A stretch of DNA of 64,000 bases. Source: Chloroflexota bacterium. GTDB lineage: Bacteria; Chloroflexota; Anaerolineae; Anaerolineales; Villigracilaceae. Of the stretch, positions 1-64,000 are shown piece by piece. The notes under the pieces were generated by a model. The model was not told the DNA's origin. It worked only from the letters and a program-made list of their open reading frames with translations, and ran no database searches. The DNA is taken from contig JAJYLQ010000016.1 of NCBI GenBank assembly GCA_021787595.1, positions 1 to 64,000 of the forward strand, written 5' to 3'. Every line of letters starts with the position of its first letter. Position 1 is the stretch's first letter. Both the position numbers and the translations under genes were made by a program.

Positions 1-69
1 TCAAAGCGGCCATTTCAAAATGCCTGGAGGAAACTACCACAAAGCACAAATCCGATCTCGATTCTTTGC

Positions 70-279
70 TTACCTTGCGTTTTCAACTCTTTCAAAAAGC
101 GCAATTTGTGACCGTGTAAGGTATAGTTCGGCTTGTACATCGGCTTGGTGAATTTCCAGCTTTTCCAGAGTGACCTGGCTGTTCTGGCCTGCCTGAGGCG
201 ATGCGGCGCTTGCCTGGTTCAACGCAATTGCCGTAATGACCAAGACAACTGCGCCGAGGATGAGAAACCGTTTGATCAT
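70..279 (-). CDS. small exported protein, unknown function
   Basis: A 69-residue protein starting MIKRFLILGAVVLVITAIAL, which reads as a signal peptide or single membrane anchor with a likely cleavage after the ASA segment, followed by a short hydrophilic part with an amphipathic look. The start at 279 is preferred over the longer upstream extension because AAGGAG lies 5 nt before this ATG. Its start overlaps the stop of the preceding DUF2690 gene as ATGA, so translation is probably coupled. It is the last gene of a four-gene exported-protein operon. I recognise no family. Confidence 0.6.
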   Translation of the reverse strand: MIKRFLILGAVVLVITAIALNQASAASPQAGQNSQVTLEKLEIHQADVQAELYLTRSQIALFERVENAR

Positions 280-752
280 AGTAACTCCTTTGAGTGTATT
301 TGCATTAGATGTGGAACGTGGATCACACACAAGCACTGGTCGAGCTCAACATTATAGTTTCCATAGGACGATCCCTTGTAGCCCCGCGTGCAGACTGTGC
401 CGCTGCCATCCCACATGTTGTCCCATACCCACATATAGACTTGGTCGCCATCGTAGGTGTAGACCCCTACCGTCTCCGCTGCCAGCCAAGTGTAGGAGGG
501 ATACTCTGTGCGCGACCAGTTGGCAACGCAACCTGGCGAATACATGTTTCGATTCACCATGGTTCCGTCTGAACCATAATGCCAGACTGCAGTGTAAGCA
601 TCGTTCCAGCATGTTGTCCCTTGCGGATCCACCCAGTTACATCCCGAACCAGTGCAGGTGGCTGCAAAAGCCGTGCTGGTTGGAAAGAAGGTGCCAGTTA
701 ATACCAATAAAATGGACAATAAAACGGCGATGTGTAGTACATTCTTTTTCAT
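276..752 (-). CDS. exported DUF2690 family protein
   Basis: 158 residues with a clear signal peptide (hydrophobic residues about 8-30, ending in AFAA) followed by a Cys-rich secreted domain. The mature N-terminus has the pattern C-x3-G-C-x3-DP-x4-C-x2-DA, which fits the DUF2690 family, known mainly from actinobacterial secreted proteins; aromatic residues and further Cys pairs follow. GGAGG lies 7 nt upstream of the ATG. Function of the family is unknown to me. It is the third gene of a minus-strand operon (2131 down to 70) and overlaps the next gene by ATGA. A related DUF2690 protein is encoded at 1670-2131. Confidence 0.75.
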   Translation of the reverse strand: MKKNVLHIAVLLSILLVLTGTFFPTSTAFAATCTGSGCNWVDPQGTTCWNDAYTAVWHYGSDGTMVNRNMYSPGCVANWSRTEYPSYTWLAAETVGVYTYDGDQVYMWVWDNMWDGSGTVCTRGYKGSSYGNYNVELDQCLCVIHVPHLMQIHSKELL

Positions 753-885
753 TATGCCTCCTATTCTCGAGAAAATGGTTTACTTATTTTTATTCTTACC
801 TTCTTTTCAAACATACTCTGTCAAATGTGCCCTTTAACCTCCTTTCCGCAACCAGCCGTATATTAGCGCCTGACACGACCAACGG

Positions 886-911
886 GCGCAAAATCGCTGG
901 CGATTTTGTGC
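886..911. repeat. short palindrome between two operon genes
   Basis: Two 12-nt arms (886-897 and 900-911, core AAAATCGC/GCGATTTT, one G-T wobble) around a 2-nt loop, in the 166-bp gap between the exported gene ending at 919 and the DUF2690 gene starting at 752. No T-tract follows on the minus strand, so a terminator is unlikely. An RNA hairpin tuning expression of the downstream genes, or a small copy of the AAATCTGGAGATTT repeat seen at 3286 and 24218, are both possible. Confidence 0.45.
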
Positions 912-918
912 TGTCCCC

Positions 919-1659
919 TCATTTGCTATTCAAGTCAAATATCCATGGCCCTTGCACAATGTCTAGAAACGCGTCGGAAGCAATGCTATTTGCTGTATGG
1001 TTATCCATTTCTGCAGGCTTGCTGGTAACGATAAAACCGCCTAATCCGGCACTTTGGGTACATTTGATTTTGATGTTCTGGTGCGCATTGTCGAGTCTCT
1101 TTTGAGCCTTTTCGCAGTCTGGTGCTTCAGAGGGGGGCGTGGCAATTCGTGAAACAACGATTTGTAGGTTTTCCAAGCTGGTGGATGGAAGCACGGGGAA
1201 TTTCAGATGATCGCAACGACCGGTATAGTTTCCATTTGCATCGGTTTTCAGATCGCCAATCATCCCCACGCTATACACAGGAATTGTCTCCCGCCCGTTA
1301 GAAAGCGTAATGTATTCAGGCGACATCCCCCCGATCATCCATTCCGGATCATTTGTAGGAAAGTCGTAGCAGATATCCGCTGTGAAATAGTCGCCGACAA
1401 TCACTGTTCCCAGCAGTTGCATTTTGACACCGTCTACTTGCTGGATCAGTGGATAAGCGACGCTGGGAGGAGGAAGCGTACTGATCGAAACGGCATTACG
1501 GTGTATGACTTCTGATCCCATGATTTGGGAAATAAGTTGGTTGGAGCTAGCGTGTGCCGTTCTCGGCTGTAAATACTGAGCTACAGCCTTCACAGCAATA
1601 AAGGATGCAGCAATCAACATAAGAGCCGTCCCTAAAAGAATCAGCAAATGCCTTTTCAT
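919..1659 (-). CDS. exported or membrane-anchored protein, unknown function
   Basis: 246 residues with an N-terminal hydrophobic segment (MKRHLLILLGTALMLIAASF) and a hydrophilic extracytoplasmic remainder with four Cys. The start at 1659 is supported by AAGGAG 6-7 nt upstream; the longer in-frame form would run into the preceding gene. No domain is recognised. It sits 10 bp after the first DUF2690 gene and before the second one, so its product probably works outside the membrane together with them. Confidence 0.65.
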   Translation of the reverse strand: MKRHLLILLGTALMLIAASFIAVKAVAQYLQPRTAHASSNQLISQIMGSEVIHRNAVSISTLPPPSVAYPLIQQVDGVKMQLLGTVIVGDYFTADICYDFPTNDPEWMIGGMSPEYITLSNGRETIPVYSVGMIGDLKTDANGNYTGRCDHLKFPVLPSTSLENLQIVVSRIATPPSEAPDCEKAQKRLDNAHQNIKIKCTQSAGLGGFIVTSKPAEMDNHTANSIASDAFLDIVQGPWIFDLNSK

Positions 1660-1669
1660 GATCTTCTCC

Positions 1670-2131
1670 TTATGGTACACAGGGCGATGAAACTGGCCCT
1701 GTGATGTAACTGCCACTCACATATCCGCAAGACGAGAAGGGTGAACCTGAATAGCGCTGTTGGGAGAATACTTTTTGGTTCGCCGCTATGGGCGCGCCGG
1801 ACGATACAGAGTAATAGTATGGAGAAACACTGAACCAGAAGGTCGCGTTGGCATAGAACGACCTGCCCTGTGAATCTGTGTTTGTGGTGCGCGTCCAATA
1901 TGTATAGCAATATGTCGAATGTCGCATTTCGAGGACGGAACTTGCCGGATATGCAATGTAAGTTGTGGTAGCCGGGGAATCGCACCCAACTGAATTTGGA
2001 AACTGGCCGTCACATGCTGTCCCTGAGCATGTTGCAAGTGCCCGGCTAACGAATCCGCCAATTGGAAAGCTTGTGAGGATCACCAACAATATTGTTAAGA
2101 TTAACACAGTCAAATACTTGAATTTGGACAT
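1670..2131 (-). CDS. exported DUF2690 family protein
   Basis: 153 residues: signal peptide (residues about 6-33, ending SRALA) followed by the Cys-patterned start CSGTACDGQFPNSVGC typical of DUF2690, then an aromatic- and Ser/Tyr-rich domain. Start at 2131 is set by GGAGGG 5-6 nt upstream. It is the first gene of the minus-strand exported operon. It differs from its paralogue at 276-752 in length and in the second half, so they are probably not redundant. Function unknown. Confidence 0.75.
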   Translation of the reverse strand: MSKFKYLTVLILTILLVILTSFPIGGFVSRALATCSGTACDGQFPNSVGCDSPATTTYIAYPASSVLEMRHSTYCYTYWTRTTNTDSQGRSFYANATFWFSVSPYYYSVSSGAPIAANQKVFSQQRYSGSPFSSCGYVSGSYITGPVSSPCVP

Positions 2132-2501
2132 ATACCCTCCAAACCATTCAAACAAACCGAAGAATAGATTTTATTGAACACGGCCCGACTTTTTGTCAGA
2201 CCGTTCTGTTCACAACTGCGTAGCGAAATTTCAAAATACATATTGTCCCTTAAGCACCTTCTTCTCTCAAACTTTGATTTGCGTGCGAATTTGACTTCTA
2301 TACTTATATAGGCTTGAAAATGCAAAAAGGTTGGGTATGCAGGACTTTTCTCATATATTCCGCACCCAGCCTGGCAAGAACGAGGCGCGATCTCGAACTC
2401 TCGTAACACCTTCAAGAAACGCTTGCGTTATTTTGCCACTTGGGGCCAGCTAACGCTCTCGTTGTAGATAGATGTTCATTGACAAAACTGCGGAGGCACC
2501 C

Positions 2502-2609
2502 AAAAATCACCTGAGATGGTTTTTAAATTCATCTGAGATGATTTAAAAATCACGCAGATGATTTAAAAAATCACCTGAGATGGTTTAACTGCTCATCTCA
2601 GGTGATTTT
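2502..2609. repeat. array of imperfect 21-22 bp palindromic units ending in a 16-bp hairpin
   Basis: Four head-to-tail units of about 21-22 bp, each a variant of AAATCACCTGAGATGATTT (itself nearly palindromic), run from 2502 to about 2587 and are followed by one inverted unit. The last direct unit (2567-2582) and the inverted unit (2594-2609) form perfect 16-bp arms with an 11-nt loop. The array lies in the 567-bp gene-free stretch upstream of the exported operon and downstream of the HU-like gene. It could be a multi-site operator, a structured RNA end or a repeat element. A second, weaker inverted pair (CCCCTGTCCC and GGGAAGGGGAT) lies at about 2615-2665. Confidence 0.7.
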
Positions 2610-2698
2610 GACCTATCCCCTGTCCCTGCGAAGCGCCTCCGAGAGAGGTAAAGGGAAGGGGATAAAGGGGTTAGGTGGTAGCCACTTGTTTCTGCGAA

Positions 2699-3088
2699 CT
2701 AGCTGGCGGCCTCCTTCTGGTACGCCAGCGTTGCCAGAACGTCCTTGAAGCGCTTGCCCGGCGTAAAGATCACACGGGCATCCGTGATGTTGGCGGCGGT
2801 CACATCAGCGGCATTCTCCGCGCCTTCGCTCGAAATGCTGATACGGAACGTGCCGAACTCGCCCAGCTCCGCGGTTTTCCCCTCTGCCAGTTGGTCCGGC
2901 ACAACGGTCAGGAACGCTTCGAGCATCGCCATCATGTCCGCGGTGCTGAGGGTGGACATGCGGGCAATTTGCTTAGCAGGGCTGTTGGTGTCGGCGCGTC
3001 CATCGCGCTTGGCCGCGGCATAATACTTCGGCGCAGCGGTCTGGTCGCGCGGGTCCTTGCGTGGGACGACAGTGAACTTGACGGTCAT
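2699..3088 (-). CDS. HU-like (HU-HIG type) DNA-binding protein
   Basis: 129 residues starting MTVKFTVVPRKDPRDQ. It has the features of the extended histone-like family best known from Bacteroidota: short N-terminal strand, PKYYA segment, helix pair with TADMMAMLEAFLTVVPDQLAEG, then GEFGTFRISIS and the arm-and-return segment VIFTPGKRFKD. These correspond to the HU fold with its DNA-binding beta-arm. GAGGAG lies upstream of the chosen ATG. The gene stands alone. It probably acts as a nucleoid protein. Confidence 0.75.
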   Translation of the reverse strand: MTVKFTVVPRKDPRDQTAAPKYYAAAKRDGRADTNSPAKQIARMSTLSTADMMAMLEAFLTVVPDQLAEGKTAELGEFGTFRISISSEGAENAADVTAANITDARVIFTPGKRFKDVLATLAYQKEAAS

Positions 3089-3221
3089 GATTTGGATCTC
3101 CTCTACGTTGTATGAATTTTGGAAAACGGGCATTGTGTGGGCCACCCGATAATCCCGTTGAAGAATCGCACTTCCACCCGTAAACAAGTTATCTTTAAAG
3201 CTTGCCGCCCAAGTATACCAA

Positions 3222-3244
3222 TAAAAAAAACGGCCGCCAGCCGT
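3222..3244 (-). terminator. possible rho-independent terminator (minus strand)
   Basis: On the minus strand ACGGC and GCCGT form a short stem around a 5-nt loop and are followed by eight T. It lies about 215 bp downstream of the DUF429 gene. The stem is short, so confidence is modest. Confidence 0.4.
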
Positions 3245-3285
3245 AGGTCAAATTGGGTGCACGAAAAGGTTGTTAGTTTGGGAAC

Positions 3286-3324
3286 GAAATCTGGAGATTT
3301 CGCACTCCGCGCTTACATACTTTG
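3286..3324. repeat. dispersed repeat, copy 1 (AAATCTGGAGATTT type)
   Basis: A small palindrome GAAATCTGGAGATTTC followed by a CGCACTCCGCGCTTACAT tail. About 34 of 40 bases match the segment at 24218-24255, including the non-palindromic tail, so this is a dispersed repeat and not a chance hairpin. Confidence 0.6.
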
Positions 3325-3412
3325 ATACTGTTGGCGAAATCGAGAAATTGCGCTTGTATAACTGTTTCCAGCCGCACATTTACAGGCGAAAAATGAATTC
3401 GCCAACAGTATC
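3324..3412. repeat. 89-bp element with perfect 15-bp inverted ends
   Basis: Arms at 3324-3338 (GATACTGTTGGCGAA) and 3398-3412 are exact reverse complements and enclose 59 bp. A second palindrome, GTCAAATT-GGC-AATTTGAC, follows at 3430-3448. Together these fill most of the 370-bp gene-free gap 3089-3458. The structure resembles a tiny non-autonomous element; a similar-sized element with TTCGCCA in its arms is at 47207-47294. Confidence 0.6.
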
Positions 3413-3458
3413 ATACTTTGCGTGCTCCCGTCAAATTGGCAATTTGACCTACATCGCC

Positions 3459-4220
3459 TTAATATTTTTCCTTCAACGCATTCACCGGCAGGGTAATAAA
3501 TCCCTCCTGCTCATACCCGACGTGCATCACATCGGCGGGCTTTTCGGTGGCGAGCCAGGCTGTATACGCCGCGGCCAGCACGTCCAACTGCGCGGGCTTA
3601 TGCACCAGGTCCATCGGCAGCTGGCCGTTCAACAACCGGTGCCGCGTGATCTCTTCGAAGAAAATCATCGGGTCGCCGATGCGGAGTCCGCGCTCGTGCA
3701 GGATCAGCCCGCGCTGCAGGCGCCCCTCCAAGGTCCGCGCGGGAAGCGGGACTCTGTCGAGCAGGACGCAGAAGCAGGCATGTGAATTCGTCTCCAGCCA
3801 GCGATGCGACTCGTCGAATTCGGGATAGGGTTTGAATCCGAGCCTGGACAATTTCCTGTACAAAGCGAATCCGGCCCTGACCCAGGCCGGGCACAGCGAT
3901 TCTTTCGCCTCCGTTTTGTGGACGGCGATACCGCGGGCGCGCAATTCATATTCTGCCACGCGCATATCGTAGCCGTGCGACCGGCGTGGCGTCAGGCTTT
4001 GTTTCCCCGCGTCCTTTTTGAGGATGCCGTGATTTACCTGCGACGGCGCGTTGACCGCCACCGTCACTGAATTTTGCCCGGCGAGGAAAGCGACGACATC
4101 GCCGGCATCGGCGCTCGCCAGCGTGAGAAGGTTCAGCTCGCGATCCAGCGCGGCATACGTCAATGCCTGGTGATCGAAAGCCACGTCAACGCCAACAAAA
4201 ACCGAATCTGCAAAAAGCAT
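3459..4220 (-). CDS. DUF429 family protein (predicted RNase H-fold nuclease)
   Basis: 253 residues. The N-terminus FVGVDVAFDHQALTYAALD matches the first beta-strand motif (G-D-A/W) of DUF429 proteins, followed by VTVAVNAPS at the second acidic position region and a conserved DESHRWLETNSHACF segment. The family is predicted to have an RNase H-like fold; substrates are not known. There is no strong ribosome binding site. The gene stands alone between repeats. Confidence 0.6.
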   Translation of the reverse strand: MLFADSVFVGVDVAFDHQALTYAALDRELNLLTLASADAGDVVAFLAGQNSVTVAVNAPSQVNHGILKKDAGKQSLTPRRSHGYDMRVAEYELRARGIAVHKTEAKESLCPAWVRAGFALYRKLSRLGFKPYPEFDESHRWLETNSHACFCVLLDRVPLPARTLEGRLQRGLILHERGLRIGDPMIFFEEITRHRLLNGQLPMDLVHKPAQLDVLAAAYTAWLATEKPADVMHVGYEQEGFITLPVNALKEKY

Positions 4221-4292
4221 AGTAAGATATATGCGAGTTCAACTGTAGGTGGCCCGTATGCCACGAACAATATGAGTATGGCTGTTGCAATC

Positions 4293-4331
4293 ATGTCATT
4301 GCGAAGGCGCTTCGCGCCTTCGCAATGACAT
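4293..4331. repeat. TGTCATTGCGA-family hairpin (minimal copy)
   Basis: Perfect 18-bp arms (4293-4310 and 4314-4331, beginning ATGTCATTGCGAAGG) with a 3-nt loop. It lies just upstream of the TlpA-like gene start and looks like the two ends of a longer family member (4918-5060, 37368-37476, 56473-56589) joined without their interior. Confidence 0.8.
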
Positions 4332-4362
4332 CAAAAATAAGTATAGAGCAAAAAGGATAGCA

Positions 4363-4917
4363 ATGCAACCAATCTACCGCCGCATTCTTTATGGGTTCAT
4401 CCTCCTGGCCGGTTTGGTTTGGATCTTCGTCAGCGTGGACAAAACCGGCGCGTCCACTGCAGGACGCGTCCCCGCGCCGCAAAAGGGATTCCTCGCACCG
4501 GACTTTACCTTGAAGACTCCGACCGGCAAAACGTACACGCTTTCGGAACTCAAAGGCAAAGCGGTGCTGGTCAATATTTGGGCAACATGGTGTCCGCCCT
4601 GCCGCGCCGAAATGCCAGGCATCCAAAAGTTTTATCAGCAATATCAAAGCCAGGGACTGGTTGTGCTGGGCGTCAACGCGACCGCGCAGGATAATCCACT
4701 GGATATCGTCCCCTTCGTGACGCAATACGGACTCACCTTCCCCATCCTGCTCGATGAGACCAACGATCTTGGCTCCAAATATAATTTGCGTTCGCTGCCA
4801 TCCAGCTTCTTCATCAACCGCGACGGAACCATCGCCGATGTCGTCATCGGCGGGCCAATGTCTGACGCCCTGCTTCAAACCGACATCGAAACCATCTTGA
4901 AAAGCCCTGCGAATTAA
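4363..4917 (+). CDS. membrane-anchored TlpA/ResA-like thioredoxin
   Basis: 184 residues. One N-terminal membrane segment (about residues 8-22) anchors a redoxin/AhpC-TSA-type thioredoxin domain facing outward. The active site is WCPPC within NIWATWCPPCRAEMPG, and LPSSFF carries the cis-proline. Such proteins reduce extracytoplasmic disulfides, for example in cytochrome c maturation or as partner of CcdA-like proteins. The start is set by AAGGATAGCA before the ATG; the longer upstream ORF is made of the repeat hairpin at 4293-4331. The downstream neighbour is an Lgt-like membrane protein. Confidence 0.85.
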   Translation: MQPIYRRILYGFILLAGLVWIFVSVDKTGASTAGRVPAPQKGFLAPDFTLKTPTGKTYTLSELKGKAVLVNIWATWCPPCRAEMPGIQKFYQQYQSQGLVVLGVNATAQDNPLDIVPFVTQYGLTFPILLDETNDLGSKYNLRSLPSSFFINRDGTIADVVIGGPMSDALLQTDIETILKSPAN

Positions 4918-5060
4918 TGTCATTGCGAGGCGTTCTCGAGCGTAGCGAGAGCCGAAGCAATCTCCTATTCAAGCAAATCTACAATTCATTTGAACCGGGA
5001 GATTGCTTGCCAAAGGCACACTGCGCGGTCGTCGGGAAAGGCATCCTCCTCGCAACGACA
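4918..5060. repeat. TGTCATTGCGAGG...GAAGCAATCTCC family repeat, full copy
   Basis: Outer ends TGTCATTGCGAGG and CCTCGCAACGACA are near-perfect inverted repeats, and an inner pair AGCAATCTCC / GGAGATTGCT is also inverted. The element begins directly after the TAA of the TlpA-like gene. It belongs to the same dispersed family as 4293, 37368, 43952 and 56473. Confidence 0.8.
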
Positions 5061-5095
5061 TTGAAAAATAAAATTGATTTTCCAGGAACAAATTA

Positions 5096-5143
5096 CCTTC
5101 AAACTTTCCAACTTTCCAACCTGCAAACTTTCTAACCTTCCAA
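5096..5143. repeat. low-complexity spacer, AACTTTCC units
   Basis: A run of degenerate units such as CAAACTTTCCAACTTTCC just before the Lgt-like gene. Related tracts (AAGTTGGAAGG, AACGTTTCAAC) occur at about 31556-31620 and 40858-40917. Confidence 0.6.
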
Positions 5144-5153
5144 CTAAAACATC

Positions 5154-6038
5154 ATGCTTGATCTATTCCGAAACATCTTCGCCCCGCCACGCGATTTGAT
5201 CCTCCTCGCCGCCGCGGCGTGGATTGGCATGTCGCTCGCCGAAAAACGCGCCAAGCGTTACCACACTGATAAATCGCTCCTCAGCAACCTGATTTTTTAT
5301 CTTGTCCTGGCATACCTGCTCGGCGGACGAATCTATTACGCGCTCGAACATTTATCAGCGTTCGCGCAAAGTCCGCTCAGCCTGATTTCTCTCAACACCG
5401 CGGCCTTTGACAGTTTTGGCGCGCTTGCCGCCGCGCTGATCGTCGGATTTGTTTACGGCCAGCGTAAAGGCATGTCCGTATGGCCGACGCTGGATGCGTT
5501 AACTCCGTTCTTTACCCTGCTTGCAATCGGGATCGGATTCTCACATCTTGCCTCAGGCGCGGCCTTTGGGTCAGAAACCACCGTCCCGTGGGGAATCAAC
5601 TTATGGGGCGCGATACGACAGCCAACCCAAATCTACGAAATCATCGCCTCGCTCCTGACTTTTGCCGTGATCTGGCTCCGCAAAGCGGATTCGAAACCCG
5701 GCAGCGATTTCCTGCTCTTCGCCGCGCTGACGTCCGCCAGCCGGCTCATCATCGAAGGCTTTCGCGGCGACAGCACGCTCATCCTCGGCGGAGTCCGTTC
5801 GGCGCAAGTCATCGCATGGCTGATATTGGCAGTCTCGCTCGTGGCGTTGGAATTGTTGAAGCCGCGTGTTGTCCCGGTAGCAGTTGTTGAAAAAGTTGAA
5901 CCAGTGATAGAAACAAAACGCAATGAAGTAAAGCGCAAAACGCAAAGTACATCAGCTCAAAAGACCACCAATGTCAAAAAGACCGCGCCGAGCAAAACAA
6001 AATCTGCAACTGCAAAACGAAAATCACCCAAAGAATAA
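5154..6038 (+). CDS. Lgt-like (prolipoprotein diacylglyceryl transferase family) membrane protein, probably not an active Lgt
   Basis: 294 residues with about seven membrane segments. Lgt resemblance: GGRIYYALEH near residue 57, PWGINLWG and PTQIYE in the middle, and a final FRGD segment. The key Lgt features are altered: the His-Gly-Gly motif reads DSFGA, and the arginine/asparagine signature (GRxxNFxNGE) reads GFSHLASGAAFG. A Lys/Thr/Ser-rich tail of about 50 residues follows the last membrane segment. It may have another membrane role, perhaps with the adjacent TlpA-like thioredoxin. Family assignment is fairly sure, function is not. Confidence 0.65.
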   Translation: MLDLFRNIFAPPRDLILLAAAAWIGMSLAEKRAKRYHTDKSLLSNLIFYLVLAYLLGGRIYYALEHLSAFAQSPLSLISLNTAAFDSFGALAAALIVGFVYGQRKGMSVWPTLDALTPFFTLLAIGIGFSHLASGAAFGSETTVPWGINLWGAIRQPTQIYEIIASLLTFAVIWLRKADSKPGSDFLLFAALTSASRLIIEGFRGDSTLILGGVRSAQVIAWLILAVSLVALELLKPRVVPVAVVEKVEPVIETKRNEVKRKTQSTSAQKTTNVKKTAPSKTKSATAKRKSPKE

Positions 6039-6093
6039 GTAAACATGGCTCTACCGTTTCCAGCGGGACGAGCAATAAACTTAACAGCTCTTT

Positions 6094-6295
6094 GCCACGA
6101 ATTCCACGAATGGTCGCGAATGTCTCCAAAAAATTCGTGCGAATTCGCGAAATTCGTGGCTGAGGATTTGGCTTTCCCGTTAAAAGCGGGAGAGCCGTAA
6201 ACATATAATTCTGAATTGACGCGAAAATTCCCGACCGGTATTGGATCGGGAATTCGTTTTGTCCTCGCTTCTAAAATTCGTGTAATTCGTGGCTG
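6094..6295. repeat. AATTCGTGGC-type low-complexity repeat
   Basis: The spacer between the convergent Lgt-like and phenylalanine hydroxylase genes is largely built from degenerate copies of CACGAATT / AATTCGTG, as in TTGCCACGAATTCCACGAAT and its inverse AAATTCGTGGC, recurring at 6271-6290. An inner pair TTTCCAGCGGGAC / GCGGGAG is also visible. No gene is seen here. Confidence 0.6.
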
Positions 6296-6302
6296 ATTCT
6301 TT

Positions 6303-7313
6303 TTAATCTCTCATCGCAATCGGCTTCAAGTACGAATCGAGCAGGGCATCCATCTGCTCGAACGACTCGCAAACGAAGAACATCGGGTTGAACGCGTAGA
6401 CGGTTTTTGGGATCCGCGCAATCGTTTCGACGTCGAACGGCGCGAGGATGACCTCGCCGCCAAAATATCCCTCGTGCGAGATTCCCAATTTCTCGTATAA
6501 GGCATGGACGACATTCCACCCCTTGTCCTGCGAGGACATCTGTCCCTGCTGATGCAGTCCGTTCACGCCATCAATGATGCGATGAATATCGTTCTTGTGA
6601 GCGACGAAATGTTCCTGAATTTGCTCAAAGACATTTCCGGTGTAATCAATCACGCCATCGCGCCCGAGCCGGTAGAATTCCATGACCGTGTTCGTGAGTT
6701 CGGCGCGGCCCGAGATCGTCCCGGCGCCAAAAACGTTGAGACGATCATCTTCGATCACCAATCCAAATTCGGTGGTGTACCACGCCAGGCGTTTGATGAC
6801 TTCCCTTTCGTCCGGTGCCGCCTTCATGTAAGCGGGAGCGAATTTATCTTCGATGCGCGCATAGAATTCCTGGGTCAGATATGGAAGATGCCCGAAGATG
6901 TCGTGGAACATATCCGGTTCGGGCGTAAATTCCATTTGGTCGCGCGTCCGCAGGTAATCGGTGATCAGAAAAATGCGCTGCGCGAACTTCTTATACCAAT
7001 CATCGGCAAGTGTGTAGCGCACAGCCGTCCGCTCGATGCGCCATCCGGTGCGCGGTGTAATATGGTCATTGAGATGCGCCACGGTTGGGATGCGAAGCGG
7101 ATCGAGCTGCAGCAGCGTCAATCCGTGCTTGTATTCTTTGCAGATATGTTCCAGCAAATAGGGTTGATGAATTCCAGCAAACAGGTCGGCCCAAATTGCA
7201 TGTTGTTCATCGGTGAAAGGGATTTCCTGAGTTTTGGCAGTATATTCCTGGCCCTCCAGTTGTTGTGCGGCGATATCACCCGTGTAGATTGGTGAAGCTT
7301 GATCCTTAGTCAT
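6303..7313 (-). CDS. phhA: phenylalanine-4-hydroxylase (aromatic amino acid hydroxylase)
   Basis: 336 residues, the size of a bacterial catalytic-domain-only enzyme with no ACT domain. HDIFGHLPYL gives the iron ligands His137 and His142, and Glu182 in AWYTTEFGLV is the third ligand, the usual 2-His-1-carboxylate spacing. The enzyme hydroxylates phenylalanine to tyrosine using O2 and a tetrahydropterin. The ATG at 7313 is preferred to an in-frame GTG at 7322 because GAGAGG lies 9 nt upstream. It is divergent from a cluster of pterin/folate genes, which fits cofactor supply. Exact amino acid specificity is not proven by sequence. Confidence 0.9.
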   Translation of the reverse strand: MTKDQASPIYTGDIAAQQLEGQEYTAKTQEIPFTDEQHAIWADLFAGIHQPYLLEHICKEYKHGLTLLQLDPLRIPTVAHLNDHITPRTGWRIERTAVRYTLADDWYKKFAQRIFLITDYLRTRDQMEFTPEPDMFHDIFGHLPYLTQEFYARIEDKFAPAYMKAAPDEREVIKRLAWYTTEFGLVIEDDRLNVFGAGTISGRAELTNTVMEFYRLGRDGVIDYTGNVFEQIQEHFVAHKNDIHRIIDGVNGLHQQGQMSSQDKGWNVVHALYEKLGISHEGYFGGEVILAPFDVETIARIPKTVYAFNPMFFVCESFEQMDALLDSYLKPIAMRD

Positions 7314-7469
7314 AATTTGCACCTCTCTTCAATAGACTTTGTATGATGATATTGCCTCGATGCCCAAAGATATTATCACTTCCGAAATCGCACGTCAAGA
7401 ATTGGACAGCTTTGGTCGTCTTTTTGGCAGCCGCATAGTCCAGCGAGTGATGATAAAATTTTCCAGGTT

Positions 7470-8237
7470 ATGCAGACAAATGTTTCCGCATTGAATGGAA
7501 AGTTGATTCTGGTGACTGGCGCAGCGCGGCGGATCGGAAAAATGCTTGCGCGGGCAGCCGCACGCGCGGGTGCGGATGTGATTATTCATTATGGCACATC
7601 AAAAGCTCAAGCGGACGAAACAAAAGAAGAAATCGCATCTCTCGGACGAAAAGCGTGGATGATCCAAGCTGATTTAAGCAAAGCTGACGAGGCCGCGAAC
7701 CTGATTTTCCAGGCGAACAAAATTGGCACGCTTTACGCGCTGATCAATAACGCCGCGATTTTTGAACCGCTTACCATGCAGGAAACAAAGTTATCAGCCT
7801 GGGAGCGTCATTTGGCAGTCAACCTGACCGCGCCGTTTCTTCTGAGTCAGGCATTTGCAAAACAACTCTCTTCGTCTGCTCCCGCCGCCTTGAGCAGTTC
7901 CAGCATTATTGGACGCATCGTCAACATTCTCGATTGGCGCGCGCTGAAGCCCGGCGCGGATCATTTTCCGTACACGATCAGCAAAGCCGCGCTGGCGGCG
8001 ATGACGAAATCACTGGCGGTCAGTCTGGCTCCAACTATTTCAGTCAACGGTTTGGCGTTGGGCGCAATCCTGCCGCCATCCGGCAAACCTGTCAGCGCAG
8101 ATTTTTTGAAAAGCATTCCCGCCGGGCGCTGGAGCCAACCGGAAGAACTCGAAGAAGCGCTGATCTTCTTGTTGGCGGGACCAGGCTATGTCACCGGCGA
8201 GATCATCCATTTAGACGGCGGCCGGCATTTGATCTAG
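7470..8237 (+). CDS. SDR oxidoreductase, probable pteridine/dihydromonapterin reductase (FolM-like)
   Basis: 255 residues. The cofactor-binding motif is TGAARRIGKMLA; the Arg-Arg after TGAA is typical of FolM/PTR1-type enzymes that prefer NADPH and pterins. NNAA follows, and the catalytic Tyr-x3-Lys is in YTISKAALAAM. The C-terminus GEIIHLDGG is standard for the fold. It is the first gene of a cluster with FolB and FolK and is divergent from phenylalanine hydroxylase, so reduction of a dihydropterin to the hydroxylase cofactor is a reasonable role. Another SDR substrate cannot be excluded. Confidence 0.75.
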   Translation: MQTNVSALNGKLILVTGAARRIGKMLARAAARAGADVIIHYGTSKAQADETKEEIASLGRKAWMIQADLSKADEAANLIFQANKIGTLYALINNAAIFEPLTMQETKLSAWERHLAVNLTAPFLLSQAFAKQLSSSAPAALSSSSIIGRIVNILDWRALKPGADHFPYTISKAALAAMTKSLAVSLAPTISVNGLALGAILPPSGKPVSADFLKSIPAGRWSQPEELEEALIFLLAGPGYVTGEIIHLDGGRHLI

Positions 8238-8245
8238 GAGGAACG

Positions 8246-8602
8246 ATGGACAAAGTCATCATCAAAGATCTGGCCGCGCGCGGCATCATCGGCATCAACG
8301 ATTGGGAGCGCGAAAAGCCGCAGGAAATCCTGATCAATATCACAGTCTTCACAGACACGCGCCGCGCCGCGGAAACGGACGACATCGAAGATTGCATCAA
8401 CTACCGGACGCTGGCGAAGAAAGCGCAGGCTCATGCCGAGACCGCGAAACGTCTGACGGTTGAAGCGCTGGCGAATGATCTTGCCAGGATTTGTTTGCAG
8501 GAAAAAGGCGTCGAGAAAGTAATCGTCCGAGTCGAAAAACCGGGCGCGGTGCGATTTGCCGGGTCGGTCGGTGTGGAAGTCGAACGAAGCCGTGGCACCT
8601 AG
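8246..8602 (+). CDS. folB: dihydroneopterin aldolase (FolB/FolX family)
   Basis: 118 residues, starting MDKVIIKDLAARGIIGINDWER after AGGAGG. This is the canonical N-terminus of the family (GI-G-x-x-x-E-R), with the catalytic Lys expected in the C-terminal half (VIVRVEKPGAVRF). The enzyme cleaves or epimerises 7,8-dihydroneopterin in folate or monapterin synthesis. It starts 8 bp after the SDR stop. Because the neighbours include a FolM-like SDR and phenylalanine hydroxylase, a FolX-type epimerase role is an alternative. Confidence 0.85.
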   Translation: MDKVIIKDLAARGIIGINDWEREKPQEILINITVFTDTRRAAETDDIEDCINYRTLAKKAQAHAETAKRLTVEALANDLARICLQEKGVEKVIVRVEKPGAVRFAGSVGVEVERSRGT

Positions 8603-8624
8603 GCCACCTACGGCGAGGATTGAT

Positions 8625-9116
8625 TTGCATCGGGTTTATTTGAGTATTGGCTCCAACATCCAGCCGGAAATCAACCTGCCAAAAGCCATTGACCGGCTCA
8701 GCGGCTTTGGGATCATTCATGCCATTTCAAGCGCATGGGAATCTCATGCAGCCGGCGCTGCGGATCAGCCGGATTTTTTGAACGCATGTGTTTCATTGGA
8801 GACAACATTACATAACAACTTGAAGGAAAAACTGGTTCAACCAGTTGAAACTGCACTTGGACGCCAACGAACACCTGACAGGAACGCGCCGCGCACAATT
8901 GACATTGATGTGATTCTCGTGGACGATGAGCCGGTCAACTTAGAGAAGTGGAATTACCCGTTTGTTGTTGTGCCGCTGGCAGAATTGGCGCCGGATATTG
9001 TTCATCCCATCACACATAAAAAAATAATCCAGGTTGCGGAACAGATGCGCTCCGAAACCTGGATTGTCAAACGTCCCGAAATCTTGAAGTCAATAAAAGA
9101 AAATTCGACTCGCTAA
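8625..9116 (+). CDS. folK: 2-amino-4-hydroxy-6-hydroxymethyldihydropteridine pyrophosphokinase
   Basis: 163 residues when started at TTG 8625, which gives [17 protein letters not shown], the standard family N-terminus, with GAGGA 5 nt upstream. The signature [12 protein letters not shown] contains the Mg-binding Asp pair, and [16 protein letters not shown] is the conserved C-terminal block. It transfers pyrophosphate from ATP to hydroxymethyl-dihydropterin in folate synthesis. Its stop overlaps the convergent folE stop by 4 bp. Dihydropteroate synthase (folP) is not in the window. Confidence 0.88.
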
Positions 9117-9748
9117 ATTTGAAGCGGGCCAGCCCCGCGGCTGATGTTATCCAGAAATTCCTGCCTCGTCGCCGGGTTATTGCGGAACGCGCCATGCATC
9201 GCCGACGTGGTCATGCGCGCATCGTGCTTCTTCACGCCGCGCATCATCGAACAGAGATGCAGTCCTTCGACGACGACGGCCACGCCCTGCGGCTCGAGCA
9301 ATTCCTGAAGCAAATCTGCGATCTGGCGCGTCATCCGCTCTTGAACCTGCAAGCGGCGCGCGTACATATCCACGATGCGCGGAATCTTGGAAAGCCCGAT
9401 CACCTTCCCGCGCGGCATATAGGCCACGTGAACGCGTCCCAAAAACGGAAGCAAATGATGTTCGCACAGACTGTAAAACTCGATGTCGCGCACGATCACC
9501 ATCTCATCATACGTGATATCGAACAACGCCCCATTGACGATTTTCTCGGGATCGGCGTGATAGCCGCTCAACAACTCGGTATACATGCGAGCCACGCGTT
9601 TGGGTGTATTCTTGAGCCCTTCGCGCTCCGGCCTTTCACCGATGGCGCGCAGTAATTCCAAAACAGCCGCCTCGGACGCGGACAAATCCACGCCGCTGTC
9701 GGCCAGCCTGGTTTCCGAGATTTCGTCATCAAAATCAAAGTTTTCCAT
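9113..9748 (-). CDS. folE: GTP cyclohydrolase I
   Basis: 211 residues. The zinc/catalytic motif [20 protein letters not shown] and the later HLCSMMRG (third zinc ligand Cys, then MRGV) are intact; [21 protein letters not shown] is the usual active-site helix. It converts GTP to dihydroneopterin triphosphate, the first step for folate and pterins. It is convergent with folK and completes a local pterin cluster with the SDR, FolB, FolK and phenylalanine hydroxylase. Confidence 0.93.
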
Positions 9749-9816
9749 TTTCGCTCCGACAAGACTGGCCCGACAATTCCGCCGGGCCAGTGCAGATCAT
9801 TGGCGCTCCAACAAGC

Positions 9817-10386
9817 TTATCCGATCTCAGGCTCGATCAAGCCATAAGAACCATCGCGGCGGCGGTACAGCACATTGATCTTGCCGGTCTCGGCATTATA
9901 GAAGATAAAGAAATTATCGTGGCCGAGCAGATTCATTTGCTCGAGCGCCTCCAGCTCGTTCATGGGCAAAATGCGGAACTGTTTGCGTTTTGCGATCAGG
10001 GGCGGCAGCCTGCTCGTGTCGTCTGCTGGAACCTCCTCCTCCTCGATTGCTTCCGCCGCAGAACGGCCATCGCCGCGGCCATGATAATGCTTGCCCTTGT
10101 AACGTTCCATCTGGTGTTGAAGCTTTTCCAGCGCGCTGTCGAAGGCGGTAAGGATTTCGTCCGCGCGTTCCTCGGTGCGCAGGAGCAAACCTTTGCCTCG
10201 AACCGTGATCTGGGCCACGTTCCGGTCTTTGGCGTTGCGCGCCGACTTGTGGTGGGTCAGCTCGACGAACGTCTCTTCGACGACCGGCAGGTAGTGATCG
10301 AGCTTCCCGGCCCGTCCTTCCACATGTTTCCTGATGCGATCTGTTAATCGGATGTTACGGGCCTGAACGTCCACTTTGGTTGCCAT
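9817..10386 (-). CDS. hpf: ribosome hibernation promoting factor, long form
   Basis: 189 residues. N-terminal S30AE domain (about 1-105, with VDVQARNIRLTDRIRKHVEGR) and C-terminal dimerisation domain (about 135-189, with KRKQFRILPMNELEALEQMNLLGHDNFFIFYN) joined by an acidic linker. This is the long HPF that dimerises ribosomes in stationary phase. The ATG at 10386 has AAGGAGG upstream. It follows comF by about 40 bp and may be co-transcribed with it. Confidence 0.9.
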   Translation of the reverse strand: MATKVDVQARNIRLTDRIRKHVEGRAGKLDHYLPVVEETFVELTHHKSARNAKDRNVAQITVRGKGLLLRTEERADEILTAFDSALEKLQHQMERYKGKHYHGRGDGRSAAEAIEEEEVPADDTSRLPPLIAKRKQFRILPMNELEALEQMNLLGHDNFFIFYNAETGKINVLYRRRDGSYGLIEPEIG

Positions 10387-10427
10387 AGGGCCTCCTTGTA
10401 AAATAATGTGGGTGCAGACCGAACAAC

Positions 10428-11165
10428 TCACGCGCTGTCCAAACCATGACGTTTCAACGCGCGAGACACCGTCAAAGCAAAAACGTCCCGCGCTCCCGCG
10501 GCATAAAGCGCCTCGGCGCAGGACGAAAGAGTGGAACCGGTGGTAGCAACATCATCCATCAATAAAATCGTACGATTGATGACTCGCTTGGATTTCGACT
10601 GGAAGGCCTCGCGCACATTCTCGCGGCGTTCCAGCTTTGTCAGCCCGACCTGGGATCGGGTCTCACGGACTCGGCGAAGCGCATCCGCCTCGAAATCAAT
10701 TTTCATTGCCATCGCCAGCGGACGCGCGATCAACGCAACCTGATTATAACCCCGTTCCTGCAGGCGCTTCTGTCCCAGCGGGACGGGGACGATGCAATCC
10801 ACCGGCCACTTCAACGCGGCAACGAAGCCGGATAATTGCGCGGCCAGCGCGTCGCCCAGGCCGAGATCGCGGCGATATTTCAGGCGATGAAGCGCGGGAC
10901 GCACCGGCGCGTCGAACGCGGACCAGGAGCGGAGCGCGCTAAATCGGGGCCGCGCCCGCTGACAGTCCGCGCACAGACCCGGCGTATCTGTCTGGATTCC
11001 GCAAACTTCGCAAAGCGGTTCCGCGAGAGAGACAACGTTTCGCTGGCAGCCGTCGCACCAACGTGAACCGGACCTGCCGCATCCGCCGCAAACCGGGGGA
11101 AAGAGCAGATCCAATCCGCACCAAAATGATCGGTATAAAGAATATGGGATCGGGAATCCAGCCAT
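10428..11165 (-). CDS. comF: ComF family phosphoribosyltransferase-like protein
   Basis: 245 residues. Four Cys pairs at the N-terminus (CGGCG, CDGC, CEVCG, CADC) form the double zinc ribbon of ComF, followed by a type I phosphoribosyltransferase domain with ILLMDDVATTGST. ComF takes part in DNA uptake in competent bacteria; single-copy ComF-like proteins also occur outside competence loci. ATG at 11165 is chosen; a GTG at 11180 is possible. It follows tadC after about 25 bp, so it may share the Tad transcript. Confidence 0.85.
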   Translation of the reverse strand: MAGFPIPYSLYRSFWCGLDLLFPPVCGGCGRSGSRWCDGCQRNVVSLAEPLCEVCGIQTDTPGLCADCQRARPRFSALRSWSAFDAPVRPALHRLKYRRDLGLGDALAAQLSGFVAALKWPVDCIVPVPLGQKRLQERGYNQVALIARPLAMAMKIDFEADALRRVRETRSQVGLTKLERRENVREAFQSKSKRVINRTILLMDDVATTGSTLSSCAEALYAAGARDVFALTVSRALKRHGLDSA

Positions 11166-11190
11166 TGATGAAGCCCCCACAATCGAATAC

Positions 11191-12144
11191 TCAATGCAGC
11201 GCGCCGAGCGTTCTGGAAATTTGAATTCCGGCCGGTCCTAAAAGGATGATGAATATCGAAGGGAAGATCAGCAATGCCAGCGGAACGATCATTTTGATCG
11301 GCGCCTGATGCGCTTCCTCTTCCGCATGCTGGCGGCGTTTGACGCGCATCTGATCCGATTGAATACGCAGGACTTTCGAAAGGCTCACGCCCAGGATCTC
11401 GCTTTGGATGACGGCGGCAACAAAGCTGGTCATCTCCGGGATCCCAATGCGGTCGGCCATGTCGCGCAGCGCGTCACGCCGCGGCTTGCCCAATTGAACC
11501 TCGCGGATGGCGCGCAGCAATGCAAGCGAAAGTTCGTTCTGCCATTTCTCGCTGACCTTCGACATGGCCGCTTCGAAACCCAAGCCCGCCTCCACACAAA
11601 TCGTCAGCAAGTCGAGCGCATCTGGCATGGCCTTGCGGATTTCCTTTTGGCGCGAATTGATTCGGCTTTGCAGCCACAACTGCGGGAAGAAAAAACCTAT
11701 TACCGTGAAAAGCCCAACGACCAGCGTAATCCTTCCAACCGACCACGTTCTGGCCAGGATGCCCACCATCAGGAGCAGGCCGCCAAAGACCAAAGCCACA
11801 ATGAAACGGGAAGCCAGGAATGTGGATGCGTCAATGCGGCCGGGGTTGCCCGCCAGTTCCAGCTTCTTATTCGTATCCTCCAGAACCTTTTGAGGCGTAA
11901 AGCCCGCAGAAAGCTCGCCGATCCGCCGCAAAAAAGGAATCAGCACCCGTTGATTGAATGGCTGCTGCATTTCGATTTGCTCGAGGGAGGAAACCACATC
12001 GCCGCGCTGAGTGGCTTCAGCAAGGCGCGCCATCAACGGATCTTCCTCCTGTGTGGTCTGCGAGGTTCTTAATCCGGCAACGATTAACAGGACGGCCCCC
12101 ACGAACACCACCAATCCAATGATCGCGATGATCATAATATTCAT
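11191..12144 (-). CDS. tadC: TadC-like pilus assembly inner-membrane protein
   Basis: 317 residues with membrane segments near both ends and a central T2SSF domain (CVEAGLGFEAAMSKVSEKW, RDALRDMADRIGIPEM, FVAAVIQSE). This is the second platform protein of the Tad/Flp pilus machine. Start at 12144 has GAGGTG upstream and is 1 nt from the tadB stop. The gene belongs to the locus running from the Flp pilin at 17249 down to here. Confidence 0.88.
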   Translation of the reverse strand: MNIMIIAIIGLVVFVGAVLLIVAGLRTSQTTQEEDPLMARLAEATQRGDVVSSLEQIEMQQPFNQRVLIPFLRRIGELSAGFTPQKVLEDTNKKLELAGNPGRIDASTFLASRFIVALVFGGLLLMVGILARTWSVGRITLVVGLFTVIGFFFPQLWLQSRINSRQKEIRKAMPDALDLLTICVEAGLGFEAAMSKVSEKWQNELSLALLRAIREVQLGKPRRDALRDMADRIGIPEMTSFVAAVIQSEILGVSLSKVLRIQSDQMRVKRRQHAEEEAHQAPIKMIVPLALLIFPSIFIILLGPAGIQISRTLGALH

Positions 12145-12145
12145 A

Positions 12146-13108
12146 CTACACCTCGATATCCGCAATGCGCATCATGATGAAGTAACCAAGGCCGATTAGT
12201 ATGACGACCGCCGCGCCGGCTATTACTGCGCACAATACACCGGCATCCAAAAAGGACATCAGATACTTGGGGTTGAGAAACCACAAAACCACAGTTAGAA
12301 AAATAGGAATCAGTGACAACAGGGTGCCAGAGGCGCGCACCTGGGATGTCAACACGCGGATTTCGCCTTTGATCTTGACACGTTCCCGGATCGTGAAAGA
12401 AATCGTATCCAGGATTTCGGACAAGTTGCCGCCCACTTCACGCTGAACGTTGACAGCCGTTATCACGAAATCAAGGTCATCGCTCGGTATGCGGCGATGA
12501 AGATTATTCAGCGCAGTTTCCATCGGAATGCCAATTTGCATTTCCTGCACGACACGGCGGAATTCCTCGCTTATGGGTGCCGGCAGCTCCTTGCTAACTG
12601 CTTCCATGGCCTGCATGGTCGAGTAGCCAGCGCGCAAACCATTGACCATCAGGTTGAGCATGTCAGCCAGCTGATCGTTAAATCGGTTCAAACGCCGGGA
12701 CTGCTGCCGGCGAACATAGAAGCCGGGCGCGAAAAAGCCCACAACGGCCCCGATGAGGAACGAAATGATGTTTCGTCCGCCGATCAGCCAGGCAAGTCCG
12801 CCGAATGCAGCCACGGCAAAAAAGATCAGCGCAAAGTATTCGCCGACCTTGAACTTTAGATCGGCGCGCGCCAAATCACGTTTGATCTTGTCACCGAATG
12901 AGGTCTGCTCGACGCGTGCAGACACCCAATCGGTCAGGATCGAACGTTGAGCCTCCCGGTCCGCAGGCGCATTGCCTTCCTCGCCCAGGTATTGTCCGAG
13001 GCGCTGCTCTACAAGCGTCCGCTCACTGGATGAGGAAACAATCACGCCGACGATCAACAGCACGATCAGGATAATCCCGCCAATGATGATTATCAGGGTT
13101 AAAGACAT
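12146..13108 (-). CDS. tadB: TadB-like pilus assembly inner-membrane protein
   Basis: 320 residues with an N-terminal membrane helix, a central pair and C-terminal segments, plus a T2SSF domain (MVNGLRAGYSTMQAMEAV, IPMETALNNLHRRIPSDDLDFV). It is the first platform protein of the Tad system and pairs with TadC immediately downstream. AGGAAG lies about 12 nt upstream of the ATG. Confidence 0.88.
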   Translation of the reverse strand: MSLTLIIIIGGIILIVLLIVGVIVSSSSERTLVEQRLGQYLGEEGNAPADREAQRSILTDWVSARVEQTSFGDKIKRDLARADLKFKVGEYFALIFFAVAAFGGLAWLIGGRNIISFLIGAVVGFFAPGFYVRRQQSRRLNRFNDQLADMLNLMVNGLRAGYSTMQAMEAVSKELPAPISEEFRRVVQEMQIGIPMETALNNLHRRIPSDDLDFVITAVNVQREVGGNLSEILDTISFTIRERVKIKGEIRVLTSQVRASGTLLSLIPIFLTVVLWFLNPKYLMSFLDAGVLCAVIAGAAVVILIGLGYFIMMRIADIEV

Positions 13109-13134
13109 GACTTACCGTCTTCCTTTTCTTTCAA

Positions 13135-14574
13135 TTAATACCGGCGGCGTTCGCCAATGCCAAAGATGGACGGCGGAAGGTGAATGCCAGCCGCTTCGAT
13201 CTTATCCATGAATTTAGGGCGCAGGCCCGTGGGCCGCAGGTGTCCTATAATCTGGCCGTTATCTATGCCGGTCTGTTCGAAGACAAAGATATCGGTCATG
13301 GTAATGACATCCCCTTCCATACCGCTTACTTCTGTGATATTGACCACTTTGCGGGTTCCGTCGCGCATACGTGACTGATGAATCACCAAATCAATGGCCG
13401 ATGAAACTTGCTCGCGAATGGCACGCGCCGGAAGGTCCATCCCTGCCATGAGCGTCATGGTCTCAAGGCGGGATAACGTATCGCGGGGACTGTTCGAGTG
13501 CAGGGTTGTCATGGAGCCGTCGTGGCCGGTATTCATGGCCTGCAGCATATCCAGCGCCGCCTCATCGCGAATTTCACCCACGATGATCCGGTCGGGACGC
13601 ATACGGAGTGCGTTAATCACAAGAGCGCGGATCGTGATCTCGCCCCGGCCTTCAATGTTCGACGGACGGGATTCCAATGTCACCACATGTTCCTGGCGCA
13701 GCTGGAGTTCTGCGGCATTTTCAATCGTAACGATACGCTCGTCTCCGGGAATGAAGCTGGAGAGGATGTTTAGAAGTGTGGTCTTGCCCGAACCAGTGCC
13801 TCCAGAAATAACAATGTTTAGGCGGGCTTCCACACAAGCCTTGGCAAATTGCAGGGACTCCGCATTCATGGATCCAAACTGGATCAATTGTTCGACCGTA
13901 ATTGGGTTACGCGCAAATTTTCGGATCGTGAGCACAGGGCCAACAAGTGAAATGGGCGCAATTACAGCATTCACGCGCGAACCATCGGGCAAGCGAGCGT
14001 CAACGTACGGGCTGGCCTCATCAATACGACGGCCAAGCGGGGCCACGATACGATCAATGATGCGAAGAACGTGATCATTATTCTCAAACGTCACCGGCAC
14101 GCGGTGGATCTTGCCCTTGCGCTCGATATAAATATTCTTCGCGCCGTTGACCATGATTTCCGTAATGGTGTCGTCTTCCAACAGAGGCTGAAGCGGACCA
14201 AATCCCAGGATTTCGGCAGAGATCTGTTCGAACAGGCGCGCCCGTTCAGGCCTGGAAAGAACGATATTTTCCTCGGTAAGGATTTGCTCGAAAAGGTCCT
14301 GTATCGTCCGTCGAACCTCATCGGTACGTGTGACATCCATGGACGGATCGAGTTCAGCGAGCAATTTATTCTGGACGCGCGTCTTTAGATCGAAGTAGGA
14401 ACCGGCCTGAGGGGATGTGATTGGGGCGTTGACGCGTCGCGCCTGCAACGAGGAGAGCCGTGAGCTATCTCCCCCTGCGCTGTTATTTTGGCCGCCTCCT
14501 GAAGTCGAAGGAGGCGTGGGAATTTGTTGTCCCTGACCGCCCTGTCCTTGTTCAATACGTTTAAGCAGCGACAT
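13135..14574 (-). CDS. cpaF: CpaF/TadA secretion ATPase
   Basis: 479 residues. Walker A GGTGSGKTTLLN, followed by the Asp box and Walker B region (LRMRPDRIIVGEIRDEAALDML) and the His box (NTGHDGSMTTLHSN). N-terminal about 75 residues are Gln/Gly/Ser-rich and variable. It powers Flp pilin assembly as a hexamer at the membrane. AAGGAG precedes the start; the gene ends 27 bp before tadB. Confidence 0.93.
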   Translation of the reverse strand: MSLLKRIEQGQGGQGQQIPTPPSTSGGGQNNSAGGDSSRLSSLQARRVNAPITSPQAGSYFDLKTRVQNKLLAELDPSMDVTRTDEVRRTIQDLFEQILTEENIVLSRPERARLFEQISAEILGFGPLQPLLEDDTITEIMVNGAKNIYIERKGKIHRVPVTFENNDHVLRIIDRIVAPLGRRIDEASPYVDARLPDGSRVNAVIAPISLVGPVLTIRKFARNPITVEQLIQFGSMNAESLQFAKACVEARLNIVISGGTGSGKTTLLNILSSFIPGDERIVTIENAAELQLRQEHVVTLESRPSNIEGRGEITIRALVINALRMRPDRIIVGEIRDEAALDMLQAMNTGHDGSMTTLHSNSPRDTLSRLETMTLMAGMDLPARAIREQVSSAIDLVIHQSRMRDGTRKVVNITEVSGMEGDVITMTDIFVFEQTGIDNGQIIGHLRPTGLRPKFMDKIEAAGIHLPPSIFGIGERRRY

Positions 14575-14585
14575 GGTCCTTCTCC

Positions 14586-15830
14586 TTAACGCTTACCCGC
14601 TGGAATCTCATTTAAATCGAGTGCAGCCAACTGGGCGCGTACCGCTTCCGCTATACCCAATACACCTCTCGCCACCGGTTGTGCCTTATTATCCAGCATA
14701 AAAGGCACACCACGATTGACCGACGGGATGACGGTACGTTCGTCCATGGGAATCACAACCTTAACCTCTTGTTTAAGGTTCTCGCCCACCTTGTCGGGGG
14801 TGATGGCAATTCGCTTGTCGAATTTATTCATCACAAAGACAATATGTTCCCGTTCGACGCCCATCGTTTGCAACAGGTCAAGGAACAAGCGGGCGTTCTT
14901 GATCGCCGGGATATCCTGGGTGGTTATAAGAACGACAACGTCACTGGCGTCAATGGCTGAAAGGGTGATGTCGGTCAGAATGGGCGAGGTATCTACAACA
15001 ACGTAGGCGTACAATTGGCGAAGGTAACTCAAGACCTTTGAAAACTGGTCTGCCGAAACTTTTTCGGCCTGTTCGGGACGTTGAGGCGCTCCCAGAACGC
15101 GGACACCGGACGCATCGTGTTTGATCATAATGTCTTCGACGATATCCGCATCCAATTCGTCCACGCGGGGGGCAAGATCCAGAATGGTATTCTTACCCTG
15201 CTCGTTCAAGAAGACAGTGATGTCGCCAAATTGCAAATTTCCATCCACCAGCACGGCACGCGTATCCTCATTATGAAGAGCAATCGCAAGATTAACGGCG
15301 AGCGTCGTGCAGCCCGTTCCGCCCTTCGGACTGTAGACCGTCACAATTTTGCCATTGGCCAATCCGAGTGAAGCCTGCGCAAGAACTGGCGAACCCCCCG
15401 GAGCGACGGGAGCCATACGCGCCTGAGAGCTTTTGCTGCGCTCCGCGCGTGACATCTCGCCGGCGCGGCGGACAGCCGAGATCAGCTCGTCGCCGAGGGG
15501 CGGCTTCGTAAGAAAATCACGGGCCCCCGCCAACATGGCGCGGCGCATATAATTTTGGTCACCCTGAACCGATAATATGATTACTTGTATTTGTGGAGAC
15601 TTTTGCCGGATCGCTTCCGTTGCAGCAATACCATCAACATCCGGCATGTTTATGTCCATCAACACGACATCCGGATCAAGCTCCTGCGAAAGCCGGATGC
15701 CCTCCTTGCCGGAGCGGGCCGCGCCGACAACCTCAACATCAGACTCGAACTGCAGCAGCTTCCGCACATTCTCGCGGGTATCAGCAACATCGTCTACTAT
15801 CAGGACGCGAATTTTATCTCCAGCAGCCAT
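14586..15830 (-). CDS. cpaE: response regulator receiver fused to a CpaE/MinD-type ATPase
   Basis: 414 residues. Residues about 7-125 are a full receiver domain (VLIVDDVADTR, phospho-acceptor Asp in VLMDINMPD, Lys in FLTKPP). A linker follows, then a MinD/ParA-like ATPase with the deviant Walker A SPKGGTGCTTLAVN and the VVVDTSP Walker B. CpaE places the Tad machinery in the cell. In many CpaE proteins the receiver is degenerate; here it looks complete, which suggests phosphorelay control of pilus assembly. AAGGAG precedes the ATG. Confidence 0.88.
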   Translation of the reverse strand: MAAGDKIRVLIVDDVADTRENVRKLLQFESDVEVVGAARSGKEGIRLSQELDPDVVLMDINMPDVDGIAATEAIRQKSPQIQVIILSVQGDQNYMRRAMLAGARDFLTKPPLGDELISAVRRAGEMSRAERSKSSQARMAPVAPGGSPVLAQASLGLANGKIVTVYSPKGGTGCTTLAVNLAIALHNEDTRAVLVDGNLQFGDITVFLNEQGKNTILDLAPRVDELDADIVEDIMIKHDASGVRVLGAPQRPEQAEKVSADQFSKVLSYLRQLYAYVVVDTSPILTDITLSAIDASDVVVLITTQDIPAIKNARLFLDLLQTMGVEREHIVFVMNKFDKRIAITPDKVGENLKQEVKVVIPMDERTVIPSVNRGVPFMLDNKAQPVARGVLGIAEAVRAQLAALDLNEIPAGKR

Positions 15831-15874
15831 ACATCTCCTTGAAAAAATACACCAAACAAATTCAATGATGCCCT

Positions 15875-16951
15875 TTACGGACTCGCAGGCTTCACCGTTA
15901 CTGTATCATTGGGTAGTGTTGGAGCTGTCAATGTGTCAATCCGAGGTTGTGAAGCATAAGGCAGCTTTGCCGGTACCGGAATATTGTACTGGCTCAACAA
16001 GAATTGTAACGTGGCCGCCTCGGTTGCAGAACGCGATTGGTCATTGGGATTGCGCAAAGTCATCATGATCTGGACGTTGGTGTATACCATGTAGAAAAGC
16101 GTATTCGCATCCTGTGGCGAGACAATCAAAGTGATGATATCCGGTGGCGCAGATGTTGTTGCCTGCTGCTGGTTTTGTTGTGCCGTCTGGGCGGTGGTTG
16201 TAGCCGTGAGCGGGAAGTCGCCAAGTTTCAACACAACCACATCCTGCAACACGGTCTGGCAAACCGGGCGCGGTCTCTGGGCTTCAGAAGGCACCACATA
16301 AAATGGCTGCTGTAATGACGGCTCCAACTCCAACCGGCCCTGAGTGGTTGCCGCACCGCCTGAACTGATGCCGAGGGATAGAACAGGCAGGGAGTTCTGG
16401 GGAAAACCCGTCCCGGACAAGGCGGCGGTGTGGTTGGGAAGGGCGCTTTGGAAGCTCGGGTCAACATCCACGAACAAGAAACAGGCGTTCACGTTCACAT
16501 GTGCGCCGTCGTTGATCCCGTAAGCCGCCAGCGACAGGCGGGTCGTCGGAATCGAAACAGCGATCATGCCCGGCGGGATCAGAGCCGCCCATTGCGGACC
16601 GGCGATCGCGACCCCCTGCGAGGAATCGGTCACCATCGCACTTGTGATAGGCACGCCCTGGTCTATTGGATACTTTGCGACTTTATTCAGCAGTTCAGCC
16701 TTTCGATCTACAGTGAACTCGCCCGCCGTCAATTGACTCTGGGGGATGGACATGGTGCCCAACATGCCCTCGGCGATTTGCCCGCCCTGCGGGATATTCT
16801 GCCCAGCCGTATAGATTTGGACATAGGTCGGGGTTTGCTGTTGAGCAGTTTGGTTCTGAAGCAGGGTGCGCAAAGCAAAAAAGGCCACCACCAGCCCAAC
16901 CACTACGATCAGTATCAGAAGCAGGAAAGTTATAATCCGGCCGCGACGCAT
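15875..16951 (-). CDS. cpaB: CpaB/RcpC-like Flp pilus assembly protein
   Basis: 358 residues. One N-terminal membrane helix (about 6-28), then a SAF-type domain (QIYTAGQNIPQGGQIAEGML) and a beta-rich body with VSIPTTRLSLAAYGINDGAHVNV. RcpC/CpaB proteins act outside the inner membrane with the pilus. In this locus it is followed directly by cpaE: no cpaC secretin or cpaD gene lies between, as expected if there is no outer membrane. GAGGAG precedes the start. Confidence 0.85.
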   Translation of the reverse strand: MRRGRIITFLLLILIVVVGLVVAFFALRTLLQNQTAQQQTPTYVQIYTAGQNIPQGGQIAEGMLGTMSIPQSQLTAGEFTVDRKAELLNKVAKYPIDQGVPITSAMVTDSSQGVAIAGPQWAALIPPGMIAVSIPTTRLSLAAYGINDGAHVNVNACFLFVDVDPSFQSALPNHTAALSGTGFPQNSLPVLSLGISSGGAATTQGRLELEPSLQQPFYVVPSEAQRPRPVCQTVLQDVVVLKLGDFPLTATTTAQTAQQNQQQATTSAPPDIITLIVSPQDANTLFYMVYTNVQIMMTLRNPNDQSRSATEAATLQFLLSQYNIPVPAKLPYASQPRIDTLTAPTLPNDTVTVKPASP

Positions 16952-17028
16952 ATACTTCTCCTCTCTTACATTAGTTCTGGGAATTCTATAATAAGATTAT
17001 ACAAGAAAAATGACAAAAACATATTGGT

Positions 17029-17066
17029 AAAAAAAGTGGGACTCTGTCTGTTCGACAGAGTCCCAC
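17029..17066 (-). terminator. rho-independent terminator after the Flp pilin
   Basis: Perfect 13-bp arms (17036-17048 and 17054-17066, containing GGGACTCTGTC) with a 5-nt loop, followed on the minus strand by seven T. It sits 27 bp after the pilin stop and 78 bp before cpaB, so most transcripts should end after the pilin, giving more pilin than assembly proteins. Confidence 0.9.
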
Positions 17067-17093
17067 CCGCTCGCCAGGAGCAGAAGAGCAAAA

Positions 17094-17249
17094 CTAAACG
17101 GAGGTCAGGCTTTTATTGATAGTGCTGAATGTGTTGCCGATGATCGGGCCGAGGATCATCAACGCCGCGATAACAACAATGGCAACCAAAACAAGAATCA
17201 GCGCATATTCCACCAGGCCTTGACCCTTTTCCTTAGGAGCAAATAACAT
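17094..17249 (-). CDS. flp: Flp/Fap-type pilin
   Basis: A 51-residue protein: MLFAPKEKGQGLVEYALIL then a hydrophobic stretch VLVAIVVIAALMILGP and a short tail ending NKSLTSV. GQGLVEYALIL is the Flp pilin motif: prepilin peptidase cuts after the Gly, with Glu and Tyr at mature positions 5 and 6 by family convention. AAAGGAG lies about 12 nt upstream. It is the major subunit of the Tad pilus encoded downstream. A prepilin peptidase is not in the window. Confidence 0.93.
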   Translation of the reverse strand: MLFAPKEKGQGLVEYALILVLVAIVVIAALMILGPIIGNTFSTINKSLTSV

Positions 17250-17307
17250 TTTCGTTTAATTCTCCTTTCTTCAGAATTTCCCTGAAGTCGTCCAGGGAGT
17301 TAAGCCT

Positions 17308-17335
17308 ATTATATTCACACAAGCCAAAATGACAA
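17308..17335 (-). promoter_or_regulatory. sigma70-type promoter for the Flp pilin
   Basis: On the minus strand TTGTCA (17330-17335) and TATAAT (17308-17313) are separated by 16 bp. The pilin start is about 60 bp downstream, with a small hairpin in the leader. Confidence 0.65.
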
Positions 17336-17487
17336 GCCAATTTCTTTACACTTATGTTAATTTAACGATTCTGTAATAAAGCAACACCCGATCATAATAC
17401 GACAAATATGCTTTTTATTCCATGATCGTTGGCGCCGAAAACCAAAGCTTTTGCATTCGCAAACATAACGTCATACTCACTAAATAA

Positions 17488-17512
17488 AGGACACCCTCAA
17501 TGAGGGTGTCCT
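17488..17512 (-). terminator. terminator after tRNA-His
   Basis: Arms 17488-17499 and 17501-17512 (AGGACACCCTCA and its complement) form a hairpin of about 10 bp with a short loop, followed by T-rich sequence (TTTATTTA) on the minus strand. It begins right after the tRNA 3' end. Confidence 0.75.
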
Positions 17513-17513
17513 G

Positions 17514-17586
17514 GGTGCCTGATGGGTTTCGAACCCACAACATCCACATCCACAGTGTGGCGCTCTGCCGTTGAGCTACAGGCACC
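17514..17586 (-). tRNA. tRNA-His (GTG anticodon)
   Basis: The minus strand folds into a full cloverleaf: G-1 encoded and opposite C73, 7-bp acceptor stem, TAGCTCAACGGCAGAGC D-arm, anticodon loop CTGTGGATG with GTG, and T-arm GTGGGTTCGAAACCCAT. G-1:C73 is the histidine identity pair. The 3' CCA is not encoded. It lies 32 bp downstream of hisS on the same strand, so the synthetase and its tRNA are probably co-transcribed. Confidence 0.95.
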
Positions 17587-17618
17587 ATGTTTCGAGCGGT
17601 GAGATTATATCATCACCA

Positions 17619-18896
17619 TTATTGACTTTCAAGGAGATGCCCGACAAATTCAACCGCCGCGTCTTCCGGGACAATTTGCTGGGCGCCGCTTTTCAAATCC
17701 TTGACTGCCACCTGGCCCTTTTCCGCTTCATCCGGCCCGATGGTGATCGCAATCCGAAGCTTCATTTTGTCCGCAAACTTAAACTGCTTCTGTAGTCTGG
17801 CGGGTTCGGGATAGACCATCACGTTCACGCCAGCTCTTCGGAGAGTTGATGATAAAGCATAAGATTTCGCCAGCATACTTTCATCAAATACCGTGACCAA
17901 TACGGAAGCGGGGCTTGGGTGAAATTCCGGAACAAGGCCGCTTTCCTGCAAAATGATTCCGATGACAACATCGCCCATTGCAAATCCGACGGCGGGGAGC
18001 GGCTGCCCGCCGACATCCGCGAGCAGGTTATCGTAGCGGCCGCCGCCCAAAATTGCGCGCTTCAGAGATCCGCTGATTTCAAATGCTTCAAAGACGGTTC
18101 CTGTGTAATACAACAGGCCACGCATAATGTTGGGATCAAATTGGACATATTCCTTAACGCCTAAAGCCTCCAGCGCCGCGAACAACCGAACCAGTTCCTC
18201 ATTCTTTTTCCATAGATCATAATCACCAAGAACATTCTTCATCGCATCGAGTTGTTTCTCGTTCAGACCAAGCTCAAGCGCATTTGCATCCCATTTGGCG
18301 GAGTCCATCTTCGAGCGGCGGTCAATCAGGTTGGAAATCTCGAGCCGTTTTTCGTGCGGGATATCCAAAGCGTCGAATTGGGCGTCCATCAGGCGGCGAT
18401 TATTTACGAAAACGGCAGTCCTCCGAGGGTCCAGGCCGACCGAGCGAAGGAACGCTGCAGCCACCGCGATCAATTCCGCGTCCGCTTCCGGCGAATCGAC
18501 TCCCAACAGGTCAATGTTCCACTGAAAGAATTCGCGTGAGCGCCCCTTTTGCGGCTGCTCATAGCGCCAGAACGGACCGAACGACCACCAGCGCAGGGGA
18601 AAAGTCAGTTCATTTTGGCGCGCCGCGATCATCCGCGCCAGAGACGGAGTCAATTCGGGGCGCAGCGCCACCAGATCGCCACCGCGATCCTCGAACACAA
18701 AGGACTGCTTTTTGACCAGTTCCTCGCCCGACTTGGCCGCATACAGATCAATCGATTCAATGTAGGGACCATCCCATTCTTGATAGCCAAAGGCCTGCGA
18801 AACTGCGCGCACTTTTTCATAAATGAAATTACGCAGCGCCATCTGCTCCGGGTAAAACTCACGCGTGCCTTTTATGGGTTGAATAAGATTCTTCAT
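17619..18896 (-). CDS. hisS: histidyl-tRNA synthetase
   Basis: 425 residues from MKNLIQPIKGTREFYPEQ. Class II motifs are visible: LRPELTPSLARMIA (motif 2 region), FFQWNIDLLG, the histidine-specific GLLYYTGTVFEAF, and LGGGRYDNLLADVGG with AVGFAMGDVV (motif 3). The C-terminal anticodon-binding domain carries VLVTVFDESM and ITIGPDEAEKG. ATG at 18896 has GAGG upstream; the longer upstream ORF would overlap the divergent gene region. tRNA-His follows. Confidence 0.93.
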   Translation of the reverse strand: MKNLIQPIKGTREFYPEQMALRNFIYEKVRAVSQAFGYQEWDGPYIESIDLYAAKSGEELVKKQSFVFEDRGGDLVALRPELTPSLARMIAARQNELTFPLRWWSFGPFWRYEQPQKGRSREFFQWNIDLLGVDSPEADAELIAVAAAFLRSVGLDPRRTAVFVNNRRLMDAQFDALDIPHEKRLEISNLIDRRSKMDSAKWDANALELGLNEKQLDAMKNVLGDYDLWKKNEELVRLFAALEALGVKEYVQFDPNIMRGLLYYTGTVFEAFEISGSLKRAILGGGRYDNLLADVGGQPLPAVGFAMGDVVIGIILQESGLVPEFHPSPASVLVTVFDESMLAKSYALSSTLRRAGVNVMVYPEPARLQKQFKFADKMKLRIAITIGPDEAEKGQVAVKDLKSGAQQIVPEDAAVEFVGHLLESQ

Positions 18897-19051
18897 GACC
18901 TCGACTCCGCTTGGAATTGCCAAGCATTTTAACATATCAGGCCGTCGAATGTATGACAAGCGGCCTATGGATACAGGACAGAACGCACTAGCGACAGATT
19001 GTGAAAAATAGTACAAATAAGCAAAAGATGTCTTTGTTGAAGGAGACAGAA

Positions 19052-19540
19052 ATGGTCACTCCAGATCAAATCATCATTGAGCTTCAGAAAATCTCCTGGT
19101 TTCGTGAACTCAAACCGGAACACCTGCAAAAGATCGCGGCGATTTCACATCTGCGAAGAGTCGCGGCGAATGAGGTTTTATTCCGCGAAGGCGACAGCGA
19201 AGACAATTTGTATATTGTCATCGAAGGACGCATCGCGCTGAACATCTTCGTTCCCCATCGCGGCAAGGTGCGAATTTACACTGCCGAACCGCTGGACGTA
19301 TTTGGATGGTCGAGCGTCACGCCCATCATCCATCAGCGGACAGCAGGCGCGACCGCCGTGATGGATAGCCTTGTCATTGCCATCCATGCAGAAAAATTAC
19401 GCCAGGCGTGCGATGAAGATCACGATCTTGGCTACGTGGTAATGCGCCGACTCGCGAATATCGTCGCCAGCCGGCTGTTGGTCACACGCCTGCAGCTCCT
19501 CGATATGTTTGCCAACCCGGAGTCACAGAATGTCAAGTAA
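19052..19540 (+). CDS. cyclic nucleotide-binding (Crp-type effector) domain protein
   Basis: 162 residues with a single cNMP-binding beta-roll (LRRVAANEVLFREGDSEDNLYIVIEGRIAL, then VFGWSSV). No helix-turn-helix is present, so it is not a full Crp. Start at 19052 is set by AAGGAG. Its 3' end overlaps the hydB start, so it is part of the hydrogenase operon and probably senses a ligand or redox state for it. Similar proteins are often found at the head of HydBGDA-type operons. Confidence 0.8.
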   Translation: MVTPDQIIIELQKISWFRELKPEHLQKIAAISHLRRVAANEVLFREGDSEDNLYIVIEGRIALNIFVPHRGKVRIYTAEPLDVFGWSSVTPIIHQRTAGATAVMDSLVIAIHAEKLRQACDEDHDLGYVVMRRLANIVASRLLVTRLQLLDMFANPESQNVK

Positions 19541-20654
19541 TCACCGCTCGGAAACCGGAAGCACAATTGCAATCCGAAAACCAGTCTTCAACAGTATCCT
19601 GCGGCGATTGAAGGAGAATGGCTATCAAACGATTGGACCGCGCATCAAAAATGAAACGCTCGTGTATGAGCCGATCGAAAACATTGACGAATTGCCCTGC
19701 AGTTACATCACCGAACAAAAAGCGGGTTCATTCCGATTGACTCAAGCAAGCCATAAACATTACTTCGACGCCATTCCCGGCGCGCAATCGTGGAAACAAT
19801 TTCTGTTCCCGCCGTGCGTGGATCTCTTCACTTTGAGAAAAAATGGCGCCGGATGGGAAACATCGAATTCCAGGATCGATTCGCCAGGTTATGCCTTTAT
19901 TGGCGTGCGCGCTTGCGAACTCGCCGCCATCCAAATTCAGGACAGCATTTTCATGCGGTCTGACTTCACGGATCCGACCTACCGCGAACGACGCCAACGC
20001 GTTTTCATTGTGTCGGTCAACTGCCTCGCCCCTTCCGGGACTTGTTTCTGTGCCTCGATGGGAAGCGGGCCGCGCGTCAAAGACGGCTTCGACTTGAACC
20101 TGACCGAGCTCGACGATGCTTTCCTGTTGACCGTCGGTTCAGAACTGGCGCGCAACCTGCTGGATGGAATCGAGTACGAAGACGCCAGCGCGTTCATGTT
20201 GACGACCGCCGAACACGCCCTCGAACGCGCAGCCCAACAAATGGGACGAACTCTCGACGTCAGTGATCTGCCGAAACTTATCTTGAAGAATCTCGACTCA
20301 TCGCGTTGGAAGGAAATTGGCGAACGTTGTCTGAGTTGCGGCAACTGCACGCAGGTTTGTCCGACTTGTTTTTGTTGGGACGCCGTGGATCAAATGAGTC
20401 TGGACGGCAAAACCACGAGCCGCACGCGCTTCTGGGACTCGTGTTTCAACCCGGGTTTTTCATATTTGGCCGGCGGCAACACACGCCCGACAATTGCGTC
20501 GCGTTATCGCCAGTGGCTGTCGCACAAACTGGGTACGTGGAAAGAACAGCATGGCACGCTTGGATGCGTCGGCTGCGGACGCTGCATCACATGGTGCCCG
20601 GCGGGAATTGATTTGACGGAAGAAGTCGCCGCCCTGCGAAAGGAGGCGCGCTGA
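19530..20654 (+). CDS. hydB: NiFe hydrogenase/sulfhydrogenase beta subunit (4Fe-4S)
   Basis: 374 residues. Two ferredoxin-type clusters are clear: [16 protein letters not shown] (about residue 270) and [16 protein letters not shown] (near the C-terminus). Together they carry electrons between the hydrogenase and the diaphorase module. The start at 19530 overlaps the cNMP-domain gene and has GGAG 8 nt upstream. First structural gene of hydBGDA, a group 3b-like cytoplasmic NAD(P)-coupled NiFe hydrogenase. Confidence 0.88.
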
Positions 20655-21523
20655 TGGCTGCATTTCAGACAACCGCGGTTTCGACGCCGCGCGCAAACCA
20701 CTGGCTCGAGCCGAATTGGGCAGAGATCACAGCCATCGCGAATGAAACATCGGATGTTTCAACTTACTGGTTGAAGTTCGTTGATCCATCCATGCAGGCG
20801 AACTATTCGTTCAAGCCCGGACAATTCAACATGATCCATCTTCCCGGCTTCGGCGAAGCTGCGATTTCGATCAGCTCGGACTCCGGAGAACGCGACAAAA
20901 TTGGACACACGATCCGATTCGTTGGAAACGTTACACGCGCTGTGAGTCGGCTCAAGGTTGGCGACGTGATCGGGTTGCGCGGGCCGTTCGGCACGTCATG
21001 GCCGGTCGAGGAAATGGAGGGCAAGGATATTTTCATCGCCAGCGGCGGCATCGGATTACCTCCCCTGCGCCCCGTGATCTATCACATCATGCGAAACCGT
21101 GAAAAGTACGGCAAGGTCACCCTGCTTTACGGCGCGCGCACGGCCCGTGATTTGATGTATCCATCCGAATATGAAAACTGGCGTCAGGCGGGCATTGACG
21201 TGGAAGTGTCAGTTGACCGCAGCGACGCGAACTGGCCGGGGCGCGTCGGCGTCGTGCCGATGTGGTTCTACCAGTTCCGGATTGATGCGCGCAAAACCGT
21301 CGTCCTCACCTGCGGCCCGGAGATCATGATCCGTTTCGTGATTTTCGAGGCATTGGCGCGGCGCATCCCGCTGGAAAATATCTACGTGTCGCTCGAACGC
21401 AACATGAAATGCGGACAGGGCTCGTGCGGGCACTGTCAGCTTGGACCCTATTTCGTCTGCAAAGACGGGCCCGTCTTCCGGTTCGATGCGCTTCAGCCCT
21501 ACTTCAACCTGGAGGAATTTTGA
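20654..21523 (+). CDS. hydG: NiFe hydrogenase gamma subunit, FAD/NAD(P)-binding diaphorase
   Basis: 289 residues. FAD-binding barrel ([22 protein letters not shown]), NAD(P)-binding domain ([20 protein letters not shown]), and a C-terminal 2Fe-2S motif ([17 protein letters not shown]). It exchanges electrons with NAD(P)H. Starts on a TGATG overlap with hydB, with AAAGGAGG upstream. The same fold occurs in dihydroorotate dehydrogenase electron-transfer subunits, but the context fixes the role here. Confidence 0.9.
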
Positions 21524-22317
21524 TGTCCAGCCACAAACCAACGGTCGCCGTCTACAAATTTTCATCCTGCGATGGATGCCAGCTTTCCATTCTGAACCTG
21601 GAAGATGAATTGCTCGATCTGGCAAACGTGATTGATATTTCATATTTTCTCGAAGCCGCGCGCGCGGAAAAGCCGGGGCCTTACGACATTGCGATTGTCG
21701 AGGGTTCGATCACCACGCCGCATGAACTTGCGCGCATCCAAGAGATACGCAGCGAATCCAAAACATTGATCGCGCTCGGCACGTGCGCGACGACGGGCGG
21801 CATCCAGGCATTACGCAACTTCGCGAACGTTGACGATTTCGCCAACATTGTCTACGCACATCCGGATTATCTGCATTTTCTAAAAACAGCCACGCCGATC
21901 TCGGAACACGTTCAAGTTGATCTGGAACTATGGGGCTGCCCGGTCAATAAAGCGCAGGTCATCGAAGTGATCGTGGCATTGCTGAATAATCGAAAGCCGA
22001 GTCTTCCATCGTACTCGGTTTGCATGGAATGCAAGCGGCGCGGCGCCATCTGCGTTTTGGTTGACAAAGGCATCCCATGCCTCGGCCCCGCGACACAAGC
22101 CGGGTGCGGCGCGCTCTGTCCCGCGAACGGGCGCGGCTGTTACGGATGCTTCGGCCCGTTCCGTGACGGTAACCCACAATCATTATCAACGACGCTTCAA
22201 AGCATCGAGCGTTATCCCGGCGAGACCGCGCGCTTATTCCGCGGTGTCAGCGGATACGCTCCCTCGTTCCGCAAAACAGCCGATGCGATTTCCGCAAACG
22301 TCAAGGAGTCAAAATGA
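21523..22317 (+). CDS. hydD: NiFe hydrogenase small (delta) subunit
   Basis: 264 residues. SSCDGCQLSILNLEDELLDL gives the CxxC of the proximal cluster, GTCATTGG the next ligand, and the C-terminal Cys-rich part (CMECKRRG, CLGP, CGALCPANGRGCYGCFGP) holds further cluster ligands, as in F420/NAD-type group 3 small subunits. There is no Tat signal, so the enzyme is cytoplasmic. TGATG overlap with hydG; GGAGG upstream. Confidence 0.9.
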   Translation: MSSHKPTVAVYKFSSCDGCQLSILNLEDELLDLANVIDISYFLEAARAEKPGPYDIAIVEGSITTPHELARIQEIRSESKTLIALGTCATTGGIQALRNFANVDDFANIVYAHPDYLHFLKTATPISEHVQVDLELWGCPVNKAQVIEVIVALLNNRKPSLPSYSVCMECKRRGAICVLVDKGIPCLGPATQAGCGALCPANGRGCYGCFGPFRDGNPQSLSTTLQSIERYPGETARLFRGVSGYAPSFRKTADAISANVKESK

Positions 22318-23603
22318 CGACAATCGAAGTTCCCGCTTTGGCGCGCGTGGAAGGCGAAGGCGGCTTATTCATCAAACTCGAAAACGGCCAGGCCGTCGAA
22401 ATTCGACTCGACATTTACGAGCCGCCGCGTTTCTTCGAAGGCTTTTTACGCGGCCGCTTTTTGCAGGAAGTTCCAGACATCACCGCGCGCATCTGCGGCA
22501 TTTGCCCGGTGGCTTATCAAATGAGTTCCGCGTTCGCGCTGGAGAAGGCGCTCGGAATCGAAATCTTCCCGCAAGCCCGCGCGCTTCGGCGCTTGATGTA
22601 TTGCGGCGAACACATCGAAAGCCACGCGCTCCACATTTATATGCTGCAGGCTCCCGATTTGCTCGGCAAACAATCCGCGCTGGAACTCGCGGCCGTCGCG
22701 CCGGACATTGTCAAGAACGCGCTGCGACTCAAGAAAATCGGCAATGAAATTTTGAAAGCCATCGGCGGGCGCTCGGTTCATCCCGTCAACGTTTGCGTCG
22801 GCGGGTTTTATCGCTGGCCGGATGCCGCGGCGCTCAAAGCTTTGCTCCCCGATTTGGAATGGGGACTGGACGCCGCGATGGATTCCGTCAAATGGGCCAT
22901 TACGCTTCCTTACCCGGACCTCGAGATTGATTACGAATTCGTGTCGCTTCATCACGCTGACGAATACGCCGTGATCGAAGGCGATGTTTGGTCGAGCAAA
23001 GGAAACAAAGTCTCCATCGCTGACTACGAAACACGTTACATCGAAGAACACGTCAAACATTCCAACGCGCTGCATGGACACACCATGGATGGAAATACAT
23101 ATCTGGTCGGCCCGCTGGCGCGTCTGAATTTGAATCACGAACAATTATCCCCCGCCGCGCAAAAAGCATTGAAAGATTCTGGAATTAAATTGCCACTCAA
23201 GAATCCGTATAAATCTTTGATTGCGCGCGCAATTGAATTAGTCCAGTTTTACGAAGAAGCGATACGATTGGTCGAGGCCTACAAACCGGAAGGACCCGCA
23301 CACGTTGAACTTGAACTAAAAGCCGGCGAAGGCGCGGGCGCGACCGAAGCGCCGCGCGGACTGCTTTATCATCGCTACAAGATTGACGAAAACGGACTCG
23401 TCCAGTTCGCCAGGATCACGCCGCCGACCGCGCAGAACCTGCCGCGCATCGAAGCCGATTTGTTCGCGCTGGCTCCGCAGATTGTCAAGCTGCCGGAGGA
23501 AGAAGCCACGCTGACTGCTGAGCAGCTGGTGCGCGCGTATGATCCATGTATTTCGTGCGCGACACATTTTTTGAAATTGAAAGTGGAAGAGAATAGAGAG
23601 TAG
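22314..23603 (+). CDS. hydA: NiFe hydrogenase large (alpha) subunit
   Basis: 429 residues. The L1 motif RICGICPVAYQMSSAFALE and the L2 motif DPCISCATHF supply the four Cys that bind the NiFe site; both are Cys, with no selenocysteine. A C-terminal tail after the L2 His is expected to be removed by the maturation protease encoded next. ATGA overlap with hydD. Fits group 3b hydrogenase (sulfhydrogenase), which couples H2 and NAD(P)H. Confidence 0.92.
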   Translation: MTTIEVPALARVEGEGGLFIKLENGQAVEIRLDIYEPPRFFEGFLRGRFLQEVPDITARICGICPVAYQMSSAFALEKALGIEIFPQARALRRLMYCGEHIESHALHIYMLQAPDLLGKQSALELAAVAPDIVKNALRLKKIGNEILKAIGGRSVHPVNVCVGGFYRWPDAAALKALLPDLEWGLDAAMDSVKWAITLPYPDLEIDYEFVSLHHADEYAVIEGDVWSSKGNKVSIADYETRYIEEHVKHSNALHGHTMDGNTYLVGPLARLNLNHEQLSPAAQKALKDSGIKLPLKNPYKSLIARAIELVQFYEEAIRLVEAYKPEGPAHVELELKAGEGAGATEAPRGLLYHRYKIDENGLVQFARITPPTAQNLPRIEADLFALAPQIVKLPEEEATLTAEQLVRAYDPCISCATHFLKLKVEENRE

Positions 23604-23660
23604 AGAGCAGGAAGTAGTGAGTAGTGAGTAGAAAGTAGGGAGTAGAAAGTAGGGAGTAGA
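23598..23660. repeat. low-complexity spacer, AGTAGGGAGTAGAA units
   Basis: A tract of degenerate AGTAGGGAGTAG / AGTAGAAAGT units separates hydA from the protease gene. The same kind of short, locally private tandem tract occurs in several other spacers in this window. Confidence 0.65.
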
Positions 23661-24134
23661 ATGAAAATCGCGGTGATTGGCATCGGTCAAAGTTTGCGCG
23701 GCGATGACGGCGCGGGGCTCGAGGCCGTTCGTCAGTGGAAGGAAAACTTTCCTGAAACGGCGAGCCGGCCCGAGGTCCGCGCCGAAGCGAGCGAATTGCC
23801 GGGGCTGGCTTTGATGGATTTGATCCAAGAAAACGATGCCGTCATTTTAGTGGACGCCGTCCGGAGTTCCGCCAAAGCCGGAACCATTCATCACATTGAG
23901 CCGGGAGATTTATCGACGTTTACATCCGATTCCCAATCCGCTCATGGCTGGGGTGTGGCTGAAACGATCCAGCTTGCGCGGCAATTGAATCCCGCGTTGA
24001 AAAATCATCCAATTAAGCTGATTGGAATCGAAGCCGGACAAATGGCGATGGGATCCGGATTGAGTAAACCGGTTCAAAATGCGATGCCGTTGGCATGTTG
24101 TGCCATCCAAACTGAAATAGAAAAACTTCTGTGA
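23661..24134 (+). CDS. hydrogenase maturation protease
   Basis: 157 residues. IGIGQSLRGDDGAGLEAV matches the family N-terminus GxGNxxxxDDG with its nickel-binding Asp, AVILVDAV the second acidic ligand, and SAHGWGV carries the His. It cleaves the C-terminal extension of the large subunit after nickel insertion. It is the last gene of the hyd operon; the hypABCDEF maturation genes are not in the window. Confidence 0.88.
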   Translation: MKIAVIGIGQSLRGDDGAGLEAVRQWKENFPETASRPEVRAEASELPGLALMDLIQENDAVILVDAVRSSAKAGTIHHIEPGDLSTFTSDSQSAHGWGVAETIQLARQLNPALKNHPIKLIGIEAGQMAMGSGLSKPVQNAMPLACCAIQTEIEKLL

Positions 24135-24194
24135 AGCTCGAATAAAAATCAGCAGGCCGCGCTTGCGTGCACGTAAACCATGTCAGAACGGAGT

Positions 24195-24255
24195 CGAAAG
24201 TCTCCCGACTTTCGAGCAAAATCTGGAGATTTTGCAGTCCGCGCTGACAATCTTT
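24195..24255. repeat. dispersed repeat, copy 2 (AAATCTGGAGATTT type)
   Basis: CGAAAGTC-TCCC-GACTTTCG is followed by AAAATCTGGAGATTTT and the tail GCAGTCCGCGCTGACAA. The part from 24218 matches 3286-3324 closely. It lies in the 200-bp gap before the methyltransferase gene. Confidence 0.6.
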
Positions 24256-24335
24256 GCATGCACATGTCACACTTTAAGCGTGACCTACAACGCGACCTAC
24301 TTGGTATAATCGCTCCATCACGACAAGGAGCGAAC

Positions 24336-25136
24336 ATGCAGATCCATTACCAGGAAACGACCAAAGATTTACTGGCACGCATTGATATTCATGAAAAATA
24401 CGGCGCCCGGAACATTGACCAATGGACGACCGAGACACTTCGTCCCAGGCCCGACATGAAGATCCTCGATGTTGGCTGCGGTGCAGGCAAACAATGTTTT
24501 TTATACAGCGATTACAGCCAACGCAAGGCCGATATTACCGGCGGCGATTTTTCAAACGAACTGCTCGACAAGGCACGTGCCCAGAACGCGGAACGCAACG
24601 ACAACTGCAGGTTCATGTTTTTGGATTTCAACAAACGATTCGAATTTGCGGACAATACGTTTGATCTCGTTTCGTCGGCGTTCGCCATCTATTACGCCTC
24701 CAACCTGGACTTTACGTTTGGTGAGGCTCACCGCGTGCTCAAGCCCGGCGGACGGCTTTTCGTCACCGGTCCGCTCCCTGAAAACAAGAAAATGTTTTAT
24801 GACATTATCAAAGAGGCAACGAATAAGCCGATCCCACCCATGCCCGGCTCGTCGCGCTTCAAAGGCGAAATCTATAAGACCATCGAAGACAAATTTTCAA
24901 AGACCGAATTGCTAACCTTTGAAAATCCGCTCACCTTCCCGGAGGTTGCGCCGTTCATTGATTACGTCCGCGCTTCGCTTTCGGAGGATCGCAAGCTTTG
25001 GACTTCGATGTTCAACAATCATGATGAATATGAGGCGCTGATCGGCGAAATCGAAAAAGTCGCCACGCGCTGGTTCAAGCGCGACGGCAAGCTGGCAATG
25101 ACGAAAGTCGTTGGCGGGATTTTGGCAACGAAATAA
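24336..25136 (+). CDS. class I SAM-dependent methyltransferase
   Basis: 266 residues. Motif I is ILDVGCGAGKQCFLYS, followed by the acidic loop position in ITGGDFSNELLDKA, and LVSSAFAIYYASNL with VLKPGGRLFVTGP as later motifs, typical of the UbiE/Methyltransf_11 type. Substrate unknown. The ATG at 24336 has AAGGAG upstream; the longer ORF would run through the repeat at 24195. Confidence 0.8.
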   Translation: MQIHYQETTKDLLARIDIHEKYGARNIDQWTTETLRPRPDMKILDVGCGAGKQCFLYSDYSQRKADITGGDFSNELLDKARAQNAERNDNCRFMFLDFNKRFEFADNTFDLVSSAFAIYYASNLDFTFGEAHRVLKPGGRLFVTGPLPENKKMFYDIIKEATNKPIPPMPGSSRFKGEIYKTIEDKFSKTELLTFENPLTFPEVAPFIDYVRASLSEDRKLWTSMFNNHDEYEALIGEIEKVATRWFKRDGKLAMTKVVGGILATK

Positions 25137-25139
25137 TTT

Positions 25140-25198
25140 GTAGGGGCACAGCGAAGCTCGAGAGAGTTTGGCCTCTTATTGTCCCGCTGTGCCCCTAC
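25140..25198. repeat. 60-bp GTAGGGGCACAGCG inverted-repeat element, copy 1
   Basis: Ends GTAGGGGCACAGCG and CGCTGTGCCCCTAC are inverted repeats, 59 bp in all. Four more copies are at 27631, 27726, 36713 and 63472. Read on the minus strand its interior resembles those of the plus-oriented copies. Confidence 0.85.
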
Positions 25199-25208
25199 CG
25201 ATAACATT

Positions 25209-25847
25209 ATGATCTTCTACGGCCAACGCGTTCTTTTCCTCGGCGCACACCCAGACGATATCGAACTGGGGTGCGGCGCTTTGCTGCATCACATCGTCAA
25301 TCAGACCGAAGTGTTGTGCGTAACCCTGTCGGACAACCAGAAGAATCCGTCGCTCAAGAATGTGGTAAAGGAACTGTACGAGAGCATGGCTGTGCTGGCG
25401 GTTCCGAAGGAAAAGGTCATCGTACAGGAATTCATTACCCGCAAATTTCCCGATATGCGACAGGAGATTCTTGAGTATCTGCTCGAATTGCGAAAAGAAT
25501 TCAAGCCTGAGATCGTCTTCACTCACACGCGGCAGGATATTCACCAGGATCACAATGTGGTGACCGAGGAAGCATTGCGCGCCTACCGCGGCATCACCTT
25601 GTTGGGCTACGATGTGGTGCGTTCCTCCTACGGTTTCTTTCCGCACTTTCTGGTCGAAGTGACGGAAGAAGATGTCGAGAAGAAAATCGAAGCACTTTCG
25701 AAATATGGAACGTATCACGATAAGTATTATTTCGATCCCGCCTTGTTACGCGCCACCATGATCCGGCACGGCGCGCTGGCGGAGCATCCGTTTGCGGAGG
25801 GATTCGATATTTTGAGGATCGTTGGGAAGTTCGAGAAATGTGAATAG
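25209..25847 (+). CDS. PIG-L/LmbE family deacetylase
   Basis: 212 residues. The zinc motif AHPDDIELGCGALL and the downstream HxxH region (HTRQDIHQDHNVV) are the family signature. The enzymes remove N-acetyl groups from sugars such as GlcNAc conjugates. Starting at 25209 avoids the repeat element just upstream. No neighbouring gene tells its substrate. Confidence 0.88.
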   Translation: MIFYGQRVLFLGAHPDDIELGCGALLHHIVNQTEVLCVTLSDNQKNPSLKNVVKELYESMAVLAVPKEKVIVQEFITRKFPDMRQEILEYLLELRKEFKPEIVFTHTRQDIHQDHNVVTEEALRAYRGITLLGYDVVRSSYGFFPHFLVEVTEEDVEKKIEALSKYGTYHDKYYFDPALLRATMIRHGALAEHPFAEGFDILRIVGKFEKCE

Positions 25848-25888
25848 AGATGGATCATGGTTAATGGTTAATGGTAATTGGAGGCTGA

Positions 25889-26398
25889 ATGGAATTCAAA
25901 GTACTTTACGAGGAATTAGCAAACAGCACGGAGATGATCCGGGCTTTGCTTTCAGGAGTTACGCAGGAAGAAGCGCGCGTAAAGCCAAACGCTGAATCGT
26001 GGTCAATGCTCGAAGTGACTTGTCATCTTTATGATGAAGAACGCGAAGATTTTCGCGAGCATTTGGATTTCATCTTGAATCGTCAAAATGAAGAATGGCA
26101 TCGAATTGATACGGAAGGCTGGGTAATGGAACGAAAATACAACGAGCAGAACTTCCACGCGATGAAAGAAAAATTCTTCGCCGAACGCAAGAAATCGCTG
26201 GAATGGCTCAAAGGCTTATCCAACGCGGATTGGAATAAAACGTATACAACCCCGTACGGTCCGAGGTCCGCGGGCGTGATCTTCGCTTCGTGGATCGCGC
26301 ACGACAATTTGACCGTCCGTCAGTTGGTTGAACTAAGACGGCACAGAATCGAAAATATTGCAAAGCCTTATGATATTCAATACGCGGGAGATTGGTAA
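25889..26398 (+). CDS. DinB-like four-helix protein
   Basis: 169 residues. ESWSMLEVTCHLYDEEREDFREHL carries the first His ligand and ASWIAHDNLTVRQLVEL the second, as in the DinB/YfiT-like metal-binding fold. Such proteins include thiol-dependent transferases and many of unknown role. GGAGG is 5-6 nt upstream. The spacer before it has ATGGTTAATGGTTAATGG repeats. Confidence 0.75.
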   Translation: MEFKVLYEELANSTEMIRALLSGVTQEEARVKPNAESWSMLEVTCHLYDEEREDFREHLDFILNRQNEEWHRIDTEGWVMERKYNEQNFHAMKEKFFAERKKSLEWLKGLSNADWNKTYTTPYGPRSAGVIFASWIAHDNLTVRQLVELRRHRIENIAKPYDIQYAGDW

Positions 26399-26457
26399 TA
26401 TCTAAAACGAAGAATTGATATAAAATATCATACATCTCTTGTCTGGAGGAAAAACAC

Positions 26458-27231
26458 ATGACAACCAGCTCAACATTTCAAGAATTACAAAATCTTTTAT
26501 TGTTTCCAGTTAAAGGGCCGGATGATCGAAAAAGGCTTCTGGTGGCCGGGTTGCTGGGGTTTGCGGGATTCATTATCCCTATCATACCGGGCATTTTCCT
26601 GCTTGGTTATGCCGGATTAATCATGCGAAACATCATTCAAGAAAAGGTTGAACCTTCCATGCTGGAATGGAAGGATTGGGGCAAGATGTTTATTCTAGGC
26701 TTGAAATTAGGAGGTGCGAGTTTTATTTATAGCCTCCCTGCATTCATTGTAATGTTCCTTGGCTACGCTAGCATGATGCTTCCTGCATTTCTTCAGGCGT
26801 TTTCCAACCCACAAAGCTATTCCGATGTCTCTCCTTTTGTGGGGATAAGTTTTATCGGTATGTTTGGCGGCATGGCGCTTTTTGGAGTCGGGTTTATTTT
26901 ATTTATACCCACTTTACTAGCGCTTCCACCTATGATGAGCCATGTTGCGAAAACCGACTCCTTTTCGGCAGCTTTTCATTTCAAAGACTGGTGGAGAGTC
27001 TTTCGTTCAAATATTGGGGGATTTGCGATCACACTTATTCTGACAGCGGGATTGTATTTCCTAGTAATCTTTGCTTTTCAGATTTTGTATATGACGATCA
27101 TTTTGTGCATCACAATACCATTTTTACTTGCTTTTCTTATGGCCTACCTTACGATTATTGCAAGCGCTTTATTTGCAATAGCCTATCGCGAAGGGGACGA
27201 AAAACTCTCGGGGCAGGAATTTATAGCCTGA
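26458..27231 (+). CDS. DUF4013 family membrane protein
   Basis: 257 residues with about six membrane helices. The start GLLGFAGFIIPIIPGIFLLGYAGLIMRN followed by EWKDWGKMFILGLKLG fits DUF4013. GGAGG lies upstream. The A+T content of the gene is higher than its neighbours. Function unknown. Confidence 0.7.
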   Translation: MTTSSTFQELQNLLLFPVKGPDDRKRLLVAGLLGFAGFIIPIIPGIFLLGYAGLIMRNIIQEKVEPSMLEWKDWGKMFILGLKLGGASFIYSLPAFIVMFLGYASMMLPAFLQAFSNPQSYSDVSPFVGISFIGMFGGMALFGVGFILFIPTLLALPPMMSHVAKTDSFSAAFHFKDWWRVFRSNIGGFAITLILTAGLYFLVIFAFQILYMTIILCITIPFLLAFLMAYLTIIASALFAIAYREGDEKLSGQEFIA

Positions 27232-27270
27232 TGAGTTTGCGAGGTTGATGATTAATTTTATTCTTTCGGA

Positions 27271-27627
27271 TTATTCTTTCGGAACCCCAAGCTGGATCAT
27301 CCCCTCCGCAACCCGGACGGGATATGCGGGAATATCTACGACGGCGGGCATTTGCAGCACCTTGCCAGTGCGAACGTCAAACTGCGCTCCGTGCCGCGGA
27401 CAAGTGATGCTGTAGCCTTCCAGCGTGCCTTCGCCCACCGGACCATCATCATGGCTGCAAACATCGGCAATGGAAAAATATTGACCGGCGATGTTGAAAA
27501 TCACGATGGGCTTGCCTTCGATCTCGACAAACAATCGCTCGCCATTCGGCAGTTCGCTGGCCGGCGCGATCTCGACGTATTCGATTTTTGATTCGTCAAC
27601 TTTAGCGTAATTGTACATAGTCATCAT
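27271..27627 (-). CDS. Rieske [2Fe-2S] ferredoxin-like protein
   Basis: 118 residues. Cluster motifs are CSHDDG (C-x-H) and CPRHGAQF (C-x2-H), the order of Rieske proteins of the NirD/biphenyl dioxygenase ferredoxin type. It has no membrane anchor. The start is uncertain: ATGs at 27627, 27624 and 27618 all lack a good ribosome binding site, because a repeat element begins at 27631. It is the last gene of the suf operon; sufU-sufS-associated Rieske proteins may supply or receive Fe-S clusters. Confidence 0.85.
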   Translation of the reverse strand: MMTMYNYAKVDESKIEYVEIAPASELPNGERLFVEIEGKPIVIFNIAGQYFSIADVCSHDDGPVGEGTLEGYSITCPRHGAQFDVRTGKVLQMPAVVDIPAYPVRVAEGMIQLGVPKE

Positions 27628-27630
27628 AGC

Positions 27631-27690
27631 GTAGGGACACAGCGGGACAAATAATCGTCAAAACCTTCACGCGCTTCGCTGTGTCCCTAC
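27631..27690. repeat. 60-bp GTAGGGGCACAGCG-type element, copy 2
   Basis: Ends GTAGGGACACAGCG and CGCTGTGTCCCTAC. Compared with copy 1, both arms carry matching changes (GGGAC with GTCCC), so the stem is kept. Confidence 0.85.
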
Positions 27691-27725
27691 GAATCGCTGG
27701 CTTCGCCTAAACCATAAACACCAGC
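27691..27725. repeat. partial duplicate of the sufU 3' end
   Basis: The segment GAATCGCTGGCTTCGCC with the following AAACC and CCAGC blocks repeats the sufU 3' coding end (about 27797-27830) with only two differences over about 33 nt. It lies between copies 2 and 3 of the 60-bp element. Confidence 0.75.
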
Positions 27726-27785
27726 GTAGGGGCATGGCGGGGCCTGAGAAGACTTTGACGATCAATCATTCCGCTATGCCCCTAC
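27726..27785. repeat. 60-bp GTAGGGGCACAGCG-type element, copy 3
   Basis: Ends GTAGGGGCATGGCG and CGCTATGCCCCTAC, so the stem is preserved through a wobble pair. It ends 4 bp before the sufU stop codon. Confidence 0.85.
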
Positions 27786-27788
27786 GAA

Positions 27789-28184
27789 TCATTCCACCAA
27801 CGAATCGCTGGCTTCGCCTAAACCGTAAACGCCAGCTTTCAAAACCTTCAACGAAAGCAGCGCGCATTTCAAACGCACGGGGCCAAGGTCAATGCCGAGC
27901 ATGTCGAGGATATCTTGTTTGCCAAGTTTCTTTACATCTTCAACTGATTTCCCAATGATGGATTCGATCAACAAATCCGCGGAGGCTTGCGAAATGGCAC
28001 AGCCGTGACCATCGAAGCGCGCATCCGTGACTTTACCGTCCTTATCCACGCGCAGATCAATCTGGATGTGGTCGCCGCACAGCGGATTGTTGTCCGCAAA
28101 CGAAATATCGTGCGGATCAAGATGTCCGCGATAGGATGGATTCTTGTAATGTTCGATAATGACTTCGCGATATAAGTCGTCCAT
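27789..28184 (-). CDS. sufU: SufU-type iron-sulfur scaffold / zinc-dependent sulfur acceptor
   Basis: 131 residues. Cys36 with Asp38 in NPLCGD, Cys62 in GHGCAIS and Cys107 in RLKCALL are the three conserved Cys plus Asp of SufU, which binds zinc and accepts sulfur from SufS. Located directly downstream of sufS. The 3' end of the gene is partly duplicated beyond its stop. Confidence 0.9.
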   Translation of the reverse strand: MDDLYREVIIEHYKNPSYRGHLDPHDISFADNNPLCGDHIQIDLRVDKDGKVTDARFDGHGCAISQASADLLIESIIGKSVEDVKKLGKQDILDMLGIDLGPVRLKCALLSLKVLKAGVYGLGEASDSLVE

Positions 28185-28189
28185 TAGTC

Positions 28190-28320
28190 GAATAGTCCGA
28201 TAGTCAGGTAGTCGGATAGCCTGTTGGTCAAGTGGTCGGATAGTCTAATTGCTGAATGGTCATTGGCAATGAGACAATAAGACCATGAGAGCAAGCGACC
28301 AAATGACCATGTGACTAAAC
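28190..28320. repeat. low-complexity spacer, AGTCGGATAGTC units
   Basis: Between sufS and sufU lies a run of variants of GTCGGATAGTC followed by the inverse sense (GACCATGTGACTAAA). It looks like two facing arrays of degenerate 8-12 bp units. No gene is seen here. Confidence 0.6.
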
Positions 28321-28322
28321 GG

Positions 28323-29549
28323 CTAACCAAACACTTTCTTGACTTTGTAAATTCCTTCGACGAGCTTGTCCACTTCATCTTTCGTCGAATAAAGATAAAA
28401 GCTGGCACGCGTAGTGGCAGGGATTCCAAACTTTTCATGCAATGGCTGCGCGCAGTGATGTCCCGCGCGCACGGCGATGCCGTCGCGGTCCAAAATCTGC
28501 GCAACATCGTGCGGATGAACACCGTCGAACGTGAACGAGGCGACGCCGCCTTTTTTATCGGCGCTGGGGCCGAAGACTTTGACGCCCGGAATCTCCTCGA
28601 GCCGCTCCAACGCGTATTCGGTGATCTCGTGTTCGTGCGCGGCGACATTTTCCATGCCAATCGAAGTCAGAAAATCCACAGCCGCGCCGAAGCCAACGGA
28701 TTCCGCGATGGCGGGAGTCCCGGCTTCGAATTTCGCGGGAATCGAATTCGGTCGGAAGGAACGCAGTTTGACTTCCTTGATCATATCGCCGCCGCCCATG
28801 AACGGAGGCATCGCTTCGAGCAAATCCGCTTTGCCGTACAACGCGCCAATGCCGGTCGGACCGCACATCTTGTGTGCCGAGAAAGCCAGGAAGTCAGCAT
28901 CCAACTTTTGAACATCCACTTTCAAATGCGGCACGGATTGTGCGCCGTCCACGACCGTGATTGCGCCAGCCTCGTGCGCCAGCTTGATGATCTCCGCGGC
29001 GGGCGTGATCGTGCCGAGGACGTTGGACATGTGCGTAAACGAGACCAGCTTCGGGTCCTGGGAAAGAAGCGAGCGGTAAACGTCGAGATCGAGCAGGCCG
29101 TCATTCGTCACCGGGATGAATTCGAGTCGAATGCCGCGTTCCGCCGCGAGGATGTGCCACGGAACCAGATTGCTGTGATGCTCCATCTCGGTCAGGATGA
29201 CGAGGTCGCCCGCTTTGAGGTTGGCGCGCGCCCACGTGTATGCAACGAGATTGATCGACTCAGTGGTATTGCGCGTGTAGATGATCTCGCGCGCGGCCGG
29301 CGCGTTGATGAACTTCGCGATCTTTTCGCGCGCCAGCTCGTACGCCGCCGTCGCTTCCTCCGCCAGTGTATGAACGCCGCGATGAATGTTGGCATTGAAG
29401 CGGCGATAATATTCGTTCATCGCTTCGATGACCGGCTCGGGCTTTTGCGACGTGGCTGTAGAATCAAGGTAAACAACCTTGATGCCGGGACGGACCTCGC
29501 GATCCAGGATGGGAAATTGCCTGCGGATGGAAACTACATCTAAGGACAT
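28323..29549 (-). CDS. sufS: cysteine desulfurase SufS
   Basis: 408 residues. Type II desulfurase: PLP lysine in FSAHKMCGPTGIGALYG, His in DGAQSVPH, and the active Cys in RAGHHCAQPLH. It releases sulfur from cysteine and hands it to SufU. It is in the suf operon between the unknown Lys/Ala-rich protein and sufU. The long open frame on the opposite strand over the same region is a codon-phase shadow. Confidence 0.95.
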   Translation of the reverse strand: MSLDVVSIRRQFPILDREVRPGIKVVYLDSTATSQKPEPVIEAMNEYYRRFNANIHRGVHTLAEEATAAYELAREKIAKFINAPAAREIIYTRNTTESINLVAYTWARANLKAGDLVILTEMEHHSNLVPWHILAAERGIRLEFIPVTNDGLLDLDVYRSLLSQDPKLVSFTHMSNVLGTITPAAEIIKLAHEAGAITVVDGAQSVPHLKVDVQKLDADFLAFSAHKMCGPTGIGALYGKADLLEAMPPFMGGGDMIKEVKLRSFRPNSIPAKFEAGTPAIAESVGFGAAVDFLTSIGMENVAAHEHEITEYALERLEEIPGVKVFGPSADKKGGVASFTFDGVHPHDVAQILDRDGIAVRAGHHCAQPLHEKFGIPATTRASFYLYSTKDEVDKLVEGIYKVKKVFG

Positions 29550-29594
29550 ATCGGATGGAAAACCGGGACCGCTCGAAAAGCCGTCCCAGAAAAT

Positions 29595-30146
29595 TTAGTA
29601 ATCGGGAATTTCCTTGCGGCTGCCTTTGCGCGCAAAGCTCGCTGCGCGAATTTGGTCGGACGTGACCGGATACCACAAAATGCGATCCGGCACCATCCAG
29701 CCATCGGTCAGGAAAACATTGGATCGGAACTGCACCGCCACCATTTTGTTATCCACCTGCACGACGATGCCTTTGATCCAGCCGCGCACGCGTTCGCTGT
29801 TGCGTTCGTGATCGCAGAAAACTTCCACCGTATCACCGACTTCGAAGGCATGTTCCGCGCCGGGCGCTTTCATGTAAGCGAATTGCTGCAGGGCCAGCTT
29901 CGACCGAAGAGCGGTACGCCGCTCCGACGATATCGGCGGGACGTGCACGACAGCGCGCGGCCGCGCTGGCTGGATCTTTGTCTTCGCTTTGACCGCCAGT
30001 TTGTTTGCCGATGGTTTGACTGCCGTTTTAGCTTCTTCCCTGACAATCGGCTTGGACGCTCCCTTGGCAGATGCCTTCGCTGTGATCTTCCGAGCTGCCT
30101 TTGTTGCTGATTTCGATTTAGTCACTTTCCTTGTTTTCGTCTTCAT
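29595..30146 (-). CDS. Lys/Ala-rich protein with C-terminal SH3-like domain, unknown function
   Basis: 183 residues. The first about 70 are Lys/Ala/Thr-rich and probably disordered, like a nucleic-acid-binding tail. Residues about 100-165 (FEVGDTVEVFCDHERNSERVRGWIKGIVVQVDNKMVAVQF) look like a small SH3-type beta barrel. It sits in the suf operon between sufD and sufS. I know no Suf role for such a protein; it may be unrelated to Fe-S assembly and simply co-transcribed. Confidence 0.7.
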   Translation of the reverse strand: MKTKTRKVTKSKSATKAARKITAKASAKGASKPIVREEAKTAVKPSANKLAVKAKTKIQPARPRAVVHVPPISSERRTALRSKLALQQFAYMKAPGAEHAFEVGDTVEVFCDHERNSERVRGWIKGIVVQVDNKMVAVQFRSNVFLTDGWMVPDRILWYPVTSDQIRAASFARKGSRKEIPDY

Positions 30147-30209
30147 TCCAAATTCCTGTGATATGAAGTCAATTCTTTTTACAACATTTCGAGTTGCAAA
30201 GCAATAGCC

Positions 30210-31547
30210 CTACCCCATCTTCTGCAAAATTGCCTGATGGAATCTTTCGCGCACGCCCTCGAACGGGATACGCTGCATGATCGGGTCGAAGAAACCCTCG
30301 ACGACCACGCGCTCCGCATCTTTCTGCGGGATGCCGCGCGATTTGAGATAGAAGATCGGTTCCTCCTCCAGCCTGCCGACGGTCGCGCCATGTGTGCAGC
30401 GGACATCGTCTGCGAGGATTTCCAGCCCCGGGATTGAATCGGCGCGCGCGCCCTCATCCAGAACGATGTTTCGATTCGCTTGATAACCGTCCGTCTTCTC
30501 CGCGCCCTTGGCGACGTAGATCATGCCCTGCCAAACAGAGCGGCTCTTGCCTTTCAACGCCCCTTTGAACAACAGGTCGCTGGTGGTGTGCGGCGCGAGA
30601 TGATTCTGCTGCGTATCGTGATCGAGATGCTGCGTGCCGTCCGTGAAATAGAAACCGGACATGCGTCCCGTCGCGCCTTCGCCAGCTAAATCCAATTCGG
30701 AAAAGTTCTTTGTCAACTTCGAGCCGATCGCGCCGAAGATCCAATCGAGGCTGCCGCCGCGTTCCACGCGGATCCGCTCGTGACTGAAATTCCAAACGTG
30801 CTTGCCCCACGATTGTAACTCGACAAATTTGAGACTCGCGCCCTGCATGACTTTGATCTCGACAATGCCAGCATGGAACGCGTCGCTCGATTCGGTCGGC
30901 GACGCGGATTCATGTACATACGTCGCGTTTGCGCCTTCATCAAGGAGGATCAGCAAATGCGAGATGTGGGCCAGATTCGCGCCGGGTCCCCACAAAATGC
31001 TGTGAAGTGGCTGCTCAATGTGGGTGTTCTTCGGAACGTAAAGAATAACACCCGTTTGCGAAAGCGCGCCCGCCAGCGCGGCGAACTTACCTTCTTCCAC
31101 GTTGACGGTTTGTCCAAGTATTTTTTCGATGATCTCCGGATGTTTTTCCTGCGCGGTTTTGAAATCCGTGAAGATCACGCCCTGCTTTGCAAGCGACGCA
31201 TCCAAATCAATCTTCGAGCCGCCGGGGAACAAAACAATTTGTCCGCCGTGCTGATCGGCAACCAGTGGTTTGAACAACTCTTCAGGCATGGATGGAAAAT
31301 CTTTGTACGCGCCGTCAGTCGGAAGCTTGAATGAATCCACTGGCAAGGCGCGCAAATCGGTGCGGCGCCAGGCTTCGAGAGTCGTGTCGGGTAGAGTCTG
31401 CTTTTTGAACGCGTCCCAAGCGCGGGCGCGGTAGGATGCGATGAATCCGCTCGAGGCGGGAATGTCCGCTTGAGTGAAGGCGAAATCCTTTGCGCCAGAT
31501 TCGACTCGAGGAGACTTTGAAATTACAACTTTTCGTTTTTCCTGCAT
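30210..31547 (-). CDS. sufD: Fe-S cluster assembly protein SufD
   Basis: 445 residues. The right-handed beta-helix core shows LDHDTQQNHLAPHTTSDLLFKGAL, and the C-terminal block IPGLEILADDVRCTHGATVGRLEEEPIFYL is typical of SufB/SufD. It forms the SufBC2D scaffold. Start at 31547 is chosen (GGAA upstream); the longer frame runs into the AAGTTGAAACGTTT repeat tract between sufB and sufD. Confidence 0.92.
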   Translation of the reverse strand: MQEKRKVVISKSPRVESGAKDFAFTQADIPASSGFIASYRARAWDAFKKQTLPDTTLEAWRRTDLRALPVDSFKLPTDGAYKDFPSMPEELFKPLVADQHGGQIVLFPGGSKIDLDASLAKQGVIFTDFKTAQEKHPEIIEKILGQTVNVEEGKFAALAGALSQTGVILYVPKNTHIEQPLHSILWGPGANLAHISHLLILLDEGANATYVHESASPTESSDAFHAGIVEIKVMQGASLKFVELQSWGKHVWNFSHERIRVERGGSLDWIFGAIGSKLTKNFSELDLAGEGATGRMSGFYFTDGTQHLDHDTQQNHLAPHTTSDLLFKGALKGKSRSVWQGMIYVAKGAEKTDGYQANRNIVLDEGARADSIPGLEILADDVRCTHGATVGRLEEEPIFYLKSRGIPQKDAERVVVEGFFDPIMQRIPFEGVRERFHQAILQKMG

Positions 31548-31615
31548 GTCAATTCCGTTTGAAAGTTTGCAAGTTGAAACGTTTGAACGTTCAAACATGC
31601 CAACTTGACAACTTG

Positions 31616-33631
<2,016 letters not shown>

Positions 33632-33639
33632 AAGAAGCT

Positions 33640-33702
33640 CCGTTATTCGATACTCGATAATTCGATATTCGAGTATTCGAAATTCGATTATCGAATATCG
33701 GC
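33640..33702. repeat. low-complexity spacer, TTCGATATTCGA units
   Basis: The sufC-sufB gap is almost entirely variants of ATTCGATATTCGA in both senses. A smaller tract of the same type is at 35404-35433 between xseB and xseA. Confidence 0.65.
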
Positions 33703-33703
33703 A

Positions 33704-34480
33704 CTAAGCCGTTTCTTCAGTCTTTTCTTTCTCGCGGAGCCAATCGTAGCCGTGCTCTTCGAGCGACAGCGCCAGATCGGGTCCGCCCGATTCGACGATG
33801 CGTCCGTTCATCATCACGTGGACAAATTGCGGCTTGATGTAATTCAACAGACGCTGGTAATGTGTGATGACGAGCACGCCGAGATTCGGCCCCGTCAGCG
33901 CGTTGACACCTTCCGAGACAACGCGCAGCGCGTCAATGTCGAGACCTGAATCGGTCTCATCCAAAATAGCGATCTCCGGCTTGAGAGTTGCCATCTGCAA
34001 AATCTCAGCCCGTTTCTTTTCCCCGCCCGAAAATCCGTCGTTGAGATAACGCCCCGCAAACGCTTGATCCATCTTGAGCAAATCCATCTGCTCCTTGAGC
34101 ATCTTGCGGAACTCCGGCACCGGGATGCCTTTGTCTTCCTTGTTGACCGCGCGGCGGCGGGCGTTGAGCGCCGTCCGCAGGAAGTTGGCCACGGTCACGC
34201 CGGGGATCGCAACCGGATATTGGAACGCGAGGAAAAGTCCAAGGCGCGAACGTTCGTCCGCTTCGAGTTCGAGGATATTTTGTCCTTTGAAAAGTACCTC
34301 ACCTTTTGTTGCCACGTAGCCCGGATGCCCCATTAATGTATATGCCAACGTGGTTTTGCCTGTGCCATTGGGCCCCATGATGGCATGGATTTCACCCTGC
34401 TTGACCGTCAAATGGACGCCCTGCAAAATCTCTTTATCCGCAACATTAACGTGCAAATTTTTGATGACCAGTTCCGACAT
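33704..34480 (-). CDS. sufC: Fe-S assembly ATPase SufC
   Basis: 258 residues, ABC-type ATPase. Walker [13 protein letters not shown], signature [11 protein letters not shown], Walker [14 protein letters not shown]. First gene of the suf operon; GGAG precedes the ATG and a sigma70-type promoter lies about 50 bp upstream. It drives conformational change of the SufBC2D complex. Confidence 0.95.
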
Positions 34481-34524
34481 GAATACTCCTATACGAAGCG
34501 CCTTCCGGCGATTTACCGTGCGGC

Positions 34525-34553
34525 ATTATAGCAGGCCAAGGAGGAAAAGTCAA
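34525..34553 (-). promoter_or_regulatory. suf operon promoter (sigma70 type)
   Basis: On the minus strand TTGACT (34548-34553) and a perfect TATAAT (34525-34530) are separated by exactly 17 bp. Transcription would start near 34518, giving a leader of about 38 nt before sufC. Confidence 0.85.
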
Positions 34554-34579
34554 TATTTATCATATTTTTCTAGTATATT
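34553..34579. promoter_or_regulatory. predicted SufR-type operator, suf copy
   Basis: A 27-bp A+T-rich element (ATATTTAT-C-ATATTT-T-TCTAGTATATT) that matches 25 of 27 bases of the one at 45171-45197. It abuts the -35 box of the suf promoter. It has dyad symmetry around 34565-34566, weaker than in the other copy. Confidence 0.75.
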
Positions 34580-34707
34580 AGGCGGCGTTGGTTAAGATAT
34601 TCTTACGGCAAAAGTGAATGTATTAGTAGCAAACACGGCATGAAGGAGGAAAAACCGTGGGTAAATATCGAGTGTATCCAGCATTGAATTGGGTATGGAT
34701 ATTGAAT

Positions 34708-35160
34708 TTATTTCCACAGCAACCAAACTAAAGTCGTCACCAAAATCCCCCACAAGATTCCGCCGGTCACTTCCAGCGGCGTGTGACCCAGCACTTCCCT
34801 CAATTCATCTTCATCCCAAATATGACCTTTGAGCAACTCATCAAATAAATAATTAATTCGCTCGGCGTGCATCCCGGCCTGACGGCGCACGCCCGCCGCG
34901 TCATAAGTTACGATCATCGCAATCGCAACGCCGAGCGCAAATAATGGACTATCGTAACCAACGTAAAGTCCAACGGCGTTCGTCGCGCCGACGATCAACG
35001 CCGAATGCGAACTCGGCATGCCGCCTGTGGTGAGAAGCAATCCCCACAGCCAGCGACGCGAACGCAAATATTCGATTGGTACTTTGATGACTTGCGCGGT
35101 GAACCAGGCAATCAGCGCCGCGATCAGCACGCGGTTGACGAGGAGTCCGCCCAGGTTCAT
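34708..35160 (-). CDS. DUF212/divergent PAP2-like membrane protein (YuiD family)
   Basis: 150 residues with about four membrane helices. GGMPSSHSALIVGATNAVG is the signature of the family, and ERINYLFDELLKGH with LGHTPLEVTGGILWG are conserved downstream. The family is distantly related to acid phosphatases; substrate unknown. Its start overlaps the xseB stop by ATGA. Confidence 0.85.
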   Translation of the reverse strand: MNLGGLLVNRVLIAALIAWFTAQVIKVPIEYLRSRRWLWGLLLTTGGMPSSHSALIVGATNAVGLYVGYDSPLFALGVAIAMIVTYDAAGVRRQAGMHAERINYLFDELLKGHIWDEDELREVLGHTPLEVTGGILWGILVTTLVWLLWK

Positions 35161-35396
35161 TGTTCCTCTTCAAAATCAACCGCTGCGCCGCCCGAAAGCT
35201 GCCTGACTTTTAGTTCGGCTTGATCGAGCAGCTCCGCGCAGCGCTTGACCAGCGCCTGGCCGCGTTCATAAAGCGACATGGATTCATCGAGCGAGCGCTG
35301 TTCGCTTTCGAGCGCGGCAACGATGGTTTCCAATTCCTTGAAAGCCGCCTCATAATTTAGTTCCTCGATGGGTTTGGAAGAAGTTGACTTTGGCAT
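35157..35396 (-). CDS. xseB: exodeoxyribonuclease VII small subunit
   Basis: 79 residues. NYEAAFKELETIVAALESEQRSLDESMSLYERGQALVKRC is the standard XseB two-helix pattern. Start at 35396 has GGAG upstream. Encoded directly after xseA, with which it forms the single-strand-specific exonuclease VII. Confidence 0.92.
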   Translation of the reverse strand: MPKSTSSKPIEELNYEAAFKELETIVAALESEQRSLDESMSLYERGQALVKRCAELLDQAELKVRQLSGGAAVDFEEEQ

Positions 35397-35435
35397 AAGA
35401 ACTCCATTCAACATTCGATATTCGATATTCGATTG

Positions 35436-36674
35436 CTATTTGCGTTTTGCCGCTTGCGTTTTGCGATCCACGACTTCCGCATCGAATTCGCCGTCCGACA
35501 CGCGCACGCGGACGCCGTCTTTGGCCTGCGCGACTTTGCGGATGAGCAGGCCATCCCTTCGACGCGTGACGACCGCGTAGCCTCTCGCCAGGACTTGAAG
35601 CGGATTCAGCGTCTCGAGGCGTTTGCCCAGCCCCGCGAGTTGACTCGCTTCGAGCGCGAGCCGGTGAGCTTCTCCCGCCTCGACGCGATGCGAAAGCTCA
35701 TCGAGCCGCTGGCGATCCGACTGAATCCGGCGCGCGGGGGAAAAGAATTTTAAGCTGGAAGAAAGAGAACCGATCTCCGACTTTCGATCATCGAGAAAAT
35801 CAAAGAGGAAAGAGGAAAGATTCCCGCTGATGGATTGAAGGGTTTGAGACAGGTCGAATGCGGTCGTTTGCGTTGCAAGTTCCGCGGCGGCGGTGGGAGT
35901 TGGCGCGCGCAGATCGGCGGCAAAATCCGAGAGCGTAAAATCCGTTTCGTGTCCCACGCCGCAAATGACCGGGACTTCAGATGACGCCACCGCACGCACA
36001 ACGTGTTCATCGTTGAATGCCCACAAATCTTCAATCGAACCGCCGCCGCGCGCAAGCAAAATTACATCCGGCTGCGGCGCAAGCTGATTTAGCGATTGAA
36101 TTGCTTCCACAATTTTGGGCGGCGCGTCATCGCCTTGAACCGGCGCGGGCGCAAGGATCACTTCGACCAGCGGCAAACGCCGCCGGATGGCGGTGAGCAT
36201 ATCGCGGACTGCCGCGCCGGTTGCGGAGGTCACGATGCCGATGTGTTTTGGAAATTCCGGAATGGGCCGTTTGCGTTCGGGATCGAATAAGCCTTCGGAT
36301 TCGAGCCAGGCTTTCAGCCGCAGGAATTCCTGGTATAACGCACCCTCGCCCACCGGTCGGATTTGATCGGCGTAGAGCTGGTATTGTCCGCTGACCTCGT
36401 AGACGCCAATCTTTCCATGTGCCGCGACCGCCATCCCATCTTGAAGCGCAAGATTCAAACGCATCGCGGACGTTTTCCACATCACGCTGCGAAGCGACGC
36501 GCCCGCATCCTTCAACGTAAAGTAGATATGTCCCGACGCGGGACGCGAGAGATTCGAAATCTCGCCTTCCACCCAAACATCCTGAAGCGTCACATCGGAC
36601 TCGATTTGATCGCGGATGTATTTCGTGAGCGAGGAAACCGTCCATTGAGCCGAAGCAAATAATGAAGGCTGCAT
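35436..36674 (-). CDS. xseA: exodeoxyribonuclease VII large subunit
   Basis: 412 residues. N-terminal OB fold (DVWVEGEISNLSRPASGHIYFTLKD), catalytic core with GIVTSATGAAVRDMLTAIRRR, ILLARGGGSIEDLWAFNDE and GVGHETDFTLSDFAADLRAPTP, then a long helical region. Standard length for XseA is about 400-450. First gene of xseA-xseB-DUF212. Confidence 0.94.
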   Translation of the reverse strand: MQPSLFASAQWTVSSLTKYIRDQIESDVTLQDVWVEGEISNLSRPASGHIYFTLKDAGASLRSVMWKTSAMRLNLALQDGMAVAAHGKIGVYEVSGQYQLYADQIRPVGEGALYQEFLRLKAWLESEGLFDPERKRPIPEFPKHIGIVTSATGAAVRDMLTAIRRRLPLVEVILAPAPVQGDDAPPKIVEAIQSLNQLAPQPDVILLARGGGSIEDLWAFNDEHVVRAVASSEVPVICGVGHETDFTLSDFAADLRAPTPTAAAELATQTTAFDLSQTLQSISGNLSSFLFDFLDDRKSEIGSLSSSLKFFSPARRIQSDRQRLDELSHRVEAGEAHRLALEASQLAGLGKRLETLNPLQVLARGYAVVTRRRDGLLIRKVAQAKDGVRVRVSDGEFDAEVVDRKTQAAKRK

Positions 36675-36712
36675 CGAAGCGAGGATACTCGAAGATGCGT
36701 CCTCTTACAAGT

Positions 36713-36772
36713 GTAGGGACACAGCGGGACGATCATTCGTCAAATTGCGCCCAATCCTCGCTGTGTCCCTGC
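36713..36772. repeat. 60-bp GTAGGGGCACAGCG-type element, copy 4
   Basis: Ends GTAGGGACACAGCG and CGCTGTGTCCCTGC between the divergent xseA and HIT genes. Stem changes match those of copy 2. Confidence 0.85.
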
Positions 36773-36801
36773 CGTCTTATGCTAAAATCAGGAAACAAAA
36801 A

Positions 36802-37284
36802 ATGAAACATCTTTGGTCCCCGTGGCGTATGACATACATTGAAAATTCCGGAAAAGAAGACGGCTGTGTCTTTTGCAATGTTCAGAAAAAAGAAGACGGC
36901 CCGGAAAATTTGATCGCCCTGCGCGGTAAACTGGCTTTTGTGATTCTGAATCGGTATCCATACACCAGCGGCCATTTGATGGTCGTGCCGTTCGAACACA
37001 AGCCCAATCTCGAGGAACTCGATGCGGCCACGCGCGCCGAAATGATGGAATTGACTTCGCGTGCCACAACCGTTCTGAGAAAAATCTACAATACAAAATC
37101 GTTCAACATCGGCGTGAACATCGGCGAAGCCGCGGGCGCGGGCGTGAAGGAACACGTTCACATTCACATCGTGCCGCGCTGGGTCGGCGACACGAATTTC
37201 ATGTCGTCGCTGGCCGAGACGCGCGTGCTGCCCGAAACGCTGGAAGATACATGGCAGCGCGTCCGCAAAGGATTTCAGGATTGA
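36802..37284 (+). CDS. HIT family hydrolase (Ap4A phosphorylase-like)
   Basis: 160 residues starting MKHLWSPWRMTYIE. GCVFCNV is the N-terminal zinc-site pair, and EHVHIHIVPRW carries the histidine triad. The LWSPWRMxYI start is typical of the HIT group related to mycobacterial Ap4A phosphorylase. It acts on dinucleoside polyphosphates. A start upstream of 36802 would enter the repeat element. Confidence 0.88.
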   Translation: MKHLWSPWRMTYIENSGKEDGCVFCNVQKKEDGPENLIALRGKLAFVILNRYPYTSGHLMVVPFEHKPNLEELDAATRAEMMELTSRATTVLRKIYNTKSFNIGVNIGEAAGAGVKEHVHIHIVPRWVGDTNFMSSLAETRVLPETLEDTWQRVRKGFQD

Positions 37285-37367
37285 AGGAATTCACCACAGA
37301 GGCACAGAGTTCGCGGAGAAAGAAATAGAAACCAAGACCAGGGCGTGTACGCAAATTCAAACTCAGC

Positions 37368-37476
37368 TGTCGCTGCGAGTGGCGCTGAGGCGCCACGAAG
37401 CAATCTCCCTTTCAAATGAGGAGACTGCTTCGTGGAAAAACATCGCCTTCGGCGTGCTTCACGACCTCGCAGCGAC
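37368..37476. repeat. TGTCATTGCGAG-family repeat
   Basis: Outer ends TGTCGCTGCGAG and CTCGCAGCGACA are perfect inverted repeats; inner GAAGCAATCTCC and AGGAGACTGCTTC are also inverted. It lies in the 543-bp gene-free stretch 37285-37827, which also holds a CACCACAGAGGCACAGAG tract at 37291 and CCCTTCCCC / GGGGAAGGG plus CTCTCCC / GGGAGAGG pairs at about 37577-37640. Confidence 0.8.
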
Positions 37477-37717
37477 ACAAAATCTATTTTGCATATCGCC
37501 CCTAACATTACAGCGCAAAGTTAGAGTTTTGAGGGTTCTGCTCATGGCTTTTCTACCGTTTTCGCCCTCATCCCCACCCCTTCCCCCGAATGGGGAAGGG
37601 AGTCTCCTCTCCCTTTGGGAGAGGGAAAGGGTGAGGGAGAATTGGCAGGGAACGATTGCCCGACCTTGCGCTGTAATACTAATCAGGGGAAGAAGTTCGG
37701 GCTAAACATTTCCAAAA

Positions 37718-37802
37718 TGTCACTCTGAGCGCAGCGAAGAGTCTCAAGTTCGCAAATCAAGAGACTCCTCGGTCGCAAAGAACGCTCTCGCAGAGTGACA
37801 TG
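37718..37802. repeat. TGTCACTCTGAGCG-type inverted repeat
   Basis: Ends TGTCACTCTG and CAGAGTGACA are inverted, and inner AGAGTCTC / GAGACTCC are also inverted. This is a distinct palindromic element type, directly upstream of the DUF3048 lipoprotein gene. Confidence 0.75.
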
Positions 37803-37827
37803 AACACTTCTTTCATCGGAGGTTGTG

Positions 37828-39453
37828 ATGAAAAAATCATGGCTCATGTTTTGGGCCGTTGCGACAACTTGTATGTTGGTATCCAGCTCGTGCGGCCCTG
37901 CAACGGCGACGAAATCTGTGTCAACGAGCGCGCCGCTTGTTACACAAGCAGGCGCTTCAAACACATCCACGCCCGCGCCGACATTCACCGTAACTCCGGT
38001 TCCAACCGCGACACGCGATTCGTTCGGGCCAAATCAAACTGATTTTCCGCCAAACATCAATCCGCTAACCGGATTGCCGGTTGCCGATCCATCGCTGTTG
38101 AACGTTCCAGCGATGCTGGTTTCGATCTCGCATTTCCCGCCGACGGCGCGTCCGCAGGCGGGACTTTCGTTCGCGCCGTGGGTTTTCGAGTTTTCCATCA
38201 CCGAAGGCGAATCGCGTTTCCTGTCTGTGTTTTACGGCCAGTGGCCCGCGCCGGAAATTCCGATCACGGGAAATTGCGCGGTTCGCAAAGACGCGTTCAA
38301 ACAAACCGGAATGATTCTTGGCAATCGCGTCTGGCTCGATTCGAACAAGAATGGGATTCAAGATCCAGGCGAACCCGGCATCGGTGGCATTTGCGTCAAC
38401 CTTTACGATGCAAACGGGAATCTCGTCCAGCAAACGACGACCGACACGAACGGTTATTACGGCTTCAATGTGGATGCTGGAACGTACACGATTGAATTTG
38501 TCAAACCGTCCTATCTTGATTTCACAAAACAAAACGCGGGCGATGAAAATCTCGACAGCGACGCGGATGCAACGACCGGCAGGACTCAAGCTATCAGCGT
38601 GGACCAGGATGATTTATCGCGGGACGCCGGAATGGTCCAGAATGATTCGTTCAGCACGCTGACGCCCGATCCGAAATCCGATCCCGCGCCTGAGATCGGA
38701 CCGGTCCGCTCCGGCCGCCTGCTCTATGGTCATATCGGCAACTTCTTCACCGATAGTTGTTTGATCTACGCGTTCGCCTCGCCGGAGGTGTTGAGTCAAA
38801 TCCCGCATTGTTCCTTCGTGACGCACGAAGAGCAAGGCGGCGGCTCGATGCTGCCCATTGACCGCTTCAAAGCAATTGCACTTGAGAACCAGCGAAAAAC
38901 TTACGAGCCTATCAATTACGCCAGCAACCTTTTCACGGAACAGCCGCCCGCGGGCGGTGCGCCTGCAAAGCAAATCAATATTTTCTATGCTTTGCTGAAC
39001 CAGTCGGGCTGGACGTATGATCCGCTCTACCAGGCTTATCTGCGCTACGTGGACAATGCCGACAAAAACGCGCCGGGCGTTTTGCACGCGGACGTTGACC
39101 GGTTGACCGGACGCCAAATTCACGTCGAGAATTTGATCGTGCTCATGGCCGACACCGACGTTGTCGAGCCGACCAATCTCGACATTCATCTCGATGTGGG
39201 CAATCAGAATTATGCATTCCTGTTCCGCGACGGACAAATGTTCAAGATCAAATGGAACACACTGGCTGGCAGCTATGAAAAACAAACCGGGCTTCAGCGT
39301 CCGATCAAATTCACGAACATGGACGGCACACCCGCCGCGCTCAAGCCGGGTCACACGTGGATGATTATCGTCACGCCGTTCAGCCTGGTGCAGGAACAAT
39401 CCAGCGGGACGTACCTCGTGCGATACGCCGCGCCGGAGGGCGAAGCGAGGTAG
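37828..39453 (+). CDS. DUF3048 lipoprotein interrupted by a Cna-B/SdrD-like domain
   Basis: 541 residues. Lipoprotein signal with lipobox VSSSC, then a low-complexity Thr/Ser/Pro linker. DUF3048 begins near NPLTGLPVADP and runs to VFYGQWP; it resumes at IGPVRSGRLLYGHIG and continues to the end. Between them lies a complete SdrD B-like domain (LGNRVWLDSNKNGIQDPGEPG ... DTNGYYGFNVDAGTY) of about 110 residues. The paralogue at 55165-56367 has the same two DUF3048 halves joined without insert. The role of DUF3048 is unknown; an outer-surface sugar- or wall-related role is possible. GGAGG upstream. Confidence 0.85.
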   Translation: MKKSWLMFWAVATTCMLVSSSCGPATATKSVSTSAPLVTQAGASNTSTPAPTFTVTPVPTATRDSFGPNQTDFPPNINPLTGLPVADPSLLNVPAMLVSISHFPPTARPQAGLSFAPWVFEFSITEGESRFLSVFYGQWPAPEIPITGNCAVRKDAFKQTGMILGNRVWLDSNKNGIQDPGEPGIGGICVNLYDANGNLVQQTTTDTNGYYGFNVDAGTYTIEFVKPSYLDFTKQNAGDENLDSDADATTGRTQAISVDQDDLSRDAGMVQNDSFSTLTPDPKSDPAPEIGPVRSGRLLYGHIGNFFTDSCLIYAFASPEVLSQIPHCSFVTHEEQGGGSMLPIDRFKAIALENQRKTYEPINYASNLFTEQPPAGGAPAKQINIFYALLNQSGWTYDPLYQAYLRYVDNADKNAPGVLHADVDRLTGRQIHVENLIVLMADTDVVEPTNLDIHLDVGNQNYAFLFRDGQMFKIKWNTLAGSYEKQTGLQRPIKFTNMDGTPAALKPGHTWMIIVTPFSLVQEQSSGTYLVRYAAPEGEAR

Positions 39454-39580
39454 TTTGGTCGCGTAGTTATGTAGTTACGTAGTTGTGCGGTTATGTAGCA
39501 CAGAGAAGAAGCTGCGCGAGATCCCCGCTCTATCTTTCTTTCATCCTTCATCTTTCCAGTCAGGGGTGAAGAAAAGTAAC
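39454..39580. repeat. low-complexity spacer, GTAGTTATGTAGTTACGTAG units
   Basis: 39456-39499 is a tract of GTAGTTATGTAGTT variants, followed at 39534-39556 by a pyrimidine tract CTTTCTTTCATCCTTCATC. A related tract with an inverse purine half is at 61520-61578. Confidence 0.6.
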
Positions 39581-39617
39581 AAACGTCCATGTCACAAGGC
39601 ATGGACGTTTTTATTTT
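39581..39617 (+). terminator. rho-independent terminator after the DUF3048 gene
   Basis: Perfect 11-bp arms AAACGTCCATG (39581-39591) and CATGGACGTTT (39600-39610) with an 8-nt loop, followed by a T-rich run. Confidence 0.85.
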
Positions 39618-39626
39618 CATTGCGGC

Positions 39627-39632
39627 TATAAT
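39627..39632 (+). promoter_or_regulatory. probable -10 box of the thiolase operon
   Basis: TATAAT, 29 bp before the thiolase ATG. The -35 region is weak (TGGACG with a 19-bp spacer inside the terminator stem), so the promoter call is tentative. Confidence 0.5.
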
Positions 39633-39661
39633 AGCTTCATCAAAATCAGCAAGGAGATAAC

Positions 39662-40864
39662 ATGGGCAAAGAAACCGAAGCTGTGATTCTGTCAGCGGTC
39701 CGCACACCGATTGGAAAATTCCAGGGCGCGTTGAGCGGACTGCCCGCGACAAAACTGGGAGCCATCGCCGTCAAAGCCGCGGTGGAACGCGCGGGGATAG
39801 ACCCAAACGAAATCGAAGAAGTGCTGATGGGGAACGTCGTGCAGGCCGGCGAGGGACAAGCACCTGCGCGTCAGGCCGGGATCGGAGGCGGAATCCCGGC
39901 AACGATCGGCGCGACGACTGTCAACAAAGTCTGCGGGTCGGGGCTGAAAGCCGCGATGCTGGCCTCGCAAGCCATCCGCGCCGGGGACGCGGATCTTTTC
40001 GTCGCCGGTGGAATGGAATCCATGAGCCGCGCGCCCTTCCTCATCAACGGACGAAGCGGCGAATTGAAATTCGGCCACCAGCAATTGATTGATGCCCTGC
40101 AAAACGACGGCTTGTGGGACCCGTTCGAGAATTGGGGTATGGGCAACGCGGCCGAATTCATCGCGGACGAATATGAAGTCACGCGCCAGGCGATGGATGA
40201 ATTTGCATTGGGCAGCCACCAGAAAGCGGTCAAGGCAATCGAAGGCGGGACGTTCAAAGCCGAGATCGTGCCGGTCGAGATCAAAGGCCGCAAAGGTGAT
40301 ATCACAGTCGTAGACACAGACGAAGGCCCGCGCAAAGATACGTCGCTCGAGTCGCTGGCAAAACTGAAACCGTCGTTCAAGGCGGACGGCAAAGTAACTG
40401 CGGGAAACGCGTCTTCCATGAATGACGGTGCTGCGGCGGTTGTGATCGCATCGCGCGCTTACGCGGAAAAACATGACATCAAACCGCTGGCGCGCGTGGT
40501 GGGGTATGCCCAGGCCGCCGTCGAACCGAAATATTTGTTTGCCGCGCCCGCGCAGGCCATTCCGAAACTGCTGAAGAAAATCGGCTGGACGGTGAGGGAC
40601 GTGGATTTGTTCGAGGTCAACGAGGCCTTTGCCGCGCAGGTTCTTGCAGACGGTTATGCTCTTGCAAATGATGGTTGGGATTGGAACAAGGTCAACGTCA
40701 ACGGCGGCGCGATCGCGTTGGGACATCCGCTTGGCGCAAGCGGCGCGCGCGTTTTGACAACCTTGATCTACGCCTTGAAAGATCGCGGCTTGAAGCGCGG
40801 TATCGCATCGCTGTGTCTCGGAGGCGGAGAAGCGGTGGCGATGGCGGTCGAGTTGGAAGGTTAG
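39662..40864 (+). CDS. acetyl-CoA C-acetyltransferase (thiolase)
   Basis: 400 residues. Active Cys in [15 protein letters not shown], the [15 protein letters not shown] block, and the C-terminal [20 protein letters not shown] plus [10 protein letters not shown] carry the His and second Cys. It joins or cleaves acetyl-CoA / acetoacetyl-CoA. AAGGAG precedes the ATG. It forms an operon with the next 3-hydroxyacyl-CoA dehydrogenase gene, suggesting butyrate/polyhydroxybutyrate-type or fatty acid metabolism. Confidence 0.93.
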
Positions 40865-40932
40865 CAAGTTGGAAGGTTCGAACGTTTCAACTTTCAGACT
40901 TTCCAACTTGCAAACATAAAGCGAGGAAAAAT

Positions 40933-41778
40933 ATGGCTATAAAGAACATTTTTGTGGTAGGCGCCGGAACGATGGGCAACGGCATCGCGCAAGTCGCAGC
41001 GACTTCGGGCTATCAGGTTACATGCATGGATATCCTGCCCGCTGCGTTGGACAAAGCCAAAGCGGCGATTGCCAAATCCACGGCAAAGCTGGTTGAGAAA
41101 GGCGCGCTCACCGCGGACCAGAAAGCGGCCGCCGATAAAATCGCCTTCGTCCCGAATTATGACGAGCTCGCCAACGCGGACTTCGTCATCGAGGCCGCCA
41201 CCGAAAACCCCGAATTGAAATTCAAGATCTTCAAAGAGTTGGACGCCAAGGCGCGTGAAGGTGTCATTATCGCCAGCAACACTTCTTCGATCTCGATTAC
41301 CAAGATCGCGGCGCAAACCAAACGCGCAGATAAAGTCATCGGGATGCACTTCATGAATCCTGTGCCGCTGATGAAACTGGTCGAGGTCATCAAAGGACTC
41401 GCCACCAGCGAAGAGACGCTCAAGACCACGCTCGAACTTTGCAAAGTCATGGGCAAGGAAGCGTGGGAAGCCAATGATTCGCCCGGCTTTATTTCCAATC
41501 GCATTTTGTGTCCGATGATCAACGAAGCCGTCTTTGCCTTGCAGGAAAATGTCGGCACGCCCGAAGCCATAGATGCGGTCATGAAGCTTGGAATGAATCA
41601 TCCGATGGGCCCACTGACGCTGGCCGATTTGATCGGACTCGATGTCGTCCTGTTCGTCATGGAAGTTTTGCAGCGCGATCTGGGCGAAGATAAATATCGT
41701 CCCGCGCCGCTGTTGAGGAAGATGGTGGATGCAGGATATTTGGGAAGAAAGACAGGAAGAGGGTTTTACCGCTATTAG
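40933..41778 (+). CDS. hbd: 3-hydroxybutyryl-CoA dehydrogenase
   Basis: 281 residues. NAD-binding [16 protein letters not shown], catalytic segment [13 protein letters not shown] with [15 protein letters not shown] (His), and the C-terminal domain ending [14 protein letters not shown]. Length matches stand-alone short-chain enzymes. GAGGAAAAAT precedes the ATG. Directly follows thiolase, acting on the next step. Confidence 0.93.
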
Positions 41779-41784
41779 CAAAGC

Positions 41785-41897
41785 GTCTTAACCATGATTT
41801 CAAGGATTATAGGATTGCCCTGATTAGCGCACGCAAATCAGGGGCATCAAGTAAATCAGGAAAATCATGGTTAAGACAATCAAGGAAATCAGGGCAT
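41785..41897. repeat. left boundary repeat of the GxxExxY cassette
   Basis: Perfect 16-bp arms GTCTTAACCATGATTT (41785-41800) and AAATCATGGTTAAGAC (41862-41877), with AAGGATTATAGGATT and AAATCAGG repeats inside. The segment ends at the GxxExxY start codon and supplies its ribosome-binding region (AGGAAATCAGGGC). Confidence 0.8.
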
Positions 41898-42288
41898 GAA
41901 ATACGAAGATTTGACCCGCCGCATTATTGCCGCCGCCATGCAAGTTCACTCCACGCTCGGCAACGGATTTCAAGAAGTCATTTATCAGCGTGCGCTGGAA
42001 ATCGAATTTCCCTACCACAATCTTGCCTTTGAACGCGAGAAGGAAATGTCCATCTTTTATCGCGGACATGAAATCGGCACGCGTCGCGTGGACTTCTTCG
42101 TTGAAAAGCTGATTATGGTCGAACTCAAAGCCGTCATTCAGTTGGAAGACGTTCACCTCGCGCAAGCCATGAATTACCTCGAAGCCTATAATATGGAGAT
42201 CGGATTGCTCATCAACTTCGGCGCGAAGAGTTTACAATTCAAGCGCGTGCATAACAACAAACTCCTTAACCATGATGAAAAGGATTAG
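41896..42288 (+). CDS. GxxExxY family protein (PD-(D/E)XK nuclease-like)
   Basis: 130 residues. GNGFQEVIYQRALEIEF gives the GxxExxY motif, and RRVDFFVEKLIMVELKA shows the Asp ... Glu-x-Lys arrangement of a PD-(D/E)XK fold. The family is widespread with no firmly assigned function known to me and is often seen beside AATCAGG-type repeats. The last eight residues, LLNHDEKD, are encoded by the right-hand repeat (CTTAACCATGATGAAAAGGA), so gene and repeat behave as one unit. Confidence 0.85.
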   Translation: MKYEDLTRRIIAAAMQVHSTLGNGFQEVIYQRALEIEFPYHNLAFEREKEMSIFYRGHEIGTRRVDFFVEKLIMVELKAVIQLEDVHLAQAMNYLEAYNMEIGLLINFGAKSLQFKRVHNNKLLNHDEKD

Positions 42289-42405
42289 AGGATTACCACG
42301 AAAAAGCGCCACCATGATTTCAGGGATTACAGGATCACCTTGATAGAACGCACCAATCATGGACATCAGGTAAATCAAGCAAATCAGGAAAATCAAGGTT
42401 AAGAC
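42264..42405. repeat. right boundary repeat of the GxxExxY cassette
   Basis: Starts inside the gene (CCTTAACCATGATGAAAAGG), contains CATGATTTCAGGGATTACAG and AATCAGGAAAATCAAGG blocks, and ends with CAAGGTTAAGAC, the inverse of its start. It is the same family as 41785-41897, in the same orientation. Confidence 0.75.
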
Positions 42406-42406
42406 C

Positions 42407-42831
42407 ATGCCTCATGACCAAGCCTATCTCGAAGCAGAAAAGAAAATCCAGGAAGCCCAGCAATCAGGCGCAACTGGCTACCTGAATAAAGAGATGAGAG
42501 CAAAACAATTTATTGGGGCCATTCGATGCGCAGTCAACAGAGAAACTCTATTCGATGAAATGCAGATTGCAAGAGCGCGGCAGTGGCATAACAATATAGA
42601 GAAAAAATGGAATAGCCTGACGGAACAGGAACGCCAGTCTTGCGCTTATTGGGAGGTGGTTTGGATAACAAGCATATCGCCAGGAAATTATTCATCACCA
42701 TAAAAGCCATCAAAAAACGTCTGACGAACGTTTATCAAAAATTAGAGATCGCATCAAGGGCGGAGGCCATTGCGTGGCGGCGTGAAAATGGTAGGATTTC
42801 CCTACCTGAAAACACAATATTTTCTTTCTAA
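42407..42831 (+). pseudogene. broken LuxR/NarL-type response regulator remnant
   Basis: Frame 1 (from 42407) reads SGATGYLNKEMRAKQFIGAIR, the end of a receiver domain, then LTEQERQ, the start of a LuxR HTH. Reading continues only in another frame from about 42640 as LRLLGGGLDNKHIARKLFI and TIKAIKKRLTNVYQKL. One base is missing near 42634-42636; restoring it would give ERQVLRLL. The first about 85 receiver residues, including the phosphorylation site, are also absent, and the truncation point touches the GxxExxY repeat. Confidence 0.8.
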
Positions 42832-42855
42832 CATAGAGATAGAAAGGAGCGCTCC

Positions 42856-43752
42856 ATGAAAAAACGTTTGTTATTTCTTATATTGTTAGTTATTGGCGTG
42901 GGTATTGGAATTGGCGTATTCAGTTCGTGGGCGGGGCTGGCGGCCAGGTTTCGCCCTGCTCTGGCTGCTGCGCAGGAGGAACCAACATCAACCCCTATAT
43001 TAGCCAGACAGAATGTTCCTCCGACCCTATCAGCCGTATCCGTTTCTCCTGCAGATCAACTGGTACAAGAACTGAGTGTCAAGGCGGCCCAACAAGTAAC
43101 AAAGGAACTAAATGCGAAAGCAGCGCTTGGAGTATGGCTTCATATTCATGTGGAGGAAAAGTTCGATCAGGATGCGCCAAATAATGGTGTACTTCCCAAC
43201 GGCATGGCCATTCCCAACCAACAGATCAACGATGATTGGTATCACGTGAATGCCCAGGGAGTAGTCATCGAGTCCGTCTCCATGATGCGGACAACGGATG
43301 GCAAGATTGTACAAGTTGGCGTTGCCAGCAACGGCACCACATGGAACTCCGCTACAAGCGGCGCTGATCCCGAAAAACGCCCCCAGGAACTCCTCAAGCT
43401 CAACGAATTATTTCTGAATAATGGCGATCTAAAGCGGCTTGAAAAGTTCGGCAGTACAGCTAAAATCACAAACGTAAGCCTTCCAAATGGTGACCAAGGC
43501 GTACAGATTGCGATCGGCGCAACGTCTGCACCAGCGAAGATCACCAACTTCGACAAAGCTGTTACCAGCACCGAAATACGCACTGTGCTCGATAATTCCA
43601 CTGGCTACATGGTATCTCAAGATGTGGTTTCTGGGTTCGAGGATGGTTCTCAGCGAATATCTAGTCAATTAAAGCAGAATGTCACAATTGAGCCTCCTAC
43701 CGACGAGGTTCTGTACTATCTTGCAGAAAAGGACCGCGAGGTGAACAAATGA
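42856..43752 (+). CDS. exported protein, unknown function
   Basis: 298 residues with an N-terminal membrane/signal segment (MKKRLLFLILLVIGVGIGIG). The rest is hydrophilic and extracytoplasmic, with KAALGVWLHIHVEEKF and TGYMVSQDVVSGFEDG as notable segments. No domain recognised. AAAGGAG precedes the ATG. It overlaps the next small gene by ATGA. Confidence 0.7.
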   Translation: MKKRLLFLILLVIGVGIGIGVFSSWAGLAARFRPALAAAQEEPTSTPILARQNVPPTLSAVSVSPADQLVQELSVKAAQQVTKELNAKAALGVWLHIHVEEKFDQDAPNNGVLPNGMAIPNQQINDDWYHVNAQGVVIESVSMMRTTDGKIVQVGVASNGTTWNSATSGADPEKRPQELLKLNELFLNNGDLKRLEKFGSTAKITNVSLPNGDQGVQIAIGATSAPAKITNFDKAVTSTEIRTVLDNSTGYMVSQDVVSGFEDGSQRISSQLKQNVTIEPPTDEVLYYLAEKDREVNK

Positions 43753-43910
43753 AAAGGATTATGTTCTCGTCCGCTATCGTAGCTGTGGTCATCGCGATAG
43801 CCGTTTCTGCGGGAAGTTGGCCTCAGATTGGTATGGCACAGTTGGTGGGGGTAAGCGTTCATGCAGAAAAAAACCGCATGGTTGACCGACTACGCGGGTG
43901 CATTTCCTGA
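43749..43910 (+). CDS. small exported peptide, possibly truncated
   Basis: 53 residues, MKRIMFSSAIVAVVIAIAVS as signal-like start, ATGA-overlapping the previous gene. It ends at a TGA shortly before a TGTCATTGCGAG-family repeat begins, so the gene may have been cut short by that element. Reality as a functional gene is uncertain. Confidence 0.4.
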   Translation: MKRIMFSSAIVAVVIAIAVSAGSWPQIGMAQLVGVSVHAEKNRMVDRLRGCIS

Positions 43911-43951
43911 CGAAGCACTCTCATCGAACTTGGAAAGGCTCGTTTCCCAGT

Positions 43952-44015
43952 TTTTCCTCCCTTTCGGAGATTGCTTCGGGCGAGCAAAGAACGCTCGAAC
44001 GCCCTCGCAACGACA
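43952..44015. repeat. TGTCATTGCGAG-family repeat, partial copy
   Basis: GGAGATTGCTTCGGGCGAGC followed by an inverse pair GAGC / GCTC and CCTCGCAACGACATC. The left half is degenerate. The downstream flank (GAGGGAACTT, TATATTTTTACGAA) also matches the flank of the copy at 56473, so the repeated unit is longer than the hairpin. Confidence 0.65.
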
Positions 44016-44107
44016 TCGTTTCACCGGCAGGCAGGCGAGGGAACTTTTATATTTTTACGAATCCACAGTCTTGGCAGACCTGGCAGTGAACATCAATCAA
44101 ATTTGAC

Positions 44108-44135
44108 AGCTCGGAATAGTTATCCGGGCTTTTTT
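44108..44135 (+). terminator. rho-independent terminator
   Basis: AGCTCGGA (44108-44115) and TCCGGGCT (44123-44130) pair with one wobble around ATAGTTA and run into six T. It would end transcripts from the exported-protein pair upstream. A TATAAT follows at 44143 with no convincing gene: 44172 onward encodes only a 7-residue ORF, and I see nothing else in 44140-44305. Confidence 0.75.
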
Positions 44136-44305
44136 GTTGTCGTATAATCTGGGCGACCAAAAGGAAAGAGCCTATGAATGCCGCCTTCGCCGCGTGACGC
44201 GATCGCTTTCATACCTTGTTTTTAGCCGCGCATTTAGCAATCACTTTTCATTTCGATCATTTCAGCCAGCACAAGCTCGTTCCTTTTCAGCACATTAATT
44301 CTCAC

Positions 44306-44512
44306 TCAAACCCGGCCGCGGTTTTCTGCAGACCCATTATGGACATGTGCCGTAATATGATGGTCGGCGATTGGACAGTCGGGATTATCGCCAATCAGCT
44401 CAAAGCACGCGCATCGGGGAATCTTTTTCCTCCTCCACCAAACAATTGCCACGCCAACTGCCGCCGCAAGAAACAGGGCGGCGGCAACAATGACGATCGG
44501 GATATTCATCAT
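44306..44512 (-). CDS. small single-pass membrane protein, unknown function
   Basis: 69 residues from ATG 44512 (68 from 44509) with GGAGGT directly upstream. MMNIPIVIVAAALFLAAAVGVAIVWW is a membrane helix followed by RRKK, so the C-terminus should face the cytoplasm. The tail has two Cys close together (CACF), a third further on, and several His (DHHITAHVH), a possible metal site. No family recognised. Confidence 0.5.
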   Translation of the reverse strand: MMNIPIVIVAAALFLAAAVGVAIVWWRRKKIPRCACFELIGDNPDCPIADHHITAHVHNGSAENRGRV

Positions 44513-44691
44513 GCACCTCCGAATGTCTCTGCCAGTTTTGGATGGCAGCCAAGTTGGCAGGCTGCAAATCCTGTTTCGTTTGCCCCTGCAATAGTCTTGG
44601 ACATGCAGAGTATACAGAAGCACAAACGGGTTGTCAACCAGCAACTTCCAGATGTTCTGCGGCGCCTTCCTGCGTGCTAAGATGTTGCCAC

Positions 44692-45063
44692 ATGGCAACT
44701 ACTGATCTCTCCGAATGGTTAGGCGTTCAATTGGAAAGCAGGAACATGAGTCCTGCCGAACTAGCCAGAAAAGCGGGAATAGATAAAGGGATTATCAGCC
44801 GCATATTGAATAGGGAGAGAAGGCCCTCTCCCGAGTCTCTCGAAGCCATCGCCCGCGCGCTGAAGCTTCCATCCGAAACCGTCTTCCGCGCCGCGGGTTT
44901 ATTGCCTTCCAAAGTAAAAACCGATCCACTCACCGAGGAAGGTCTCTATATCCTTCAGCAATTGGAGGGGGAAGACAAAGAAGATGCCTTGCGTTATCTG
45001 CGCATGCGTTTGCAAGTCGCCGAAGAACGCGGTAAATATAGCGTACGAAAGAGAAAGAACTAA
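44692..45063 (+). CDS. XRE family transcriptional regulator
   Basis: 123 residues. HTH: MSPAELARKAGIDKGIISRILNRERRPSPESLEAIARALKL. The C-terminal half is helical and charged with no ligand domain. No ribosome binding site is visible, but TAAGAT lies 10 nt before the ATG, so a leaderless transcript is possible. It lies upstream of the SufR-like gene but ends before that gene's own promoter. Confidence 0.8.
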   Translation: MATTDLSEWLGVQLESRNMSPAELARKAGIDKGIISRILNRERRPSPESLEAIARALKLPSETVFRAAGLLPSKVKTDPLTEEGLYILQQLEGEDKEDALRYLRMRLQVAEERGKYSVRKRKN

Positions 45064-45170
45064 CCAACCAGAGCCGAAGGTTTAAAGCCGCCTCCACGGA
45101 TTGACCACGTTACATTGGCACGCGCCCGCATCATCAGCAGATGCGTGATTCTTTCTATTTTATCGAGGGG

Positions 45171-45197
45171 ATATTTATGATATTTATCTAGTATATT
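45171..45197. promoter_or_regulatory. predicted SufR-type operator, sufR copy
   Basis: A 27-bp element of which the first 26 bp form an exact interrupted dyad ATAT-N4-GATA-N2-TATC-N4-ATAT. It matches 25 of 27 bases with 34553-34579 and its last two T are the start of the -35 box of the sufR promoter. Confidence 0.8.
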
Positions 45198-45224
45198 GAC
45201 AGCCTATTCGGAAATGGGTATACT
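45196..45224 (+). promoter_or_regulatory. promoter of the sufR-like gene (sigma70 type)
   Basis: Perfect TTGACA (45196-45201), 17-bp spacer, TATACT (45219-45224). The expected start near 45231 leaves a 50-nt leader before the ATG at 45281. Confidence 0.88.
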
Positions 45225-45280
45225 CTTGTCCGATTTATTTACCGAACTCCTGATCGAACCAATCAGGAGAAAGGTTCAAT

Positions 45281-45910
45281 ATGAAAAGCACGCGCGATCG
45301 GATTCTGCAAACCCTGCTCCGGCAGCCTCGCCGCACGATCAACGAACTGGCCGAGGCGGTTGGGATCAATCCTATTTCGGTACGTCATCATCTGACAAAT
45401 CTGCAGATGGAAGGACTCATCGCAGCGGAGGAGGAACGCCACGGCGTGGGACGCCCGCGCCTCGTCTACGTTCTGACCGAGGAGGGCATGGAAAAATTCC
45501 CGACGCGGTATCTGCGCCTGACGACGCGCCTGCTGGCACAGATGAAGGAAACCATGCCGGAGCCGGTGGTCAGCAAATTGTTCAGCCAGATCGCAGACGA
45601 TTTAGCGAGGGAATACGCCGACCAAATGCAGGGGTTGAGCATGGAAGAGCGCCTTGATTTCGTGAAGTCCATGCTGAGCGAGGAAGGCTTTACCGTCGAA
45701 TGGGAGAAGAACGGTGAGCAGTATCAGATCCACGAAATCTCGTGCCCCTATTACCAGATCGGTGTGAGCCACCCGGAAGTCTGCACGGTAGACCAGACGC
45801 TGATCTCGAAGATGCTGGCAGTGCCAGCCGAAAAAGTCCAATGCGTGTTGAGCGGAGGCGCATATTGCACGTACGTGGTGCAGCAGCCCGCGCATAGCAC
45901 CGTTCCATAA
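45281..45910 (+). CDS. sufR: SufR-like iron-sulfur transcriptional regulator
   Basis: 209 residues. N-terminal winged helix (ILQTLLRQPRRTINELAEAV, SVRHHLTNLQMEGLI), then a region with Cys155, Cys168, Cys188 and Cys196. Known SufR proteins have an HTH and four C-terminal Cys that bind a 4Fe-4S cluster; the first spacing C-x12-C is the same here, the later ones differ. It precedes a SufT-type gene and has an operator-like dyad shared with the suf operon, so it probably represses suf and itself when Fe-S clusters are sufficient. Confidence 0.82.
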   Translation: MKSTRDRILQTLLRQPRRTINELAEAVGINPISVRHHLTNLQMEGLIAAEEERHGVGRPRLVYVLTEEGMEKFPTRYLRLTTRLLAQMKETMPEPVVSKLFSQIADDLAREYADQMQGLSMEERLDFVKSMLSEEGFTVEWEKNGEQYQIHEISCPYYQIGVSHPEVCTVDQTLISKMLAVPAEKVQCVLSGGAYCTYVVQQPAHSTVP

Positions 45911-45934
45911 CTTTGCAAAGGAACTCATTTAGAA

Positions 45935-46285
45935 ATGTCAGAAGAACAACCCGTCAATCAAATCAAGTGGACGATCCACGATACGAATCCCGAACTGGTG
46001 GAACCGCTGCGCGCGAAACTCTCCGAAGTGATGGACCCCGAGATCGGAATGAGCATCATCCAATTGGGGCTGGTGCGCGACTTCAGTGTTGAAGATGGAA
46101 TTGGGAAGATGAAGATGATCCTGACGACGCCGTTCTGCCCGTATGGGCCGGCATTGATCGAGATGACGCGGCAGAAGGCGGTGGAGGCGTTGGACAAGCC
46201 GGTGACGATTGAGATGCTTCCGGATATGTGGGATTTCGCGATGATGGAAGATCCTTCTGCATTGGATTGGGGTTTGTACGCGTAA
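45935..46285 (+). CDS. sufT: SufT/MIP18-type metal-sulfur cluster assembly factor (DUF59)
   Basis: 116 residues. DPEIGMSIIQLGLVRD is the DUF59 signature and TTPFCPYGPALIEM carries the conserved Cys. These proteins help mature Fe-S proteins. It is 24 bp after sufR and shares its transcript, so it is under the same predicted Fe-S control. Confidence 0.88.
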   Translation: MSEEQPVNQIKWTIHDTNPELVEPLRAKLSEVMDPEIGMSIIQLGLVRDFSVEDGIGKMKMILTTPFCPYGPALIEMTRQKAVEALDKPVTIEMLPDMWDFAMMEDPSALDWGLYA

Positions 46286-46292
46286 AGAACAG

Positions 46293-46312
46293 GGCGGACA
46301 CACAGGTCCGCC
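46293..46312. repeat. small hairpin between convergent genes
   Basis: GGCGGAC-ACACAG-GTCCGCC, 7-bp stem with a 6-nt loop, just after sufT and before the end of the XRE-cupin gene. No T-tract follows. Confidence 0.45.
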
Positions 46313-46425
46313 GCTATGAGAATAATTTCGAAACACAAGACACCCACCGGCTTATCGGGTTGGCATCGTTTTTATTCGATGGATCGCCGCAGGCACGTTT
46401 GAAACATGACTTGCAAGAATAAATG

Positions 46426-47034
46426 TTATTCTCCCTTGCGCCAGTGCATCCCATGAGGCTGTTCGCCCTCGGAAAAGCCGGAGAGAACGATCAGGGCGTT
46501 GGTCACCAGATTGCCGGGATTGCGCCAGCGATGGTTCAGATTTGCGGCAAAGAGCAGGCTATCGCCTGCATCCAATAGGTAAGTCTGTTTCTCCACCAGA
46601 TATTCCAGGTGGCCGCGCAGGCAGAAGACGAATTCGTGGCCGCTGTGGACCATATTGTGAGGCCCGCTGATCGCGCCGCTCTCGAGGGTCAGGATGAACG
46701 GCTCAACGCGCCCGGTGAATTGCTCACCCCCCAGGCCCTCCCAAACGCCGCGCGCAAACGGAACACGCGTACGGCCATCCGCTTTCACGAGGATGGCGCT
46801 CTGCCTCTCAGGCGGGGGCCCAAAGAATTCCGTGATTGGAACGCCCAATGCGTCGGATAATTTGTAGAGTGTGCTGACAGATGGAGACGTCTTGCCGCGC
46901 TCGATCATGCTCAAGGCGTTGGCCGAGAGTCCGCTCTTGGTAGCAAGACTGCGGATGGACATATGCCGCGCTTCACGCAATTCCTTGAGGCGCTGCCCCA
47001 CATCCACCGATATGGCATCACGCTGATAATCCAT
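46426..47034 (-). CDS. XRE family regulator with cupin domain
   Basis: 202 residues. HTH at about 10-65 (LKELREARHMSIRSLATKSGL, ALSMIERGKTSPSVSTLYKL) and a cupin barrel in the second half (SGHEFVFCLRGHLEYLVEKQ, DAGDSLLFAANLNHRW). Such regulators sense a small ligand through the cupin. AAGGAGG precedes the ATG strongly. Target genes are not evident. Confidence 0.88.
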   Translation of the reverse strand: MDYQRDAISVDVGQRLKELREARHMSIRSLATKSGLSANALSMIERGKTSPSVSTLYKLSDALGVPITEFFGPPPERQSAILVKADGRTRVPFARGVWEGLGGEQFTGRVEPFILTLESGAISGPHNMVHSGHEFVFCLRGHLEYLVEKQTYLLDAGDSLLFAANLNHRWRNPGNLVTNALIVLSGFSEGEQPHGMHWRKGE

Positions 47035-47206
47035 AAGACCTCCTTCATCAAGGCAATCAGCTCAAACGCGCCGATGCTGAAAACAGGATTTATATGAGTT
47101 CGACAATTTTGGGACAGTATATCATCCATTATGCCTATTCCCTTGCGGCGCTTTGACTTATTTCAATTCCGGTTCGGGATGAACCAGGAAATATTTTCGG
47201 ACAAGC

Positions 47207-47294
47207 CAATACCTTCGCCATTTGTGGGACAATTTGGCAAATTGTCCATTGTCCTACGTTCGCCGCTCCCGATGCCGTATTGGCGAAGGTATTG
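47207..47294. repeat. 88-bp element with perfect 14-bp inverted ends
   Basis: Arms CAATACCTTCGCCA and TGGCGAAGGTATTG enclose a second palindrome GGACAATTT-GGC-AAATTGTCC. It fills much of the gene-free stretch 47035-47384. Size and the TTCGCCA core recall the element at 3324-3412. Confidence 0.7.
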
Positions 47295-47384
47295 ACAAGG
47301 AACAACACGGATTTTTTCCCGTGAACGTCAACAGGAAATTGCCATGCTCGCGGCGACACGATTGCAGCAGAACACAAATTCAGG

Positions 47385-48506
47385 TTATTTCGAATCCATA
47401 TCCGGCAGCCCAAGAAACACTTCAACAATGTGAGGATCATATCGAATCCCCGCGTTGGCCTTCAGATAGACACGAATCTCTTCGACCGGCCAGGCCGGAC
47501 GGTACACCCTCTCCGACCGCAGCGCATCCCACGTATCCACAACGGAAAATATTCGCGCCAGCAGCGGGATTTCCTCCCCTTTCAATCCCTGCGGATACCC
47601 GTGCCCATCCCACTGCTCATGGTGGCAGTAGGGAACATCCAGCGATGATCGGAGGAAGGGAATTGAAGAAAGCATCTGTCTGGCATAAGCGGGATGCTTT
47701 TGGATGATCTCCCGTTCCGGGCCGGTCAGATCGTGAGGCTTCAGCAATATCTCATCGGGGATGGCCAGCTTGCCGAGGTCATGAATCAATGCGCCGCGCC
47801 GGAGCTGGGTGATTTGCTCCTCGCTAAGGCGCAGGGCGCGCCCCAGGCGCGTGCTCAACTCGACCAACCGGCGGCTGTGACCTTCCGTCTCCCGGTCACG
47901 GTATTCCAAAACTTTCGCCCAGGCCTCGAGCGTCAAATCGTAATTCCTGCGCAGCTCGGCTTCGGACTCTCTGGCGCGTTCCAGCGTCTTCTCCATATTA
48001 TCCATGATCACCCAGATGATGATGGCCGCCGCCAGGAACAAAATCGTCATGGGGAACAGGATGCTGAAACGGGTTGGGCCAACTGTTGGATGAATATACT
48101 CATAGATTTCCAGGAAGACGATCAAAAACAACGATGCCGCTGCTCCGACGGTAAAGTAGATGGCCGAACGTTTGCCAAACAACAAGGTCCCGATCATGAT
48201 GTACAACGGGTAAGCCAAAATGCCCGGGTCGCGCACGCCATCGCCATCATACAAATTCGCCGTGATGACGAGCAGTACCGCGACACTCAGGAGGGAAGCG
48301 GCCAGTGAAAAGCGTCCCCTCTTATTTAGAATGATCAGGGGAATGCAAACGATGGTTGTGCCAAGCGAAGTAAACACCGAGACCCAAGTATCAAACTGGA
48401 TATCGAACCACCCAAGCAGCGCAGTTGCAATCATGACCGTCCACAGGATGATATTCAGAGTCCGCTGCCGTCGAGCGTGTTCGAACGCGATGAGGCTGAT
48501 TGACAT
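47385..48506 (-). CDS. membrane HD-GYP domain protein (cyclic-di-GMP phosphodiesterase type)
   Basis: 373 residues. About five to six membrane helices in residues 15-175, then a coiled linker and an HD-GYP domain: HSRRLVELSTRLG, HDLGKLAIPD and HHEQWDGHGYPQGLKGEEI, with LLARIFSVVDTWDAL. Metal ligands and the GYP triad are intact, so hydrolysis of cyclic-di-GMP is plausible. No other signalling gene is adjacent. Confidence 0.9.
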   Translation of the reverse strand: MSISLIAFEHARRQRTLNIILWTVMIATALLGWFDIQFDTWVSVFTSLGTTIVCIPLIILNKRGRFSLAASLLSVAVLLVITANLYDGDGVRDPGILAYPLYIMIGTLLFGKRSAIYFTVGAAASLFLIVFLEIYEYIHPTVGPTRFSILFPMTILFLAAAIIIWVIMDNMEKTLERARESEAELRRNYDLTLEAWAKVLEYRDRETEGHSRRLVELSTRLGRALRLSEEQITQLRRGALIHDLGKLAIPDEILLKPHDLTGPEREIIQKHPAYARQMLSSIPFLRSSLDVPYCHHEQWDGHGYPQGLKGEEIPLLARIFSVVDTWDALRSERVYRPAWPVEEIRVYLKANAGIRYDPHIVEVFLGLPDMDSK

Positions 48507-49167
48507 GGCTTATTCCTCAAGCGGTGGCCGGACGAACGAAACTACGCCACCCTGTGTGTATCGAAGCGGTCTTGTTCGGCCAACGCCAGCAAGGCAATAT
48601 GCAGAACAACGCATTCTTGTTTCCGGTAAACCTTTGCTGATTATAACCGCGCTGCGCGCGGCCTTAAAGCAGGGAACACCTGACGCTGCAGCGCAAAGCC
48701 GCCGGCTGCAAGATGCATACAATGTTCGTCCGCGAATGATCTTCGAGCATGAGGTCTGCGCGAATTTCCGCCAATTTTTCGTGCAGAGTAGCAAGGATTG
48801 GCGGATGCTTTTTAACCTGCGCTGCAATGGTAGAGCGTGTTTTATAAATTCGGGTTGCAGCCATTTTGAGCATGCGGCGGACACTTGCGTTGTAGACGCC
48901 GAGGTAAGACTTGAAATCCTTTGGCAGCGTCAGAACCAATTTCAAAGATATCCACCAACAGATGCCGCTTTGCCCGCAGGCGCCGCGATCAACTCACGGC
49001 GCGATGAGGCATTCCGGGCCGCGGGCGAGATGGGATAATATAAGGGTGTGTTCGGCTGAATTCTGCAAAATGATTACAATTTGGTTGTCTTCAAGAGAAA
49101 ATGGCTGGAGGAATGCGCCCATGCAATGGCTGGCTTGTTCACCATACTGGCTCGTATGGAAGGAAAT
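48507..49167. other. gene-poor stretch with no convincing coding region
   Basis: This 661-bp stretch has several overlapping frames on both strands and none is convincing. The best candidate, 48664-48945 on the minus strand, begins with KLVLTLPKDFKSYLGVYNA from a TTG start with no ribosome binding site and loses sense near its end. It may be a decayed gene. No repeats or strong hairpins were seen. Confidence 0.4.
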
Positions 49168-49653
49168 ATGAACCTGCGATTTCCACGCCTGACGATGGTT
49201 TGGTTTGCCGCAATCCTGATGAGCGCGGCGTGCGCACCCAAAGCGGCCGCTCCGCTGCCGGTGGATGACATGGCGACGAATGTAGCCCGCGGCGTATCCG
49301 CGGCGCTGACGAAAACCGCCGAAGCGCCCGCGCCTTCGCCATTCGCCGCGCCCACAGAGACGGTTATCCCTGCCACAGCCACAAGCGGGCCGATCCCGCC
49401 GCTGGTCGTGGCGCATTTTGCATCCTGCTGGTTTGGTCCGGGTTCCGCCTACAACCTGGAAAGCAACATCAACAAAGGCGAGCGGGTGGAATTGCTCGGC
49501 GTTGGAAGTGTGCCGGGCTGGTACATCATTCGCAACCCATATTTCTTCCAGCCATGCTGGATACAGGCAGCCAATCTGGCTATTGATGCGAGTGCGGACC
49601 TATCGTATTATCCGGTAATGACTCCCTATCCGCTGAAAACGCCCAAACCGTGA
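49168..49653 (+). CDS. lipoprotein with SH3-like C-terminal domain
   Basis: 161 residues. Signal with lipobox MSAAC, an Ala/Pro/Thr-rich linker, and a C-terminal SH3-like fold (CWFGPGSAYNLESNINKGERVELLGVG, WYIIRNPYFFQPCWI) with a likely disulfide. AAGG lies close before the ATG. Probably a surface lipoprotein that binds cell wall or polysaccharide. Similar in layout to the next lipoprotein gene. Confidence 0.75.
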   Translation: MNLRFPRLTMVWFAAILMSAACAPKAAAPLPVDDMATNVARGVSAALTKTAEAPAPSPFAAPTETVIPATATSGPIPPLVVAHFASCWFGPGSAYNLESNINKGERVELLGVGSVPGWYIIRNPYFFQPCWIQAANLAIDASADLSYYPVMTPYPLKTPKP

Positions 49654-49662
49654 GCCATCCCA

Positions 49663-49693
49663 ACCTCCCTCAAATGCTTTGCATTTGAGGGAG
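49663..49693. repeat. hairpin in the lipoprotein spacer
   Basis: CCTCCCTCAAATGC and GCATTTGAGGGAGG form 14-bp arms around a 3-nt loop, downstream of the first lipoprotein gene. No T-tract follows, so it is probably a repeat. Confidence 0.6.
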
Positions 49694-49858
49694 GTATCCG
49701 CCAAAGGTCCGCCGTTCTTCGCGGAAGAATGAAGGGGGCAGATACACAATATCGAAGACATTATCAAAACAATTCCATTCGCGCTGAAATCAAGCGAATG
49801 AGCTACAATCTATTATCGTGCTGGCTTTTGGATCCGATCAACGCTTAGGAGGCGAACC

Positions 49859-50551
49859 ATGAGAAAGACGAATCTGCTGATGATTTCCGTTGTGGGCTTG
49901 CTCGTGCTGGCGTGTTCTACCTCGGATTTGATTCCGGCGACACCCTTTGTAGCGCCAACCCTGCCGCTGCCGACTGAAACGCTGCCGGCCGCGCCCACAG
50001 CGACAGCGTCGGCCACGCCGACACAGCCAATCCAACCAACACAGACGATGGAGCCGACCGCCACGTTCACTTCCGTACCAACGCTCATTGCTGCGGGTTC
50101 GTCTCCGACCTCAACAACCAGCGGGGCGGCTCCCACCGCTACCGCGCAAAGCCAGCCCACAGCGACCATGACTTTGGCCGCAGGTTCCGTGTTCACAAGC
50201 GTGACCGCCTCGGGAAACATGATCACCTGGGGAGCGAACTGCCCGAACAATTCAGTGACATTCGCGGCGCAGGCTGTGAGCGGATACAATATCACGTCTG
50301 TGCTGCTCTTCGTCCGCCTTCAAAGTCAAAGCACCGGCGTGACGACGCGCTGGAGCAATGGGACCAGCATGCACACGGACGGAGCAGGCATGTTCACATA
50401 CAGCCTTGCGGCAAGAGGCATCCCCTACTACCAGGATTTCCAGTCCGCGGCGTGGGTGCAATATCAGCTCGTGGCAACGAACCTTCAGAATCAGATCGTG
50501 GGCCGGTCGGAGATTGTTTCGAATGGCATTACGTTGTCGCGGTGCCCATGA
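49859..50551 (+). CDS. lipoprotein with Pro/Thr-rich linker, unknown function
   Basis: 230 residues. Lipobox LVLAC at residues 15-19, then about 85 residues of Pro/Thr/Ser/Ala-rich linker, then a beta-rich C-terminal domain with two Cys (GANCPNNS and SRCP). Such long linkers hold a surface domain away from the membrane. TAGGAGG precedes the ATG. No family recognised. Confidence 0.72.
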   Translation: MRKTNLLMISVVGLLVLACSTSDLIPATPFVAPTLPLPTETLPAAPTATASATPTQPIQPTQTMEPTATFTSVPTLIAAGSSPTSTTSGAAPTATAQSQPTATMTLAAGSVFTSVTASGNMITWGANCPNNSVTFAAQAVSGYNITSVLLFVRLQSQSTGVTTRWSNGTSMHTDGAGMFTYSLAARGIPYYQDFQSAAWVQYQLVATNLQNQIVGRSEIVSNGITLSRCP

Positions 50552-50669
50552 AGGAGTTGCGTTTTCACCGTGAACTGCAGTGCAAAACGCAGGAGCGGGA
50601 CGCGCTGTCCTGCCCTTGTGGTCAATCGGGATCGGCAGGTCCTGAATCCACCTTAATTTGGAGCCAACA

Positions 50670-51314
50670 ATGAATCATCCACCCATTGATGCCCGGCGCG
50701 ACGCAGTACCCATCCGCCTCTTCAAGTCCGACTTTCTGGAATTCTTCACTCACATCAGCCCGGTGACGATCATCGTTTTGTGGCTGCCGATTGCGGTTGC
50801 ATTGGTAGTCTATGCCGTGACGAACGTCCGCGGCCCGGATTTTCCGGCTTTCATTCCGCTCGGATTCCTGGTTGGTCTCTTCCTGTGGACATTAGCCGAG
50901 TATACGCTTCACAGATTTCTCTTCCATCATAAACCAACCAGTCCACGCCAGGAACGCATATTATTTTTATTTCATGGAATCCATCACGCCCAGCCGCAGG
51001 TGAAGACGCGCCTCGTCATGCCGCTTCCGGTCAGCATTCCGGCGTTCGTCGTCTTCCTTGCCATGTTCTATTCGATCTTTTCTGTATTGCTCAGGTCACC
51101 GCAGTGGGTCGCGCCGCTGATGTCGGGATTCCTGATCGGGTACCTGGCCTATGACCTGACGCATTACGCCGCGCATCATTTCCCCATGCGTTCAGGATAC
51201 GCAAAATACATCAAGCGTTATCACATGCAGCATCATTACAAGGATACGGATACGCGCTTTGGCGTCAGCTCGCCAGTGTGGGATTGGGTCTTTCGCACAC
51301 AGGGAGCGAAGTAG
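50670..51314 (+). CDS. fatty acid hydroxylase / sterol desaturase family protein
   Basis: 214 residues with four membrane helices. The di-iron His clusters are HRFLFHH, HGIHH, HYAAHH and HMQHHY, in the order of the fatty acid 2-hydroxylase group. It uses O2 to hydroxylate a lipid chain. GGAG lies 8 nt before the ATG at 50670; a TTG at 50658 is an alternative. The stretch 51315-51503 downstream shows no gene. Confidence 0.85.
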   Translation: MNHPPIDARRDAVPIRLFKSDFLEFFTHISPVTIIVLWLPIAVALVVYAVTNVRGPDFPAFIPLGFLVGLFLWTLAEYTLHRFLFHHKPTSPRQERILFLFHGIHHAQPQVKTRLVMPLPVSIPAFVVFLAMFYSIFSVLLRSPQWVAPLMSGFLIGYLAYDLTHYAAHHFPMRSGYAKYIKRYHMQHHYKDTDTRFGVSSPVWDWVFRTQGAK

Positions 51315-51503
51315 ATGTAGATGAAGTGAAATGGATTGGTAATTCAGGGAACGCGGATGCCGCCGAGGATGGCAGCCGGAGCCAGCTGGCCAACAAACTT
51401 TTAGCGCGCCTCGTGCCGCGTCCGGGAGCGTATTTGGGGTTACTCCAAACTGACGTACAATATATGTTCGACATAAATAAAAAAGGCACAGAACAAACGC
51501 ATC

Positions 51504-52754
51504 ATGGGAGACCTACTCACCAACCTGCGACAATATAGCCATGGAACTTTCTCGTCGCTGTATATCCGCAATTACCGCCTATATTACATCGGGCAGATTA
51601 TCTCAACATCCGGAACGTTCATGCAGTCGGTTGCTCAGGCCTGGCTGGTGCTCAAGCTTACCAACTCCGGCACCGCCCTGGGCATCACCAGCGCCCTGCA
51701 ATATGTTCCGATCCTGATCCTTGGGCCGTATGGCGGCGTCATCGCGGACCGATTTTCCAAACGAAAAATCCTTTACTTCACACAATCCATATCCGGCATT
51801 CTGGCATTGATTCTGGGCGCGCTGGTGGCAACGAATCTGGTACAGGTGTGGATGGTTTATATCCTGGCATTTGGCCTGGGCATGGTCAACGTATTCGATA
51901 ATCCCACCCGCCAGACTTTCTACATGGAGCTGGTTGGCTCGGACAACCTCAGGAACGCCGTTACCTTATACTCGACTCTTGTCAATCTGGCACGCATCAT
52001 CGGCCCCGCCCTGGCCGCGGCGTTGATCGCCGGCTTTGGCCTTGCGCCCTGTTTTATCATCAATGGACTCTCGTATGCTGCTGTGGTCATCATGCTGGCC
52101 GTGATGAACACCGGCGAATTGCTCGTCACTCCACCGGTGCCGCAAGCCAGGGGACAGATTCGGGAGGGCTTCGAGTACGTATTGTCCACACCCGTTATTG
52201 GTTCCACCTTGCTGATGATGGCACTCATCGGCACGCTCACCTACGAGTTCCAGGTCAGCCTGCCATTGATCGCCCAATTCACATTCAACGGTGATGCCAG
52301 CAGCTACGCTTTATTGACCGCCGCAATGGGATTCGGGGCCGCCGTTGGAGGAGTTTTCTTTGCCAGTCGAAAAGGCGTCCAGCCTGCAAAGGTGGTTGAC
52401 GCGGCCCTGTTGTTTGGGCTTGCAGTTCTTGTGGCGGCTTTCATGCCGAGCCTGTTACTCTCCGGCCTGGCCCTGGTGGCAGTCGGAGTCTTCTCGATCA
52501 ATTTCTCGTCGCTTGGCAACAGCATTCTGCAGCTGGAGAGTTCTCCGCAGATGCGCGGGCGGGTCATGTCATTCTGGTCTATCGCTTTCCTTGGATCAAC
52601 GACCATTGGCGGGCCGATTGTCGGCTGGTTTGCTGAAGCAGCCGGCGCGCGCTGGGGACTGGCATTAGGCGGGGCGGCGGCGCTTGCCGCTGCTGCGCTT
52701 GGAGCCATCACTTTGCGCAATATAAAAACGGATAAAAGGAATTCGTTGACATGA
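51504..52754 (+). CDS. MFS transporter (DHA3/EntS-like exporter)
   Basis: 416 residues, about 12 membrane helices. FSSLYIRNYRLYYIGQIIS is the typical start of the MFS_3 group, followed by GGVIADRFSKRKIL (motif A) and DNPTRQTFYMELVG. Relatives export siderophores or drugs. The gene stands alone. Confidence 0.88.
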   Translation: MGDLLTNLRQYSHGTFSSLYIRNYRLYYIGQIISTSGTFMQSVAQAWLVLKLTNSGTALGITSALQYVPILILGPYGGVIADRFSKRKILYFTQSISGILALILGALVATNLVQVWMVYILAFGLGMVNVFDNPTRQTFYMELVGSDNLRNAVTLYSTLVNLARIIGPALAAALIAGFGLAPCFIINGLSYAAVVIMLAVMNTGELLVTPPVPQARGQIREGFEYVLSTPVIGSTLLMMALIGTLTYEFQVSLPLIAQFTFNGDASSYALLTAAMGFGAAVGGVFFASRKGVQPAKVVDAALLFGLAVLVAAFMPSLLLSGLALVAVGVFSINFSSLGNSILQLESSPQMRGRVMSFWSIAFLGSTTIGGPIVGWFAEAAGARWGLALGGAAALAAAALGAITLRNIKTDKRNSLT

Positions 52755-52840
52755 AGATCCCGGATGACATGTTCCCCGTGCCGGGGGTGCCATCCAACAC
52801 GCACATTCGGGATGGCGCTGCCAAAGACTGTCAGAATCCC

Positions 52841-53365
52841 CTATTCGACTTTTACTTCGCCTTCGGAGTCATCAATTTTCAAATTCCGTAAAGCATCGTC
52901 CATGGACGTCAGGCCTTCCTGCCTCATGCCAGGGACCGGCGTGCCGCAATACGGACAAATATTCCAGGGCAATTCCATCAGCTTGCCGCAGGAATGGCAA
53001 GCCTTCTTGAGCTTGGTATGACAGTTTGGGCAGACCTGCCAGTCATCTTTCACGCGGCGCTCACAGCCGGGACAGACCGGCAAATCTTCCAGCGCCTGAA
53101 GCAAGGCTTCTTCTTCCAATGTATGCTGGTATTCCTCTTCCAATGTCCGCGCCGGACGCAAGATCAAATAAACCAGCACGCCCGGCAGATTCAACACGGC
53201 CACCAGCAAGGCAGAAAGAATATGCACCAACGGATCGCGCCCGCGGGCGCGGATATCGCGATATGTCCAAATCACCAACGCGATCCACAACGCGGCGAGG
53301 AACGCGCCGCCGAACGCCGTCAAGACGAGCAGCAGGTTGCTGAGAAAAGTTGGGTCAAAGGACAT
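52841..53365 (-). CDS. membrane protein with double zinc-ribbon
   Basis: 174 residues. Two N-terminal membrane helices (about 8-32 and 46-68), then CPGCERRVKDDWQVCPNC and CHSCGKLMELPWNICPYC, a double zinc ribbon. Function unknown. The start MSFDPTFLSNLL has no strong ribosome binding site. Confidence 0.8.
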   Translation of the reverse strand: MSFDPTFLSNLLLVLTAFGGAFLAALWIALVIWTYRDIRARGRDPLVHILSALLVAVLNLPGVLVYLILRPARTLEEEYQHTLEEEALLQALEDLPVCPGCERRVKDDWQVCPNCHTKLKKACHSCGKLMELPWNICPYCGTPVPGMRQEGLTSMDDALRNLKIDDSEGEVKVE

Positions 53366-53411
53366 TGCGACTTCCTATCTTCTACAAGGTCAAAAGAACA
53401 TCCACCGATGA

Positions 53412-53453
53412 CGCAGATGTCGCAGATTGAAAAATAAATCTGCGACATCTGCG
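53412..53453. repeat. CGCAGATGTCGCAGATT palindrome
   Basis: Perfect 17-bp arms (53412-53428 and 53437-53453) with an 8-nt loop, just downstream of the lyase gene. It fits the CACAGAT/GCAGAT repeat type also present at 55002-55132, and has no T-tract. Confidence 0.75.
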
Positions 53454-53460
53454 AATATAT

Positions 53461-54966
53461 TCATCCGCCGGCAGAACCGCCCGCGATTCCGCCTTCGGTC
53501 AGTTTCCGCAAATCCGAAAGCGCGGCGTTGATTTCGTCAACCGTCACGGGGCGGTCTTCATCACGATGTTTGAGCGCGCCCGTTTTGGCCTTTTCGACAG
53601 CAAGCTCGCGGATCGAAGCATTCTTCGCCAGCGCTTCCTTAACCAGCGCCGCGCCCTGCGAATATCCGATCACCGGATTCAACGCAGTGACCACGATTGC
53701 GTTCTTCGACAGCCAGCCCTCGGCTTTTTCGCGGTTCGCCGTCAGTCCCTTGACCGCGCGCTCCGTGAACGCGTTCACCGCGCCGATGGTCACTTGCATC
53801 ATCTCGAATAAATTATGCGCGATGATCGGCATCATCACGTTCAATTCCAACTGCCCGGCCTGCACGGCCATCCCAATCGCGGTGTCGCAGCCGATCACGT
53901 GGAACATCGCCATGTCGAGCATCTCGGCCATCACCGGATTGACTTTGCCCGGCATGATGCTCGAACCCGGCTGAACCGCAGGCAAACGAATCTCATCAAG
54001 ACCGGTGGAGGGACCCGATGCAAGCAAACGAAAATCATTTGCAATGCGGATCAACGTCAACGCCAGCGTGCGAATGGACGCGGAGAAGTCGGTTGCGTCG
54101 GCCATGGACTGCATCGACTCGAACAAATTATCGGACTCATATAATTTCAAGCCGGTCAATTCGGACAGTTTCTTGATCATCCGTTTATGATATTCGGGAT
54201 GTGCGTTCAACCCAGACCCGACAGCGGTGCCGCCAATCCCAAGCCGCCTCAGCCCCTCCGCCGAACGCGCGATGCGTTCCGATTCGCGGGAAACCGCTTT
54301 GGCGTACGCACCAAACTCTTGGCCGAGTCGCACCGGCACGGCATCCTGAAGATGCGTGCGTCCCGATTTGACAATGTCATCGAATTCGCGCGCCTTCGCT
54401 TCCAGCGCGGATTGAAGTCCCTTGAGCGAAGCCAGCAATTCATCCAAGCGCCACAGCGCGCCCAAACGAATCGAAGCTGGGATGGTATCGTTCGTGGACT
54501 GCGCCATGTTGACGTGATCGTTCGGATGAACGTAATACCTGCCCAGCCCGCCGCCCAGGATTTGCGTGGCGCGGTTGGCGATGACTTCATTGGCATTCAT
54601 GTTGTGACTCGTGCCAGCGCCTGCCTGGAACGGATCAACGACAAATTCAGAATCCCATTTGCCGTCCATGACTTCCTGCGCGGCCTTCGAGATCGCGTCG
54701 GATAACTGCCTGGCCGTAAATTTTTTGCCATCCACTTCGCGGTCGTTGAACAGACCGAGATCGTAATTGACTTCTGCCGCAGCGCGTTTGATGAGCGCAA
54801 TGGACCAGACGAATGCCCGCCATGGCCGCAAGCCGCTGACCGGGAAATTTTCCACTGCGCGTTCGGTCTGCACACCGTACAGCGCGTCCGCCGGAACGTG
54901 CAGTTCGCCCAAAGAATCTTTTTCAACACGAAAATCTTTTTCAGCCACAGGAGCCTCTCCACTCAT
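53461..54966 (-). CDS. aspartase/fumarase class II family lyase (aspartate ammonia-lyase most likely)
   Basis: 501 residues from ATG 54966. GSSIMPGKVNPVMAEML is the family signature loop, with HPNDHVNMAQSTND and AGAGTSHNMNANEVIANRA in the N-terminal half. AGTSxNMNxNEV is closer to aspartase, while HPNDHVN is shared with fumarases, so the substrate is not certain. A C-terminal Gly-rich tail follows. The start lacks a good ribosome binding site. Confidence 0.85.
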   Translation of the reverse strand: MSGEAPVAEKDFRVEKDSLGELHVPADALYGVQTERAVENFPVSGLRPWRAFVWSIALIKRAAAEVNYDLGLFNDREVDGKKFTARQLSDAISKAAQEVMDGKWDSEFVVDPFQAGAGTSHNMNANEVIANRATQILGGGLGRYYVHPNDHVNMAQSTNDTIPASIRLGALWRLDELLASLKGLQSALEAKAREFDDIVKSGRTHLQDAVPVRLGQEFGAYAKAVSRESERIARSAEGLRRLGIGGTAVGSGLNAHPEYHKRMIKKLSELTGLKLYESDNLFESMQSMADATDFSASIRTLALTLIRIANDFRLLASGPSTGLDEIRLPAVQPGSSIMPGKVNPVMAEMLDMAMFHVIGCDTAIGMAVQAGQLELNVMMPIIAHNLFEMMQVTIGAVNAFTERAVKGLTANREKAEGWLSKNAIVVTALNPVIGYSQGAALVKEALAKNASIRELAVEKAKTGALKHRDEDRPVTVDEINAALSDLRKLTEGGIAGGSAGG

Positions 54967-55001
54967 GAAATTCAAATAACATTTGGAGAACGTTGGAAAA
55001 T

Positions 55002-55132
55002 AGCCACAGATAAACACAGATGGACACGGATTTTCGATGACACTCTGATGATTTTGGTGTGTCTATCAAGCATCAGGGTTTATCCGTGTTCAACGCCCTG
55101 CGCCCTTTCAGGGTCTGTGGCTAAAAACGAAT
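55002..55132. repeat. 131-bp element with AGCCACAGA inverted ends
   Basis: AGCCACAGA (55002-55010) and TCTGTGGCT (55124-55132) flank CACAGATGGACACGGAT-type units and an inner CTGATG / CATCAG pair. It lies between the lyase and the DUF3048 lipoprotein gene. Confidence 0.65.
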
Positions 55133-55164
55133 TACAAAACATTCTCCTGGCCTTATTTTACACC

Positions 55165-56367
55165 TCACGGAGTATGGAAATCGAAATGCCAGTTCGGGCC
55201 GTCGGACCAGTCGGTCGAAGTGACGCCGATGATTTGAAAGAACGTCCGGCCGGGCTTCAAGTAAAGCGGCGTGCCATTCAGATTCGTGATGAGCAATGGC
55301 TGATTAATATCGCTGCGGAACCAGCGCGCCGGAAATGCCAGCCCGTTGCGGAAGACAAAAGCCTGCCCGGAATCAACCAGATCAATGTGGTAGACCTCGT
55401 CCTGCTGTTCGCCTGCATTCATAAACGTATGCAGAACGAATAAGACGATCACGTTGTCCGCGCTAACCTGCTTGTTGTTCAAATAGTCAATCAACGGTGC
55501 GTACGTTTCCGGCTTGTTATCGCGCGTATCATTCGCTTCCTGGAAACGCAAATAACGCCGGGCCGCCGGGTCGTATTCCCAATAATTGTAGTCATCCACC
55601 GAATAATGGGTGTAAATTCGATTCACAAGATATCCATTCGCAGGCAGCGAGGCGCTGAAAAATCCGCTGCGGATGTTTTGCGGCGAATTATCCAGGTGAA
55701 ACTGCGCGGCGCAGCCATTTAATTTGGTCACATCGAAATACGCGTTGTTATACGTCTCCACCGGGCGGCGGCTGTCGAAGAACGGCGGGCAGGGGCCAAA
55801 TCCCTGGAGCATAAGAAACGACCTGAGATCGCCGCTGTAAAAATACTGAAACTCGCGCGGATCGGCGTATTGGAAAACATAGAAGGCATGATACATCCGC
55901 ACGACATGTTCATCGAAGTAACGGCCGGAGCGGACCGGCCCAACCATGTTTGGATGATTTCCATAGTAGACCGCGATGAAACGCGTCAATAAATATTCGA
56001 TGTAATATTCGAAGACGACATCCGCATACGTCAGACCCGCTTGCGGACGAATGTAACGCGGATAATTCGCAACCTTGATCGCGACCGGCCGCCGCTGAAG
56101 ATAACCCGGATCCGCGGGCGGCAATCCCGTCAACGGATCGATCCCAGGCGCGGCTGTGGCGATTTGTGGAATGGCAAATGGATTTTCTTGCGCGGAAACC
56201 GTCGGATCGGGCGCGGCTGCCGCGATTGGCAGGGAAGGCGAATCAATCGCCGGCGCGGAAGCGCTTTCGGTAACGGGGGCCGCTCCCAGTCCCGGCCCTG
56301 GAGCGCAGGAAGCCAATAAAGCAAAGGCCAGGAGATAAGATGTCAATTTGAGATGGGAATGAAACAT
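55165..56367 (-). CDS. DUF3048 lipoprotein
   Basis: 400 residues. Lipoprotein signal ending LLASC, an Ala/Pro-rich linker, then an uninterrupted DUF3048: DPLTGLPPADPGYL, RPQAGLTYADVVFEYYIE, VGPVRSGRYFDEHVV and a C-terminal domain ending GRTFFQIIGVTS. The paralogue at 37828-39453 carries a Cna-B domain just before the VGPVRSGR point. Function unknown. No clear ribosome binding site before the ATG. Confidence 0.85.
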   Translation of the reverse strand: MFHSHLKLTSYLLAFALLASCAPGPGLGAAPVTESASAPAIDSPSLPIAAAAPDPTVSAQENPFAIPQIATAAPGIDPLTGLPPADPGYLQRRPVAIKVANYPRYIRPQAGLTYADVVFEYYIEYLLTRFIAVYYGNHPNMVGPVRSGRYFDEHVVRMYHAFYVFQYADPREFQYFYSGDLRSFLMLQGFGPCPPFFDSRRPVETYNNAYFDVTKLNGCAAQFHLDNSPQNIRSGFFSASLPANGYLVNRIYTHYSVDDYNYWEYDPAARRYLRFQEANDTRDNKPETYAPLIDYLNNKQVSADNVIVLFVLHTFMNAGEQQDEVYHIDLVDSGQAFVFRNGLAFPARWFRSDINQPLLITNLNGTPLYLKPGRTFFQIIGVTSTDWSDGPNWHFDFHTP

Positions 56368-56422
56368 CGGGATAATTCTACCAAAGTCGGAAGTGGCTGA
56401 TTTTGTGGATTTCTACAATATT

Positions 56423-56650
56423 CACCACAGAGTCTACAGAGAAAAAATCTCTGTGCTCTAAAATTTTTCTCATGTCATTGCGAGGAGTGGCGCTAAAGCG
56501 CCACGACGAAGCAATCTCCTGGAACCTGAAAAATCCCATTTATATCTGGTTGGTGATTGCTTCGGGCAAGGAGCGCCTTCGCAACGACATCGCCTCGTTA
56601 ACCATTGAGGGAACTTATATTTTTACGAACTCGTAGTGTGCTCTGTGGTG
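56423..56650. repeat. nested repeat: CACCACAGAG ends around a TGTCATTGCGAG element
   Basis: CACCACAGAG (56423-56432) and CTCTGTGGTG (56641-56650) are inverted outer ends. Inside, 56473-56589 is a full TGTCATTGCGAG-family element (inner GAAGCAATCTCC / GATTGCTTC). The 335-bp stretch 56368-56702 holds no gene. Flanking bases after 56589 match those after the 43952 copy. Confidence 0.7.
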
Positions 56651-56702
56651 AGATTAGCGAACGTAGCGATTGCATCTCAAAGCTGATAAAATTGCCGTGC
56701 CC

Positions 56703-58265
56703 ATGTTGATCTTGATTTCAATCCTGCTTTTATTCGTGACCGCACTGGCTTTGTTGGTTTTGCGAATCACGCGTCCCGAATTTCGTTTTGCGTGGCTGGC
56801 CGCGCTCAGCGGAACCGTCCTTGCGTGGCTCACGGTGTTACTCTGGCAAACGCAGCTTCCCTCCTCCATTACACTTCCAGCATGGCAGCCGGCAAGCCTT
56901 TTTGCGGCCTCGCCCGGATTGTCCGCGGATGGGCTGGCGTGGCCGTACGCATTCGCCCTCGCGACGCTGGCCGCTGCGATTCTGTTAACGTCCTCAGTGC
57001 GCGAGGATTTTCCAAATCCGCTTGTCTGGGCGGTCGAGATTTCTGTGTGCGGCATCGGATTGATGGCGGTGACCGCCGCCAATCCGCTCACGCTGGCTTT
57101 GGTGTGGGCTGCGCTGGACCTATTGGAACTCGTCGTGATGCTGCGCGCCTCCAAGGACTCGGGAACCAGCGAGCGGGCTGTGATCGCCTTTTCGACGCGC
57201 GCTGCCGGGATCATTTTGCTGCTGCTGGCAAATGCGATCGGCGCGGCGGCTGGGAAGCCGGTGGATTTTTCGTCCGCGCCGCCGCAGGCCGGATTGCTCC
57301 TTTTAGCCGCAGCGGGTCTGCGGCTGGGCGTGCTTCCGCTTCATCTGCCCTATCGTTCTGAATCATCCCTGCGGCGCGGGCTTGAAACGATGCTGCGGCT
57401 CACAGCCGCGGCATCGAGCCTGATTCTTCTGGCGCGCATCCCAACCGCAAGTCTCGAATCGCCTGTCACTCCCCTATTGCTGATTCTGTCCGCGGTCGCC
57501 GCTGTGTATGGCGGCTGGATGTGGATGCGCGCGCCGGACGAATTAACCGGCCTTCCGTATTGGATGATCGGTCTGGCGAGTTTGGCAACGGCCTCCGCTT
57601 TATTTGGCAACCCGACCGGCACGGCCAGCTGGGGCATTGCCTTGATTTTGAGCGGCGGCGCACTCTTTGTTTCCTCGCTTCAACAAACCTGGTTGAACCG
57701 CGCGTTATGGATCGGCGCATGGGCATTATCTTCCCTGCCGCTTTCATTGACCGCGGCCGGCTGGCAGAACAACACCAGCGGCTGGGGATTCTTCCTGCCG
57801 CTCTTCCTCACGGCACAAGCCTTCATCATGGCAGGCTTTGTCCGGCATGCGATGCGGCCATCCACGCGCGCTCCATTGTCAACGCAGCCTGTTTGGGCAA
57901 AGATGGTTTATCCGGCAGGCATCGGCCTTTTGCTTTTGATCCAATTCATTCTGGGATTTGCGGGGTGGGACGGCGCGTTCGCGATCGGAGCGATTCCCGC
58001 CGCTATCGCCGCTTCGCTCCTGACCTTGGGCCTGCTGTGGGCCGCGCCGCGTTTTCCTTTTCTGAATCCGGTTCGCGCCCATTGGATTCAGCCGACGGTC
58101 ACATCGCGTCTCGACCAGTTTTATCAAAACCTTTGGGTGTTCTACCGCTGGCTCGGACGTTTGACACAATCCATCTCGAATGTTCTCGAAGGCGACGGCG
58201 GGATCATGTGGACTCTGCTGTTCCTGATCTTCTTCGTCCTGTTGATCACGCAAAGGAAGCCATAA
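56703..58265 (+). CDS. NuoL/M/N-like antiporter-family membrane protein
   Basis: 520 residues with about 13-14 membrane helices and a C-terminal amphipathic part ending in a NuoL-like helix (EGDGGIMWTLLFLIFF). LRLGVLPLHLPYRSE resembles the (K)xxxxPLHxWLP block of ion-pumping subunits, with Arg where Lys is usual and the WLP lost. It starts a three-gene cluster with a HyfE/NuoK-like and another NuoN-like gene. It likely moves H+ or Na+. Start at 56703 is preferred to TTG 56670. Confidence 0.65.
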   Translation: MLILISILLLFVTALALLVLRITRPEFRFAWLAALSGTVLAWLTVLLWQTQLPSSITLPAWQPASLFAASPGLSADGLAWPYAFALATLAAAILLTSSVREDFPNPLVWAVEISVCGIGLMAVTAANPLTLALVWAALDLLELVVMLRASKDSGTSERAVIAFSTRAAGIILLLLANAIGAAAGKPVDFSSAPPQAGLLLLAAAGLRLGVLPLHLPYRSESSLRRGLETMLRLTAAASSLILLARIPTASLESPVTPLLLILSAVAAVYGGWMWMRAPDELTGLPYWMIGLASLATASALFGNPTGTASWGIALILSGGALFVSSLQQTWLNRALWIGAWALSSLPLSLTAAGWQNNTSGWGFFLPLFLTAQAFIMAGFVRHAMRPSTRAPLSTQPVWAKMVYPAGIGLLLLIQFILGFAGWDGAFAIGAIPAAIAASLLTLGLLWAAPRFPFLNPVRAHWIQPTVTSRLDQFYQNLWVFYRWLGRLTQSISNVLEGDGGIMWTLLFLIFFVLLITQRKP

Positions 58266-58868
58266 ATGCTTGCCGTCATCCTTGCATGGATTGCTGTCAT
58301 CCTGTTGCTCGCAACCTCCGCCGGTTTGATTCTCAACAGCGACTGGCGCCTGGATTTGGGTTTGCTCGCCGCGCAATACCTGGGCGCGTTCGTTTTGGCG
58401 GCTCAACATTGGCCGGTCGGCATGGCCGCCGTCAAACTGGTCACCGGCTGGATGGCGACCGCGGCGATTGGAATGACTCTCAATGCGTTCACTTCCCATG
58501 AAGAAAGACCCGAACAGTTTTGGCCGAGAGGCCGCGCATTTCGATTATTCATGGTTGGCATGGTCGTTGTGCTGGCCGCGGCCGCAGCGCCGCGCGTCGA
58601 AACCACAATTCCCGGAATCGGCCTGCCGGTCGTCGCCGGGGGGATCTTATTGATCGGCAATGGACTGCTGCATCTCGGCACCCGGTCGGAGGTCACGCGC
58701 GTGATCTATGCCCTCCTCACCATTCTGGCCGGATTCGAAATCATCTATGCGGGCGTGGAAAGCTCGATCCTGGTCGCCGCATTGCTGGCCGTCATCAATT
58801 TGGGATTGGGATTGGTGGGCGCCTATTTGATCAACGCAGAACTGTCGCCCGAGGAGGAAGCCGCGTGA
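58266..58868 (+). CDS. HyfE/NuoK-like membrane protein
   Basis: 200 residues, about six membrane helices. The second half (GILLIGNGLLHLGTRSEVTRVIYALLTILAGFEIIYAGVESSILVAALLAVINLG) resembles NuoK/HyfE in helix layout. Its ATG directly follows the TAA of the previous gene and its stop overlaps the next GTG start. Context makes it part of an ion-translocating membrane module. Confidence 0.55.
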   Translation: MLAVILAWIAVILLLATSAGLILNSDWRLDLGLLAAQYLGAFVLAAQHWPVGMAAVKLVTGWMATAAIGMTLNAFTSHEERPEQFWPRGRAFRLFMVGMVVVLAAAAAPRVETTIPGIGLPVVAGGILLIGNGLLHLGTRSEVTRVIYALLTILAGFEIIYAGVESSILVAALLAVINLGLGLVGAYLINAELSPEEEAA

Positions 58869-60262
58869 GCGCGCCCACCCTTTGGATTCTGCTTCCCATT
58901 TTGGTGGGGAGTTTTACGCTGCTGCTTTTACGCGAACGCACGGTGGCCGTGATCGGCGGCGGGACTTCGCTGGTTCTGGCGGGCATCGCGCTCATCGTCC
59001 CGATTGATGAAGCGCTGCGCATCGGCCCGCTCTCGCTGAAAATCGCATCCACCGCTTCCATCCTCGGACGCAGTTTTATCCTCCCGCCCACAGACGCGCC
59101 GCTGCTCGTCATCATTTTTGGAATGTGTGCGCTGTGGTTCTTCGGCGCGGAAGCGGCAGGTGTGGCGCTTCGATTGATTCCGCTGGGATTGATCATCACC
59201 GCATTGCTGGTTGCTTCGATTGCCGTGCAGCCTTTTCTATATGCCGCCCTGTTGATCGAACTGGCGGTAATGACCGCTGTGCCGTTACTGTTGCCATCCA
59301 ATCAAAAGCCGGGACGCGGCGTGATCCGTTTTCTGGTTTATCAAACGCTGGCGATGCCGTTCCTTTTGTTTGCCGGATGGCTGCTGGCGGGCGTGGAAGC
59401 CAGCCCCGGCGACCTAGCGCTCACTGTGCAATCCACCAGCATGCTCGGGCTGGGTTTTGTCTTCCTTCTCGCGATCTTTCCACTCTACACATGGATTCCG
59501 CAATTGATGGAGGAATCTTCGCCGTATGCGGTCGGTTTTTTGTTATGGCTTTTGCCGACGATTGCCAGCATCTTCGGGATGAGTTTCCTGGACCGCTATG
59601 CGTGGTTGAGAACATCGCCCGGTGTGCTGGCGGGTCTGCGCGGCATCGGATTGCTGATGCTGATTTCAGGAGGTTTGTGGGCCGCCTTCCAGCGCAAGCT
59701 GGAACGGCTGATGGCCTATACCGCCATCGCGGAAACGGGTTTTATTCTGCTGGCGCTGAGCCTGACTACCGCGGGAAGCCTCGATCTTTTCTTCCTGCTC
59801 ATCATCCCACGCGGCCTCGGTCTCGCCGTCTGGGCATTGGCATTGTCTGTTCTCAAAAAAGAAAATGGGGCGCTCGAATTCTCTTCCGCGCAGGGATTGG
59901 CCCGCGCCTATCCGCTTGCATCCGCGGCGCTGGTGCTTGCCGCGCTTTCAACAGCCGGCTTTCCTTTATTGGCTGGTTTTCCGCCGCGGCTTGCCTTGTG
60001 GCAGGGATTGGCCGGCGAATCGATTGGCACAGCGATATGGTTCCTGGTCGGCATTCTCGGCCTGCTGACCGGAGCCGTCAGGATGATGGCAGTACTGGTG
60101 ATGCAAAAGGAGGAAACGAACTGGGCTCTGAAAGAGAGCTGGATCCAGCGTGGCATGTTGAGCATCGGAATCATCGGACTGTTCCTGCTCGGAATATTTC
60201 CGCAGATCATGCGGCCGTTCCTCGAAAGCCTGCCACTCATGTTCCAGCATCTGGGCCGCTAG
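58865..60262 (+). CDS. NuoN/NuoM-like antiporter-family membrane protein
   Basis: 465 residues, about 13-14 membrane helices. Start is GTG, overlapping the previous stop as GTGA, with GAGGAGG upstream. FPLYTWIPQLMEESSPYAVG matches PLHxWLPDAxxEAP of NuoL/M/N with His changed to Tyr, and the Lys usually found just before it is replaced by hydrophobic residues. LLIELAVMTAVPLL retains a Glu in the helix that carries the essential Glu. The changes suggest altered or lost pumping. Confidence 0.7.
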   Translation: MSAPTLWILLPILVGSFTLLLLRERTVAVIGGGTSLVLAGIALIVPIDEALRIGPLSLKIASTASILGRSFILPPTDAPLLVIIFGMCALWFFGAEAAGVALRLIPLGLIITALLVASIAVQPFLYAALLIELAVMTAVPLLLPSNQKPGRGVIRFLVYQTLAMPFLLFAGWLLAGVEASPGDLALTVQSTSMLGLGFVFLLAIFPLYTWIPQLMEESSPYAVGFLLWLLPTIASIFGMSFLDRYAWLRTSPGVLAGLRGIGLLMLISGGLWAAFQRKLERLMAYTAIAETGFILLALSLTTAGSLDLFFLLIIPRGLGLAVWALALSVLKKENGALEFSSAQGLARAYPLASAALVLAALSTAGFPLLAGFPPRLALWQGLAGESIGTAIWFLVGILGLLTGAVRMMAVLVMQKEETNWALKESWIQRGMLSIGIIGLFLLGIFPQIMRPFLESLPLMFQHLGR

Positions 60263-60309
60263 GCGATTTAACCGACATGCTATAATCTATCCGCCTCCTG
60301 GAGGATTTC

Positions 60310-61509
60310 ATGGAATTCGAACAGATCACGAAACGTCTCGAATGGCTGGACGACCAGCAGCGAAAGAATAAAACTGCCATTAGCGACCTGAGCCAGCAGC
60401 TGACTTCGATCGAAACGACCGTCAATGCTCTAAGCAAACAGATCAAGGGTCTCGGCAAGGAGATCGAGGATCTCAGCCCGGCCACGGCGCGTCTGGATCA
60501 ATTCGACCAGATGATGGAAAAACAGCGCGGCGACCTGAACAAGCTGGCCGAGGCTGCGGAAAAACGCGCCCTGCGCCGCGAACAGGAATCCGCCAAGTTG
60601 AATCGTGCCGAGTTGAATGAGATCAACAAATCCATCCTGAAATTAAACGGATTGCTCAAATTCGACGAGATCGAAAAACAGTTCAAGGTCCAGGCACACG
60701 AAGAGCAGCGTCTCAATCTGGCAATCCAGGATATGCGCGCCAAAGTCGAAGAGGTCTTGGAAAAGAGCGAACAGGTAATGCTGGCGCAAAAACCGATTGA
60801 GGAAGCCCGCCGCCAGGATGCCAAACGCCTGGCAGATTTACAGGGCGAATTGGCCGCCGTCCGCAAACGCGCCGACGATGCGCGCGAAAAAGCCGTCTTG
60901 CACACAGACAGCATCCGCAATCTCGAGAACCGCATGGCGGAGCTGCTCGAAACCGAATCGGAACGAAAGGCCGCGCAGACCGCTTTCCTCGATCAACAAG
61001 CCATCGCATTAGTTGAGCGCGACCGCGCCTGGAAGGAATGGCAGGGACAATACGAAATTTTCAGGAAGCAGGCCGAAAACATTCAACTGCAAGTCGCGGC
61101 TCTCGACGATACCATCCGCGCCGCCAAACGCGCCCAGGATGCATACACGGAAATCAATCAAAAAATGGAGCGCCGCACGCTCGAAGTCAGCGAAATGCAA
61201 AGACTGGCGGAGGAGCGCATCCGGCAGGAATGGGTGGCGTTCAAGGCCGACGAACAAAAGCGATGGACGAGCCATTCATTGGCGCAGGAAGAAACCATGC
61301 GCGATCTCCGCAAAGATATTGATAAAGTGGAACAACGCGTCACACAACTCGACGATACATCGCAAACGCTGCAAGATCAGCTTCATCAAACCACAGACGC
61401 AACCGAACACCAGCTGCAGGAATTGATGAACGTTGCCAACGAATGGCTGACAGCCTACGAACGGATCATGGGGCATGCGAAAACGAAAGCAAAAAAGGCG
61501 GCGCGGTAG
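60310..61509 (+). CDS. long coiled-coil protein, unknown function
   Basis: 399 residues, nearly all heptad-patterned helix (charged Glu/Lys/Gln/Arg rich, few prolines), ending in KTKAKKAAR. No signal peptide. GGAGGATTTC precedes the ATG. Similar proteins are annotated as chromosome-partition-like or simply coiled-coil. It lies between the membrane cluster and selB with no clear link. Confidence 0.75.
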   Translation: MEFEQITKRLEWLDDQQRKNKTAISDLSQQLTSIETTVNALSKQIKGLGKEIEDLSPATARLDQFDQMMEKQRGDLNKLAEAAEKRALRREQESAKLNRAELNEINKSILKLNGLLKFDEIEKQFKVQAHEEQRLNLAIQDMRAKVEEVLEKSEQVMLAQKPIEEARRQDAKRLADLQGELAAVRKRADDAREKAVLHTDSIRNLENRMAELLETESERKAAQTAFLDQQAIALVERDRAWKEWQGQYEIFRKQAENIQLQVAALDDTIRAAKRAQDAYTEINQKMERRTLEVSEMQRLAEERIRQEWVAFKADEQKRWTSHSLAQEETMRDLRKDIDKVEQRVTQLDDTSQTLQDQLHQTTDATEHQLQELMNVANEWLTAYERIMGHAKTKAKKAAR

Positions 61510-61579
61510 CGTCTGCCCTTCTTTCTTCTTTCATCTTTCCTCTCGCTGAAAAAGAAAGAAGAAAGAGGAAAGAAACCCT

Positions 61580-63475
61580 ATGCGTGTCATCGGAACCGCC
61601 GGTCACGTTGACCACGGCAAATCCACATTGATCGAAGCCCTCACCGGCACCCATCCCGACCGCCTAAAGGAAGAACAGGCGCGCGAGATGACCATCGAAC
61701 TCGGCTTCGGCTGGCTCACGCTTCCCGGCGGCGAAGAAGTCGGCATCGTGGATGTTCCCGGCCATCGCGACTTCATCGAAAATATGCTGGCCGGCATCGG
61801 CGGCATCGACGCGGCGCTTTTGGTCGTCGCCGCAGATGAAGGCATCATGCCGCAGACCAAGGAACATCTGGCGATTCTCGATCTGCTGCAAATCCCATCC
61901 GGCTTGATCGTCCTGACAAAAACTGATTTGATCCAGGATAAAGACTGGCTTGACCTCGTCGAAGCGGACATTCGAACCGCGGTCAGGGACACGGTCCTGC
62001 GCGACGCGCCGATCCTGCGCGTCTCAGCCCGGACCCGGAGCGGACTCGACGATCTGAAAGCGACTCTCGGCGAAATCCTTGAACAACAACCCGCGCGGCT
62101 CGACCTGGGCCGCCCGCGCCTTCCCATTGACCGCGTCTTCACCATGAGCGGATTCGGCACAATTGTCACCGGCACATTGAGCGACGGCCATCTTGCAATC
62201 GGCGACGAGATTCAAATCCTGCCATCCGGTTTGAGCGGAAGAATCCGCGGCTTGCAAACGCACAGGAAAAAAGAAGAGACGGCCGTTCCCGGCTCGCGCA
62301 CTGCGGTCAATATTTCAGGAATCGCATCCGAACAAATCCAGCGCGGCGAAGTTTTGATCCATCCCGGCCAATATCAACCCACGCGGCGGCTCGACGCGCG
62401 CTTTCGTTTGCTCCCGGATGTTTCATCCTCACTCAAACACGCCAGCGAAGTAAAAGTTTTTATTGGGACAACAGAAACTATCGCGCGGCTTCGCTTGCTC
62501 GACACAGAAGAACTCGCACCCGGCAAGGAAGGCTGGATCCAACTCGAATTGCGCGATCCGGTGGTCAGCGTGCGCGGCGACCGATATATTTTGCGCCGCC
62601 CGTCGCCGGGTGAAACGTTGGGCGGCGGAACCATTGTAGATGCGCAGCCCAAAGACCGTCATAAACGATTCGACGAAAATGTTCTGAAGTCACTGGCCGC
62701 GCTGGCGCAAGGTTCGCCCGCGGACGTTTTGCTCGAAGTTGCGCTGGCGCTCGAAGCCGCGCCGTTGAAAGAAATCGTGGCGCGTTCGCACTTGGAATCA
62801 AAACAAGCTGAACAAGCCATCCGTGAATTATTTGATTCGAATCAACTTATCGCATTGGAAGATGGGCAATTGAATCCATCCAGCGAATCTTTGGTAATGG
62901 CCTCGCCGCGCTGGAATGATCTGCGGACAAAAACAGAAGGATTGATTCGCAGCTATCACGAACAATTTCCGCTTCGACGCGGGATGCCGCGCGAAGAACT
63001 CAAGAGCAGACTCAAACTATCAACGCGTATATTCAATGCGTTTGTCACGCAACTCGCAAAACGCAACTTGCTCAATGAGTTGAGCAATGTCGCGGCTATG
63101 CCCGGGCACGAAATCAAATTCGATGACGGCCAGCAGGCCAAAGTCCAGGCCCTGATGCGAAAGTTCGCGCAAAATCCGTATTCGCCGCCAGGCGTCAAGG
63201 AATGTCAAACGGAAGCCGACGAAGAAATCGTCAGTGCATTGATCGAATTGCATGAACTCACCGCCGTTTCGCCGGATGTGATTTTCCGAAAACAGGATTA
63301 TGATTCAATGGTCGCCCAGGTGCGCGCGGCGATTCAGAAAAATGGAAAGATCACGCTGGCTGAAGTGCGCGATCTATTCGACACCAGCCGCAAGTACGCG
63401 CAGGCTTTGCTCGAACACCTCGACGCCATCGGCATGACGACGCGCGAGGGCGATTTCAGAAAATTACGAATGTAG
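61580..63475 (+). CDS. selB: selenocysteine-specific elongation factor SelB
   Basis: 631 residues. GTPase: GTAGHVDHGKSTLIEAL (G1), DVPGHRDFIENML (G3), LTKTD (G4). Then translation barrel domains II and III, and a C-terminal half of winged-helix repeats that bind the SECIS element. It delivers Sec-tRNA to UGA codons. The stop TAG is the first part of a 60-bp repeat element. selA, selC and selD are not in the window, nor is a visible selenoprotein. Confidence 0.93.
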   Translation: MRVIGTAGHVDHGKSTLIEALTGTHPDRLKEEQAREMTIELGFGWLTLPGGEEVGIVDVPGHRDFIENMLAGIGGIDAALLVVAADEGIMPQTKEHLAILDLLQIPSGLIVLTKTDLIQDKDWLDLVEADIRTAVRDTVLRDAPILRVSARTRSGLDDLKATLGEILEQQPARLDLGRPRLPIDRVFTMSGFGTIVTGTLSDGHLAIGDEIQILPSGLSGRIRGLQTHRKKEETAVPGSRTAVNISGIASEQIQRGEVLIHPGQYQPTRRLDARFRLLPDVSSSLKHASEVKVFIGTTETIARLRLLDTEELAPGKEGWIQLELRDPVVSVRGDRYILRRPSPGETLGGGTIVDAQPKDRHKRFDENVLKSLAALAQGSPADVLLEVALALEAAPLKEIVARSHLESKQAEQAIRELFDSNQLIALEDGQLNPSSESLVMASPRWNDLRTKTEGLIRSYHEQFPLRRGMPREELKSRLKLSTRIFNAFVTQLAKRNLLNELSNVAAMPGHEIKFDDGQQAKVQALMRKFAQNPYSPPGVKECQTEADEEIVSALIELHELTAVSPDVIFRKQDYDSMVAQVRAAIQKNGKITLAEVRDLFDTSRKYAQALLEHLDAIGMTTREGDFRKLRM

Positions 63476-63530
63476 GGGCACAGCGAAACTGATGCGCTTC
63501 ATCACCTTTCAATCCTCGCTGTGCCCGTAC
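63472..63530. repeat. 60-bp GTAGGGGCACAGCG-type element, copy 5
   Basis: Ends GTAGGGGCACAGCG and CGCTGTGCCCGTAC, 59 bp. Its second to fourth bases are the stop codon of selB. It is followed by GGAGGAAATA, the ribosome binding site of the next gene. Confidence 0.85.
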
Positions 63531-63541
63531 CGGAGGAAATA

Positions 63542-64000
63542 ATGTGCGGACGATTTACTTTAACCGTTGACCCTGCCGAATTAAAAGAAGCCTTTGCCGA
63601 TTACACATTGCCGAAAAAATATGCGCCGCGTTACAACGTCGCGCCGACGCAGCCGGTGCTGGCCATCCCGAACGACGGACTCAACAAAGCGGATTTTTTC
63701 GTGTGGGGTTTGATCCCGTCATGGGCAAAAGACCCGGCGATTGGCAACCGGCTCATCAACGCGCGCGGCGAGACGCTGGGCGAAAAGCCGTCGTTCCGCG
63801 GCGGATATAAATACAAACGCTGCTTGATCCTCGCCGATGGCTTTTACGAATGGAAATCCCAACCTGGCACGAAAACAAAGATCCCGCATTTCATTCATCT
63901 CAAAACGGGAAAGCCGTTTGCATTCGCGGGGCTGTGGGATGAATGGAATTCGCCGGACGGTTCGATGGTTCGGACATGCATCATCGTGACGACCACGCCA
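63542..64000 (+). CDS. HMCES/YedK family SOS response-associated peptidase, partial
   Basis: The first 153 residues are present and the gene runs off the window end. MCGRF gives the catalytic Cys2 (after Met removal), followed by RYNVAPTQPVLAI, WGLIPSWAKD, INARGETL and GFYEWK, all family motifs. The protein crosslinks to abasic sites in single-stranded DNA and shields them. Start is fixed by CGGAGG 6 nt upstream. The C-terminal His motif lies beyond the window. Confidence 0.93.
   Translation, partial: MCGRFTLTVDPAELKEAFADYTLPKKYAPRYNVAPTQPVLAIPNDGLNKADFFVWGLIPSWAKDPAIGNRLINARGETLGEKPSFRGGYKYKRCLILADGFYEWKSQPGTKTKIPHFIHLKTGKPFAFAGLWDEWNSPDGSMVRTCIIVTTTP

What the first reader, a model, noticed from the sequence alone, without database searches (positions are those of the whole stretch)
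70..2131. Operon of four small exported proteins including two DUF2690 proteins
Four consecutive minus-strand genes each have a signal or anchor, good ribosome binding sites and tight spacing (ATGA overlap, 10-bp gap). Two are DUF2690, a family I know mostly from actinobacteria and with no known function; the others match nothing I recognise. The operon sits behind a palindromic array. It could be a surface or secreted effector module and is one of the least explained loci here.
Basis: partly seen in the sequence, partly recalled or inferred. Interest (0 to 1): 0.55.

Follow-up and report, generated by a model that had tools for sequence, protein, structure and literature searches.

The report
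Paired exported proteins, second copy broken
The locus is one complete pair of genes for two exported proteins that stay together in many related bacteria, followed by a second, decayed copy of such a pair that a transposon has cut through; what the pair does is still unknown.

Summary
The four reading frames exist, but they are not one intact four-gene operon. P4 (DUF2690-like, secreted) and P3 (anchored, no known family) form a complete two-gene unit. P2 is a second DUF2690-like gene whose 3' end is out of frame relative to its nearest relative. P1 is a stump: window 1-127 is the end of an IS630-type transposon, identical at three other contig ends, and supplies P1's last 18 codons. The rest of that second array probably lies on contig C12, followed by an ECF sigma factor. 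Among relatives, an intact module-type DUF2690 gene is directly followed by a P3 gene in 24 of 24 loci; 12 stand-alone DUF2690 copies have no P3. Ten of the 24 have a NarL-type response regulator upstream. The two proteins co-diverge (Mantel r 0.78). The paired units are GC-poor against their neighbours in 19 of 19 loci examined; neither gene alone shows this. I read this as a mobile, signal-controlled pair acting at the cell surface, with P3 the anchored partner of the secreted DUF2690-like protein. The complex and the function are inferred, not shown.

The parts
1670..2131 (-). P4: small secreted DUF2690-like protein, 153 aa, invariant cysteines; first gene of the intact pair
   Evidence: translation; Pfam DUF2690 21.4 bits, just below cut-off 23; 57% identical relative in G021; seven invariant columns, six of them Cys
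919..1659 (-). P3: exported, N-terminally anchored protein, 246 aa, two predicted domains (Ig-like beta-sandwich about 70-174; helix-strand-strand-helix-strand 182-244); partner of P4
   Evidence: translation; no Pfam/NCBIfam family; family in 28 of 61 genomes searched; conserved C97, C149, C182, C200, W107 and GPWxF; AlphaFold2 mean pLDDT 66.5
276..752 (-). P2: second DUF2690-like gene, 3' end out of frame relative to its nearest relative
   Evidence: translation; DUF2690 13.7 bits; 71% identity over 114 residues to L085 191-553 in G025; DNA alignment; pN below pS
70..279 (-). P1: stump of a gene (probably the N-terminal part of a P3-family protein) running into the transposon end; last 18 codons are transposon sequence
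   Evidence: position after P2 matches P3a after DUF2690 in G025 (L085); sequence similarity to P3a itself is weak (score 38, 5 of 500 shuffles as high)
1..127 (+). End of an IS630-type element (C-terminus of its transposase, terminal inverted repeat about 95-125, TA at the junction); cut by the contig end
   Evidence: identical 125-127 bp at contig ends C19, C16, C4; NF033545 IS630 transposase 18.6 bits on the last part; tblastn to IS630 transposases on plasmids; junction sequences
753..918 (-). Gap between the intact pair and the decayed pair, with a small hairpin at 886-911
   Evidence: essentially unique in the genome
2503..2609 (.). Palindromic array upstream of P4; neighbour, not shown to belong to the module
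   Evidence: no second copy in the genome apart from its own reverse match and a 25-bp stretch on C17

Best explanation
P4-P3 is an accessory, probably horizontally mobile two-gene module of Anaerolineales that makes a surface pair: a small secreted, disulfide-stabilised DUF2690-like protein and a membrane-anchored partner (P3) with an Ig-like domain that holds or covers it outside the cell. The genes are co-expressed, in many relatives under a NarL-type response regulator encoded just upstream (missing here). P2-P1 is a second module of another subtype, now decayed: P2 has an out-of-frame 3' end and its P3 partner is cut by an IS630-type insertion. Shown: the gene pair, its conserved adjacency, co-divergence, odd composition, and the IS end. 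Inferred: export and anchoring (from sequence), physical contact between the two proteins, surface function, control by the response regulator, horizontal movement, and that P1 is the stump of a P3 gene continued on contig C12.
For: Adjacency: 24 of 24 intact module-type DUF2690 genes have a P3 gene downstream on the same strand with a gap of at most 139 bp; the 10 loci found independently by the Pfam DUF2690 model above its cut-off in 101 genomes are all among them (10 of 10). Co-divergence of the two proteins over 24 pairs, r 0.78, 0 of 5000 permutations as high; of the six modules that share a genome with another module, all six have the same nearest relative for both proteins, and it lies in another genome. 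Accessory nature: module GC3 below the neighbours' median in 19 of 19 loci examined, mean -0.21, against +0.02 for P3-only and +0.01 for DUF2690-only controls (10 loci each); 11 of 24 modules within 1 kb of a contig end, 2.05 expected. Regulation: response regulator within 2.5 kb upstream in 10 of 24, with receiver and LuxR-type DNA-binding domains in those scanned. Second module. P3 model: N-terminal helix, then beta-sandwich and alpha/beta domain; best solved match 3fbq, Z 9.2.
Against: No complex was modelled or measured. 14 of 24 modules have no response regulator in the sequence held (4 of those have under 400 bases upstream), and the window has none. P3 also exists without DUF2690 as a vertically kept lipoprotein, so P3's basic role need not be DUF2690. 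The P4 model is poor (pLDDT 52.2) and was not searched. Joining of C32 with C12 is not shown: the two contigs end in different repeats and about 40 codons are missing between the halves.
Confidence: 0.45

Rival explanations
1. Antagonism: the DUF2690-like protein is a secreted antibacterial protein and P3 its surface-anchored neutralising (immunity) partner; tandem P3 copies are extra immunity genes and orphan P3 genes protect against neighbours.
For: Small, disulfide-rich secreted protein followed by an anchored partner in 24 of 24; several diverged subtypes per genome and a GC-poor, accessory setting; one DUF2690 followed by up to four P3 genes (G097) or three (G025).
Against: No toxin family matches; P3-only copies sit in a fixed place in ten relatives, unlike orphan immunity genes; DUF2690 occurs alone, without any P3, in 12 copies; nothing shows toxicity.
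Confidence: 0.22
2. Sensing: P3 and the DUF2690-like protein are extracytoplasmic input parts of a signalling system that feeds the neighbouring response regulator or, for the second array, the ECF sigma and anti-sigma factors.
For: Response regulator adjacent in 10 of 24; contig C12 carries P3b, P3c, then an ECF sigma factor and a large membrane protein with a weak DUF4179 match and a beta-propeller.
Against: P3 has almost no cytoplasmic part, no kinase gene was among the upstream neighbours scanned (others by eye), and only one array was seen with the ECF pair.
Confidence: 0.15
3. Intact four-protein secreted effector operon, as first proposed.
For: Four same-strand frames with good ribosome-binding sites.
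Against: P1 ends in transposon sequence and has no homologue in the loci searched; P2's 3' end is out of frame with its relative; 166-bp gap between P3 and P2.
Confidence: 0.03
4. No shared function: two unrelated small exported genes kept adjacent only by common descent.
For: Each gene exists without the other in part of the relatives.
Against: Adjacency in 24 of 24 across several families of the class, with joint unusual composition and multiple subtypes.
Confidence: 0.12

Closest known systems
DUF2690 (Pfam PF10901), e.g. Bacillus subtilis YjfA (recalled as a member) and Streptomyces secreted proteins
   Same: Same N-terminal cysteine pattern and small secreted size; P4's relatives score above the Pfam cut-off; a Streptomyces plasmid protein scores 51.5 bits.
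   Different: The stand-alone copies in the same class have no P3 and no response regulator next to them; P4 and P2 fall below the cut-off themselves.
Ig-like extracellular domains of unknown function, nearest solved chain 3fbq (Bacillus anthracis), also 3uc2, 3cfu (YjhA), 1lmi (MPT63)
   Same: P3's N-terminal domain has a similar beta-sandwich in the model (Z 9.2, 7.5, 6.8, 6.2).
   Different: No sequence similarity; Z values other than the first are within the usual background stated; the P3 family has an extra cysteine-bearing alpha/beta domain.
IS630 family insertion sequences
   Same: Transposase C-terminus and TA junction.
   Different: Only one end is in the window; the element was not read whole.
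Two-component response regulators of the NarL/LuxR type
   Same: Receiver plus GerE domain in the upstream gene of relatives.
   Different: None in the window, and no partner kinase gene next to it in the loci looked at.

Membership tests
DUF2690 (PF10901) | Score at or above the curated cut-off of 23 bits | tested here: not met
   P4 21.4 bits, P2 13.7 bits; so both are called DUF2690-like, not members
DUF2690 (PF10901) | Clear homology to proteins that do reach the cut-off | tested here: met
   P4 57% identical to the G021 protein that scores 26.8 bits; P2 71% identical to the G025 protein that reaches 23.2 with its neighbours in the frame
IS630 family (window 1-127) | Transposase of the family | tested here: inconclusive
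   fragment only: NF033545 at 18.6 bits, E 0.001, against a cut-off of 100 meant for whole proteins; 40-61% identity to plasmid proteins, 7 of 11 annotated as IS630-type at the matched place
IS630 family (window 1-127) | TA at the insertion junction | tested here: met
   4 of 4 copies read GGTATA at the junction and then diverge
IS630 family (window 1-127) | DDE catalytic residues | not testable with these tools
   the catalytic part lies beyond the contig end
Bacteriocin or toxin with immunity protein | Toxicity neutralised by the partner | not testable with these tools
   no experiment possible; no toxin family match
DUF4179 / anti-sigma ectodomain family (for P3) | Pfam match above cut-off | tested here: not met
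   only 2 of 20 P3 relatives match DUF4179 at all, best E 0.041; P0003 itself has no match
Ig-like fold (P3 N-terminal domain) | Two-sheet beta-sandwich | tested here: inconclusive
   model of moderate confidence, Z 9.2 to 3fbq, others near background

The most novel reading that the evidence does not exclude
A mobile, regulator-linked polymorphic system of the Anaerolineales in which an anchored partner family (P3) is diversified together with small secreted DUF2690-like proteins, with arrays of one secreted protein and up to four partners, used in interactions between cells; P3 would be a new family of dedicated binding or immunity partners.
Probability: 0.2. Interest if true: 0.65.

Novelty: new variant of a known kind. 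Interest (0 to 1): 0.4.

Why it matters
DUF2690 has no known function, and this gives it a constant genetic partner (a family, P3, that Pfam and NCBIfam do not hold), a frequent regulator and an accessory habit in one bacterial class. That turns an orphan domain into a testable two-protein question: does P3 bind the DUF2690-like protein, and what does losing either do? It also warns that two of the four genes at the given coordinates are remains, not parts.

Tried and rejected
Four-gene operon: rejected because of the transposon end and the out-of-frame P2 tail. P1 as a new small-protein family: rejected, no homologue among 3,013 frames of the neighbourhoods searched. P1 as a P3 remnant by sequence alone: weak (profile score 1.2 bits; 5 of 500 shuffles as high); kept only as an inference from position.

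Sequence search of the PDB with P3, P4 and their alignments gave nothing credible. Foldseek with the P3 model gave no match at E 0.001 or better. The P4 model was too poor to search. One DUF2690 protein of the stand-alone kind gave no match in plasmids or phages; P4 gave two plasmid records, of which the Streptomyces one was read and the Kitasatospora one has no annotation. Literature: DUF2690 and PF10901 each give one paper, a fungal secretome table (search listings; passage seen). YjfA is named among sporulation-associated extracellular proteins (passage, PMC10986503), in sporulation gene lists (passages, PMC3097244) and as biofilm-expressed (passage, PMC10661151). None of these passages describes a P3-like partner. 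One combined search for Anaerolineae found no paper; one on ECF factors in Chloroflexi was seen as a listing only.

The G029 copy is split over two contig ends (three rows) and P2 has no P3; both are outside the 24. One search took 19 of the 24 loci (left out: G054, G025, G162 and the two named records L126, L127). One search counts 24 modules including P2-P1 and G029 and not the two named records; it uses rounded genome sizes, and modules truncated by contig ends raise the true expectation somewhat. One of the six comparisons (P3 against G021) was misaligned by a wrong coordinate and is not used. The neighbours are long open frames chosen by script, not annotated genes.

Full report
What is there. 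The window begins at the first base of contig C32 of a 4.08 Mb, 63-contig genome. Named records with the same module are Anaerolineales or Chloroflexi. On the minus strand lie P4 (1670-2131), P3 (919-1659), P2 (276-752) and P1 (70-279), each behind a good ribosome-binding site. N-terminal export signals or anchors are judged by eye, helped by the P3 model, which starts with a long helix. Against Pfam, P4 is just under the DUF2690 cut-off, P2 well under it, and P3 and P1 match nothing credible.

The end of the contig is a transposon. Window 1-127 occurs with 100% identity at three other contig ends of the same genome, and its outer part (about 95-126) recurs at 81-96% identity in 38 further places at E 0.047 or better, many of them as facing pairs; three that I printed bound elements of roughly 190 bp. 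The + strand of window 1-120 encodes the C-terminus of an IS630-type transposase, and all four copies share GGTATA at the junction and differ after it. The last 18 codons of P1 are therefore transposon sequence. P1 is a stump.

The second pair. P2 is 71% identical over 114 residues to a DUF2690-like protein in G025. There the order is DUF2690, P3a, P3b, P3c. P2 follows that protein closely until near its 3' end, where a one-base length difference changes the frame, so that P2 reads on through what is the intergenic stretch in G025 and ends across the start of P1. The end of contig C12 of the same genome carries the C-terminal part of a P3a (local alignment score 229, best of 500 shuffles 46), then P3b and P3c in the G025 order (44%, 44% and 35% identity), then an ECF sigma factor and a large membrane protein with a beta-propeller. 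P1 is at the place of the N-terminal part of P3a. I infer, without proof, that C32 and C12 hold the two sides of one broken array; the two contigs end in different repeats and roughly 40 codons are in neither.

The intact pair is conserved. The P3 family was found in 28 of 61 genomes and P4 relatives in 17 of the 61. In the table, 24 intact module-type DUF2690 genes all have a P3 gene next downstream on the same strand. The ten loci that the Pfam model alone finds above its cut-off in 101 genomes are all in this set. Twelve other DUF2690 copies, in ten genomes of other families of the class, have no P3 and no response regulator; their sequences are printed. In a sample of 298 genomes of the class, P3 was found in 16 and DUF2690-like proteins in 19; only the best few candidates per genome were scored there, so these are lower bounds.

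Regulators and extra parts. A response regulator gene lies within 2.5 kb upstream on the same strand in 10 of the 24 (in one of them only the DNA-binding part); those scanned have receiver and LuxR-type domains. The upstream neighbours scanned are ordinary genes, none a kinase. In G021 and in one named record the pair is followed by a further exported protein and then by a small exported protein, each related between the two loci (E 3.9e-5 and 3.6e-12). In G097 one DUF2690-like gene is followed by four P3 genes, in G025 by three.

The pair behaves as a unit. Distances between DUF2690-like proteins and between their P3 partners correlate (r 0.78 over 24 pairs, none of 5000 permutations as high), and where one genome has two modules they belong to different subtypes. 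GC at third codon positions is below the neighbours' median in all 19 loci examined, by 0.21 on average, and below every neighbour in 14. Controls do not show this: ten P3-only lipoproteins +0.02, ten DUF2690-only genes +0.01; seven module response regulators -0.11. Eleven of 24 modules lie within 1 kb of a contig end where about two are expected, which fits repeats or strain variation next to them. Shared descent alone would explain the correlation, but not the composition.

Structure. With only five sequences allowed, AlphaFold2 gave P3 a mean pLDDT of 66.5: an N-terminal helix, a beta-sandwich (about 70-174) and a helix-strand-strand-helix-strand domain (182-244). Four cysteines and GPWxF are conserved. 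The best solved match is 3fbq at Z 9.2; the following ones are at the level that unrelated models reach. The P4 model is unreliable.

How it probably works. Both proteins are exported; P3 stays in the membrane facing out; the DUF2690-like protein is released and, I propose, held by P3's Ig-like domain. The regulator switches the pair on. Whether the pair protects, attaches, senses or attacks is open; composition, subtypes and partner arrays lean towards interaction with other cells, while the P3-only lipoprotein in a fixed place argues that P3 began with another job. All of this paragraph is inference.

Against known things. DUF2690 is known only as a domain without function; YjfA of B. subtilis, which I recall as a member (its control genome is one of four that ring), is a secreted, sporulation- and biofilm-linked protein (passages). 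No paper found describes the pair. I rate it a new variant of a known kind: an accessory exported pair under signal control, with a new partner family.

Noticed in passing
window 95-127; L107, L112, L113 around 1490-1724: A family of roughly 190-bp elements with inverted ends like the IS630-type end and TA at the junctions, in many places of the genome: probably miniature elements moved by that transposase.
   Followed up: partly
L115 7686-7809 (C12 end), L119-L124: A second, different repeat end shared by six contigs (C12, C18, C44, C34, C30, C26); element not identified.
   Followed up: partly
L044 4213-6997 (contig C12): ECF sigma factor gene followed by a 753-aa membrane protein with an anti-sigma-like layout, weak DUF4179 match and a C-terminal beta-propeller, directly behind three P3-family genes.
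   Followed up: partly
window 2699-3088: HU-like protein matching the HU-HIG model (95 bits), a family I recall mainly from Bacteroidetes; GC-rich, unlike the pair.
   Followed up: no
L030, L032-L036, L038, L040-L042: P3-only lipoproteins sit in a fixed place between an epimerase-like gene and what looks by eye like tyrosyl-tRNA synthetase in most of ten relatives (one is at a contig start).
   Followed up: partly
L085 1262-2485, L044 8152-9261: P3 domain fused behind an Nbr1-type Ig domain (N_BRCA1_IG, 65-66 bits) in lipoproteins of these arrays.
   Followed up: no
L087 5913-7013, L088 5234-6358: DUF2690-like proteins of 366-374 aa with an extra exported N-terminal part, still followed by P3.
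   Followed up: no
L028 8261-8839; L031 5174-5659: Other small aromatic-rich exported proteins near P3 genes, matching no family; possibly alternative secreted partners.
   Followed up: no
window about 3361-3420 and L121 about 92-223: A stretch of the window resembles sequence beside a repeat end on contig C44, so it may be a dispersed repeat too.
   Followed up: no

Follow-up and report, generated by a model that had tools for sequence, protein, structure and literature searches.

What three antiporter-like membrane proteins do when no respiratory or hydrogenase gene accompanies them is the question raised by a gene triplet in the 64,000-nucleotide stretch of Chloroflexota DNA analyzed here (the window), which belongs to a genome of 4.08 Mb that is 99.6% complete. 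Gene A (56703..58265, + strand) encodes a NuoL/HyfB-like membrane protein of 520 aa, recognized by homology and by its AF2 model, with about 14 transmembrane (TM) helices plus a C-terminal horizontal helix and a last TM helix; it starts at ATG 56703, in-frame alternatives being GTG 56697 and TTG 56670. Gene B (58266..58868, + strand) encodes a HyfE/MbhD-like membrane protein of 200 aa, assigned by profile comparison, and gene C (58865..60262, + strand) a NuoN/M/HyfF-like membrane protein of 465 aa, assigned from PF00361, profiles, and a structural model, with a GTG start at 58865 preceded by GAGGAGG. The stop codon of A directly abuts the ATG of B, the reading frames of B and C share 4 nt, and the three genes form a tight operon. 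The preliminary description of two NuoL/M/N-like proteins around a HyfE/NuoK-like protein had the genes and coordinates right, and its remark that catalytic genes of Nuo, Mrp, Hyf, or Ech type are missing was confirmed for the neighborhood of this locus. No redox or antiporter gene adjoins the triplet in the window, where the nearest redox genes belong to a soluble [NiFe] hydrogenase operon ~33 kb away, and the genome contains two further antiporter-subunit loci on other contigs (C36 and C41, the window contig being C32).

The relationships of the three proteins differ in how easily they are detected. C matches PF00361 with 68.7 bits and has NuoN as its best NCBIfam model, and the single sequences of A and B matched no Pfam or NCBIfam model. 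With family profiles built from class-wide orthologues, A matched ND5/NuoM/NuoL chains (E 7e-13) and, weakly, HyfB (hhalign P 0.0012), and C matched MBS, NuoN, and MrpD chains (E 2.5e-30) and HyfF (hhalign P 6e-16). The matches of the B profile were weak: MbhD was found with E 0.0015, and a HyfE profile (19 sequences: the E. coli protein plus 18 homologues from Chloroflexota) aligned over 175 co-linear columns with hhalign P 5e-4, against 0.67 for the reversed control. We dropped NuoK as a direct match of B, as the direct comparison was not significant (P 0.35) and the likeness was confined to a G-F/I-E motif. The AlphaFold model of A (pLDDT 82.5, weakest at residues 211-222, which adjoin R207) superimposed on the L chain of complex I with Z 33.6 and rmsd 3.8 over 472 residues in the structure alignment, and its alignment to NuoL was co-linear through the C-terminal horizontal-helix region; the model of C (pLDDT 91.5) superimposed on the NuoN-type chain of cyanobacterial NDH-1 with Z 39.8 and rmsd 2.8 over 447 residues. 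The antiporter-subunit fold (PF00361) of complex I is present, as is the set of HyfB-, HyfE-, and HyfF-like subunits of group 4 [NiFe] hydrogenase/Ehr complexes, the matches of A and B to the latter being weak. As far as profiles and predicted models can tell, the identification of A as NuoL-like, of C as NuoN/M-like, and of B as a remote HyfE/MbhD relative is well supported, with B placed on weak profile scores.

The residues expected to carry protons are altered in both large proteins. Orthologues of A (76) and C (88) were aligned with NuoL/M/N and HyfB/D/F of E. coli and with the Nuo proteins encoded in the genome itself; a check showed that the E. coli positions used as reference have the residues known for them. 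The noted change of the K...PLHxWLP block is real, A reading LRLGVLPLH with Arg for Lys and C having an FPLYTWIP block with Leu, and the suggested comparison of helices with NuoL/M/N revealed that the substitutions are conserved across orthologues (TM7 Lys in 0/76 A and 0/88 C). In A, Arg207 in TM7 (codon 57321..57323, + strand), at the site where Lys is otherwise conserved (K229 in NuoL of E. coli), is Arg in 76/76 orthologues. The TM5 Glu is found in 0/76, and three residues after its site sits a new Asp139 (codon 57117..57119, + strand; D in 74/76, references S/L/G/T/V). The Lys of TM8, TM10, TM11, and TM12 are gone as well, the TM8 column being uncertain because the preceding loop varies in length. 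In C, the conserved Lys position of TM7 is occupied by Leu201 (codon 59465..59467, + strand; L in 64, W in 14, and M in 4 of the 88), and TM7 is uncharged in every Anaerolineae orthologue. C is without the conserved TM8 Lys, its TM10 Lys is mostly replaced by Gly, and its TM5 Glu is kept in 58/88. Charges appear elsewhere in C: Glu290 in TM10 (59732..59734, + strand) is D/E in 80/86, where Nuo/Hyf proteins have His/Gln/Asn; Arg316 in TM11 (59810..59812, + strand) is R in 84/88, where they have His/Tyr; and Arg375 in TM12 (59987..59989, + strand) is R in 68, H in 9, and K in 6 of 88, where they have Lys/Glu. Conserved residues of B are W27-R28, K57 (72/89), R93, E158 (D/E at this site in 76/89), and E165 (D/E in 80/89).

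Neither A nor C contains the relay of TM5 Glu, TM7 Lys, TM8 Lys/His, and TM12 Lys/Glu of complex I and Mrp subunits; in the aligned sequences, the Glu-Lys-Lys-Lys proton relay is systematically replaced by Arg together with shifted Asp/Glu residues. Arginine is rarely deprotonated, and the substituted sites are therefore unlikely to relay protons. This bears on the suggestion that the triplet is an antiporter, of which the fold, seen in the models of A and C, has stood and the canonical proton residues have not. A canonical cation/proton antiporter like Mrp or NuoL/M/N, with Arg doing the work of Lys, would share that fold and would make sense of the positive charge at TM7 of A and of the Arg/Lys/His at TM12 of 83/88 C proteins, but it is improbable given the uncharged TM7 of C, the missing TM8 and TM10/11 Lys of both proteins, the missing TM5 Glu of A, and the lack of the remaining Mrp subunits beside the triplet.

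The triplet is not peculiar to the window. We found it at 90 Anaerolineae loci in ~30 families, with B adjoining C at 89/90 and A upstream at 81/90. In four genomes of one family that we tested (family f6: G046, G104, G143, and G232), the apparent lack of A proved not to be a loss: the gene lies at another locus, away from B-C, and A, B, and C are therefore co-inherited despite the broken operon. C is found in 67/70 good genomes of the window's order, as a single copy in each. All three genes are under purifying selection, with dN/dS of ~0.12 (A), 0.14 (B), and 0.07 (C) in comparison with the nearest species.

At none of the 90 class loci does a gene for a large subunit, a small subunit, or a NuoH-like protein adjoin the triplet, so neither the catalytic subunits NuoB/CD/I of complex I with their anchor NuoH nor the large and small catalytic subunits of group 4 enzymes with a NuoH/HyfC anchor are encoded with it, at the window or elsewhere in the class. 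Four genomes of the order that are 95-99% complete (G247, G550, G633, and G647) carry A-B-C intact, and in these a PF00346 profile search found no NuoD/HycE and there are no PF00361 genes other than C; in G247, a single contig that is 99% complete, we found no NiFe hydrogenase either. It follows that the triplet requires neither complex I nor a NiFe hydrogenase. The proposed stand-alone nature of the module is borne out in the window's class by these loci and genomes. The idea of a coupling unit for the soluble hydrogenase found no support, and G247 led us to reject the window's enzyme as an obligatory partner. Homologues always lying next to nuo or mrp genes, as expected if the cluster were a split fragment, were looked for and not seen, and a split nuo fragment was rejected on the four genomes without complex I.

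A scan of the phylum with C at E <= 1e-60 had suggested a restriction to Anaerolineae, which was overturned by the B profile: at 1e-6 it matched 109/400 Chloroflexota genomes, other classes included. One Chloroflexia match was taken as Chloroflexus aurantiacus J-10-fl, and further ones are presumably C. aggregans, Roseiflexus RS-1, and Herpetosiphon. Assignment of the Chloroflexia homologues to the same family is based on matches to the profiles of B (E ~1e-20) and C and on the order of the genes, the A proteins giving low scores of 25 to 76 bits with the A or C profile. Here a large-subunit-like protein of ~365 aa (PF00346, E 1e-30 to 6e-39) precedes the A-B-C homologues; the genes after them vary, and may encode a small subunit like HyfI/NuoB and a NuoH-like protein. 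With D for the large subunit, I for the small subunit, and H for the NuoH-like gene, the order is D-A-B-C-I-H in the putative Roseiflexus, D-A-B-C-H in C. aurantiacus, and D-A-B-C in the putative Herpetosiphon genomes. The [NiFe] ligand motifs are seen in the large subunit of the putative Roseiflexus as RICGEC and, at the C-terminal end, CVAC, and the small subunit carries CxxC where present; the Chloroflexus large subunit keeps both CxxC motifs and its small subunit is missing; in the putative Herpetosiphon genomes, the first CxxC is absent, as are the small subunit and the NuoH-like gene. Most relay residues are gone in Chloroflexia too, with Arg at TM7 of C, an uncharged TM7 of A, and the TM5 Glu of C in almost none of the proteins; at two Chloroflexia-type loci (L222 and L226), A retains both the Glu of TM5 and the Lys of TM7. 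In a tree of C, the loci with a large subunit form one clade that includes neither the Anaerolineae proteins nor Nuo/Hyf, a topology that may reflect either loss of the redox part in Anaerolineae or its gain in Chloroflexia. The triplet following a [NiFe]/NuoD-like large subunit lends support to the earlier idea of a membrane arm of an unusual complex.

Two alternatives concern the missing redox half. The arm could work with unlinked redox subunits of hydrogenase or complex I type, as the HyfG-like, HyfI-like, and NuoH-like genes beside the Chloroflexia homologues might suggest, and the window genome does have a separate nuoB-nuoCD-nuoI cluster (locus L246 on contig C50). We give this little chance: four near-complete genomes have the triplet and no PF00346 protein, and L246 more likely supplies the catalytic subunits that the nuoHJKLMMN locus on C36 lacks. 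We rejected L246 as the redox half on both grounds, that it is better explained by the C36 locus and that it is missing in triplet-bearing genomes. The triplet could also be a functionless remnant, left to decay after the loss of a hydrogenase or as a piece of a nuo operon, and the absent redox subunits and the graded Chloroflexia series, in which subunits drop out and metal motifs disappear, would be in keeping with this. Against it are the dN/dS values of 0.07-0.14, the single copies in 67/70 good genomes of the order, and the fixation of the new residues in ~30 families; judged on their conservation, the altered residues are no sign of decay, and the remnant explanation is very improbable indeed.

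Among known systems close to it, the triplet shares with Hyf of group 4 [NiFe]/Ehr the set and order of a NuoL-like, a HyfE-like, and a NuoN-like protein (HyfB-HyfE-HyfF), but in the window's class it is without redox and anchor subunits, which adjoin it only at Chloroflexia-type loci, and the relay residues kept by HyfB/D/F are missing. It resembles the arm of complex I in the fold of A and C and in the NuoL-type C-terminal helix region of A, but has no NuoH or catalytic subunits, has altered residues, and persists in genomes without complex I. Like Mrp (CPA3), it is redox-free, and the N-terminal half of B resembles MbhD, a relative of the C-terminal domain of MrpA; unlike Mrp, it has three genes instead of seven, lacks the Lys relay, and has no MrpB/E/F/G neighbors, nor did an extra membrane protein recur beside it that might complete an MrpA-G set. 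The fold and subunit set of the arm are present and the redox subunits and relay residues are not. We would class the triplet as a variant antiporter-type module with kinship to the Chloroflexota group-4-like hydrogenase complexes. We found no prior description of it in the open-access literature, which is weak evidence of novelty.

Our preferred reading is that A-B-C is the arm of a group-4-like complex that operates independently of redox chemistry and with rewired charges, and as a whole we give it a probability of about 0.45. Its first part, that the triplet constitutes the membrane arm of a compact group-4-hydrogenase-like complex found in several Chloroflexota classes, is very probable; that the window's lineage has this arm without its redox half is observed. 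With neither redox partners nor proton-carrying lysines, the module therefore probably has a different job, in transport or as a scaffold. By analogy with the packing described for complex I, Mrp, and MBH (PMC7419157, PMC9568556, PMC11228991), A and C would lie next to each other, with B at the end of the row, braced by the C-terminal horizontal helix of A. In Mrp, the ion path is at the MrpC/MrpD interface and includes the TM5 Glu (PMC7419157). A redox-independent passage of ions might similarly run along the B-C interface, using the protonatable K57, E158, and E165 of B and the TM5 Glu that C often retains; the buried Asp-Arg and Asp/Glu-Arg sites within A and C, with D139-R207 and E290-R316 as candidate pairs, would then be fixed charges, gating the path or holding it in place, and would form no proton relay. 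This combination of an interface path with internal charge pairs as gate or brace is a tentative proposal whose chances we put somewhat below even. With the TM5 Glu of C in 58/88 proteins and almost none from Chloroflexia, an interface path using this residue would therefore not be general.

A scaffold with no transport activity would account for the loss of relay residues just as well, and the genes downstream of C bear on this. A coiled-coil protein of 399 aa (60310..61509, + strand) follows C and is only a candidate member of the system; its gene is found at 36 of ~90 loci, in 11 families, usually <150 bp from C. The second conserved neighbor, selB (61580..63475, + strand), recurs at 33 loci in 11 families and is probably just linked. 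No other neighbor recurs at the ~90 loci, and the proposed search for conserved neighbors yielded these two and no nuo or mrp genes. Outside the order, the coiled-coil gene rarely adjoins the triplet, and at one locus (family f55) it stays with selB, away from A-B-C. We rejected SelB and the coiled coil as functional partners, since the linkage is limited to 11 families and the genes rarely accompany the triplet outside the order.

The main rival to our preferred reading is that the triplet, in the way DabB serves DabA, would be a membrane scaffold or energized anchor whose soluble partner is a non-redox protein from another locus, the coiled-coil protein being one candidate. DAB2/MpsAB also has a NuoL-like protein outside complex I and recruits antiporter-like proteins in this manner (PMC13144422), the coiled-coil gene comes after C in most of its 36 loci, and the absence of relay residues from both A and C would suit a structural role. 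DabB, however, keeps Lys235 and other relay residues, which it needs for activity (PMC13144422), whereas A has no relay lysines; DabA (DUF2309) is absent from the genes adjacent to the triplet in the window and from the recurrent neighbors of the loci; and the coiled-coil gene rarely adjoins the triplet outside the order. We regard the scaffold as unlikely, if the strongest of the alternatives.

Under a broader form of the preferred reading, the module would belong to a phylum-wide complex freed from electron transfer in which Arg and Asp/Glu replace the lysine wire; we hold this to be speculative, with clearly less than even odds. If true, it would make the triplet a new ion transporter or a machine sensing membrane potential, and part of the near-universal core of the window's order. 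The lysines of NuoL/M/N are held central to proton pumping by complex I, and widespread, conserved copies of the fold without lysines or a redox partner offer a test of what pumping demands and what the structure of the fold demands. The Chloroflexia series runs from a full hydrogenase-like operon to a bare arm and may record the relationship between redox-driven and redox-free forms. The accessible part of the C. aurantiacus genome paper reports two complex I clusters and holds no discussion of the D-A-B-C-H operon. A version of the module thus far described occurs in culturable species such as this one.

Four near-complete genomes of the same order, all with an intact A-B-C triplet (G247, G550, G633 and G647; loci L133, L139, L140 and L141), contained no large subunit of either complex I or a group 4 hydrogenase, and therefore apparently lack respiratory complex I. 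In the window genome, an orphan nuoB-nuoCD-nuoI-like cluster (L246 6581-9610, contig C50 of G000) stands without membrane subunits, an arrangement conserved in the order and also seen at L247, L248, L251 and L252. The L246 cluster probably supplies the catalytic part that belongs with the nuoHJKLMMN membrane genes, which lie on another contig. The second NuoM-like subunit of this genome (L035 15852-17408) has Leu at the TM7 Lys site and keeps the TM8 Lys.

A compact hydrogenase-like operon of a putative Chloroflexus aurantiacus (L214 5017-11034) encodes, in order, the large subunit, A, B, C and a NuoH-like protein, followed by an ABC transporter. The small subunit is missing, and the operon apparently specifies a [NiFe]-type enzyme lacking the Fe-S subunit. 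The A homologues at L222 (8785-10788) and L226 (8755-10560) retain the TM5 Glu and TM7 Lys while their C partners do not, and may possibly represent intermediates. In one genome, B and C lie approximately 1.2 kb apart (L130 9717-10901), whereas they overlap elsewhere.

The soluble [NiFe] hydrogenase operon of the window (19509-24131, forward strand), probably of group 3b, comprises a 4Fe-4S protein, an NAD-binding reductase, the small and large subunits and a HycI protease. On the reverse strand, we observed Tad/type II secretion-like pilus genes (10431-15830), including two T2SSF, a T2SSE and a ParA with a response regulator domain, and a SufB gene (31619-33631) whose two halves are separated by an intein carrying a PF14890 splicing domain.
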